Positions 1 to 64,000 are shown, counted from the first letter of the stretch. The stretch: 64,000 nucleotides of DNA from a candidate division SR1 bacterium (GCA_007115995.1 SKJI01000013.1:1-64000); one strand, 5' to 3'. Made by a program: numbers and translations. Notes: generated by a model from the letters alone, not told the origin.

Positions 1-50
1 AAATCAATATACTAGTGCTTTATACTAGTATGTAGTTCCCACTGTTTCAA

Positions 51-90
51 ACAAAAAAGCTATACTCTTTGATGAGTATAGCTTTTTTGG
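51..90. terminator. Bidirectional intrinsic terminator beyond cmk
   Basis: A perfect inverted repeat, AAAAAAGCTATACTC then a short loop then GAGTATAGCTTTTTT, carries A and T runs on both sides and so can end transcription from either strand. On the minus strand it lies about 125 bases past the cmk stop. Confidence 0.85.
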
Positions 91-96
91 TAGTAA

Positions 97-122
97 ATGA
101 TGAATTTTTCAGAGGTTCCTTG
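97..122 (+). repeat. Right-end fragment of the dispersed 160-bp repeat
   Basis: The stretch AATTTTTCAGAGGTTCCTT matches the right end of the repeat copies at 13029, 18268 and 19854. The sequence to its left does not match the rest of the unit, so only an end remnant is present. Confidence 0.6.
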
Positions 123-214
123 AGTTATAACTACTGACATTTCTACTGAGGTTTAACAATAATTATATTGATAGGCTATCAGAAAAAGTTAGAGAACATA
201 TGTACATAGAGCAC

Positions 215-889
<675 letters not shown>

Positions 890-929
890 ATCAGCATACA
901 AATAATAAATAAAAAGAACATATCAAATA

Positions 930-1496
930 TTATTTTGTAGCCTTAATCACTCTATCCAAATCTTCAAAGATTTCAGAAACTTTTCTTTCTGCATTTATTT
1001 TTATCAATGTTCAATGCTTTTCAAATCGATCAATAACAGGTTGAGTTTTTTGATGAAATTGTTCTAGTCTATGCCTAATAGTTACATCAGTATCATCTGA
1101 TCTTCATCTTTCTTTCATTCTTTGCATTGCAACATCATCGGAAATGACAAACTGAATACCAATAACATCTCTATGAGCTTGTTGTAAATAATCCATCATT
1201 ACCTCCATCTGAGGTATTGTTCTTGGGAATCAATCGAGCAACATATTTTTGCTTTCATCAATTACCGTTTGCATATACGCATCAAAAAGTGCTAATGTAA
1301 CCTTATCATTGATAAGTTGTCATGTAGCTATGCGATCTTTGACATAATTCCCAATTGCATTATCTGTACTATTTATAGCTCTAAATATATCTCATGTTGA
1401 AAAATATGAATATAATCAAGGATATTCTTTTTGTAAGAGTGCTGATTGTGTTCATTTTCCTGATCACTGAATTCCAAACAATAATAAATCTTTCAT
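930..1496 (-). CDS. adk: Adenylate kinase, short form
   Basis: Converts ATP plus AMP to 2 ADP. The 188-residue protein begins MKDLLLFGIQGSGKGTQS, has DGFPRT near residue 87 and the lid motif RGRSDDT near residue 134. The lid is the short form without the zinc-binding insert, which explains the length of 188 instead of about 215. It lies between the large secreted protein gene and cmk on the same strand, a kinase pairing (adk-cmk, with pyrH two genes away) that may be co-transcribed. Confidence 0.95.
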
Positions 1497-1573
1497 ATCA
1501 AAGAAGATAAAAATAAAAAACAAGTCAAAAGTATGTATATTCTATGTAACTTTTCAATCACAAATGAGCACAA

Positions 1574-4198
1574 CTACTGTCATCATCAAAGCATGAGATC
1601 AGAAATAGATACATCAATACTCTGTGGTTGAGAATATCTATATATAATTTCTCATGACTCATCCAACAGAAGAGCTCTCACACGATCTCATCTCCAAATC
1701 GTAGATGCATAATCTGCTTCTGGACATGGACACTGTGTACATGTTTCAACAACAATAGTAGATCAGTCTCATGGTATTCAAGAATCATCATTTGGCGGAA
1801 GAGTTCATCATGCTCATCAAGATCATGGTCATCACGGTCATCATCATTGTGAAGGTGCTCAAATTCATGTTCATCATGGTCATGTTATATCATCTCATCA
1901 TGGTCATCACCATTGTCATGGTCATCACGGTCACACTCATCATCATTGTACTCAAAAACATGCATCTCATCGTCCAATATTTTCTTGCATATCTTGGTCA
2001 GGATTCGGAGTAAGAAAACAATTATCATACTCTGCTCAATCTCTTATAGCTTGTCTATATAAAGCAAACAGTTCATGATTGATATATGGTCCATCATACT
2101 CGTAGACACAGTCTTCAGGTTCCCATAAGAGTAATCACATCCAATTAGGGACTCAATCACCATCAATATCATCATCACACATATCTGGAATACCATCTCA
2201 ATCCATATCACAACGAAAAGCAGAAAGATCTTCTCAAAGACAGAAATTTTCTTGTATCACATGCACTGTTCAGTGCACAAATAGATAAGTTCAAGACGTC
2301 AATAAAACATGAGCTGAGACCTGTTTTGGTCATGGATGCGCATATCTTATAGCTTGTGGTTGAAGAGTGTTTATCACTGTTTTCCTATTATCTCATCGTC
2401 TTCGCTCTACACTCTCTACTGTAGTAGGATCAATTCACAGTGGCAACAAGTCGAATGCAATCTCTTCTCAAGATGATATAACAAGAGGATCAGCATTTAG
2501 TTTAATAGAAGGAGGTAATCAACTCTCTACAACATGAACAGTCAAAATATTTTCATGTGGTCTCAATGCGCTATTCTCAAAGATAATTTTTTGTGTAATA
2601 ATATATTTTCCAGGGAGCGTATAGGTAAAATCAACATCTAAAGCACGAGATTCAATAAGCGATCATGCTCAATTAGACCACTCTATACGTGCAATAGAGT
2701 CTGGATCAATTCAATCTAAACGTGTTGATAGAGTAATAGGTTGGTTTACTTCCGGGTTAAGATCTGATGCAGTAATTTGGGAATAACGTACAGGCAAATC
2801 GAGTGTATGAACATGTAATGAAGACTGTGCCAATCCTACTCGATCACCATTAAAATTATATGCTTGAGACTCTATAAACAGTAATCAAGTTCTCGTCAAA
2901 GGTAACGCAACAAGATCATCAGGACCATCACTTCTCAGCAAATCAGACTTTTTCCAAGTCACTTGATGTATTCTTCACGTATAGTTTGCTGATCATACCC
3001 AAAAACGCCCATCTGATAAATCCAGCACAGCACCAGAAAGTTGATATCATATTTGTTGGTCAAGATTTGGAGTAACAGTAATACTAGTCAGTGCAGAAAC
3101 AGCTGTTCAATCTTCCAAGATTCACGTTGCTCTTATATGTTTCACTCATGGTTCAAAGTACGTATAAGATAACTCCTGTCAAAATGCTTTCTTATTATCT
3201 CACAAAAGCCATTCTACTCTAACAAATGGTCATCATAATGCTTTCAGATCTACTGTTAAAGGGACTGTTCAAGTACGTGGTGTAGCTTCAATAATCATTC
3301 CTCATCAGAACTCAGCTCAGTCTGGACGACATGCATCACCTAAAATTGTTCATAAAGTATTTTCTTGATTTGGATTAGTTATCAAAATACAATTATCATC
3401 TGACTCTAACACTTTTCTACGGATTGGTAATCATTGAGGGTCAACAGCTCAAACAATATTTTTTATACCATCTCAATCTATATCATCATCACAAACATCT
3501 CATACACCGTCACCATCCATATCTTGTTGCAATGGATTATAATCAAAAGGACAGTTATCCCAAATATCAGGAATACCATCTCAATCAGAATCTAATAGCT
3601 TATCACAATCAAAAAACTGCGCAAGAACTCATAAGTATCTTTCAATATCTCAACGTTGTACCGGTTGATACCGTGTATACTTGTCTGCATCAGACTGTGT
3701 TAAAATATTATTAGACAAAAGTACCTGTAATTGTTCTTGCAGTATATCTTGCTGTGGCACAATTCTTTGCGCACAATCACCTTCCAGACAGTATAAACGA
3801 TAAAGTGAAGTCACTACCTCACTAAATGTGACAATACTTGCACCACAAAATCTTCAAGCACAATATGGACTTGTTGACCTAGGAAATCACTGCAAAATTC
3901 ATAAATCAGCAGATGATGCCACACAATAGTAATAATCTATGTCTTGATAGAGAGTACTATCAACAAATATATCATCAAGCGCAAACTGTGGATTACGTTT
4001 AATTTGTTCTAACCATATTTCACTAAAACGATTACGCACTGCATCACTTGGCTGTAAACAGTCCTCACATACTACAGATTGTAACAAAGAAGAAAACTCA
4101 TAACGATGTATAAATCACTGATTTTGCTGTGCAGACACTCATAACCAAAAAAAACTTGCAGTAGAGATTACAATAACTATCAAGAATTGTTTGAGCAT
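1574..4198 (-). CDS. Large secreted protein with thrombospondin type 3 repeats, PKD-like domains and a UGA-encoded Gly-rich tract
   Basis: An 874-residue exported protein. It has a signal peptide (MLKQFLIVIVISTASFF...SAQ), an N-terminal Cys-containing region to about residue 200, Asp-rich calcium-binding repeats (DSDGDGIPDIWDNCP, DMDGDGVGDVCDDDIDGDG) at about 205-255, PKD/Ig-like beta domains, and a second Asp-rich block near residue 655 (DMDGDGIPDMCDDDIDGDG). A Gly/Pro tract follows at about 748-798, in which all 27 glycines are TGA, and then a Cys-containing C-terminus ending in TAG. This architecture is common in large surface adhesins. The ligand is unknown. A purine-rich AAGGA lies directly before the ATG, one of very few SD-like strings in the window. 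Confidence 0.85.
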
Positions 4199-4225
4199 TT
4201 CCTTGGAGAGAAGATAAATCAATTT

Positions 4226-4951
4226 CTATTGAGATTTTGCAGGCAGCACTAATGTTCAATGATTAAATCAATCAATGACTTTTCATATGGCATCTATATG
4301 ACACACGAAAATTGGAATTTCTTCTTCTTTTGCCATTCATAAAGCACTTTGGTCCATTACCTTAATATTTTTTTCTAGAGCTTTTTCATACGTAATAGTA
4401 TCATATTTTACTGCAGTAGTATCTTTGAGCGGATCAGCAGAATAAATACCATCTACTTTCGTTGCTTTTAAAACAAGATCACATTGTAACTCTAATGCTC
4501 TTAATACAGCACCCGAATCTGTTGTAGAAAAAGGATTTCAGGTACCTCATGCACAAAACACTAATTCTTTTTTGGCAAGTCTATCTCTCGCTGTTAAAGC
4601 ATTATACTGCTTTGTAATAGGTGGGATATGTACTCATGATGGAGAAAAGACTACTCATTTCTTTCAATGTTGTATCGCTCTTTCATTGAGTAATACAGCA
4701 TTCATAACCGTTGCCATCATTCATAAATGATCTGATTTTACTCTATCTATTCATGCATCAATTGTATCTCTCCATCTCCAAATATTTCATGCGCCACACA
4801 CTACAGCCACTTCAACTCATTTATCTGCGAGTCAAACCAGTGATTGTGCTAACTTATCAACATTTTCATAATTAAATACATGTTTACTTCAGGCAATAAC
4901 CTCTCATGAGATTTTAACTAAAATTCTTTGTAATGATGGCAAACTACTCAT
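4226..4951 (-). CDS. pyrH: UMP kinase
   Basis: Cytoplasmic amino-acid-kinase-fold enzyme that makes UDP from UMP. The 241-residue protein starts [17 protein letters not shown] and has VCGAGNIWRWRD, the PyrH signature for the phosphate-binding loop, and later [10 protein letters not shown] near residue 168. Length and order fit bacterial PyrH. It ends 28 bases before the start of the large secreted protein gene and follows dprA on the same strand. Confidence 0.93.
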
Positions 4952-4990
4952 TATATTATATTTTATATATTATAAATACTAAATCATAGT

Positions 4991-5842
4991 CTATTGTGCT
5001 GCGATAAATTGTCATAATGATGGCTGGAGAATTTTTCCATTGCACTCCAAAGCTGACAGTTCACTCAACACTTTTTCCAAAGACCATGATAGTCATTGTA
5101 TAATAGACTCCAAGGATTGTATTGATCTACAAAAACAAAGCAATACTTGTTGATCTTTTGTTAGATCTTCACAGGTAGGTATGCATGTATTTTTTTGTAT
5201 TCAATACAGAAGAAATAAGGCATTAAAATCAACAACTGGTTGGGCTACTCAACTTTCTAATCGACTATTACTCAAAGCAGATCACGCTTGTGTAATTGGT
5301 CATGGCACACAGTATACAGGGACATGGCATGCAATACACGCATCTACTGTATAACGTGTTCACGACCCATAAGGGCATGACGGTACCAATAACAATGTAC
5401 TCAATGCTCAAATCAGACGATTTCTCTGTGGGAACCTCCATGCTGCACCATTTGTTTCATCTGGATATTCTGAGAGCAGTAATCATCAAGAATCTAAAAT
5501 TTTTTCATAAAATCATCTACGTGATGACTGCAATGCTCTTTGAATACCTACACCCAATACTACGACAGTTTTTACTCATGAAGAAAACGCCACAGTATGT
5601 ACTGCTTCATCTACTCAGGCAGCTCATCAAGAGATTGTAACACATTGAAACTGCTCTAAACTTCTAGTAATCATTGCTAGCACTGTAGCACAATATCCAC
5701 TCATTTTTCTAGGGCCAACAACTCATATCATTGGTTGCTCTAATAATGTATCGTCTCCTAAAACAAATAATTGTTTTGGCTTTTGTTTTAATACACTCAT
5801 CTTAGCCGGAAACATCTCGTTGGTAAGTTGTTTGGAGCGCAT
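4991..5842 (-). CDS. dprA: DNA processing protein A (DprA/Smf)
   Basis: Loads RecA on incoming single-stranded DNA during natural transformation. The 283-residue product has the Rossmann-like core: GVVGPRKMSGY near residue 48, TISGGAAGVDEAVH near 75, and the FPQRNRLIGALS segment. It ends in a small winged-helix domain (SLEKVLSELSALECNGKI). Most of these glycines are TGA. The start was taken at the first ATG; an internal ATG 13 codons later is also possible. Its presence fits DNA uptake by a CPR cell that depends on salvage. Confidence 0.9.
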
Positions 5843-5954
5843 CAATATAAAAATGTAAGATAAATACTATAAGACTGAAATCATATATTATCAAAATATA
5901 TAAGAAAACAATATTGATCTATTTAATATTTTTATGAAAAAGTCAATAAAAGAG

Positions 5955-5983
5955 TTGACAAATAAAATTTTTTATGCTATAAT
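5955..5983 (+). promoter_or_regulatory. Consensus sigma-70-type promoter of the M23 peptidase gene
   Basis: TTGACA at 5955-5960 and TATAAT at 5978-5983 are separated by exactly 17 bases, a perfect housekeeping promoter. It lies about 35 bases upstream of the ATG at 6017, in the divergent gap next to dprA. Confidence 0.85.
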
Positions 5984-6016
5984 TAGTTATAATATATTTT
6001 ATATATATGTCAAGCA

Positions 6017-7396
6017 ATGAAAAGATTACATTTTAATCATGAAAAATTACTCTTGATAGCAATTTGGGTATGACTAATCTGATGAATTTCAACATTAGGT
6101 CGAGAGCTACCTGTTCGTTCTGTTATTGATCCAACAGTAGCATGATGTGATAAGTCACTCCATCGAAATGAACTTGATGATGCATGTAAAATGCAAATTT
6201 TGGAACATAATGTCATTGGATGACAAGCACAAGCTATTAGTAATTTAGTTTTATCTGTATTACGAGGCTCATCATATTCACAATGACGTATTGCTGGAAG
6301 TTGATGACATCCTTCAATTGATCTTGTTTCTGTCGCATGAACACCAGTATTTGCTATGTTTGAATGAGTAGTTGTATCTGCAAGAGAAAGATGATGATAT
6401 GGAAATTCTATTACTATAAGACATACACTACCTGATTGAACAATCATATTTTCAAATTATAGTCATCTAGAAAGCATGATGGTACAAGAATGAGAAAATA
6501 TCACAACAGGAAAACAAATTTGATCAATTGGGAAAACTTGATTTACTATTGGTAAATATTGAAATCATTTAGATTTTCAGATCACAACTGCAGAAAGTCC
6601 TTCACATCCATACTGATATGGTGACTGTCCATACTGATATATGCATGCAGTTGAACAGTGAAGCTGTTTTGAGTTACTAGAAAAATATACACTTGATCCA
6701 ATACAGTTTTATAAGGAATATGCTTGAATAGATCTTTCACCATTAGCTCCAGAATGATACTTTGAGTACCGATTAGAAAAATGAAATTCTCACAATGCTG
6801 CTCCGAGAGAGAATGAGCAACATATAGAAAATGAGGATGAAATATCAGAAAAAGATGTAATAATTTTGTGAGAAGAGAGTATGTTAGAGTCAACCGAGAC
6901 AATACCAAGAGATACACAATGAAACATCATTTTCAACGATAATGCATTAAGTACATTGCTTGCTTTAATAAGAAGAGATCGTTGATTACACACTCAATCT
7001 ATCAATAGCAGTTTAGAACGTGATTATGCAGACTTGCAAGAGATAAACTCATCAGTTGCAAGTGAGACTACACAACCTAAAAAGCCAGAAACTACTGTTC
7101 CTTGATATACTATTTTACGGGAATTATGAACGAATGAGTTTATGATGGAAAGACTCAATAGAATAGTCTTTACAGTAACAGACAAATTTGGTAATGCATT
7201 TCACGGAGAGCTTCCAGAAAGAATTACTTTAGAGTATGAGAGAGAATGAATCAGTATAGCTCCAGGGAGATTTAGCCGTGTGAGCCAATGAAGTAGGTCG
7301 TTATTTATAACACCACAAAAGACTGGTACATATACACTTAAAATATTTTATGGCGATAATCACTTATGAACAGAAATCATTACTGTATCTTGATAG
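6017..7396 (+). CDS. Secreted M23 (LytM-type) peptidase with C-terminal extension
   Basis: Probable murein endopeptidase or LytM scaffold, 459 residues. An N-terminal membrane or signal segment (KLLLIAIWVGLIGG) is followed by the M23 fold: GSGGHPSIDLVSV gives the first HxxxD zinc motif near residue 97, with FEGVVVSAREGDGYG and NYSHL after it. The second motif, expected HxH, reads GNHLDFQI, so one zinc ligand appears to be Asp. A charged linker and a C-terminal beta domain follow (about 375-459). Nearly 30 glycines are TGA. The 3' end overlaps the convergent hsp20 gene by 17 bases. Confidence 0.88.
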
Positions 7397-7721
7397 AAAG
7401 TTCATCAGGCATAAACACTTTAGGCACCGTAATAATCAAAATATTTTCTGGAGTAAGCTCGCTTTGTATATTGTTGAAATAACTATTTGTAGGTAGTTCT
7501 ACTCTTTTGGTAAATGGTCACCAAAAACATCACTGAATTTTTGGAATGAGAGTCTCTTTGAATGAAGGTGAAACTCTACGTCATGCTATAGTCAAGAAGT
7601 TATTTTCCAATCTTAATGAAATTGACGCCTTGTCTACTCAACCTAAAGGCATAACAAGAACAAATTCTGTAGGGCTGTTATATACATCTATAGGAATATC
7701 AATTTTTTCAGCATTATGCAT
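7380..7721 (-). CDS. Hsp20-family small heat-shock protein
   Basis: ATP-independent holdase chaperone, 113 residues and mostly alpha-crystallin domain. After IDIPIDVYNSPTEFVLVMPL come GPFTKRVELP and ILIITVPKV, matching the conserved beta strands and the terminal VPK-type motif of Hsp20. An in-frame TAA just upstream fixes the start. It begins 5 bases after the lepB stop, so it is probably in an operon with lepB. The N-terminal arm is shorter than in typical members. Confidence 0.85.
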
Positions 7722-7726
7722 GAATA

Positions 7727-8326
7727 TTACCAAAAAGGAGATAAATGAGGATAAAGTCTTAATGCAACTTTCCCGATTAGATTTCTTTCATAAACAACAT
7801 AATTACCATCTTGCGTACATCACAATCAAAAACAACAACGTGAATCTGTACTACGATCTCTATTATCTCACAACACCAAAAATCATTCTCACAAGTCGAA
7901 TGTGTCTATCTTACACATAGCTGTTGATGTAAAAGTATTGTTTGGCAAGTAGTACTCTACAAGTCTATTACAAGCATCAATCTCATCATCAACATCTTCA
8001 CAAATATAAATATTACCCTCTCTTATTTTCACCACTTCATTTGGCATACCAATTATTCTCTTTATAAAGGGTAAATCTTTTCATTCTGGTACAAATACAA
8101 TAATATCTCATCTATGTAATGTTCATATTCTTGGAGTAATTTTATCAACTATAATAAAATCACTTTCTTGAAAGGTCGGTTCCATACTTTTACCTACAAC
8201 CGTATAAGGGTTGAATATAAAAAATCTAATAAATCATACGACTCAAATAACAAAAAAGAAAAAGGACACAAGATCAAAAAAATCTAAAGCAATATTTTTT
8301 ATTCTCAAAGAAAGTATTTTATTCAT
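7727..8326 (-). CDS. lepB: Signal peptidase I
   Basis: Membrane-bound serine protease that removes signal peptides. The 199-residue protein has one N-terminal transmembrane helix (FFFFVIGVVGFIRFF), the catalytic Ser in VVGKSMEPTF near residue 47, the catalytic Lys in KRIIGMPNE near residue 88, the GDNRDRSTDSR box near residue 155, and a final LIGKVALRLYP. All five conserved boxes are present. It serves the many secreted proteins coded nearby. Confidence 0.93.
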
Positions 8327-8361
8327 ATATACAAAAAAAGTAAAACAGTATCTCTATATAT

Positions 8362-8414
8362 AAAAAGGTTTCATTAAATAGCAATACAAGTCGCTATAAA
8401 TGAAACCTTTTTTA
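8362..8414 (-). terminator. Intrinsic terminator after ssb
   Basis: An inverted repeat AAAAAGGTTTCATT...AATGAAACCTTTTTT, with an inner AGCGACT/AGTCGCT-like loop region, lies between the ssb stop and lepB. U-runs are present in both directions, but on the minus strand it directly follows ssb. Confidence 0.8.
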
Positions 8415-8437
8415 GTTTTTAGATGTCTTATAGATAA

Positions 8438-8845
8438 TTAAAACGGTAAATCATCGTCTTCATCTACTGCTGTGCTTGCATTTGAGTTATTTGACTCATC
8501 GCCACTATTTGCTCATTTAGAATCAAGGAAAATGAAGTTATCAACAACAATTTCTGTGGTATATCTAGCAGCTCATGCTGTATCTTCCCATTTTCTTGTT
8601 CTTAATCTTCACTCTACATACATTCTTTTTCCTTTGTTTACATACGTACCCAAGATATCTGCTGCATTACCATATGCAACACATCTATGGTATTCAGACT
8701 CTTCCACGACCTGTTCGTCTCTGTTCTTGTACCTTCTGTTGGTAGCGATAGTAAAATTTACTACTGAGTTCCCAGTAGATTCAATCTTTTTGATCTCAAC
8801 ATCTGTTGTTGATCTTCAAATAAGTGTAACTCTGTTCAAATCCAT
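8438..8845 (-). CDS. ssb: Single-stranded DNA-binding protein
   Basis: Binds single-stranded DNA in replication and repair. The 135-residue protein has the OB fold beginning MDLNRVTLIGRSTTDVEIK, then VNFTIATNRRYKN and VEGRLRTRKW. A Ser/Asn-rich linker leads to the acidic C-terminal tip DDDLPF, which recruits partner proteins. The stop is TAA. It is a stand-alone gene between a terminator and the tRNA-Leu region. Confidence 0.95.
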
Positions 8846-8983
8846 TATTCATAGAAATAATTAATAAAATACGTACAGCAATTATTCATACAATAAACTT
8901 GTGTACATGAAGACGATACGCAAGACTATCAAAAAATCAATTGCATTTACACCAAAATTTCTTACAGTAAGTCAACACAAAGT

Positions 8984-9067
8984 GCCGCGGTGGTGGAATT
9001 GGCAGACACGTCGGACTCAAAATCCGATGCCTTAACGGGCGTGAGGGTTCAACTCCCTCCCGCGGTA
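8984..9067 (+). tRNA. tRNA-Leu (CAA anticodon)
   Basis: The acceptor GCCGCGG pairs with CCGCGGT, there is a long variable arm, and the anticodon loop is CTCAAAA, giving anticodon CAA. A discriminator A follows. It is followed by a terminator at 9096-9119. Confidence 0.92.
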
Positions 9068-9095
9068 TGTACTTTGAACAGAACAAATAATCATA

Positions 9096-9119
9096 CAAAA
9101 GCGCTCGCTTTTGTTTTTT
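9096..9119 (+). terminator. Terminator after tRNA-Leu(CAA)
   Basis: The hairpin CAAAAGCG-CT-CGCTTTTG is followed by a T run on the plus strand, 28 bases past the tRNA. Confidence 0.8.
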
Positions 9120-9185
9120 GTTATTAATTGCAAATCATAAAACAACTTGTATAATGAATGTAATTATTTTCATTCCAATACGATT

Positions 9186-9836
9186 ATGAAAACACTCATC
9201 ATAAATGCAGATGACTTTGGTCTGAGTAAGATCTTCAATCAAGATATACTCAAATGTATAGAGCAATGATATATCACATCAACCACAGTAATGGTTCTCA
9301 GACTAAATATTCAACATCAACGTGATGATATAGAAACATTACAACATTTAAGTAAAACAACATGATGCAGTATTTGACTGCATCTTGAATATCAAAATAA
9401 TACACTCACAAGCAAAGACATGGAGCAACAATATGAATTATTTGTTGATATCTTTGGAACACAACCATCGCATATCGATGTACACAAATATAGTTCATAT
9501 CACAATCCATTCACTGATCAACTCCTCATAGAATTTGCACAAGCAAAAGATATGGGTATTAGAAATCACGGAGAATACGATAAAACCTATAAAAAAACAA
9601 CGAAACATACCGTCTATAATGGAACAAGAAAAACTATCGAAGAAATTTACACATACATAAACAGTATCGAGAATTGAAAAACGTGAGAAATTTTGCTCCA
9701 TCCATGAAGCTACGATCCAACATCAACTTCCTCACTCAATCAAGAAAGAGAAGACGACACAATTATGGCACAACACATCTATGAGTATTGCACAAAAGAA
9801 TCTATTAGATTAGTATCGTTTTATGCAGTGAGATAA
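9186..9836 (+). CDS. YdjC/ChbG-family carbohydrate deacetylase
   Basis: Likely a metal-dependent deacetylase of acetylated oligosaccharides. The 216-residue protein starts MKTLIINADDFGLSKIFN, the diagnostic DD motif of the family. It has SIGLHLEYQN near residue 66 with the metal-binding His, HIDVHKYSSYH near 97, and LLHPGSYDP near 170. It is somewhat shorter than the usual 240-250. The substrate is not shown by the sequence. Its stop lies 5 bases from the stop of the convergent gene at 9842. Confidence 0.82.
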
Positions 9837-9841
9837 CACCC

Positions 9842-10135
9842 CTACATCCCATCAATAATTTCACCAATCATTTCCTTGACACGATCTGCTGTTCATTGCT
9901 TGACAATAACAAATAACTCCTGACCGGTTGATCACTTACACATCTTATACTTTAGTCCAGTAACCGTCTCATAACTAAAACTTACTCTCAGCTGAGAACT
10001 GCCTGATTGATTTCTTTGAATACGTCATGGAATCAGACGCTGAATCTCGTTAATTTTTTCAATACTATACAAAAAAGGGATAAATTCACGCATGATTGTA
10101 TGCTCTGTTTTGACTTTGGAAAATGAAGATTTCAT
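9842..10135 (-). CDS. Small conserved protein, possibly DUF2103-like
   Basis: A 97-residue soluble protein starting MKSSFSKVKTEHTIMREF, with EIQRLIPGRIQRN near residue 31 and a beta-rich second half (GLKYKMCKGSTGQELFVIV). The PGRI box and the GxKxxxxxG...QE pattern resemble the DUF2103 predicted metal-binding family from memory, but only one Cys is present. It lies 12 bases downstream of the TrmB-type regulator on the same strand. The function is unknown. Confidence 0.6.
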
Positions 10136-10147
10136 AGAAAGAGGGCG

Positions 10148-10927
10148 TTATTTCATAAAATGCATCATTGTTTGGAGTAGATCAGCCATATCTGGGCTTC
10201 TCAGCTTGATACCTATAGGTAATTGACGGAATAATCAAATATATGTAATATCTCAAACAATCCATAATTGCACAGATTGATGACCAACTGAAACCGATGA
10301 AAGATAATCTACTGTATCAACATGACACATAGACTCAACAATTAATCATCCAGAACCTATATGTCACTGCACTACAATATCACGATGATGCAAATCTGCT
10401 AAGAACTGATTATATAACTTCTGCAAATCAATATATTTTGTTACTTGCGAAGAGAACAATGTAGTAAGAGTACATTGCACAACCAACAATGATTGTGATT
10501 CTATATGCTGGAGCATATCATCATATCGCTGTCTAATTCACTCAACTCATTCAAATTGCTGAATTTTGGGAATATACGATGCATGGTTTTTTCATACCAT
10601 ATCAAACATAATTTTTGCTTCGTGATAGGATGATTTTATGGCATCAAGCTTTTCTTGCTGATTGTGAATTCTTTGGAGTAACACATCAGAAGTAACAACA
10701 TAGTAATGTTTAGTATGCTTAATAAGCGTTTGCTCTACTAATCATTCCTTCACTAACTCTTCTAAAAATTTATAACAATATGATCTCTCTGATTGAGACA
10801 GTGATGCGATCGTACTTGCTGGTTTAGGTCAATACTGATACGTGGCGAGAAATATCTCACTTTGTTTTTGTTCAAATCATAATGAAGCTAAATATTGTTG
10901 CAAAAAGATGCTTTGTGAATTTTTCAT
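10148..10927 (-). CDS. TrmB-family transcriptional regulator
   Basis: A 259-residue protein. The N-terminal winged helix (LASLGFEQKQSEIFLATYQ, then KPASTIASLSQSERSYCYK) matches the TrmB DNA-binding domain. A coiled-coil linker and a phospholipase D-like C-terminal domain follow (YDDMLQHIESQSLLVVQ; later VVQGHIGSGGLIVES). TrmB members usually sense sugars. It probably forms an operon with the small gene downstream. The gap to the next gene upstream, 10928-11191, shows no clear signals. Confidence 0.8.
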
Positions 10928-11191
10928 AAACAATAAATATCAGTGATAATAACTAAAAAATAAACTGTTGTGTTTTCAATACAACACACTAAAAAAGACA
11001 TGAGACTTGACTATAATGGTTTTTTAGATAAAAAGCAAATGGATATTTTATTACATCATATCTCTAATACAATGAATAACTCCTACTTTAGTGATATATA
11101 GTCTATGTTGTAGTATAGCATGAGGAATAGCATGAATAATCTATAAGAAGCATATCAAGCCCAAATAGTTTTAATTACTTATTAAGAACGT

Positions 11192-12982
11192 ATGCAATAT
11201 ACTGATCGCTCAGTTTATGAATATATAAGCACTATAAATAACGACCCTATCATCGAACGAAAAACATGTGCATTATCCGGTCAGCAATTTGCGATTTACC
11301 AATCAGACATCGATTTTTATACGCGCATGAGTCCAACATTTGCATGAAAAGTTTGGAACATCCCTACACCTACACTATGCCCTGAAGAAAGAAAGCGCCG
11401 CAGACTAAGTTTTAGAAATGAGCGCAAATTATATCGTCGCCAATGTGATGCAAGCAAACAATCGATAATATCAATATACTCACCAGATAAGCCACATAAA
11501 GTATATGAACATAAAATACGACGATCTGACCATTGGGATGCAATGGATTACTGAAGATCATTTGATTTTTCTAAAACATTCACTGAAAATTTTCAACAAC
11601 TTCTCATTGATGTACCATTAATGAACTTATATGTCACACCTGATGCAGACGAAAATAACTGTCATTATGTCAATGCAGCATGATTTAATACTAATTGTTA
11701 TTTTATTTTTGATTCTGATCAAAACTCAAACAGTCTGTACAGCACTTGATTAAAAAATTCAATGCACTGTATAGATACACTCTATTCTATGAACTGCGAA
11801 TACTGCTATGAACTTATTTACTGTGTGTGATGTTATAAATCAAACTTTTGTATATTTTGCACGCATTGCACTGATTGTGTGTGATGTAGAAGTTGTCTAT
11901 GATGTACTGATTGTATTTGATGTTACTGACTCAAAAATAAACAATACTGTATTTTCAACAAACAATACAGCAAAGAAGAATATCAACAAAAATATACACA
12001 GATGGAGCATATATGATATATAAACTATTGAAACAATATGATTCTTCCTGCTACTCATAATATGATTCAGACATGTGAACAAGTGTTTTGAAGTTCACTT
12101 GCTTATTGTAAAAATGTACAACAGTGCTTTGATTGTTCATGAATACAAGAAAGTAAATACTGCGACGGAATAATGAATTGAACAGAATACCTTTACGATC
12201 ATTCAAGCTTTTGAGAAAATGCATCATACACAATCGAGTGTGAATGAACATGAAGAAGAGTACACAACATACAGTTCTGCCAAAATATATTTTTGGATAC
12301 TAGAGATATTTATTATTCTCGTTCATGCTGTCAATGATCACATAATTTATTTTGATGTATTGGTTTACGTAATAAGTCTTATTGTATCTTCAATAAACAG
12401 TATTCAGTATATGAATATGAAACATATACAGCAAAAATTATTGCACATATGCAAGAAACTTGAGAATGGTGAGAGTTTTTTCACCCTTCATTAAGTCCTT
12501 TCTGATATAATGAAACGGTAGCACAAGAACACTATCCGCTCACACAATCTGAAACATCAATACAAGATAATAAAACTATGATAGACTATACACAATTTTG
12601 ATATCATTGGTCAGACTATAATGCAGATCCTACAATACCAGAAGACACACATACAATACATCGTTCACATTACTCTCATCAAGAACGACAAGATCTGCTT
12701 ACACAAGACACACTAGAAACTCAAATTTTTATATGCTCAATTTCTTGAAGACCGTATAGACTCCAAAAAGCAGAAATAACATTCTATCGTCAGTTTATGC
12801 TTCCTATACCAGACAAACACCCTGATATTAGACACCAAGAACGTCTCACACGCAAACCTTGAGATACACTATACATCAGACATTGCGACGATACAAACAA
12901 AACCATAGTATCAGTCTATCCACCATGATACTCACAAAAAGTATATAGTGAAGAATCATATCTGAAAAGCGTGTTATGATAA
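11192..12982 (+). CDS. Cys-rich CPR-type protein with duplicated zinc-ribbon-like ends
   Basis: 596 residues, no signal peptide, function not known. The N-terminal block (residues about 25-120: TCALSGQQFAIYQSDIDFYT...RRQCDASKQSIISIYSP) and the C-terminal block (about 510-596: FICSISGRPYRLQKAEITFY...RHCDDTNKTIVSVYPP) are copies of one domain, each with paired Cys. Between them lie short Cys repeats, CEYCYELIYCVGCYKSNFC and further GCxGC units, and two copies of the motif YCIFNKQYS (about 270 and 425). Similar proteins occur widely in CPR genomes, sometimes under misleading enzyme names. Metal binding is likely. At least 20 glycines are TGA. Confidence 0.75.
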
Positions 12983-13028
12983 ATATCAAATATATACTTA
13001 GTTGAGAATAAAAAACGATTGGTATATT

Positions 13029-13189
13029 TAAGGAATGTCTGAAAATGAGATAAAATTTGATGGGATTACATGTTTCCTGCATGAGGATTTTTCTCAAGGA
13101 ACCTCTGTTTTACATATAATCAAATAAATAGGGAGATACGTAATTGTTGATATAATCGTTTAAAAAGTAATTTTTCAGAGGTTCCTTAA
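13029..13189 (+). repeat. Dispersed structured repeat, copy 1
   Basis: A 161-bp unit running from TAAGGAATGTCTGAAAA to TTTTTCAGAGGTTCCTTA. The ends are inverted copies of each other. Internally GGAACCTCT near the middle pairs perfectly with AGAGGTTCC at the right end. The unit lies between two convergent genes and could end both transcripts. Confidence 0.8.
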
Positions 13190-13206
13190 TTATTTCATAA
13201 AAACTC

Positions 13207-15123
13207 TTACCCCCTGATACCTTTTACTACTCTGACTGATCCAAATCAGATAATCAAAAATAAAAGAAGAAATGCGATAGTATTTGCAGGACCAACCTTG
13301 ATTTGTTCAATATTTCAAACTTGCTTTTGTTCATCAGTTTCAGCACAAACGGCTTCTACAGCATACCAAGCATATCTGTCTGCTTCTGCGTTTGGGTCAA
13401 ATGGATACTCGAACATAGTATCAGTAGTTCTAGCCAAGACACGCATTTGTGATACTGATCATACTGGGTCTTCAGATCTATATACTATATATTCACGAGC
13501 ATTAGGTACTGATGCCCAGGTAATGTAATATCTTCAATTAATCTCTCTCGTTGATAGTGTAATTCAGTCAGTAAAACAAGAAACTGGAGGAGCTGACACC
13601 TCCTCAATAGGTTCAGGAATTGGCTCTGGTTCAGGTTCAGCCTGAACAAGTGTACATTCTGATGTACATGTCGATCCAGGTTGCCCATTATTTACTCAAT
13701 CATCACACTCTTCTCATAGCCATGTTTGTACAATACCATCTCCACATGTACTTATCGTACAGTCAAGATTACACTGTGATCAAGGAGTACCATTAACAGA
13801 TCATTGATCACATTCTTCTCAAGGCTCCAAAATTCAATTACCACAAACAGGTTCTGGCTGCTGTAATGGTCAAATTTGAATAATTTGCGAAGGTTCTCCA
13901 TTCACTATTCAATTTTCATCAACTGGGAATACTTGTGCAAAATATGTTTGTGTTGGTTCAGCCAAAATTAATGTTCACTCTGGTCTCGTTGTAGTCAGTG
14001 ATAGTCTTAAATTTGTTCTAGATGTTCCATATCTCACCTTAAAATATTCTATAAGTCAATCATAAGTCCATGATAAATCTGACCTACTTCTATCAGGATC
14101 ATCAATATTCTCTAATGTTACAATTCTTCTAACTTCATCTTGTACAACAATAGCTTCTATATCCTCAAAATCAGTTGCTGTCGGTCATACAAATAATCTA
14201 ACATCCACCGGAAATGTTCACGGTTCATCAAAAGTAAAAGTTTTTTCGAATACTCAAGGCTCAATAAGTGTTGTTGGTTGCATTGTTCACTCTTCTCATA
14301 CTTTTATAAGTGCTGAAGTGACACGCTCAGCTGTTGAAATAGTCATGGTAATTTGCTCTCTCACAGTCACCACAGCATCTGGTGTTACTTCTACTCATAA
14401 AAATAACGGATCTGCATCTTCACTAAATGTAAAATTTATCGGTCACGATGTCGCTACAACTTGGTCATCTAAATCCAATGCATTGACTTCCAATACACGA
14501 TCTCAGATATCTATTCATGTAACAGTCACAGAAAAGTTTCATTGTTGGTCAGAGAGTCATTCTTGAATAGAACTCCCATCAATAAATATAACTATTGGTG
14601 TATTTGCAAAACTAGTTGATCACACAACATTCAGTATATTGGTAGATAATATTTCATTTTGCTCAGGAGATGTCACCATCAAATCTCATACTGCAGGTCA
14701 TGAAGAATCTGCAAGTACTTGAATTTCTGTCTCTCACACAATCGCAGGATCATAAACACTTACAGCTCTTAGTGTATAAGTACCAGGCCTTTTGATACTA
14801 AGTCATTTAGAAAAAATTTTCACTCATAGATCAGATGGCTCCATAAAGCCAATTCATCATCAAGGAATAACTATATCTTGATCATTAAAACTAAATCAAT
14901 CAACTTCTATCCAAATATCAATATCTGTTGCTGCCGTGTTGACGTTTCATGAACTATCAAGTGCCCTTATAGTAACATCTGCAAATTCACTCACTCTCAT
15001 TGGATTAGGATGTACATCGACAGATAATGAGGTAGTACTAGCAAAAACAGCAGGCATTATAAATGCAAACATAGATCACACAATCATTCCTACGATAATT
15101 TTTTTAGTTATCATGAGAGTCAT
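13207..15123 (-). CDS. Secreted, C-terminally anchored protein with Ig-like and Cys-rich repeats
   Basis: 638 residues. A signal peptide (IIVGMIVGSMFAFIMPAVFAS) is followed by several bacterial Ig/FN3-like beta domains to about residue 430. Two Cys repeats of the myxobacterial type follow, CGNGILEPGEECD and CGDGIVQTWLGEECDDG, near 440-500. Then come a Pro/Glu linker (EPEPEPIPEPIEE), an FN3-like domain, and a single C-terminal transmembrane helix (FLLLFLIIGFG) with a short basic tail. This is a typical wall-spanning surface protein. It starts 1 base after the stop of the secreted protein upstream at 15125, so the two are probably co-expressed. Confidence 0.8.
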
Positions 15124-15124
15124 A

Positions 15125-15607
15125 TTATGGTAAAGTGATAGATAAAGGTTCAGCTAATCAATCATCAAAGAGCACAACTGCGTCAGCAAGAATCAAATCT
15201 GATGCTTCTCAAGTTACACGTAATTGAACAATATCATCTCACTGCTGGAGAGTTTTCTGTCCAAGCATCAAAAGAACAGATACTGCTCAATCTCAAGCAG
15301 GTGCTACAACAGTATCAAACATACTAGACACTGTGCCATCTGTCCAACGCACGGTAGTATCATCATAAAGAAAGAGCAAACTTATTGATTCAATATCATG
15401 AATCTCTTTTACAGCAGTAATAGTTACAATATTTTCGGATCTTTGCATCACAATATCAGTAAGAATCTCTGAAGAAAGAGTTCCAACTCACCTAATATCA
15501 GCAGCAAGATTAGTATACTGTGTCACTCATGCATACAATGCAATCGATAAAAAAAATGCAAGAACCACAGCAAATATGTTTGATTTTATACGACGACTAA
15601 TATGCAT
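15125..15607 (-). CDS. Secreted single-domain beta protein, possibly cohesin-like
   Basis: 160 residues with an N-terminal signal or anchor (NIFAVVLAFFLSIALYAG) and one beta-sandwich-like domain (ISLLFLYDDTTVRWTDG; later GDDIVQLRVTGE and LILADAVVLFDDG). The pattern resembles cohesin-type carbohydrate-recognition folds, but I cannot confirm this. The stop overlaps the start region of the following secreted protein gene, which suggests a two-gene unit for surface adhesion. Confidence 0.65.
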
Positions 15608-15693
15608 AAAAATATCCAAACAAAATAAAGAGTTGCACACTATAGCAAACTATACGAGTTTCCATTATAAAATCAACTTTGAGCACATTTTTT

Positions 15694-16755
15694 CTATCTT
15701 AAATATTTACTTATATTATTATTATGTTCTGATAATGTTCTAGCAAAATGTATCTGACCAGATGCATCATGTAAATAATAATAATACTCTGAACGAACAG
15801 CATCCAAGACTGCACGAATTGATGATGGAGTGACCGAAGAAATTGGAGTAGGTCATAATCATGCTACAGCTCTTGTATTATATGGATTAGATGCATCACG
15901 CACATGTGCACCTATAACTGAGGGTGTACACTGTCTATGAGTCATTCACAATCCATAACACAGTGAAATATCCGCATCAATTCTCATACCATCATTGAGT
16001 CTATTGAAAAATACAGAAGCAATACGAACTCTATTTGCTGGAATACGCTCTTCCTTTTCTATAATTGCAGCAAGTTTCAATAATTCATAAGAGCTCAAAG
16101 AAAAGGTAAATCATAAAGTTTGCAAACGGTCATTTATCGCGACAATTTGATCACCGTATGGTACTCGAATTCTCTTTCTAAACTCTTCCAATTGTGCATA
16201 AACGAGCTGGTCTATAAAATGCAATTCTGGATCAATAAAATACGTATCTGGAAATAAATATCATTCCAATGAAGATAATGATCAATGTTCACTGACTACT
16301 TGTGCAAGAAACGGATATCTCTGCACATAGCGATCTATAATATCTTGATTTTCTATAAAAGCACGATATGCTCAAAAATCAGCAATTCATTGCTGATATA
16401 AATGCACATCAGTATCAAAACTACTCCATCATTCCAAAATTGTAATACGCGTATATTGCTGGACAGGTCATTGCAAAAATACTTCAATAATTTCTTCAAA
16501 ACTATATGATCAATCAAATCAATATGTTCATGGTGCAATTGCAGTAAGACGTTCTGCCTCACCTCTCAAAAAACGCCTCAATCTATACCTTTGCAAACGC
16601 GAAAGCTCATCATAGAGACCACTTTGTGCAATTGTTCATCACTCTTTGATTTCTATTGTTTGCTCAAGATTTATACTAGACGATCATCACCTCAACAATA
16701 AGACAGCAATTAATATATAGAGAAGCAACCATCACGGACGCAAAAAACGATTCAT
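15694..16755 (-). CDS. mltG: Endolytic murein transglycosylase MltG
   Basis: Membrane-anchored enzyme that cleaves nascent glycan strands. The 353-residue protein has one N-terminal helix (WLLLYILIAVLLL), then LysM-like and YceG domain motifs: SLEGYLFPDTYFI near residue 170, the catalytic Glu in LAAIIEKEERIP near 237, RIASVFFNRLNDGMRID near 252, and NPYNTRAVAGLGPTPI near 300. All the hallmarks are present. Confidence 0.92.
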
Positions 16756-16958
16756 TTGATTGTAACTAAAGACTGTAAAAATATTTGATTAGTGTAAATT
16801 TATAAGAAATCTACTAGATAGTCAATTGAGTTTATACAATGCATAAGGATGAGACAAAGCGCTCACTAAAATACATACTCGATAGACTATACACTAAATA
16901 ATTGATAATTACTATAAGCAATATAAGAAAAATTACAACCACACTCTCATCAGTATTG

Positions 16959-17840
16959 TTAACCAACATACGATAACGATATAATATATGCAGAACTATA
17001 TGAAATTACCAAGCTTCTCAAGTACTTATTATGCTTGCTAGTACGTATAATATGCTGTAAAAAAGCTAAATCAGTAGGTTTCACACCACTTTTTTTCATC
17101 ATTTCGTTTTGCCACGCATGTATATTATATCATGCATTATCTATTTCATTCCGAACAAATTGCTCAAAATCATCTCGACTTTTTAGATTATGTTGAGTAA
17201 ACAATTTATTAAATCATGTCGCTCATCTATTATGCATTAAATAAGCCAGCTGTAATATTTCGAGATCTGAATGCACTTTCAGTCTTCAATCTTCGGTTTG
17301 CTGAAGTATAGTATTGCATGCTTTCAAATATACTAATGCTCATGCTAGGGCATGATTATCTTTTAAACTATTCATTCATCTTTTCTCTATCAAAGCATTG
17401 AGTGTAGATGGCATTATTTGAAAATAAGAATATTCTCCTGCCGCTCAACGCGTAGAATTTCATCTGGTCTCTGCAATCGCTAATGGCACTAAATTATCTA
17501 TTTGTACAATTTTTTCTCGGTGATTTCAAATATATTCTTGATAGACCGTTTCATCCTTAATAATTTTTACAATATGAGATATGACAACAAGTAAATCATA
17601 GATTTTTTCCTTGTTAAGTGTTTCATATTCACTAAAAATTTCTACGTGTTTTTCTGCCTTTACTTCCAAACTCTCATTATTTAGCTCACATCCACTCAAA
17701 AAAAACAGCACTCAAAACAAAGCATACTTACATTTTTTTAGCACAGCCTTTGTAGTAATACCCAAAGCACTCAAAGATAAAGGGAGTACAAAATTCTCTG
17801 GTCAAGGAGATATTCACTCTTTGTTTTGATTTTTAGTCAT
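16959..17840 (-). CDS. SLT-family lytic transglycosylase lipoprotein
   Basis: 293 residues. A long N-terminal leader precedes an internal lipobox (VLFFLSGCE near residue 45), so the true start may be downstream of the ATG chosen. The catalytic domain shows AIAETRGNS with the catalytic Glu, then AAGEYSYFQIMPSTLNALI near 140, the SLT signature. It presumably remodels peptidoglycan at the cell surface. It is divergent from the membrane protein gene at 17882, with 41 bases between starts. Confidence 0.8.
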
Positions 17841-17881
17841 AATCAAGTATATATAAAAACAGTTTATTTTTCAAATTTTCG

Positions 17882-18247
17882 ATGCCAACAGTACTTATAT
17901 GGGTCCTTATCTTATTATTTTTCTGATTACTCATTGCAATCTATAAAGTTGGACGCTCGTATCCAGATAAAAGAACACGTATAGATATGCAATTTTGAAC
18001 CATAATAAAAGAAAAAGACAATTATATACTTAAGCTAGAGCCATCAAAAAACCAACAATGAGTTTGAATAACTCCTTATTATTATACGGTACCACAACGA
18101 GTCTATAAACAGCAAAAAAATCCTGAAAAAACAATTCTTGAACACTATCAACTACAAGAAAATACGATGATCGAAGTACTTATAAACAAAGAATCAGATA
18201 AAAATGACTCTGAATGATTGTATACAATTATTGATCCAAGATTTTAG
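17882..18247 (+). CDS. Small single-pass membrane protein, unknown
   Basis: 121 residues: an N-terminal transmembrane helix (VLIWVLILLFFGLLIAIYK), then a hydrophilic beta-rich tail with YYYTVPQRVYKQQ near residue 66. No family recognised. It is the only plus-strand gene between 13000 and 22000 and ends 20 bases before repeat copy 2. Confidence 0.65.
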
Positions 18248-18267
18248 GTTGTTTCTACAAAAAAACA

Positions 18268-18426
18268 TAAGGAAGGTCTGAAAAAGTGATAAAATTGATA
18301 AAATAAAACTTTCCCTGTATGAAGACATTCCTCAAGGAACCTCTATCTTAGATGTAATTCTATAAAAAGAACGATACATAATTGTATTATATAATCGTTT
18401 GAACAGTAATTTTTCAGAGAATTCAT
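18268..18426 (+). repeat. Dispersed structured repeat, copy 2
   Basis: The same unit as at 13029: TAAGGAAGGTCTGAAAAAG at the left, TTCCTCAAGGAACCTCT in the middle, TTTTTCAGAG at the right. The right end is degenerate (AATTC for GTTCC). It lies between two convergent genes. Confidence 0.8.
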
Positions 18427-18430
18427 AATA

Positions 18431-19777
18431 TTATCAAATATTACTCATACCAATTTTATCAGCAATCGTTTTACCAGCTACCCATCCGCTAGCTCGGCTA
18501 GCCTGTAAATTATATCATCCAGTAAATCAATCAACATCCAGAATTTCTCATGAAAAAAACAATTTCTGCAATATATTTGACTCCATCGTATGATGATTCA
18601 CCTCTGTAATTGGTACTCATCATGCCGTCACAAACTCATCTCACGGTCTACGTTTAATACAGTGCAAGCAAATTCATCATCACAATACTCATGCTATTTT
18701 TTTACGATCATGTTTACTCAATTCAGACATTGACAGTAGTTTATTTATACCATACTCAACAAACAATGCTTCTATCAACCTTTTTGGGAGATGCTGAGAT
18801 ATAATAGAGAGGAGCAACTTCTTGGGATGAGCAAGCGAAGATTCAATTAAAAAACGATCCCGCCAAGACTGATCTTTTGACACATCTAGACATAAGTGTA
18901 GACATAAAGGATGATGCTCATCGATACTTGTAAATGCAGACAAAGATGCAACAATAAATACATGCGGTCATGTAATTCAAAAATGAGTGAGCAAGACTGG
19001 TCATGCGTATTTTTTAGGAATTTGTCATAATTCATGAGCTGGAGCAAAATTTAAGTATGCATTTGGTAGACTAATACCAGAACAATCATGCAACCACCTT
19101 TCTTTGGTCAAAAAACTATTCAGTGATGGTCATAACTGTGTGATAGTATGTCATAATGCTTGTGCAAACGTATATCAATCTCAATCGGATCACGTATGTC
19201 TAAATGCCTGTCATCACGTTGCTATAAGTACATACTCTACAAGATAGACGCACTGATTGCTTACCACACGATACCATGGAGAATCAGCAGTTGGTGCTGT
19301 AAGAGAATCAACACCATACTTATACAAAACAGTCACGCATTGATCATACGCATCAAAGAGTTTTTCAAATACTCAAACGACATCATGTCCATTATCAGAC
19401 TGTGGAAATATACGCCCATCAGCTTCTTGCTTGAGTGGGACACCGTGATCTTCAAACCATTGCTGCACTTTCTTAGGACCAAACGAACGAAATACTGTAT
19501 CAAGTAACTCAGTTCATCTGGGATAGTTTTCCAATAGTTCTTTTCTTTTAAACGTTCCAGTTGTGACATTACAACGTCATCATCAACTAATGATAACTTT
19601 TGCTCACAAACGAGGATTTTTTTCAAATAAATAGACACTTGGTTTTGTATCTTTACGAGATAGCCCAGCAACACTCTCTCAATAATAATGTTCAATAATA
19701 CTTGCAACACTCATCAGTCATGCTGCTCATCATCATATTACAGCAACTGATCACAGTCATCAATGAATGATACGCAT
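18431..19777 (-). CDS. HI0933-family flavoprotein (NAD(P)/FAD-dependent oxidoreductase)
   Basis: 448 residues. The FAD-binding Rossmann motif VAVIGGGAAGLMSV lies near residue 12, and the family signature VIISGGGRCNVTTGTF near residue 65. A C-terminal segment GYNLQASRASG...IADKIG carries the second FAD contact. Five glycines in these motifs are TGA. Members of this family (BaiN-like) reduce double bonds or are of unknown substrate. No neighbour gives a pathway. Confidence 0.85.
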
Positions 19778-19853
19778 TTGTTTTAAAATGTCTAAAAAAA
19801 CAAGAAACCTTGATAATATAAAGTCAAGAGAGTATAAAATTTGTCTTCATACA

Positions 19854-20012
19854 TAAGGAAGGTCTGAAAAAGAGAGAAAATTTTATGAAATGAAATTTTT
19901 CCCGCATGAGGACCTTCCTCAAGGAACCTCTATTTTACATATAATCGATTAAATACGGCGATACTTAATTATTGTTATAATCGTTTAAAAAGTAATTTCT
20001 CAGAGGTCCCAC
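19854..20012 (+). repeat. Dispersed structured repeat, copy 3
   Basis: The best-preserved copy. GGAAGGTC at the left pairs perfectly with GACCTTCC 60 bases later, with an inner AT-rich stem between. GGAACCTCT pairs with AGAGGTCC at the right end. It sits between two minus-strand genes, upstream of the flavoprotein and downstream of RNase J. Confidence 0.82.
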
Positions 20013-20043
20013 AAAACTTTACTCTACTATAAAAAAGAAAAAA

Positions 20044-21969
20044 TTACTCACCACCCTCCAATGGTAATTTCTTATTTTTTGTATCTATCGTCTTTTCATC
20101 AGTGTGAGCATCCACTCATCATTTAGTTGTATCTCTAGCAATAAAGACATACATAGGAATAATCATTGGGGACCTTCATACTTCTTTCTCTATAAATGAT
20201 GCAAGATCATCTTTTATAGATCTCATAATATCTTTCGTATCTACTCTCTTCTTTTGGAGTGCATAGTATCTACTTTTTACATAATTTACAATTTTAGTAT
20301 GTACGTCCTTTACTTCAGAAGAATAAACAAATCAACGAGATTCAATTTGAATGTTTCCTACTAACTCTTTAGTTTGTGCATCCACTTTAAATAATAATGT
20401 CACACATCAATCATGAGCCATTATTTGACGAGCTTTTATAACATACTCTCCTGATAGATGACCTTTTCACTTTCCATCAATCAGCACTGCATCAACTTCT
20501 AACGTCTCTGGTGATATACGTGCACCATTATCAAAGAGTTCAATAATTGCTCAGTTTTTATTTGGCATCAAAATATTTTCATCTGGAATACCAACAAGTA
20601 ATCAAAGCTTCTTATGTTCATATCTAAAATATGCATTCATATAGTATGGTAAGAAATATTCTGGTTTTACCAAATTTAACATAAGTTTATGATCTTCAGC
20701 TCATCCATGTCAACTTGTATGCACATCCATTTCATCATTAGTAATTAAGTTAATTCATTTTTCTACTAACTGATCCTTCATGTTCATAGCTTGAATCTCG
20801 TTACCAGGAATAGTTGATGCTGATACTAAGACAGTATCTCATGGTTGTAGCTTGACTTGAGCATGTTCATCTCTTGCCATACGAGCAAGCGCACTAAATT
20901 CTTCTCATTGAGCACCAGTACATAAAATCATCACACGATTATCTGGCATATTTTCTAATGATGTAAGCTTACGGATATAATTCTTGGGAGCCTTTATATA
21001 TCACAACTCCTGACAGATTGCAACATTGTTGAGCATTGATCTTCATGAGAGAAAAACAACTCTATCATTTTTTAGTGCACTATCAACTAACTGAATAACC
21101 CTTCACACATTAGAAGCAAATGTTGCAATAACAATTCTTCATGTGGTTTTTGCTACAGTTTCTTCGAGTGTAATTCAAATTTCTTTTTCAGAAGGTGCTC
21201 GTCATTTTTTTGTAGCTCAAAGACTATCTCAAATATATAATTTTACTCATTCAAGTCAGATTCTTGCAATTTTTGCTAAATCTGCTGGCTCTCAAATTGC
21301 AGGAGTATGATCTACTTTAAAATCCGAAGAGTTAAAAATTACTCATTTGGGAGTAGATATAGCCATCGCCATTGTTTCAGGTATGTTATGATTTACATTG
21401 ATAAACTCTATTGTAAAACATCATAATTTCAAAATATCAATCTCTGGATCAACAATTTTATATTTGATTTTTGAGATATCTTTTTTGTTATCAAATGTTT
21501 TTTTGACAATTCACAATGTCAGTGGTGTGGTATATATAGTAGGAAATCATAACTCAGGCAAAAGATCTCTCAATGCACCAACATGATCAAGATGTCCATG
21601 ACTTAAAACAATTCATCTTAATTTTTTTATATGTTTTTTGACATATCTCACATCAGGAATAATATAATCAGCTCATAGTGTCTCTTTTGCAGTAAATTCC
21701 ATACCAGCATCAACGATAATCATATCGTTTTCATACTCAATAAACATACATTGTCCTACCTGTTCTAATCACATCAGTGATCAAATACGTACAGGTTTTT
21801 CTCATTTTTTTATAGTAAATCAATCCGCACCTCATGCTGATTTTTGATCAGATCAAGATTTGCGCACTGATCTAGTAGTTACAGAAGAATTTTCTGCATT
21901 TGACTTTGATTTTCTCTTTTCTTTAATAAAATTAATGTGTCAGTGAAAATCATTTTTGTTGTTTTCCAT
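20044..21969 (-). CDS. rnj: Ribonuclease J
   Basis: Metallo-beta-lactamase-fold 5'-3' exo- and endonuclease for RNA decay and maturation. The 641-residue protein has a basic, unstructured N-terminal extension of about 75 residues, then GMEFTAKETLG, the zinc motif LSHGHLDHVGA near residue 150, SDFKVDHTPA near 230, GGRSMLNN and VSASTIPGNE in the beta-CASP domain, and HTSGHGGAEDH near 435. The C-terminal RNase J domain is intact. The first glycine of HGHLDH is TGA. Confidence 0.93.
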
Positions 21970-22002
21970 TGTTTATAATATAATAAATAATAAATTTTAC
22001 AT

Positions 22003-22554
22003 ATGTATAATTACTCTCCTAGTCAATATGCTCAACGAGCAAGAGCAAAACACGTTCCTATTTCATCAGATCAAACACTTGGGCATATCACCAAACTACT
22101 CAAGAGATATCATCCTACCTATTGTGTAGAATTATGATCTGCAGTTTGATGGTGATCGTATCATATTGCGTCAACGATCTCCAATCGATGATGAACACTT
22201 ATAAGTTTTGAGTGCTCATATCCGAGTTATCATAGTGCTATACAGTTTCTGAAGGAACAACAGATACACAATAGTATAGTCTACTTCGGTAACTGCTTAC
22301 AAATTAATCCAAACATTTTACTCAAGCAACCGATTGACTTCCTTTATATTGACGCACAGAAATCATCATATTTTGACTTTTACTTACATTTTGCATCATT
22401 GCTCACACAAGAAGCTACGCTTGTGTTTGATGACGTCCAACGTTTTGCTAAAAAAATTTGACCGATAGAGCAACAAATGCAAGCATTATGACGAAATTGT
22501 ACGTTTCTAGCAACTGATTATAACACTGATTGATTACTGATCTGTCGTAGGTAG
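22003..22554 (+). CDS. Class I SAM-dependent methyltransferase, O-methyltransferase-like
   Basis: 183 residues. CVELGSAVGWGSYHIAS near residue 40 fits the SAM-binding loop, followed by GGTLISFECSYPSY (second strand), the acidic YIDAQKSSYFDFYLHF near 115, and LVFDDVQRF near 140. The order resembles small O-methyltransferases. The substrate is unknown. It is divergent from RNase J, with starts 33 bases apart. Its 3' end overlaps the next convergent gene by 21 bases. Confidence 0.75.
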
Positions 22555-22935
22555 TGATAAATCAGTAATAGTTCATGCAACTTCCATTTTTTCTAACTCA
22601 TCTGCAATTTCTTGTGATGTTACAAAGAAGTGTGTTTCATTATCAAAAACCGCAAGATCAATAACTGCCTTGTTACAAAACAATGCTAGAAATGTATTTT
22701 CTTCTCTGATTACATATCATAATTTTCATCATGCTTCCCAGCTACGTACTAGAACTCAATCAATGTCATACTCTCCTGGAAAGTCTACAAAGTGCAGATC
22801 ATTACCTCAATATCTCATTTCCTCTCACGGTTCCATCATAAGCTGTATTATTCATTGTTGATTGATTTTTTGATGACCAAAATAGTAACGTCATCCAATG
22901 ATTCGTCATCATTCCTCATGAGCTTGTATATCCAT
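22534..22935 (-). CDS. Conserved small protein, unknown
   Basis: 133 residues, soluble, acidic C-terminus. LHFVDFPGEYDIDGVLVR near residue 50 resembles a segment of small CPR metallo-beta-lactamase-like proteins, but no HxHxDH motif is present, so no activity is claimed. In-frame TGA is frequent (MDIQAHEEGGRIIGGRYYFG). It overlaps the convergent methyltransferase gene end. Confidence 0.6.
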
Positions 22936-23039
22936 AGTGTATTATAAATGATTATATAAAATAGTTTTTTCTCGTAAGATCAAAGAGGTGTTTTTTTATA
23001 AACGTTCATGATCATACAGAGAAGACAATACAGGTGTTG

Positions 23040-23540
23040 CTAACTATCTGTACCAAAGAACTCAGGATTGATCAAATTGAGAATAATTGCAGAAGCACCC
23101 AACAGTATAAGTCATGCAATTACAGAAGTAATAATTTTAATTCACAATGCTTTTTGATTAAATGCTCAAGCACTTGCAATCAAAAATCATCATGTCAAAA
23201 TTCACAAAAAACCTATAATGATAACTGCTGTCATGGTAATTCTCGATAATGCTCACATCGTTCTAGGAAATACATTGACCAATGTTGCTTGTGTAGCAGA
23301 ATCCTCGGTGGATCTTTTAATACATCTTCAAACAAATGGTACATTTGTATTGAGCATAATATCTTTTTGTGGGTCACAATCTGGATCTCATGCAACTCAT
23401 CTTGTTCCATTATCTGATCACTGTTGTTGATTCTGTTGATCTTGTGCATATGTTATAGATGAAAAAGTCGGAACAGTTCAATATGAAAATAGACTTATCA
23501 ACAATACTCATAGCAACAATAATCCTTGAAAAAATTTCAT
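23040..23540 (-). CDS. Pilin-like secreted two-helix membrane protein (VirB2/TrbC-like)
   Basis: 166 residues: a signal peptide (LLLLGVLLISLFSYGTVP...TYAQ), a Gln/Asn-rich spacer, a Cys pair (DPDCDPQKD and GRCIKR), then two hydrophobic helices (MTAVIIIGFLGILTGGFLI and IITSVIAGLILLGASAIIL) joined by a short AFNQKALGIK loop. This layout is that of VirB2-type pilin subunits, and two similar genes lie at 61541 and 62056. Assignment rests on topology only. Confidence 0.6.
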
Positions 23541-23737
23541 ATGAACTATCCAAAGCTAAAATAAATTTTGTAAATATTTCAGAAAAAGTATGTAATAAAC
23601 ACTTTTCTATGAGAAATTTACAAACCTATAGCACAACTCAAAACATCAACTATCTTAATAGTAGTGAATAATCTAAAAAAAGCAAGAAAAGAGATAGACA
23701 AATGATCCATATATTACACCTTCGCAAAAGTAATACA
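23541..23737. other. Intergenic stretch before repeat copy 4
   Basis: About 200 AT-rich bases upstream of the pilin-like gene. An AATCTAAAAAAAGCAAGAAAAG stretch is present. I see no open frame with code 25 and no clear promoter. Confidence 0.5.
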
Positions 23738-33011: not shown

Positions 33012-34214
33012 CTACCTCTCATACTTACCAAAATACTCAATAGAAAATCAAGATGCTGATCATGACTCTTTGAGAAATGCAGATGGATCTCAAGATTTTT
33101 TGATTGATGAAGCAGAATATCATCATGCTTCAAGACATAATCAAGCAAATTTTCAACAGTTTGCTTTGTTTGAGCGACCAACTCACATACCAAACATACT
33201 CAATGCAGCATCAAAATAATTATATCATCATTGAGGATGCTCAACCATCTCATTAGCTTTTCTTATCATTCCATCAGTATCTACTGTTTTGGGAGGACGT
33301 ACTATTGTTATTCTACAAGGTTTTCTCTGAGCAAGCTCATCTCGAATATTTCTTTTTTCAAATCATGGAGGTCACTTATCATCTGCTCAAGTACGCATTG
33401 TAGAGTGATAGACTGTATCATCTCAAGCATATACCATAACATGATCATTTGAAAGAGACTGATTACGCAGGACATTATTTACAAATCAACCCGTAGATCA
33501 TCAGATTACAATAAGATCTCATTTCTTCAAAGAAGATCCTATTTTTTCTTTTCATGACAAAGCAATAATATCTTTTTGTACAACGTGCTTATCAGGATGA
33601 TTGAGTTTATATCTATAGGTTATCAGAGCTGATGAGTATGCTGATGACCATGCAAGACGATCATATATAGAGTTTGAAGATCTTATCTGTTCTATAATTT
33701 GATATAAGATACTTTCCTGAGGATAGGGATTATTTTCTAACGCATCTTGCACTGAAACAGGCGGATTGATTGTTCATCCAAGATCATCTAAAGTATAGGA
33801 AGTATAGTCCATTGTTTCATACTGTACAAGTTCTTCTCAGAGACTTTCTCAATCATCTCATGTAGCTTCAAACAACGCCTGTAAAAGCTCTGTAAAACTC
33901 TCAAATAGTACAGAAATTTTATCTCACAAACTTTCTGCCTTACTCACTTTATCAATGAGTTTATTTAACGTACTTCCTTCTTGATCTTTAAGTATCTTCT
34001 TGACAGTATTTTCTATGTTTCATTTTGCAGCAGAAATATCAAACTCTTTTGATGGTAGATTATCGAGTATAGGATCAAGTATCTTATTTGCTTGCTTTTC
34101 TGATACATTTTCCAGTCACTTTGTAGTTTTTTTTACTTCTGCTCATAGAGGTTGATTTACTTTTTCATTTTCATGAATATTATTGAGCATTGCTCAACGT
34201 TCAGTATTACTCAT
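33012..34214 (-). CDS. YiiX/NlpC-P60-like papain-fold hydrolase with long N-terminal region
   Basis: 400 residues, no signal peptide. The first 200 are charged and helical. The second half starts KGDLIVIGGSTGGFVNNVL near residue 232, then SNDHVMVYAGDDTVYHST with a candidate catalytic His. SNKANCGKFAGLCLEAGGY near 350 holds the candidate catalytic Cys, an order typical of permuted NlpC/P60 (YiiX-type) enzymes. The start codon lies within the end of the 100-residue gene upstream (8-base overlap), so translation is probably coupled. Confidence 0.7.
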
Positions 34215-34509
34215 ATGATTCTAATAAATGAGATAAAAGAAAATCAGCATCGTTTTCTTCTGTACGTTCTTTCTGTTTGATACGTTCGATAAGTTCTTTA
34301 CTTTGAGTATGAAAACGAATTTGTTTTTCTTTATAACCAATAGATCCAAGTTGTATTGTTGCATTATATAAGGATTCTATTCGCTGATCTGAGAGATTGT
34401 TGTGTGTAGATAAAATAGTGTATATTTTCTTGTATATTGGATAAGTTTCTTGAACAGCATCAAAAATTTGAAGCAATGTATTATATTGTTGTACGGTTGA
34501 TGTATTCAT
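34207..34509 (-). CDS. Small helical protein, unknown
   Basis: 100 residues, all helical (LLQIFDAVQETYPIYKKIY; SKELIERIKQKERTEENDAD). The ATG at 34509 was chosen over an upstream ATG because the extra 16 residues overlap a hairpin. It overlaps the YiiX-like gene by 8 bases and probably works with it. Confidence 0.6.
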   Translation of the reverse strand: MNTSTVQQYNTLLQIFDAVQETYPIYKKIYTILSTHNNLSDQRIESLYNATIQLGSIGYKEKQIRFHTQSKELIERIKQKERTEENDADFLLSHLLESYE

Positions 34510-34671
34510 ACAGTAAGTATAATGGATAATGGAGTATTTGTCAAAAAAACTCAGCATAAACTGAGATTTTCAAATTTATAGAACACTGCAATGTATACCT
34601 CTACAATCAAGCCATATATCAAACACCATATGCTAATAAAATACTGATAACAAGACCAAATAAGACTTTTA

Positions 34672-34697
34672 CAAAAACAAATTAATTGTTTTTTTGG
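34672..34697. terminator. Possible terminator between pepF and the small helical gene
   Basis: The inverted repeat AAAAACAA-ATTA-ATTGTTTTTTT lies in the 200-base gap after the pepF stop. A second hairpin (CTCAG-CATAAA-CTGAG) is at 34550-34565. Confidence 0.45.
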
Positions 34698-34710
34698 TCT
34701 ATAAGATTGA

Positions 34711-36393
34711 TTATTTTTTCATATCAAGCATATCATATCTATCCAACATCGTCTTCATCAACGATTCTAACGTCTCAGCATCAAGGACAAACTGTACTGA
34801 TCATAACGCCATAGTTTCAGGTATAGAGTGGGTATATCATGCTGATAGAATATTCTTATAGTTTTTAATTGCTCATAGTCTGTCATCAAGAAATTGCTGA
34901 TAGAGCTGTACACTTGCTAAGTAGGCAATACCATATTCGATATAATAAAACGGGTGCTGGAAAATGTGCATCTGTCTTTGTCGAAACGTATCAAGATAGT
35001 GTTGATATCATCAAGACCACGACGCAGTACTATGCGTACGCATTGACGCAGGATAACGCTCATTGAGCTTTCTCCACTGCTCATGCCTTTCTGTAACACT
35101 ATGTGTTGGATTATCATAGAGTCGTTGCTGGAAAATGTCGATTTTGGACATATACGGCAGGAACCCAAGATCAAAGAACGTTTTTGCCTGCAGAGCATCA
35201 GTAATCTGCGTAGGAGAGCATCCGATACGAGCAAGATCATCACTCACGAACAGCTCCATCGCCATCGATGCAATTTCACAAATTTCTGACGGACAGTTTC
35301 TAAACATTTCACGTCATAAATGATGCGTACAGTAATGATGAATCGCATGCCCAGCTTCATGCGCCCAAGTAAACCATCATCAATGATCTCTCATCGCATT
35401 CATAAAAATAAATGAATACGGTGTTTTGACTAGCGGATAATTGTATCATCACGGTGCTTTGTTGTGGCGTGTTTCAAGATCCAAATACTCCTTGGATTGC
35501 ATCGTCCTTATGCAGTCTTCAAATGCTGGATCCATCTTACGCAACAAAAGGCAGAGTTTATCGATCATCTCATCAGTAGAAGCAAAGAGTTGTGATTCCA
35601 CATCCGCAACCAATGGACAATCAAAATCATACGGTTGTAACTCCTCGATGCATAAGACTGACGTTCTTTGTGCAAAAAATCATTCTATAATTGGACTCAT
35701 CACTGTTTCAATCGCTTGATGAAACTGATTGACGTGATCACGGGTGTAGTCGTATCTAAACGAAAACGAATAGTCTGTATATGTCGCAAATCAACACTGC
35801 TGGGCAATCTGTGTTCTCACAGCAATAAGATCCGTCATCAACGCATCAAGACGTTCATGGTCTTGATATCTACGTGCCTCTATCAGCTCAAAGACCTCTT
35901 TTCTGACTGTGCGATCTGATGATTTGAGATAGTCTTCTGCTTGTTTCATGGTGAGTGTTTCTCCATTATAGTCTATCGACAGCGCTCCGATAATCTCAGA
36001 AAACTGTGCAGCAAGTGCTTTTTCTTTGCTCATCAACGGAACATTCTCTTCACGAAATAGGTCGATCGCATGTTTGACCGATCTAATATAGTTATGATAT
36101 GCAGCTGGCAACTGATCACAAAACGGACTTGCTATCAGTTTACGTCCAAGACGATCAGAGATCGTAATCCATTCTGGATAGATCGTTTGTGTAAAATCAA
36201 GATACGCTTGCTTCGCTTCTTGATCTGCAGTATTTGTCGTCTGACGAATATACCTCCATGCATACTCATACGACAACGACGCATCAACCTCATCGAGCTG
36301 CTTGATCCGTTCTACTAATCACTCATACGAGTCAATCTCAGTATTAAGCAAGACCTCAAAACGTGGGTACACATCACTTCGAGCAGTAATCAT
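34711..36393 (-). CDS. pepF: Oligoendopeptidase F (M3 family)
   Basis: 560 residues from the first in-frame ATG. The zinc motif HEAGHAIHHYCTHH lies near residue 344, with the supporting Glu expected about 25 residues later. The N-terminal helical region (DVYPRFEVLLNTEIDSYEG) matches PepF. Frame and similarity continue upstream of the ATG (YRFYSLLYSP resembles the WDLSLLY start of PepF) to a TAG, so a TTG start at 36480 is likely and would give about 589 residues. It degrades imported peptides. Confidence 0.88.
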
Positions 36394-36537
36394 CGGGCTA
36401 TACAGTAACGAATAAAATCGATACCGAGTATACTGTGAAGGCTCTGTATTGCAAGAAGATGTTGGAGAGCAAAAAACCAACTATACATACTCTCACCAAT
36501 ATCGCAACAACACATCCCCCAAAATATCATCTGAATG

Positions 36538-36565
36538 TTGCAAAATATTTTTCTTTGAGTATAAC
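36538..36565 (+). promoter_or_regulatory. Promoter of the copper operon
   Basis: TTGCAA at 36538-36543, 16 bases, then TATAAC at 36560-36565. The -10 box overlaps the left half of the dyad at 36561-36586, the geometry expected for repression. Confidence 0.65.
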
Positions 36566-36586
36566 CATACCGTAGGGTACGGTTAT
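36561..36586 (+). promoter_or_regulatory. Probable CsoR operator
   Basis: A 10-bp dyad with one mismatch. The minus strand reads AACCGTACCCTACGGTATGG, very close to the CsoR box I recall from Bacillus copZA (TACCCTACGG...GTATGGT). It overlaps the promoter -10 and lies 33 bases before the first gene of an operon that ends with csoR. A T run follows the dyad, so an attenuator role is an alternative. Confidence 0.7.
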
Positions 36587-36618
36587 GTTTTTTTAGATTT
36601 TATTGTAATAATACATTC

Positions 36619-37902
36619 ATGAAAAAAACAATCAATATTCAGTGAATGCACTGTAAAGCATGTGAAATACTGATAGAACAGCAATGTCAGAACTGTAACT
36701 GCTCGCTCCAGAACGTATCGTTTCAGTCTGGACGTGTAACGATTGAGTACGACAATGAGACAGATCTGAGACAATTCTCAGAAGCGATAGAACAGCTCTG
36801 ATACACAACCTGAGCATGATCAGCTACTACAACACAACCACAATGGAGTCGATTGCAAAAACTCCTTATTTTGCTAGGGATTGCAGTATTGTTTTGGTTT
36901 GTACGACGCAGTGAGTTTATTCATACGCTCATCCCTAGTTATGATTCTGTAACCTGGTCGATTGCATTACTTGTCTGACTGATCGCATCAGTCTCGACAT
37001 GTCTTGCAGTAACCTGATGAATCGTGATCGGATATACTGAAACGGTACAAGATACATCACCACGAAAAACGCAACTTTCGTTTCATCTCTGAAGAATTAT
37101 AGCCTTTGCAGTATGATGATTTATGCTCTGAATGCTCTGAAATCAGTTTACTCATTCAGTATGGTTTACGATAATGATCAATGCGTTGGTCTGAATCATT
37201 CTCTTGATGTTATGATTACAGTTGTTGTGAATAGTAGGACCGCATGGGATCCCGATTCATCGACCACAACGAATCAGTAACAGTGTGTTACACCTCAAAG
37301 ATCCAAAATATGCTCCACTTGTCTGAGCAATTACTTTTTTCCTCCCGTGTGGATTTACACAATCAATGCAACTTTTTGCATTACAAAGCATGAGCCCTCT
37401 CCAATGAGCGATCATTATGGGGATGTTTGCACTCTGAACACTCCCAGTACTTCTTGGTGTCTGAATAAGTACCGCACACATAAAAAAACATATCAAATCA
37501 TTTAATCCGCTGATTGCATGATTATTACTCTTATTTGGGCTCTATACTGTCGCGAATGCGTACTGATTATATACTGCACAACAAGCCCAACAGATTATCA
37601 ACACGGTTGGCCATGATGCATCAATCTGAACGATTGAGTATGTACCATTTCCAGTTGGGCATACTTGATGGTCGTTTGAGCCAAGCCAAATTATCGTACC
37701 AGTTGGTGCATACTATGACATTCAAGTTACTCCGTCTGCAAACGGAAGATGATGCATGAGACAACTTGCACGATGATGATCTGCAATAGATATTCTCGCA
37801 TGAGAAACATTCTCGTTGTATATTGATTGAACACAGCCATGAATAATACCGCTTGTCTGTGCAAGTATGTGAATGAGGCAGTGAGAAATACTCATTCAGT
37901 AA
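36619..37902 (+). CDS. HMA domain fused to SafE/UreH-type transporter and a cupredoxin-like tail
   Basis: 427 residues. Residues 1-65 form a heavy-metal domain with GMHCKACE and an extra Cys group (CQNCNC). Six to seven transmembrane helices follow, with ASVSTCLAVTGGIVIGY and TFFLPCGFTQSMQLF, the paired Cys/Pro half-motifs of the TauE/SafE-DsbD family. Residues 340-427 form a beta domain (VPVGAYYDIQVTPSANGRGC; IPLVCASMGM) resembling a degenerate cupredoxin. It is first gene of the copper operon. It probably moves copper or reducing power across the membrane. Confidence 0.82.
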
Positions 37903-37930
37903 TTTTTATTTATTTATCACTACGTACCCA

Positions 37931-40144
37931 ATGAAAACTCAATACACTATCCAATGAATCCATTGCGTCTCATGTGCGCAGATTATCGAAGATAAACTCA
38001 CCAACCTAGAACACATCGACAATGTTCTGGTGCATCTACCAACGAAAATGATCACCATTGAGCACAACGAACCAGTATCGATCACAACGCTCAACGAACT
38101 CCTGAAACCATACTGATACACACTCCATGACAAGGAAGAACAACAAGCAACTCGTCCAGATAACAATGAGCAGAAAGCATTTACTGATATGATGGTCAGT
38201 ATTATTCTTGCGATCTTGGCAATTCTTTCAATGACATATATGATCGGTATCGACTATGAGTGGCGACCAAAAAACCTTGCAGTGCATCATGTGATGATGT
38301 GATTTTTGCCACTTGCAGCAACGTATATCTATGCAACAGTTGGAAGAAAATATCTTGTTGCTATAAAAAGATATATCCAGTATGGAACCGCAAATATGGA
38401 CACACTCGTATGAATTGGAACAGCTACTGCATTTGTGTATAGTTTTGTTGCATCAACACTTCATGATATCTTCCCAGATATTCTTTCAAAACAGCTCTTT
38501 TATGAAGCAGTTATTGTCGTGATTTGATTTATTGAACTTGGAAAATATTTGGAACACAGAGTGATGAGTAAGACAGGAGATGCGATCAAAGCACTCGTAT
38601 GATTACAGGCAAAATCTGCTCGTCTGCTTGTGGACGGACAAGAACAAGAAATTCCTCTTGATCAGGTCAAACTCTGAGACACAATGATCGTCAAAGCATG
38701 AGAAAAAGTCCCTGTCGATGGAGTTATTACCGAATGAACTGCATATATCGATGAGTCGATGATAACAGGAGAACCAATACCCGTCATGAAATATCCATGA
38801 GAGACACTCATCGGATCAACAGTGTTGCATAACTGACATGTTGTTGTTGAAGCAACAGCAATTGGAGAAGCAACATATCTCCAAAAAATCATCACCATCG
38901 TGCAGGATGCCCAACAATCGAAACCAGCAATTCAAAAACTTGCAGATAGTATTATGCAGTATTTTATTCCCACTGTTCTGGTGATTGCAACGATTGCATG
39001 ATTGACTTGGTTAGTCGCCTGAAATATCTTCTATCCAGATATCAACGCAGCTCAGTTTGCCTTGATGAGTTTTGTGTGAGTGTTGGTTATTGCATGTCCA
39101 TGCTGATTATGACTTGCAACACCAATGGCAATTATCACCTGAATCGGCCACGGAGCAAAACAGTGAATCTTGGCAAAAAATGCCGAATGATTACTACAGC
39201 TTAGAAAAGCAACGATCGTCCTCTTTGACAAAACATGAACGATCACCGAAGGAAAACCAACGGTGGTAGAAACGCACTGTAGTCATGACCATGCACTCAG
39301 CATGCTTGCATCACTAGAAGCATACGCAAATCATCCAATTGCAGAAGCAATTACACAGTATGCACAACACCACGACATACCAACACAACCAGTTGATGGA
39401 TTCAAGCTTCTTGATGGTATTTGAGTTGCATGAACAATACAGCACAAAGAGTATCTTGTATGCAAACCATGATATCTCGAAACGTTGAAGATAGCATACG
39501 ATACTACCTTGATCGATACACGAACAACGCAAGGAAAAACACCACTTGTCATCGTAGAAGACGGAAGCATCATCGGGTATGTTGCTGTTGCAGACAGTAT
39601 CAAAACACAAAGCATCCAAGCAATCAACGAGCTCAAGCAACAATGAATTATCGCAGTTATGGTCACATGAGATCATACCAATACTGCACAGTATATTGCA
39701 CAACAAGTATGAATCGAACAGGTCCACGGTGAGGTCACACCAGAAGAAAAAGCAACAATTGTCACACAGTACAAACAGCAGTGAGTTGTCTGTATGGTGT
39801 GAGATGGAATCAACGATGCTCCAGCATTGGCGACTGCAGATATTGGTGTGGCGATGAGTACAGGAACAGATATTGCAATCGAGTCAGCGCAACTCACCTT
39901 ATTGCATTGAAATCTACTCAAACTCACCAAAGCGATCACGATCTCACGCATGACACAGTGAGCAGTGATACAAAATCTTACATGGGCGTTTGCGTTTAAT
40001 ATTATCGGTATTCCTCTCGCTGCGTGATTGTTTTATCCGTTCTTTGGTGTCCTCCTCAATCCTGCATTTGAAGGTATGGCAATGTCTCTGAGTAGCCTCA
40101 CCGTGATGCTCAATAGCTTGAGACTGCAAAAGAAAAGACTATAA
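37931..40144 (+). CDS. copA: Copper-exporting P1B-type ATPase
   Basis: 737 residues with one N-terminal metal domain (GIHCVSCAQ), the membrane CPC motif (VIACPCGLGLATP near residue 395), TGEP in the actuator domain, DKTGTITEGKP near 435 (phosphorylated Asp), the HP motif in [10 protein letters not shown], and [20 protein letters not shown] near 625. CPC with downstream polar residues indicates Cu(I). Many motif glycines are TGA. It lies 28 bases after the HMA-SafE gene and 38 before csoR. Confidence 0.95.
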
Positions 40145-40182
40145 TACCTCTAACAGACTCTTTATTCTCTCAACACAACAGG

Positions 40183-40461
40183 ATGATACAACCAGATCAC
40201 CACAAAAAAATCACCACGAACCTAAAAAAAGTGCAATGAATGGTCACAAAAATACAAACAATGGTCGACCAAGAAGCGTACTGCGCCGATATTGCTATGC
40301 AAGTCAACGCAACAATATGACTCCTCAAATCAGTCAACAACTACCTCCTCAAAAATCATCTTGCTTGCTGCGGCCCATCGTTACTCAACGCGACAAATCA
40401 GTGAGAAAAAGATGCGTTTATCGAAGAACTCATGAGAAATCGGAATATTTCAAGTAAGTAA
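40183..40461 (+). CDS. csoR: CsoR-family copper-sensing repressor
   Basis: 92 residues, an all-helical DUF156 protein. The Cu(I) ligands are visible: Cys in EAYCADIAMQVN near residue 34, and His and Cys in LKNHLACCGPS near residue 60 (H-x3-C). It is last gene of the operon it is expected to control through the dyad at 36561. The bases AGG lie just before the ATG. Confidence 0.9.
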
Positions 40462-40485
40462 GAGATATAGAAGATAGCAACCTAC

Positions 40486-41154
40486 CTACTCAACCAACGC
40501 CCATGTTCATGGAGCAAGTCCGTCTAGAGTCCAGTCTCAAACACGAATTCTTTTGAGATGCGTGACGAGGTTTCAGACTGTTTCAAGCATGCGTTTGACT
40601 TGATGAAATTTTCACTCGGTGAGGATAAGGCTGAGCTGATGCTCAGCAAGCTGTACCGCACGAGCAGGAAGCGTCTGGTAACCATCATCCAAGACAACTC
40701 CAGCTTCCAACGCATCAAGCTGTGCCTGTGTCAGTGGATCACGCACAGTGACATGATACTCTTTTTCTTTCTTCCATTTCGGAGAAATAATTTGATGATT
40801 GAGTTGTCCGTCTGATGTGACAATCAGTAATCACTCTGTATCAACATCCAATCTTCATGCCACATGCACCATGTGACTATACTCACAGTCTGCAAGCATT
40901 TCTTTGTATGATGGATAGATTCCAACTGGATAGTCACTTGAGACATATCATGCTGGCTTCCAAAGACGCAATGTGACGTTTCGCAAAATACGATGCGTGA
41001 TCTCTCCATAAACTAATATATCTCATTCTTGGACAGGAAAACGACAATCAAACACTTCTTGATCGTTGATAAAAAATCCTCCACGACGAATATATCTTGT
41101 TGATTGTTTTCTCGATAACAATCATGCTGTAGCTAAATATTTGTCTAATCTCAT
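40486..41154 (-). CDS. RsuA/RluB-family pseudouridine synthase
   Basis: 222 residues. An S4 RNA-binding domain starts MRLDKYLATAGLLSRKQSTR. The catalytic GRLDVDTEGLLIVTSDG near residue 98 carries the essential Asp. KKEKEYHVTV and EGKFHQVKRMLE near 180 complete the signature. It modifies 16S or 23S rRNA; the exact site cannot be told. It is convergent with csoR (24 bases apart), and this stretch is somewhat richer in GC than its surroundings. Confidence 0.9.
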
Positions 41155-41218
41155 AGTTGCAACAATACTGATACCAACATCATTTGCAACAACTCAAAAA
41201 ATAACTACTATCGATGGT

Positions 41219-42223
41219 ATGAGCTGATTTTATCAATCGCATCTGCGAAACCATATCAATAAAAACATTTACAAAAAACCGACCTTTTCTGTTGATTTTT
41301 TGTGAAAAACCTATCAATGAGTCGTCAAACAACAACGTCGCTTATGAAAAACGTTCCGTTGGTATATGATACATGGCGTAACCATAGAAAACTATACTGC
41401 ATACTCTGCAGATTTACACATATTTCTCAAACAACTCAAAAGAGATCATAGTTTATCATGGTGAGATATTTTATTTCAGATTGGGTGTGTAGATATTATT
41501 GATGAAACAGCAACACAAGTAATCAAAACACAAGAACATAAGGAAAAAATTATACAACAAAGAACACTCATAGAATCAGATCTGCATCAACGATATGATC
41601 TGCGTCCAAGCTGGCGTGAACATATGCCCAACGCAACAATTGTCCTTGATACGACAACGCAACCAACCAAACGTATTCTCAGTGAATCAGGGAAAAGGTA
41701 CGTCAATAAGTGAGCAAAAGCATGATTACACTTTGTAGAACTCACGACCAAACAAGACTGGATCAACTACCGAGAAACACGATACACACTCTCATACGAT
41801 AAATGATTTTCTATTATGCCTCAAGAAACATTTTTGGAGCTAATGCATTTTCTCAAACACGAAAAAAAATGAACACTCTTTGCAGCACTCAACGACAAGA
41901 AAGAGATCGTTTCATGAGCAGTCTATTTGTTTTATGGGAAACAGATGATCTATCTCTACGGTGCAACAGACAGATCATACGGTGCAATCGGTGCCCAATA
42001 CCGACTCACGTTTGAAATACTCAAACGAGCACACGAACACAACCGAACATCACTCGATCTTCTCTGAGTCGCTCCAGTCTGACAAGAGCACGATCACCAC
42101 CTTTCTTGAGTGACCAGATTCAAACAAGCGTTTGACTGAAAAACTATCTCATACCTCTGAAACTACGATATTGTCTTCAATACACTCTTGTACAAGACGT
42201 TTAAGATCATGAAGGGGAAGTAG
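41219..42223 (+). CDS. FemAB/FemX-like peptidyltransferase
   Basis: 334 residues with a GNAT-like double fold. FYQSHLRNHINKN at the start matches the QSxxW region. LRPSWREHMPNATIVLD near 115, and later GTLFAALNDKKEIVSGAVYL and YLYGATDRSYGAIGAQYRL near 245, are FemAB hallmarks. This family adds amino acids to the peptidoglycan cross-bridge from aminoacyl-tRNA. If the added residue is glycine, the recoded tRNA-Gly pool would matter. The ATG was chosen at 41219; the frame stays open further upstream. Confidence 0.82.
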
Positions 42224-42355
42224 GGGGAAACGATTCATAAATCAAAAAGCAATACTTTATTTTTTCACTATAAAATTATTTCATACAACACCCTCAACCT
42301 TTCTCCAAAACAAAAAAAGCCACAACAGCTTTTTCAGAACGTATATAAAGAACTG

Positions 42356-42428
<73 letters not shown>

Positions 42429-42449
42429 ATACTAACGAGGTAGTATGGA

Positions 42450-43670
42450 CTACTGACCTCCTTGCATTTGATTAAACGCGGTGCTTTCTACAAAATTCAA
42501 TGCATTGAGAAACTGTGGTTCAATCACTACCTCACCTTCCATATCGATAAATCCAAACAATGATCAAGAAGAAAAAGATGCTCTATTATAAGCAAAGTCG
42601 AATGCTAGTTCAAACTGTGGTTCTATTACTCGTTCTCCATCAGTGTTAATATATCAAACAGCTGTTCAATCATATACTACTGCAAGCCCATCACTAAATC
42701 TACCCACAAACTCAAACTGTGGCACAATACGAATAGTTCCAGTTGTATCGATAAATCATCGTAAGCCATCTTGTTTGATAGATGCAAATCCTTCATAGAA
42801 CTGTCCCACATCTTCAAACTGTAATGGAATTACAACTGCTCATGTCGTATCAATAAATCATCGTACGCCATCTTGTTCTACTCATGCTAATCATTCGACA
42901 AACTGATCTGCAGTACTCCAAACTTCTTGATAGAGATACTCTCACTGTTGATTGATATGACGGATATTTCAATCTTTGAGTGTCAATGCGAAGTCTTCAT
43001 TAAATGGTGCTATATCATCCCATTGATCATCATTGAGTCGATTTCAAGCAGCATCGATAAATCACGATCTCTCTCACTGAAAGACATAATCAGGTCATTG
43101 AAATCACTGAATCACTCAATCAAATCATACTGACTCTACAGTTCAATCTCTAAAAATACGATAAAATTGCTGTTCAAAAAGATTAAACACAAAACTATGA
43201 TCATTATAAAAATAAAATAGATCATCTGATCATGGTGTTTGATAAAGTGTATTTCCCTCTATATCTATCCAATAATATTCTTGCCCTGATCATAAAGGTG
43301 CTCATAACGCGTTGCTATCGTTTGTTACTACTGCAAGCCCATGAGAAAATGATCATGCTTGCGTAAACTGCGGTGCTATTACCCAATTCCCATCAAGATC
43401 TATATATCATCGTAATCAATCTTGATCTTGAACAGCAGCAAGAACAATTGTTTCATCAAGAACTAATCATGAGAAATCAGTATCTATTCCTTGTTGGTCT
43501 AGCTCTTGCTCTTCATCTGTTTGTTGTTCTTGTGTAGTTGGAATGTGCTGTTGATCTCCCTGTTGTGGAAGAGTAACAGTATCTACACTCGTACATCATG
43601 AAGCGATCAAAGCTATGAGCAACAAAATGATAAACAAAACGTATTTTTTTGTGGTTTGTCTTTGCAACAT
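42450..43670 (-). CDS. WG-repeat lipoprotein
   Basis: 406 residues. The signal peptide ends in a lipobox (FIILLLIALIASGCTS). At least six repeats of about 30 residues follow, of the type GLAVV..G.x.GYIDxxGxxVIxPQF (for example RGYIDLDGNWVIAPQF, RGFIDTTGAVVIPLQF, VGYINTDGERVIEPQF). These WG (KWG) repeats form a propeller-like surface domain for protein binding. Confidence 0.88.
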
Positions 43671-43786
43671 AAATACACTATGAAATAATCTAAAAAAAGG
43701 AGTATAATCTATAATAATCTATTGATTTTTAACTATGCTCAACTATTCTGTAAGTGATTATAGTTATTTATTTTTTCTTTTCAACA

Positions 43787-45496
43787 ATGAATGTTCTTGA
43801 ATTGTGTGCCAAACTACTTATTGAGTATAAAACACATCCTCTGGATAGCACACAGCTAGAAATCCCACAAAATAGAAAAATGTGAGATTGTTCACTACCG
43901 TGTTTTCATTTTGCAAAACAATGGAGAGAAACACCACAACAAATAGCAGAACAACTTGCATATGATATGTCTCCACTACTAGAACATTCAGAGATTTGGT
44001 ATCGTATTGAAGCAGTATGATGATATCTTAACTTCTATCTCAAAACATCATATTTAGCTACAATGTTATTTCATATTCTAGAAGAAACCAAACAGTCACA
44101 TGCGCGATTTCCTCCTACTGGTGAAACAATCTTAGTTGAATCTCCATGACCAAATACCAACAAACCCCTTCACTTATGACATGTGAGAAATATGCTCTTA
44201 GGAAATGCACTCAAAAATACACTCAAAGCAGTAGGACATACCGTACATAGCGTAGATATTGTCAATGATCGCTGAATTCATATCTCTAAATCGATGCTTG
44301 CTTATCAATTGTACTGAAATAATCAACTCCCTGATTGCAAACCAGATCACTTTGTATGAAAACGATATGTAAAATATGCACAAGAAGAAAAAAATAACCC
44401 TGCACTTGCACAACAAGCTCAAGCACTTTTACAAGCACGAGAAGAAGGTGATGATGAAACAGTTGCACTACGAAAATTAATGAGAGAACGAGCGCTCTCA
44501 TGACAAAAAGAAACATACAAAAAATACGGTATTTCTATCGACAAGACTTATTATGAAAGTGATCACTATATGCTAGGTAAGGTTATTATACAGCAAGGAA
44601 TAAATCATGGTATTTTTACAAGAAATGACAATAATCATATTATTTATATTGATCCGAAACTAGGAGAAAAAATCGTACTCAGATCAGATGGTACAGCAGT
44701 ATATATGACGCAAGATATAGCGCTATGAAAAGTAAGATACGAAGATCGATCAATGGATCGTATGATCTATGTAGTATGAAATGAACAAGAAGATCACTTT
44801 AAGTGTTTATTTAATATTTTCAAAGCATTACAGTTACCCTTTGCTCCACAGTGTCACCATCTTTCTTATGGGATGGTTTGACTACCTGACTGAAAAATGA
44901 AAAGTAGAGAATGAACAGTCATTGATGCAGATGATATTCTAGAAGAAACTACCGCAACAAGTTTTGAGATGCTCAAAGAACGCTATCCTACAACTCCTCA
45001 TACAAAACTACAAAAAAAAGCAGTGACTATTGCCCTCGGAGCAATTAAATTTTTCTTTCTCAAGTATGATGCAAATAAAAATTTTGTCTATGATAAAACA
45101 TCATCATTACGTTTTGATTGAGAAACATGACCGTATATCCAATATACATATGCTCGCTGCTGCAGTATTCTCAAAAAATCTGACTGTGCACATATTGATT
45201 TCAATACTGTTGATAAAACAGCATACTCGTGTGATGAAGAAAGACAACTGTTGGCAGCACTTGTGTGATTCCCAAGCACGTTAGAACATGCTGCAAGAAC
45301 CTATCAACCTTATCTTATTGCACGTTTTCTTTTGGATATTGCAGCAACGTACAATTCGTTTTATCATGCAGTCCCTGTGCTTGCAGAAGAAGATGAACAG
45401 AGACGTTTTGCACGTTTATGACTCGTAGAAGCAACAAGAAAAATTCTCAAAACATGATTAGATATACTTGGTATTGATGTGCTTGAAGAAATGTAA
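43787..45496 (+). CDS. argS: Arginyl-tRNA synthetase
   Basis: 569 residues, class I. VESPGPNTNKPLHLGHVRN near residue 120 holds the HIGH-type motif. VNDRGIHISKSMLAY, AVYMTQDIALGK and GLPDGKMKSREGTVIDADD near 365 follow. A C-terminal anticodon-binding DALR domain (GETGPYIQYTYARCCSIL) ends the protein. Gene and length fit ArgRS. The start lies after TTTTCAACA with no Shine-Dalgarno. Confidence 0.95.
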
Positions 45497-45541
45497 AAAT
45501 TTGATATACTTATTTTTATTCTTTACTCTTATTGTATCTCT

Positions 45542-45946
45542 ATGAAAACACCAATAATTAGATCAGTTACTGCACTGTTATGATGATGACTAGCATGTTA
45601 TGCATGATTTTTATACTCACAATGAGCACCAGTATGAACTACCGCAGAGCTTACTACCGCTTGAATAGTTGTAGCTATGCTTGTATGAATCTATCTTGTA
45701 GCAATTATCATAGCAAGCAACAAAATACTTCCTACAAACAGATATACCATTGCACTGATATGAATTGCACTGATTCTTTTTGCCAATCTCTATCTTGTAG
45801 ATGATCCAACCCAAAACGTTTACCTTGCAGATGTGATGAAAATAATCTGAGTCTTTTTGGTAATTATATGACCAATGAAACTCCTGGTAACAACAGCTAT
45901 CCAAGAAAATAAAGCATCTAAAAATGTCGAAATAATTGAAGTATAA
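45542..45946 (+). CDS. Four-helix membrane protein, unknown
   Basis: 134 residues with four transmembrane segments (ALLGGGLACYAGFLYS, GIVVAMLVGIYLVAIII, YTIALIGIALILFANLYLV, IIGVFLVIIGPMKLLV) and a short charged tail. It lies 45 bases after argS and before tRNA-Gly(GCC). No family recognised. Confidence 0.65.
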
Positions 45947-46007
45947 AAAACACCTTATAAAAAGTAAGTAATGAGTAAGTATTATATAGCTTCACGTTAC
46001 TTCTTAT

Positions 46008-46081
46008 GCGGAATTAGCTCAATTGGCTAGAGCGCCACCTTGCCAAGGTGGAGGTTGCGAGTTCGACTCTCGTATTCCGCT
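46008..46081 (+). tRNA. tRNA-Gly (GCC anticodon)
   Basis: The acceptor GCGGAAT pairs with ATTCCGC, and the anticodon loop TTGCCAA gives GCC. The discriminator is U. It shows that ordinary GGY glycine codons are read beside the UGA reader at 32818. The last two bases overlap the stop codon of the convergent sigma-like gene. Confidence 0.93.
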
Positions 46082-47552
46082 AGTTCCCATCACTCTTTTG
46101 AGTAGTGTTTTTTTGTAATGGAAATAATACGCTATACATTTGTTGAATAGTAAAGTATTGTTGCATCTCCTTCACAAGTTCTAGTCGATATGATACTCTA
46201 AGAGTATCTAAAAATACAGTATATAACTGAGTAGTATCATCACTCTTTGCTAAAAACTCAACATAATGACAATGTTCATTAAATTCTTGTATATTTTTTA
46301 ATCACACATTATCTATAAATTTTTGCCAATATACAAAAAAATCATGAAATAACTGTTTAAGTAGGTGTTTTTCTGAATGAGTAATATGATTAAGTCTACT
46401 ATAAAAAGTAGTCAAGTATAGATCATCAAAATTATTGATATAATGTAATGCCCTATCAATATCTCATTTACATAAATTTACATGTTGCACATATTCATTA
46501 TTTTTTTGTTCAGTGAGAAGTACATCATCATCTCATAAAAAATATTGTTTGATTTGTGGATTCTTCGATAAGTTTTTTTTTGCATATCTTGCAGCTCATA
46601 GCGCAGTATTTGTAGGAATATTTAGTTCTGCAGCAATTTCTTTAAACGATTTCCCCTGAAAATAACGGAGCAATATAACCTTCTTTTGTTTTTCAGTAAG
46701 CGCAAGAATAGCGTGATATAGAACTTGTAATCACTGATTATCTACTGGTATTTCTCAATATTGTTGATCGGTTAGCATTTCCTCTACTCGGTTCAATCAA
46801 CTATCACTCTTTCACTGTGTTCACTTTAGATGAACACGTCTCTTTGCCCTGTTAATATTTCTGGTAAAGTCTATACAATGATTCTTTGCCATTTTCTGAA
46901 ACCATTTAATAAATCCAACTTTATCACCAATAAATGAAGAGGATTTTTCTACTGCCTTTATCAAAACCTCCTGAAGAATATCCTCGGCTTCAATACTTTG
47001 ATCTGTAGATTTAAGTCAAGATAAAAATCTTACTATATTATCCTTTACAGGCTTAGTTACTGTTCTATCAGACAACAATTTATGGATTTTTTTATCACAA
47101 CTATGAGATTGCAAAGGTGGTGGCGCATTATCTAAAACTTGAGCAATTAATGCTTGATTGTTTGTGTGCGTTTCTTCAGTTTTTATGAAACTCTCTAATG
47201 TCAGCATATATTTAGTTTGTTCGGCTGTTGTCAGCATTGACACATCAATCCCCAAGTCTAATAATTTCTTTACATAGAACGATAGAGTGTTCAAAAAGTC
47301 CTTTTCGACACTATCATCATGACCCTGAGAATATAGTAATTTCCAGGTTTTTTTATTGTAAACAAGCTGTATTGCATGATCTGACAAATGTTCACTAAAA
47401 TCCTTTTGTAGTCTGCTTCGCCATTGCTGAAAATTTTTTCATTCTTCAGTTTGTAAAAATCATTGCACATTACTCATAGCACGATCGAATAAAGAGAGAG
47501 GAGATGATTTTATTGCTCAATAAGATAGTCAGTTTTTATTTTCAGAAGACAT
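46080..47552 (-). CDS. ECF-like sigma factor with long N- and C-terminal extensions
   Basis: 490 residues. Sigma region 2 lies near 185-235 (SIEAEDILQEVLIKAVE; FIKWFQKMAKNHCIDFTRN), and region 4 near 275-320 (LTEKQKKVILLRYFQGKSF; KEIAAELNIPTNTALGAAR). A typical ECF sigma would end there at about 200 residues in total. Here about 180 helical residues precede region 2 and 170 follow region 4. These may fuse an anti-sigma-like sensor or stabilise the factor. The stop overlaps the tRNA-Gly end by 2 bases. Confidence 0.78.
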
Positions 47553-47955
47553 AGTATTTTTTCAAGAAACAAATAACTTTTATAAACACATAAAAATAAA
47601 AGTCAATAGTATTTTTTATTTATGGAAACACCGCTACCCTATCAAGGTTGTACTCATGATATATCATCAAGAGAATGAGTAAATGTTGTATGTTTATAGA
47701 ATATACGACTCATTCTATACAGATGTTTCCTAGTCATAATCTCTGTTTATTGATTATTGATAGCTTCTCAACTAGTCTAGACACTAATAAAAAACAGATT
47801 AAAAGAGATCAGCACCATGAAAGAATAAGAAACACAATCAATATAAATTTACTCAATAAGTCATCACAAAGTTGCAAAAAATCACAATGCTCGTATACTT
47901 AATTATACAGACAACTACTCTTAGTTTATTGATTTTTAGTAAAAGATAGCATTTC
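47553..47955. other. 400-base intergenic stretch
   Basis: AT-rich region divergent between the sigma-like gene and the operon at 47956. It contains a 75-codon open frame at 47675-47902 that codes no glycine at all and has no TGA, unlike the genes around it, so I do not call it a gene. Promoters for both sides are expected here, but none is convincing. Confidence 0.4.
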
Positions 47956-48600
47956 ATGGAACAAAAACAAGAATACACAACAGAAGCAGTCGCATGAATT
48001 GATGCCCTACTTAATAATCACGAACAGACACTTGTAGAAAGCATTTTGGCATTGAAGCAACATTGATTTATCAAACAGATACAACAACAACGAGAAAAAA
48101 TGCCTGAAGAAGAGAAAATAGAACTCTATAAAAAATGATCATATTCTGTTTGGTCTACCATCAAAAGATCAACATGATTATCACTTCCTACACGAAATCT
48201 CTTTTCATTTTTACCTACAAAAGATACAGTACGCAAAGAAATATTTCATGCATTTACACCAGCGATAAGGTTGTTTGTACATCTTGGTATTTTTTCAAGA
48301 CCATGATGAGTAGACGATGAAACGATCAAAGAAAACATACAAACAGATGCCAAAGGTATCAAACAACAACTCAATCTATTGGAATCAGCTTGTACTATGA
48401 TTCCCCAACTCAGACCATGACTACCAGCTATTGAAAAAATAAAACCATTGCTCTCAATTGGTGCAGATGCACAAGAAAGAATTCTTCATGCAGTCAATCA
48501 TGCACAGCAAAATATATCTCTAACAGCAGCAAATAAAGAAACACTCTGTGTAACGCTCCAACAAACTCCTTATAGTGATGAGATAAGGATGGTTGCCTAA
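47956..48600 (+). CDS. Unrecognised helical protein (214 aa)
   Basis: No signal peptide or transmembrane helix. Mostly helical with Gln-rich segments (ILALKQHGFIKQIQQQREK; TDAKGIKQQLNLLESACTM) and one central SLPTRNLFSFLPTKDTVRK stretch. It begins 404 bases from the sigma-like gene and is followed after 75 bases by a 775-residue gene on the same strand. The two probably form a unit. Confidence 0.65.
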
Positions 48601-48675
48601 CAAACTTCACCCTATCTAAACAAAATCAACCTCATTTTTTTGCAAAAAAATCAAAAAACAAATATACTAGTAAGT

Positions 48676-51003
48676 ATGGTAAGAAATATCAATCAATTTC
48701 CTTATGAAGATAAGAATACTGAAACAAAATCAGTAGAGATTTTTGAAAATACCATAAATACCAAAAACAATATCAACGAGCTTGTGGGAGAATTTGAAAA
48801 AGAGTCGCTGCAAGTGATAGATAGATTAGAAAAAAGACTATGCGACATTGAAGATAATATTATAACCCAATCTGATCTCATAAAAAAAATGTGGGCAACA
48901 ATCACAACATGATGAGCATATGAAGATATTTGCCACTATATACAACAATGAGAGCATGGTATACAAAGTAAATATAGTGAAAATGCTCAAAAAATACAAC
49001 AAACTAAACAGCTCCGTCAATGAGCAGATCTTTCTCAATACTGAAACGAAACATTACACATACTTGAAGATGAAATGAATAACCGAACACAAGATATCCT
49101 TTTACAATGGTATATTGATCATACCCTACAAGAAAGTAAACAGCATACAGACTGAACTTGATCTTCTCAACAATCACCATGGAGTGTACTGATGGAACAA
49201 CTATCAGACAGCGCATCACAAGAAAGTATAAAAAATCATATGCACATGATGCTTGAAAGAGAAGAAAATTATAAAAAAACGCAAGAAATAAAGGTTTTAC
49301 TACAACAAGAAAAGAACAAGTATAGAGTACTTCGTAGACAAAGAATATATAACCAAAAAGATCAAATCTGGTGAAAAAAGAGACAAGAAACAACAAATAT
49401 CGACAGAAGAGAAACAAAAGGAATCACTCAATTATCTTCAAATCTTCTTAAATGAATCAAACAACAACAGTCAAGTATCAATAAAGCATTTGACGATGCA
49501 CAGAAATTTGAAGATAGACTGCCTTTACATCATATTCACACAATAGCAGAAGAAAAAACTGCTCAAATCCTAGTAACATATCTCACATCTCAAAGGCAAA
49601 ATCATGAAACCATTCAAGCACAATATCAAGAAAACTACGACCTTATCTATAAGTATATCTACTTAGAAACTCTTTCTCAATCCATCAAAGATGATCCAGA
49701 AATCTATAATCTCATAAAAAACGAAGATACTGATTTTAAAGAATTTAAAATAATACTCGATCAGTTTGATACTATCCAATCATCAATCAAACAGGTTAAC
49801 TCAGAAAAACAAAAGAGAAAAAAACACACATACCAGTGGGAGTTAGCAAATCAACTGAGAGAGAAACTCGATAATGAAACCTATATCTCAGATTCAGTCA
49901 GGAAATTTCTCGAGGATGAAATGCCTCTTCTCAAAGTACATAATCTTCCAAAGAAGCATCTAGATGAGTATATAAGCAAGATGCAAACATACTTATGAGA
50001 AACAGTCTCTTCATGAACTCATGAGAAAAATGATACAACAAAAACATTTACAAATCTATGGGAAAGATACAAAAAACAGCTCCAAGCAAAAGCTAATCAA
50101 GAGCTTAATAAAACTGCACTTTGCGGGCATGTTATTATGAAACAAGCACTCATTTCAAACGATAAACAGTCAGTATCTTGAAATCGAAGAAATAACACCT
50201 TTTCGATGAATATAGAAAATCTTCAGATAGATAATCACACCATTAACTTTTATAACACAGCACTGTATTGGAAAACATGAACGGACAATTCAGTACAAAT
50301 AGAATGAGATCAAGATGCATGGAAGAACAAACTAACATTTCCAACAATAAAATGAATAAGTGCACAAGCTATACAACATAAACTCCAACAACACTCATTT
50401 TCATTTACTGAACTCATAAGTATTGAACCATGAGATGAAACAGCATACTTTCAAAATATATATAATGAAATACTGGATAGCATAATACAGGAGCAAGCAC
50501 AAGATCTCAAAAACTACCAAGAATCTGTTCAACGTACCATTCTTGTCAATACGACTATCAACTTATTTGAATGAAACAACAATATAGAAATGAACACATA
50601 TCAGAAGCAAGAAGAAAGACAAAACTTTTATCAGTGACTTTTATCAGGCAATGATTTGTGAGTGACTCTGAATACACAGATGCTCTATACTATGAATAAA
50701 CTACTCTCTTCTACAAAATTTACAAATTTTTTGAGACTAACTGATACAGATCCACGAACATTTCTCTCTGATCGATGATTTGTATGAGAAAATGCTCTCA
50801 AGAATCCAGCGCGTACAGAGCAACTATGGGATATACTAGACAAGCTCATTTATGATGCGAATCATCTTACGTGAGAAATAAGATATATGCAACTCATCCG
50901 CATTGCAAAAACTATACAAACCGATGCAAAGTTTCTGGAAACGAAGTATACGTTTCATAATCCAGTATGATGATCGATCTCTATACAACATAAAAATGAT
51001 TAG
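48676..51003 (+). CDS. Unrecognised 775-residue coiled-coil protein
   Basis: A continuous frame of 775 codons with TGA at scattered glycines. No signal peptide, membrane segment or known motif. Residues 30-260 are strongly heptad-like and Gln/Glu/Lys-rich (EFEKESLQVIDRLEKRLCD; EREENYKKTQEIKVLLQQEK). The C-terminal third has a more globular look (TFSMNIENLQIDNHTINFY; SFSFTELISIEPGDETAYF). A TTG 12 codons upstream is an alternative start. The stop is 7 bases from the convergent DUF4153 gene. Confidence 0.7.
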
Positions 51004-51010
51004 TGTATAA

Positions 51011-52792
51011 CTACTCTCTTTCTAAAAAATCAAACAGTATCCACTCAATAACAGGTATTCATGCACTCATATTTCATCTCATACTTCTCAACAACAACGT
51101 TATAGTATCATCTTCAAAACGATACTGTTGTGTCAGAATAAATCAGTGTGTGTCTTCACTTACTGTTTCTAGAAGAGCAGAAAGATCAAACTCATATACA
51201 CGTCAATATCTATCCAACGTTATACTATTACCAGTAATACGTACTGCAGAATTATTACTGTCCCATCACCTATAAAACTTATGAAATCCTGATATATCGA
51301 TCGCATAGTCATGCTGATTATAAACTGACTCTACAGACCAATATTGTTCTTTTGGTAGCATCGCTCATCAAGAAAAGTATTTCATTGCAATCCCAAGAGC
51401 TTGGAGATGTATGATGGGATCTGCATCCATAACTGCTGTAAACTGTGCGACTTTTATTGGATCACGTTGAGCAAGAAATGTTACTATTGAAGCGATATCA
51501 ACCTGTACATCGTCAGGAAGTTGTCCGACTAACTCCGGCACCAACACTGTTGTCATTCAATCAGTTAATTGATATACTGCACTAAACGTTGAGAGACGAT
51601 GAGATTGTGAAAGCACACTCACTCAACGAGCAGAAAGTGGTCATCAAAACACTCACAGCATTATTAAAAAAAGCAATCACACACTTACTACCCACAAGTC
51701 TTTTTTGTGTGAAAAAAGCATATACAAAGAAGTTCATAAAAGAAACAGAAGGAGTAATACTGCTCCATATCTAGCTTCAGTAAAACCATATTGCTGTATT
51801 CTCAGTCGTACTGCAACCCCAATCATTGCGAGTACAGGGAACAGTAGGATATATAATCAATGTAATATTAATAAACGGTACTGTTTTCACTCTTTCTGAT
51901 ATAAGAAAGGCATCAAAAAAAGTGAGGCAAGCATAATCAATCATGCGAAGAGAAAAGATCGAATTCAAACCTGATTGGATGGTCGCTCTTGCTGTATAAG
52001 TATCGATCATAAATAAGTATACAATAACAATCCATAAACAATCACGAGAGCAACAATAACACCGAGTAGAAGATTTTTTCGCGGTTGCGATCTAATTGTA
52101 TCGTGTTGATATGGTTCCCAATTATCTATACCATGAAGCAAAACCATTCATCAAAACAACGGACCTACAACAGCAAATATTGTATTAAATCGTTGTGCCG
52201 CTATCGATAAATCAAATAAAAACTTAATACCTTGAAGTGCTCCTGCAAGTCATCACGCAAGCAAGAGCCCAAATAGTCAACCCATCAACATATATAGTAA
52301 TAATTGCTGTACTCATTGAGATAGATTATAAGCACGCCTTTTCTTGAAAGAGTATAAAGGGACTACAAGTACTGAGGCAATTGCAACAAATTGTACAAGA
52401 AAATGTTCATACACACTGATATAAAAAGATTGAAGTTGAGCAAATAGTAAATCTGTAGGAAGTGTATCTATAAAAAAAGGTAAGAGAGTATAATACCACA
52501 CAGCAAAGAGAAACAATACACCATACCACGTCCACCATCTCACCGATCAGAACTGGAAAGTCTTATTGAGAGCAGTTGCACCAAAAAATACAACCAACAA
52601 AACAGCGATCATACTAAAAATATGTGCACGTTCAAATGAAAAATCATAAAGTGCATGCATGCCATATCATAATCGAATCAACTCTATAAGATAATATACT
52701 AAGCCAGCTAATACAATAAGAGAAGCTGGATATTTTCTAATAAGAGAAAAAATTGAAACATAGTGTTGTTGCAAAGTATGTACAAATTTCAT
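51011..52792 (-). CDS. DUF4153-like polytopic membrane protein
   Basis: 593 residues. Twelve or so transmembrane helices fill residues 1-395 (SLIVLAGLVYYLIELI; LLGVIVALVIVYGLLLYTY). The DUF4153 pattern VRLRIQQYGFTEARYGAVLL lies near residue 300. A soluble C-terminal domain of about 200 residues follows (VLVPELVGQLPDDVQVDIAS; ITLDRYGRVYEFDLSALL). The family is of unknown role in cell-envelope function. Confidence 0.75.
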
Positions 52793-52828
52793 AACAAAAT
52801 GATAGAGTTTTCTGACTAGACTACAAGA

Positions 52829-53278
52829 TTAATTCTGTATATCATCCTTTGCGTGATCGATAGTTCCGTCGCGCTTGATGATTTTAAACAAATCATCAGA
52901 AAAATTCAATTTCTCTGCAGCTGAAATACAATTATTAAATAGACAATATATCTGTTTTTGTATATCATAATCACGTGCATATCATAATACTTGCAATTTT
53001 TGATCGCTATCATAGGGTATTGGGACACCAAAAACTGTTACTATTTCATTTGATTTATCTATAGAAACAGCAATATATCAATTATTTGTGATACCATCAA
53101 ATACTTCATTCTGTACATTTTTAACTAACAAATCAAGAGAGGAATGAGTTCTTTCAGGATCATTTTTAGTTTCCTGCTCCAAATATTCTCTAATCTTATT
53201 TATATTAAAAACATAGTCGTTAATCATCATAGTCAAGTAAAGTAAAATATAAAATAAAAGATAGATTTTTTCTTTCAT
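52829..53278 (-). CDS. Small membrane-anchored protein, unknown
   Basis: 149 residues. An N-terminal hydrophobic segment (IYLLFYILLYLTMMIND) acts as signal or anchor; the rest is acidic and soluble (NGYIAVSIDKSNEIVTVFG; YCLFNNCISAAEKLNF). It lies 36 bases upstream of the DUF4153 gene on the same strand. No family recognised. Confidence 0.6.
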
Positions 53279-53364
53279 CAAGAGTTCTTATAGAGGTAAG
53301 CAAGCATATCTCTTGATACATAGTCGATGAAAAGAATTGCTCGAAAATAGTTTTTAACTATTCA

Positions 53365-53524
53365 TTAAGAAACCTCTGAAAGATTCATTTTACAAATAGT
53401 TTTTTACATAATTACGAACTGTTGAATTCACTCAATTATATTGAAAACAAAGGTGCCTTGAGCAAAGTATTCATACAAAAAAATGTCACTTCATTAAATT
53501 TCTCTTAATTCTTACCTTCCTTAA
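53365..53524 (-). repeat. Dispersed structured repeat, copy 5 (inverted, divergent)
   Basis: Read on the minus strand the unit runs TTAAGGAAGGT ... GCTCAAGGCACCTTTGTTTTCAATATAAT ... CTTTCAGAGGTTTCTTAA. It keeps both ends and the middle box of the plus-strand copies with many substitutions. It lies in the 357-base gap between two divergent genes, 40 kb from the other copies. Confidence 0.7.
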
Positions 53525-53635
53525 GTATAAAAAAAATTATGTAAAAAGCAAAAAAAATTAGAGACAAATAGGTAATATCCTATTGATTTTTATAAAAAAA
53601 TATACATAAATTATTTTTTACTTGTTGATACAATA

Positions 53636-54376
53636 ATGAGCAAACAGCAGTTATTTAGTATCTTATTGGGAGTTTTTTTATTGCTATGACTCTATGGACT
53701 TGCTGGAATATTTTTAACACAAGCATTCAATCCTGCTCTCATATGTGTAGATACACATCTCCAATCACGTGATGAGATAGTATGATGATTGTATGAACTG
53801 ATTCCCAAAAGAGAACAGTTAAGCAAGATATGGAACACAATACATCGACCAGATCGAATACGCTGAAATGATAGACCACTCTATGATACAAGCAGCCCGA
53901 CATGGTTTGTGGCGCTAGTAAAGTGATGATATGTCGATCAACATCGAGACGATCTTACAGCAGTACAGCGACCTGAACAAATAGTTACAAGACGTACTCT
54001 CAGCCCATTTCTCATACATTATGCTCAAAAAAATAATCTTACCTCTTATGATGATAGATGTATATTTGATGATATTTGAGAACTACCACAAGAAGAACAA
54101 GACCGTCTCATTGAAACGTGTAAATATAGATTATTAAGATGAACGCAAAGACACTTTCATCCAGATGAGGTTATCACACAAGCAGATATATTGGCTATTC
54201 TAATGAGAAGTAAATATGGCTTTTTGGATGAAGATGTGCAACCTTGGTATGCACATTATTATGTGCAAGCAATTGACCTTGGAGTTGTAAAAAGCTGATT
54301 GGATATGCATATCTTTACAGAACCAGTCACTATGAAAGATCTATGACTATGGATCTATCAATTTGAACAATTATAG
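53636..54376 (+). CDS. SLH-domain-like membrane-anchored protein
   Basis: 246 residues with one N-terminal helix (ILLGVFLLLGLYGLAGIF). FHPDEVITQADILAILMR near residue 178, then GFLDEDVQPWYAHYYVQA and GVVKSGLDMHIFTEP, match an S-layer homology motif (F.D....WY..Y...A...G). SLH domains bind cell-wall polymers. It could be a wall-binding partner of the nearby surface proteins. Confidence 0.7.
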
Positions 54377-54444
54377 TATACACTCACACAACAATATAAC
54401 AGTATATTTCTCTTGATTCTTTTAGCTATCTTGTACTCATACCT

Positions 54445-54729
54445 ATGATAATTTGGTTCTTCCTTCCATTGCTTTGCTTACTGATACTCTGAAAAATCAC
54501 ATGAAAAGCATCACAAACAACAACTGTGCGACTGTTACAAGCCATGTATTGGATTATTAGTTTGTTTCTTGCATTTATTGTACCGTTGTTTTGGCTCCGA
54601 TCAGTTGCTCATATAGATTGTCTTTCATCAGAACGACTACTTCCAACAATATTAGCCGGCATAGTCTTATTTATCTATTTTATGCGACCACAAAAGTTTA
54701 AGGAAGCTCTGAAAAAAAGAGAACAGTAA
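54445..54729 (+). CDS. Small membrane protein, unknown
   Basis: 94 residues with three hydrophobic segments (MIIWFFLPLLCLLILG; MYWIISLFLAFIVPLFWL; LPTILAGIVLFIYF) and a basic tail. It is followed by the carotenoid cluster after 92 bases. No family recognised. It may belong to that cluster, but nothing in the sequence shows it. Confidence 0.6.
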
Positions 54730-54821
54730 TTGTTTTCATAGAAGTCCATATTTTTTGCATAGCGTATCTCTCTAAAAATTTTCTCATTGGCATTAATCCC
54801 AAAAAACACTATACTACCACA

Positions 54822-55688
54822 ATGAGTATAGAACGAAAAGCCGCAATGAATCAGTATGGAACATCCTACAAACGAGGGACGTTATTTTTTAATCAAGAAA
54901 CCAAACACGATACGTATATTCTCTATACGTTTTTGAGAGTAATAGATAATATCGTTGATAATCCAGCTACAGATCTACAAGATGCCGCACGTGCAGTCAA
55001 CCAACTGCGCGACCAATTTCATACTTTATATAATCATACAGCACCAATCGATAACCTACTCCTTCAAGAGACCGTTCATCTTGCGCATAAGTACGATATG
55101 CCAGCAACTTGGTTTAATGATTTTTTTGACGCTATGCTTGCAGATACCAAACAAACAACATACGAAACCTACGAACAGCTCCAATGATATATGCGATGAT
55201 CAGCGTGCGTCGTGTGATTAATGATGACAAAGATTATCTGATACGACACCGCATACGAAGAAGAAACATTTGCAGCAGCTACACAACTTGGTGAAGCAAT
55301 GCAATACACAAACTTCCTCAGAGATATCAAAGAAGACTGGCTCGAATACTGACGTTTGTATATTCCATCTGATAGACTTGCAGCATTTTCCTGCTCACAA
55401 CATATGATCAAAAATTTCGCAACATGAACACCAATATCCACACAACGACGTGATTTTATGGACTATCAAATAACACACCTGCAAGACCAATACGCACAAG
55501 CAAATAAGGGCATCAAACAACTCAATCCCCAATGAAGACTGCCAGTACTGATCGCGTCAAACCTCTATGCACGTATTTTGAAACGTATCAAACAGCTCTG
55601 AGGTGATGTATTTACTCGCTCAGCACGCACCAAACCGAATGAAAAAATACTCACGTTGATAGGAACAATTGCTACCTACAAGTTTTAG
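54822..55688 (+). CDS. crtB: Phytoene synthase (squalene/phytoene synthase family)
   Basis: 288 residues. Condenses two GGPP to phytoene. The first Asp motif is DNIVDN near residue 45 and the second NFLRDIKEDW near residue 168, with RLYIPSD near 183, as in CrtB. DKFHT-type and STACK motifs are less clear. First gene of the carotenoid cluster, 18 bases before the prenyltransferase. No Shine-Dalgarno; the start context is CACAATG. Confidence 0.88.
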
Positions 55689-55706
55689 TTTTCTTGCATC
55701 GCAACA

Positions 55707-56651
55707 ATGAAGAGCATACTTCCACATCTCCTTGCAAAAAAAACACGACAACGCATATATAAAACATCACGTCCTCGTTTTTGGCTCTATACAACAGGAC
55801 CGTTTATCTTGGGAATATGATGATCTGAAATTTTATGGACAGTTAGTTTTGGGAACCTTCCAGTAATACAAACTGTCACCATTGTATGCGTCATCCTCGC
55901 ATGATTGTTTTATTTCCTCTTTCCGGCAAATCTACGAATCTACGGACTCAACGACATTGCTGATGGAGACACAGACAAACGAAATCCAAAAAAAACAGAC
56001 TACGAACAAGCAGTAACAGAAACAGCTATCAAACCATTACTCGCGCTAATTCTGCTCACAACGCTAGGAACGGTTGGTGTTGTTTGATGAATACTATGGA
56101 TATGAGATGTTGGGTATACAATAGCATATAAAGAACTACTCATGATGCTTGGATTACTTTTGTTGAGCAGCGCAATTTACTCCCTCCCACCAATAAGAGC
56201 AAAAGCGAAACCATTTTTTGATGGAATAACTAACGTCTTATATATCATCCCATGAGTAATTGGCTTTTTGTTGTTTGGATGAACACTCCAAAGTGTGTTA
56301 TGGCTGTGATTTCTTGCATGATGGTGTTGGAGTATCGCAATGCATACCTATAGTGCAATCCCTGACATAGAACCAGACGAAGCTGCATGATTACTCACTA
56401 CGGCAGTACTCCTCTGAAAAAAATGAACCTTACTCTACTGTCTCCTCATGCGAACAGTGGCAGCACTTTTGGCAATTCTCGCACTTCCTCATCTCATCCG
56501 GTTTTTTCTTGCATGCTTCATGGTCTATGCAACAATGATTATGAGATCATGGTACGGCTCAGTATTTTCACTCTACAAAAAATTTCCCCTCATCAACGGG
56601 CTTATTTGATTTATTTTGTTTTGGTTGTTAGTATTGTTGCAGATGTTTTAG
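55707..56651 (+). CDS. UbiA-family prenyltransferase, probably lycopene elongase
   Basis: 314 residues, eight or nine transmembrane helices. The first Asp-rich motif is NDIADGDTDKRNPKK near residue 82, and the second AIPDIEPDEAAG near residue 222, as in UbiA enzymes. In C50 carotenoid clusters a UbiA protein (LyeJ, CrtEb) adds C5 units to lycopene. The place between crtB and cruF supports that role. Other UbiA substrates (quinones, lipids) remain possible. Confidence 0.8.
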
Positions 56652-56693
56652 GGTTTTCAACAGATACATATATATCAATCCCACTCCATCACC

Positions 56694-57353
56694 CTATCCA
56701 AACAGAAAGAAAAATGCACTCACATACATCGTCATGATAACTAACCCAGTATAACGCAAATATTTATCTCAGAGCAATAAAGGACTGAGCGCACGGAAGA
56801 TGAAGGTACTGAGCGTTCAGGTAAGAATCCATCACAAAAAATTACTTCGTGGCACATTGTATCGTGGCTGTAATCACTGCCAAACAAGATTGTGATACGA
56901 CCGTAATCATTGATGAACAGCGACAGGATCGAGAAAGAGGTCAACCATCATCAAGAGTACTCATCATGAAAACGCGTATAACAAGGGCTGTTTCCAACCG
57001 ACTGTTCGCTGTGTGATCGTTACGACCAAAATCGGTCGTATCATCACCAATAACCATGGAAACGTCCCAAGAAATTGTGGTCACACATACGATGAGTATC
57101 TAAAACATCCATATGGAAAACACGTTGTGATACCAATATATTCGATCAAAATTCCAAACACTCACACCGCACCAATTCACAACAACTGCTTCCATCAGTA
57201 CTGTTTTCGTACATAAGCGACTAATATAATAAACAAGACTGATACGCCTAGCATCGTATACGGTACGGTTTCATCACTAATCGGCGTAAAGCTCATTCAC
57301 CACCCGATAATAATTCAAACAGCGACAAGGAGCATAAATCTTTGGAAGGACAT
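56694..57353 (-). CDS. cruF: CruF-like carotenoid hydratase (DUF422)
   Basis: 219 residues with seven or so transmembrane helices. The family signature is seen in VDLFLDPVAVHQG near residue 145 and NVPRSNFLGWILTGTLS near 175, and in IGITTCFPYGCFRYSSY near 75. CruF hydrates the ends of acyclic carotenoids, including bisanhydrobacterioruberin in haloarchaea. The start was taken at the first ATG; the frame stays open about 17 codons upstream. It is convergent with the UbiA gene and follows crtI by 48 bases. Confidence 0.82.
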
Positions 57354-57401
57354 CGTTCGTAGTGAAACAATAAAACCTTGGTCAAGTACCAACGTAACCG
57401 T

Positions 57402-58868
57402 TTAGTGTGTAGCAATTCTATCAGTTGCTAACTTTCCACTTATCAAACACATTGGCATTCAAATTCACGGATTGGTATATCATCATGCGTAGAAAAGATT
57501 TTTGACTTTCTTGCTTTTGGTGTTTGGTCTCAATAGTGCTGTTTGTAGCAACGTATGAGCAAGTCACAACGCAGATCACTGATACGCGTTATAACGTTGT
57601 TCAAAATCCTTGACTGAAAACATATGTTCTTGGACGATACGATCAGCAAATGATTCACCAATAGACTGTTCAATACCAGTGATTACTTTGTCTCTGTATG
57701 CTTTTGTTTGTGGTTCATCAAGATAGACTCCAGGAGGAAATGGGACTAGCACAAACAAGTTTTCGAATCATTCAGGAGCGACCGTCTTGTCAGTCTTGGA
57801 CGGGCAGCAAATATATAATGACGGATCAGTTGGCGCAACTTTTTCTGTAAAAATTTCAGCAAAATTACGATCCCAATCTTTACTAAACAAGAGTGTATGA
57901 TGATCGAGATTTTCTACTGTTCACTGAACACCCAAGTATAAAATAAACCCACTTGGTGCCATCACTTTCTTTTCTCGGTATGATGCTGGATAGGTCTGTC
58001 GTTGTGGTTGGAGGAGATGTGTTTCTGTCCATCGATAATCAGCATTTGAAATAATATAATCACTCGCAATCGGAACACCTCAGACGATCATCTGCGTTGC
58101 ACGACCGTGATCGACCTCTATCGCTGTCACTTCAGCATTTGTGTGAAACTTCACACCAAACTCATCAGCAAGTTTGACAAGTCATTGAATAATTGCATTG
58201 ATTCAACCATCAGGGTAATATACACCCATTCCAAAATCTACATGCGACATAATATTGTACAAAGCAGGTGCATCCTTAGGTGCTGTGCCCAAAAATACCA
58301 ATGGATATTGCATAATTTGCTGCATTTCTTGACTAGAAAACCACTTTTTGACATATGAATCCATTTTTTCAAACACACGCATTTTTGCTCATTCCGTTGC
58401 CATTCTCCACGTAAAAAAATCAAACACGCTATCGTAATTTTTGATCACAAACTCTTTCATTGCTATCTCGTACTGATACGCAGCACGGTCGAGATATTGA
58501 TACAGTTTGTCAGTTGATCATGGTTCAAGCGACTCAAACAGTGTTCTGTTTTTCTCAAGATCATCATAGACACGCGCAACCTTATCAGTATCCTTAAAAA
58601 AGATCTTGTACGATGGACTGAGTTTGGTAATCGTGAGATAGTCTTCTCTTTTCTTTCCAAACTGCTCAAAAAACGACTCAAACAGATCAGGCATCAAATA
58701 CCAACTCGGTCACATATCCCATCTAAATCAATCATGCTCAAACACACTCGCTCTCCCTCACAACTGTTCATTTTTCTCATACACAACAACTTCATGCCCA
58801 GCATACGCTGCATGAATTGCAGCTGATAATCATCAAAATCACGATCATATAATAGAAACTTTTGCCAT
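57402..58868 (-). CDS. crtI: Phytoene desaturase (CrtI family)
   Basis: 488 residues. Rossmann motif SIIGSGFGGLSAAIHAAYAG at the start, VVVYEKNEQLGGRASVFE near 28, and DMGPSWYLMPDLFE near 52. The C-terminal FYAGGYTNPGIGMPMCLISG near 458 is the bacterial phytoene dehydrogenase signature. Four TGA glycines fall inside the first motif. It makes lycopene by successive desaturations, or acts on elongated carotenoids. It lies upstream of cruF on the same strand. Confidence 0.93.
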
Positions 58869-58972
58869 ATCTTCTCAAACAGCTACATGTACACACCAAC
58901 GCAGTACACCCAAATAAAAACACATACTTGTTATATAGTGATTACAGTGAGATTATCAATGAGTGGTAGTGA

Positions 58973-59560
58973 TTATTGTGAAAGGTGATTGATACAATTA
59001 CGTTTAAGGAAAGTAAATCATTGTGAAAAGTCTCATTCTACAATTGTCACTGAAGTATTTTTTAATTTTTCTAATGTATTAAATTGCTCAACAGGTATTC
59101 ACTCAATTTGGGCAATCATACTTTTGATAAAAAATCAATGCGATACAATTAGGAAAGTACCTTCTGCATCGTAATGTTTCTGGAGATAAGCTAGGAATTT
59201 CTTAGATCTCATAAAAAGTTCATGATCAGTTTCTCAACAATTCATAGGAGACATATCACGATCCATATTGAAATATTCTTCACGAGGTCTTCATTCAAAA
59301 TCTCAAAACGATCTCTCTCTTAATAACTCTAAATATGTTACGGTAATTCAATCATGATAGGTAGCAAGTAATTTCGTTGTATCAACTGCTCTTTGTAAAT
59401 CACTTGAATAGATATAATCAATTTTAGTAGTGGCAAGACTTCTTGCAAGAGATTTCGCTTCTTGTATTCAACGTTCAGATAAAATTCATGGTATATGACC
59501 TTGCAATATTCCTGCTTGATTTTCAAGCGTTTCTCAATGCCTTACAAAGATTAACTTCAT
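58973..59560 (-). CDS. Histidine phosphatase family protein (PhoE/GpmB-like)
   Basis: 195 residues. MKLIFVRHGETLENQAG carries the RHG catalytic motif. IYSSDLQRAVDTTKLL near residue 57, LLRERSFGDFEGRPREEY near 83, and FLIVSHGFFIKSMIAQ near 148 with the second His complete the fold. It could dephosphorylate a prenyl or sugar phosphate, but the substrate is unknown. It lies within the carotenoid cluster. Confidence 0.85.
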
Positions 59561-59719
59561 ATGAAATGATAGAGAATAAATATCAGAGAGTAGACCAAAA
59601 CATAATATATCAAATAAATAAAATATATCAATACATTATTAGAAATCTCCGAAAAATTACTTTTACAATGATGATATATAATCTCTTGTTATTCCACCAC
59701 CAATCTATAGAAACAGACA

Positions 59720-60754
59720 ATGAAACGAAAAGAATTTATTACCGTCTTTGACAAACAGTTTGCAACGTTTTTGGATGAACAGTGTGCATCAGTACATAGC
59801 CATTTTTCTGATGATACATTTCAAGCACTTACCAACTATATCAAACAATTTCACCAAGGTGGGAAAAGAATTAGACCATATCTCGTCTATCTCCTCCATC
59901 AAGGATTTGGATGAACCCATGAACATATCTTGCAACTATCAATGAGCAACGAGCTTATTCATCTCTTTGCGCTGATCCATGATGATATTATCGATAAATG
60001 AACAATCAGACACAACATACCCACCTATCATCTGCATGCTGCAGCTCTCTACAAAGACGACCATATTTGAAGCGCACAAGCAATGTTACTGTGAGATCTT
60101 GTCTATACACGAGCATGGAAAAACGTACTAAAATATTGTGATAACATATCTATCATGCAATTAATCATTAGTCTTGCAGAAGAAGTCGTGATCGGAGAGA
60201 TGATTGATGTCCATATGTCAGCAAGCCAACATCTCTACACTGCAAAAGAAATTCTCTTCAAAGATAAAATTAAATCATGATACTATACGTTTACAAGACC
60301 TATGATGCTTGGTGCAAAGCTTGCAAACGTTGAACAAACAACACTCGATCACGTTGAAGCGCTTGGTAACAATATTGCAACAGCATTCCAACTCAGAGAT
60401 GATCTTATGGATTGTATCGATACGCACGCCAACAAAACAACATTTTCAGACCTTCAAGAATGAAATCAAACTATTCTTCTCCATAACACCCTTGTAGCAA
60501 TTACCGAATCTGAACGCGAATATATTCTCAACAACCGTTGAAAAAAACTCGATGCAGACACTATCAGCATTATCCAGTCTCTTATCAAAAAAAGTTGAGC
60601 ACTTCAAGAAACCGCACAGCTGATTAATCACCATCTTGCTCTTGCAACAGAACAACTTGCTGATTTACCACTCATGCATCAGACAGCAAAGGATGCATTA
60701 CAGGATATTATCACCTATCTAAAAATATCTGAAGAGACCTTAAAACTTTCTTAA
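59720..60754 (+). CDS. Polyprenyl diphosphate synthase (trans, GGPP-type)
   Basis: 344 residues. GGKRIRPYLVYLLHQGFG near residue 46 binds diphosphate. The first Asp motif is LIHDDIIDKGTIRH near residue 87, and the second is FQLRDDLMDCID near residue 232. It makes the C20 precursor for carotenoids, or longer chains. The residues before the first Asp motif (NELIHLFALIHDD) include Phe/Leu rather than bulky pairs, so the chain length is not predictable by eye. It is divergent from the histidine phosphatase gene. Confidence 0.88.
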
Positions 60755-60817
60755 CAAAACTCTTAAGCAAATCTTCTAACTGATGAATTTTTTTTCTCAT
60801 ATGTATAGTCTATTCTT

Positions 60818-61519
60818 TTATACAAACTCTGCCTGAGTTTTGTGAGCATCTGGATTATAACAAGAAAACAGCAAAGAAATAATATCAGTCAATGATAATC
60901 TTTGTGCTTCAACTCACAATCATTTCAATGAGTCACTAATCACAGCGACTCTCGTATCGAGATATTTTTGGTTTTTGAGGAATATTCTATATCTTTCGAC
61001 AACTTTTTCAGGAGTGTCTACTGCACTCATTGCATCAAGAAACTTTTGCCATCGTGGTTTTTTGATACCATCTTCATCTTTTTCAGCTGGATAATATGGA
61101 ATAACGATATAGAAATGTTTGATAAAAAGTAAACCTTGTTGTTTATTAATATCATCAAGAAAGTCTATATATCATTCTCATTGCTCTTTGAGCAATCATG
61201 TATCAAGAGCATCGATATTTCATCTCATATAATTAATATAATCAGAAAGTTCTAAATAATCATTACGCACCAGTATTTGAATAGGGAATCATAATCAATT
61301 AATGAATTTTTTGTATTGTTCTACTATTGCTTCTTGTTCTTCATAGTTTCTTAAATCAATATTGACTCAAGTAAGTTTGACAATTGCTCTTATAGATCCA
61401 TCCTTCATAATCAAGGTATTTCATTTAATTTCAGAAATAGGCAACATTGTTTCTGTATTAAAAACATTGTTTTCTTTTCATTGTTTGATTTTAGATTTTT
61501 CTTTATTAAATCAGAACAT
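60818..61519 (-). CDS. TraC-like N-terminal domain protein of a type IV secretion system
   Basis: 233 residues. ENNVFNTETMLPISEIKG, DGSIRAIVKLTGVNIDLRN and FPIQILVRNDYLELSDYIN near residues 20-105 match the N-terminal module of TraC/VirB4-type ATPases that CPR bacteria often code as a separate small protein. The Walker ATPase half is not in this window. The start is the most upstream ATG. It is followed on the same strand by two pilin-like genes upstream at 61541 and 62056. Confidence 0.7.
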
Positions 61520-61540
61520 TATACATTTATAAGAATAAAA

Positions 61541-62056
61541 CTACACATCTATATCAACTTTTACTTGGAAGAATATATCAAAAAGTTGACTAACAATAAT
61601 TCGTGCCAATCAGATAACAAAGAGTGCAAGTATTGCTATTCATGCCATCTTGCGAGCCTCTTTGAGTCATTCTTCATCACTACTTCTAAAGACCATTTTA
61701 TAGAATGCGTAAATCAAGACAGTAAGAGCAAGTAATCAAATAACTGCCAATAACCAATTGATAACCTCTAACACATAATTTGTTGCCCTTTGTTCTCATT
61801 CAAGATCAATACCAAATGCTTGTTGAATTTGTTCTGAAACACCATCAGTTGGATTTACTGCATCGTCTCTAATAAGAACACCGAAATCTATTGCCTCCTG
61901 TCATGTTTGATTGTCAGATCAATAAGGAAACTCTGTAGGAATAGTATAAGCAAATAATCATCATACTAAGAAAAAACTCATTATCATACTCAATATGATT
62001 TTTTTCAGACTGCTACAATAAGAAAGAACTATGCCGTTACATCTATCTCTTTTCAT
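61541..62056 (-). CDS. VirB2/TrbC-like pilin (copy A)
   Basis: 171 residues. A signal peptide (ILSMIMSFFLVGGLFAYT) is followed by a soluble spacer, then two transmembrane helices (VINWLLAVIGLLALTVLIYAF and GIAILALFVIGLARIIV) joined by SSDEEGLKEARKMA. The GxxEExxKxxR-type loop between helices is characteristic of VirB2-type pilins. It overlaps its upstream neighbour as TAATG, a coupled arrangement, and precedes the TraC-like gene. Confidence 0.7.
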
Positions 62057-62565
62057 TATGTTACAAGTAAGGTAATAAGCCAAAAAACAATACTCACTAA
62101 GAACCAAGCTAAAGCGATTCATAAAATAGCTATCATTGCTGTTCTAATTCACGATCGTCATTTTTTAATTTTTTCTTCGTCTCAAGCTCAGGTGACAACA
62201 AGCATACCATGATATATTAAATAGATCAGCATTACTAGTCACGATATTCACAATACTCGATTCAAAAATCATGTCCATGCCCTTGTAAATTCAGTCCATG
62301 CCTCAGCAGTTGAACTAATTTCACTAAAAAAAATACTATCATCTCCGCTTGTATCACCAATTCACTCTCATATCGCACCAGTCCCATCTCTCAATGGATT
62401 CTCACTTTCTCTTATTGTTTGTCCAATCACGTCTTCTTGTTGTTGTGTCAAAATTGTTCTTCACTCTCTGAGCGGATAGTCTAATCATGCATACACTAAA
62501 AATCATGATAAGATCCAAATGCATAGCATCATAATTGTAATAACTCAACGAAGATATGAGACCAT
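62056..62565 (-). CDS. VirB2/TrbC-like pilin (copy B)
   Basis: 169 residues. A signal peptide (LCIWILSGFLVYA) leads to a spacer of about 75 residues, a helix (VLGISGLVMLIYLIYHGMLV), the loop GAGDEEKIKKGRSGI, and a second helix (IAILGIALAWFLVSIVFWLI). It is paralogous to the next gene in layout. The stop codon shares a base with that gene's ATG. Confidence 0.72.
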
Positions 62566-62631
62566 AAATAATCTAGTAAGATAAAGAGTACTTACTGAAT
62601 TATATGGAAAAAAATTGGATTTGTCAAAAAA

Positions 62632-64000
62632 CTAGGCTGTATGCAGAGTATTTAAGTAACTCTTTAATCTCAGAAGACTTTCTTCTTTTCATAGGAGATA
62701 CAACATCTCAAATGCTCATGGGCTCGCTTCTACTCAGGTGAGCATAGCTCTCAATGGCCACAAGACTTGTCCATTTTTGAGTCATTGCGTTTGTATAAAA
62801 TCTATCAATAACTCTTTGATTGTTTCTTCAGTTCGTTGTGCATCACTGAGGGACTCAAGCATATGTATGCATGCATGCAACATCCCATGTACCAACTCAT
62901 TAGTTACTCACATTTTTTCTTTATTGACTAGAGTTTGTTCAACTGGTTTTCTCAAAAAGAAGTAATCGCAGTACTCCTTAAACTGCTCAAAGGTTTGTAT
63001 TCTTACTTTAATATACGGAGCAAATTGCAACCAATAGTCACGATCTGATGATTCTATAATACCCTTCCAATGTTCATCACCATACAAGTAAAGATAGTCA
63101 ATCAACTTCTCTATAAACTGTTGATTATCCATCGCTTTGAGATATTCACTATTAAACCACAACGCACGTTTGAAGTCATACACAGCATTAGCCTTCTGGA
63201 CTCTCTCCATAGAAAAATGCTCAATCAGTTCATCAACCGTAAAGAATTCTTTGTCTGTTCATGGATTCCATCCAATCATCGCTATAAAATTCAAAATCGC
63301 TTCCGGCAAAAATCACGCTTCTCTAAACTGATGCACCAAGATCAAGCCAATATTGGTATCTCTCTTGGACATTTTCTTTCCCGACGGATTGAGCATCAGC
63401 GGCAAATGTGCAAACTCTGGCAATGAAAATCATAATGCATTATACAACACGATCTGTTTCGGTGTATTTGATAAATGTTCTTCTCATCTAATCACATACG
63501 TAATTCCTTGTAAATAATCATCAACTACATTTGCCAAATAATACGTCGGTACACCATCTGATTTAACAATCACAAAATCACCAAACTGCTTCATTGCAAA
63601 TAATGTTTCACCTTTGACTCAGTCTACAAACGTAATAGTCTGGTCGACAGGGACTTTACATCTAATAACAGGCTTGCGTCATTCCTCTACAAAACAAGCA
63701 AGTTGTTCTGGTGTATATGATTGCTCTCTATAGTTGAATGGTTGTTTATTTTGTGCTGCAAGTTCTCTCATAGCTTCAAGCTCTTCTGCAGTTTCCCATG
63801 CATAATACGCGTCTCCTTGATCGATGAGTTGCTGAACCCATTTATTGTAAATCTCCAAACGTTGCATCTGATAATACGGACCCATCCCATCATCTTTTTC
63901 AGGCCCTGCATCCCAATCAAGCCCAAACCAACGAAACGAATCGAGAATCTCTTGCTCGTAAATCTTGGTCGACCTCGCCAGATCAGTATCTTCAATCCTC
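62632..64000 (-). CDS. gltX: Glutamyl-tRNA synthetase, 5' end outside the window
   Basis: About 456 C-terminal residues of the class I enzyme are visible, running to a TAG stop; the N-terminal HIGH region lies beyond 64000. [18 protein letters not shown] and [19 protein letters not shown] open the visible part. [16 protein letters not shown] near mid-protein and the KMSKR loop [15 protein letters not shown] follow. The C-terminal anticodon-binding domain is complete. It serves both tRNA-Glu and, if GatCAB exists, tRNA-Gln. Confidence 0.93.

Follow-up and report, generated by a model that had tools for sequence, protein, structure and literature searches.

The genome of a very small and probably host-dependent bacterium of the Absconditabacterales (Gracilibacteria) carries a compact cluster of carotenoid genes which, as judged from sequence, very probably encodes a working pathway to a red, acyclic C50 carotenoid of the bacterioruberin type known from salt-loving archaea, in a cell without C5 isoprenoid synthesis of its own. 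The source genome (1.0 Mb, 94.5% complete, 50 contigs) holds the genes for a phytoene synthase (CrtB), a UbiA-type lycopene elongase, a CruF-type hydratase, a CrtI-type desaturase and a polyprenyl diphosphate synthase, which span positions 54822 to 60754 of the stretch of DNA analysed here (64 kb of one contig; the window). All five genes lie within 6 kb, as the preliminary description had it, at the positions listed in Table 1. Bacterioruberin genes are already known from Patescibacteria (PMC9948471), and our scan of GTDB genomes returned many Patescibacteria loci, so that C50 genes in CPR bacteria are not unprecedented. The interest lies in the compact and conserved form of the cluster, its presence in a recoded lineage and the missing precursors. 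A literature search for carotenoids together with Gracilibacteria or Absconditabacteria returned records, mostly titles and abstracts, that contain no report of such a cluster in this lineage.

We propose a series of linked steps. The polyprenyl synthase would produce GGPP, two molecules of which would be joined by CrtB to give phytoene, and CrtI would convert phytoene to lycopene by desaturation. The UbiA-type protein would add one C5 unit onto each end of lycopene, with 1,2-hydration, the 3,4 double bonds would be introduced by the same CrtI, and the C5 ends thus gained would be hydrated by CruF. Such a membrane carotenoid would be rigid and polar, and could plausibly serve to stiffen the membrane and to protect the cell against oxidation or light. 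As a coloured and Raman-visible compound, it would also offer a marker for finding and sorting the cells that bear the cluster.

Table 1 Positions of the carotenoid genes, the intervening gene and the relevant tRNA gene in the 64-kb window
Feature	Position	Strand	Length (aa)	Assignment
tRNA-Gly(UCA), decodes TGA as Gly	32817..32891	-		ARAGORN label tRNA-SeC
crtB, phytoene synthase	54822..55688	+	288	PF00494, 195 bits, E 2e-57
ubiA-type lycopene elongase (LyeJ/CrtEb-like)	55707..56651	+	314	PF01040, E 4e-20
cruF, putative carotenoid (bisanhydrobacterioruberin-type) hydratase	56694..57353	-	219	PF04240, 77 bits, cut-off 25
crtI/crtD, phytoene and 3,4-desaturase (predicted)	57402..58868	-	488	NF058655 (CrtID)
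Histidine phosphatase	58973..59560	-		PF00300
Polyprenyl (GGPP) diphosphate synthase, type-I-like	59720..60754	+	344	PF00348, E 2e-40

Genetic code and origin of the cluster

The region was translated anew with code 25, and Pfam assigns every gene in it, with E-values of about 2e-20 to 2e-57. The five carotenoid genes contain 63 TGA codons, eight of them in crtB, and in conserved columns TGA sits at glycine in 28 of 29 cases. The codons CGA and CGG behave as tryptophan: codon 299 of crtI is CGA, where all 69 standard-code homologues have Trp, and codon 153 of cruF is CGG, where Trp is found in 57 of 57. Among the homologues, 5% of the residues at CGA sites are Arg or Lys, compared with 41% at CGT sites and 52% at AGA sites. 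When CGA and CGG are translated as Trp, the best scores rise for CrtI, UbiA, CruF and the polyprenyl synthase and stay the same for CrtB. Since both reassignments hold, the full Absconditabacteria code, in which TGA is Gly and CGA and CGG are Trp (PMC8629427), applies to the cluster. The tRNA-Gly(UCA) encoded in the window has G1:C72, C2:G71, G3:C70 and U73, in accordance with the glycine identity rules of the same study (PMC8629427), and the same 64 kb bear a block of ribosomal-protein and rpoA-like genes, assigned by eye from the sequence.

The genetic code, the tRNA and the ribosomal block together indicate that the cluster is native to the lineage and does not lie on a stray contig. A metagenome bin as fragmented as this one could in principle have taken up a foreign contig; but the cluster genes use TGA as Gly and CGA and CGG as Trp, they share the window with ribosomal-protein genes and tRNA-Gly(UCA), and independent genomes from this family, among them the single-contig genome G002, bear the same cluster. 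We therefore regard a binning or assembly artefact as having a negligible chance of being correct. The full recoding, along with family-level clades in three gene trees, agrees with the earlier suggestion that the genes are long resident or fully adapted.

Phytoene synthase and GGPP supply

Phytoene synthesis and the supply of GGPP are represented by adjacent members of PF00494 and PF00348 with intact motifs. CrtB retains 39 of the 46 residues strongly conserved among standard-code homologues, both of its Asp motifs are intact (D42/D46; R167, D168, E171 and D172), and crtB adjoins lyeJ in at least eight relatives. CrtB reaches no NCBIfam equivalog cut-off, therefore its putative C40 specificity is assigned from context. 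The polyprenyl synthase, which is the sole PF00348 member in the genome, retains 26 of 31 strongly conserved residues on the same comparison and adjoins crtI in five relatives (L025, L028, L029, L030 and L060). Its first Asp motif is DDIID, with Phe83 at position -5, and its second is DDLMD. Archaeal-type GGPP synthases have an undisturbed first motif and Phe at -5, and the closest solved relative of the protein is a GGPP synthase (3lk5). GGPP is thus its likely product, with the chain length read from these sequence features.

The UbiA-type protein as a probable lycopene elongase

A UbiA alignment was used to scan GTDB genomes, and 80 of the 332 relatives that it detected were retained. Most of these adjoin crtI, and many adjoin cruF and crtB; their hosts are haloarchaea, Acidobacteria, Flavobacteriaceae, several classes of Patescibacteria and two DPANN groups. 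A careful maximum-likelihood analysis places the protein within the LyeJ clade (support 95/95) and, inside it, in a family-level clade of nine proteins from its own family (support 99/94). UbiA and MenA of E. coli lie outside the LyeJ clade, as do the remaining haloarchaeal and acidobacterial UbiAs, and the Arthrobacter UbiA (L157) is distant from the protein. The protein scores 210 bits against NF009516, or 214.3 bits with CGR read as Trp (cut-off 205), and retains 52 of 53 residues strongly conserved among standard-code homologues. It has both Asp-rich motifs (N82-D83-x-x-D86-x-x-x-D90 and D220-x-x-x-D224), and in an alignment with AfUbiA, whose structure is solved, they coincide with the motifs of that protein.

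The preliminary description had considered that the protein might group with quinone or lipid enzymes; it groups with the lycopene elongases of bacterioruberin clusters, and a quinone or lipid UbiA identity was rejected on this position in the tree. PF01040 is a broad superfamily, and profile searches detect a resemblance of the protein to AfUbiA and to chlorophyll synthase, which would speak for a quinone, heme or archaeal-lipid prenyltransferase in a coincidental neighbourhood. Yet the placement in the LyeJ clade, the NF009516 match above its cut-off, the recurrence of the cluster context across haloarchaea, Acidobacteria, Flavobacteria, DPANN and CPR, and the fact that the cluster's UbiA is the only one the genome encodes make such a coincidence very improbable. 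No relative of UbiA was found in IMG/VR, so there is no sign of carriage by phages, and a plasmid search returned only haloarchaeal records and one Arthrobacter record.

Desaturation, hydration and the nature of the product

For crtI, the ATG at 58868 is favoured as the start over 58925. The protein retains 117 of 123 residues strongly conserved among standard-code homologues and scores 649.5 bits, or 653.9 with CGR read as Trp, against NF058655 (cut-off 640), which NCBIfam names 'bifunctional phytoene desaturase/3,4-desaturase'. From this match we predict that CrtI acts as a bifunctional phytoene and 3,4-desaturase. In Haloarcula japonica, one bifunctional enzyme performs both desaturations (PMC11946383), and as this single desaturase is of the same kind, one crtI would be enough.

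CruF is short and divergent, and is the least certain enzyme of the set. Its top NCBIfam matches, CruF_Halo and TIGR03460, are both under the cut-off, and it retains 22 of 30 residues strongly conserved among standard-code homologues; its core motifs are present (E73, D140, D144-P145, W153, N173 and G176-W177). The preliminary description had allowed for the active sites of CrtI or CruF proving degenerate on alignment. The motifs of CrtI are intact, as are those of UbiA, CrtB and the polyprenyl synthase, and CruF has diverged with its core kept.

The pathway may stop short of bacterioruberin, with UbiA elongating lycopene and with CruF or the 3,4-desaturation having drifted. It would then yield a C45 or C50 carotenoid that carries fewer hydroxyls, or another acyclic carotenoid would be the substrate of CruF. 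The divergence of CruF is consistent with such an outcome, as are four genomes (G021, G011, G012 and G046) that have crtB, ubiA and crtI, and in which CruF was not found, and a fifth (G030) in which CruF matches as two adjacent pieces. Against this, the core motifs of CruF are intact and two relatives have cruF in the same place, flanked by ubiA and crtI, and we consider a truncated pathway rather unlikely.

A cyclic C50 product of the decaprenoxanthin or sarcinaxanthin type, made with a CrtYe/Yf cyclase, was rejected, as none of the 18 cluster genomes, the source genome included, has a PF18916 lycopene cyclase above the cut-off, in a search that covered this one cyclase family and was positive in the control Corynebacterium glutamicum. 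The LyeJ-clade UbiA, the CrtID match and the lack of a PF18916 cyclase in the source genome uphold the reading of the cluster, already made in the preliminary description, as one for an acyclic C50 carotenoid. A bacterioruberin-type acyclic C50 carotenoid, whatever its exact degree of hydroxylation, is the best-supported candidate product.

The histidine phosphatase gene between crtI and the polyprenyl synthase gene, which the preliminary description does not list, was rejected as a pathway enzyme, since it is absent from this place in the relatives L028 and L029 and its GC content (0.31) differs from that of the crt genes (0.40). It is probably an unrelated insertion, though G013 carries a histidine phosphatase near its UbiA.

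Precursor supply

The preliminary description called for a search for genes of the MEP and mevalonate pathways. HMG-CoA reductase (tested only in the source genome), GHMP kinase, IspH, type-2 IPP isomerase and cis-prenyltransferase were not found in the source genome, and no IPP isomerase was found within the 64-kb window, to which the type-1 search extended. IspH was absent from all 12 genomes of the family and class that were searched. Eleven of the 12 also had no GHMP kinase, and the single-contig genomes G002 and G003 are among those with these absences; GHMP kinases were detected in 14 of 14 control genomes, and G013 has one. The earlier statement that CPR bacteria are usually thought to lack isoprenoid synthesis is therefore borne out for the source genome, as far as the MEP and mevalonate markers tested are concerned, but not for CPR bacteria in general, as the mevalonate pathway is commonly present in freshwater Gracilibacteria (PMC9166423).

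In G002, in which IspH, GHMP kinases and type-2 isomerase were likewise not found, a type-1 IPP isomerase lies between crtB and the synthase gene of the cluster and scores over both NCBIfam cut-offs. G324 has a type-1 IPP isomerase match beside its UbiA, and no extra partner gene recurs in the neighbourhoods besides IDI-1 in these two genomes. The missing C5 markers, together with the isomerase inside the G002 cluster, suggest that the pigment is probably fed by scavenged prenyl diphosphates, and the simplest account would be that another cell, a host or prey, is the source from which C5 units (IPP or DMAPP) or longer prenyl diphosphates are taken up. We lean towards a stronger form of this proposal, in which the Absconditabacterales have a complete C50 pathway without any synthesis of isoprenoid building blocks and the host is the sole source of the IPP, DMAPP or longer prenyl diphosphates that go into the pigment. 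In some members the type-1 isomerase, retained within the cluster, would balance the imported pool. Such cells would need a means of taking up prenyl diphosphates, and we know of no importer for these compounds. Ultrasmall CPR bacteria are thought to obtain their membrane lipids from hosts, and a conserved C50 pathway without detectable C5 synthesis suggests a pool of prenyl diphosphates that is exported or stolen.

Alternatively, the cell could produce IPP and DMAPP itself, through a pathway that is divergent or escaped detection or with genes in the 5% that the assembly lacks, and nothing would be scavenged. The assembly is split into 50 contigs, the mevalonate pathway is usual in freshwater Gracilibacteria and the GHMP kinase of G013 points the same way; but GHMP kinase and HMG-CoA reductase, which are separate steps, are both missing from the source genome, and the absences of IspH and GHMP kinases extend to single-contig genomes, with positive controls for the GHMP kinases. 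Moreover, the genome of Gracilibacterium BD1-5, published in 2019, similarly encodes a GGPP synthase although both C5 pathways are missing (PMC6851277). We consider synthesis of C5 units by the cell itself improbable. The BD1-5 study called the reason for this GGPP synthase unclear and did not mention carotenoid genes (PMC6851277), whereas the cluster described here would provide such a reason, at least in this family.

Comparison with known systems

The haloarchaeal bacterioruberin cluster (crtI/D-lyeJ-cruF, as in Haloarcula japonica C0507 and on a Halocatena salina plasmid, L158) resembles the present one in the grouping of the three late enzymes, in its bifunctional CrtI/CrtD-type desaturase and in the lack of an adjoining cyclase. 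Its proteins, however, are only about 35-50% identical to the CPR ones, gene order and orientation differ, and the CPR cluster adds its own GGPP synthase and CrtB in a genome without the mevalonate markers tested. The lyeJ clusters of Acidobacteria (Pyrinomonadaceae/Blastocatellia, L078-L110) also hold cruF, ubiA, crtI and crtB together, although with another strand arrangement and with UbiA in another subclade; L078 has a type-1 IPP isomerase domain in CruF, and in most of the others an IDI match lies just past CruF. Arthrobacter agilis and A. bussei have the same set of steps (PMC9122864), but crtI and crtD are separate, an idi gene is present and UbiA is distant in the tree. The pigment is required for growth of Arthrobacter in the cold (PMC9122864).

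The lyeJ, crtD and cruF genes of Saccharibacteria and Baikalibacteria from Lake Baikal were interpreted as a bacterioruberin pathway with a proposed role in cold membranes (PMC9948471). In these Patescibacteria cruF is far off or the genes are on separate reads, whereas here five genes lie in 6 kb of a recoded Absconditabacterales genome in which C5 synthesis was checked and not found. LyeJ clusters also occur in DPANN archaea, and the trait may therefore recur in small symbionts of both domains.

Phylogeny and distribution

In the CrtI and CruF trees, which are short searches with weaker support than the UbiA tree, the cluster genes group with their own family, nearest to G025; CruF forms a clade with the CruF of six relatives. 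The closest kin of the cluster genes are thus in the same CPR family, and the haloarchaeal and actinobacterial versions, to which the cluster had initially been likened, are distant. Direct transfer from haloarchaea or Actinobacteria is unsupported by the UbiA, CrtI and CruF trees.

L028 and L029 share the gene order crtB+ ubiA+ cruF- crtI- PPS+, and other relatives have rearranged or incomplete versions of the cluster. Class-wide, phytoene synthase occurs in 24 of 353 genomes and CruF in 9 of 353, and the family of the source genome accounts for 14 of the former and eight of the latter (source genome counted), with phytoene synthase in at least 13 other family members. The polyprenyl synthase is missing in two of 12 genomes tested (G003 and G017), both of which are also without phytoene synthase and CruF, and G007 has the polyprenyl synthase and no phytoene synthase. 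G013 groups apart in both the UbiA and the CrtI trees, which makes at least one further acquisition likely.

Isoprenoid genes and related carotenoid clusters

The carotenoid cluster of G002, a related genome, contains a type-1 IPP isomerase gene, for which both models, TIGR02150 and NF002995, score above cut-off, and searches of the same genome found no IspH, GHMP kinases or type-2 isomerase. In the acidobacterial clusters, the CruF of L078 has a type-1 IPP isomerase domain at its C-terminus, and an IDI match lies directly past CruF in most of the other loci (among L079-L110). The cis-prenyltransferase UppS (PF01255), which bears on the supply of the peptidoglycan lipid carrier, is present in 7 of the 12 genomes searched; none was found in the whole genome containing the window. 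The related genome G007 has retained a polyprenyl synthase (L033); neither phytoene synthase nor CruF was found in that genome. In G030, the carotenoid genes are spread across three contigs (L031, L032, L067) and CruF was matched as two adjoining pieces, and the pathway is therefore possibly decaying. The LyeJ clusters seen in DPANN archaea (Woesearchaeota and Nanohaloarchaeota) parallel those of CPR bacteria.

Genomic features in the window and in other genomes
Feature	Location	Context
Histidine phosphatase gene, low GC	window 58973-59560	between crtI and polyprenyl synthase
Histidine phosphatase	L062:6261-6797	G013
Type-1 IPP isomerase	L022:7877-8419	G002
ORFs	window 60818-62565	adjoining cluster
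LyeJ carotenoid clusters	L075, L082, L104	Woesearchaeota, Nanohaloarchaeota

Genetic code and gene neighbourhood

In alignments of the window cluster (54822-60754) and its relatives L022, L028, L029, L062, L064 and L065, CGA and CGG match Trp rather than Arg columns. This usage is family-wide, in addition to TGA as Gly, and gene callers using table 25 therefore give wrong residues at these sites.

The histidine phosphatase gene of the window is probably an insertion within the cluster. In G013, a histidine phosphatase is also found close to UbiA. Judged by eye, the adjoining ORFs resemble genes for type IV secretion or pilins, and the pair at 61541-62565 has two relatives in G030 (L067).
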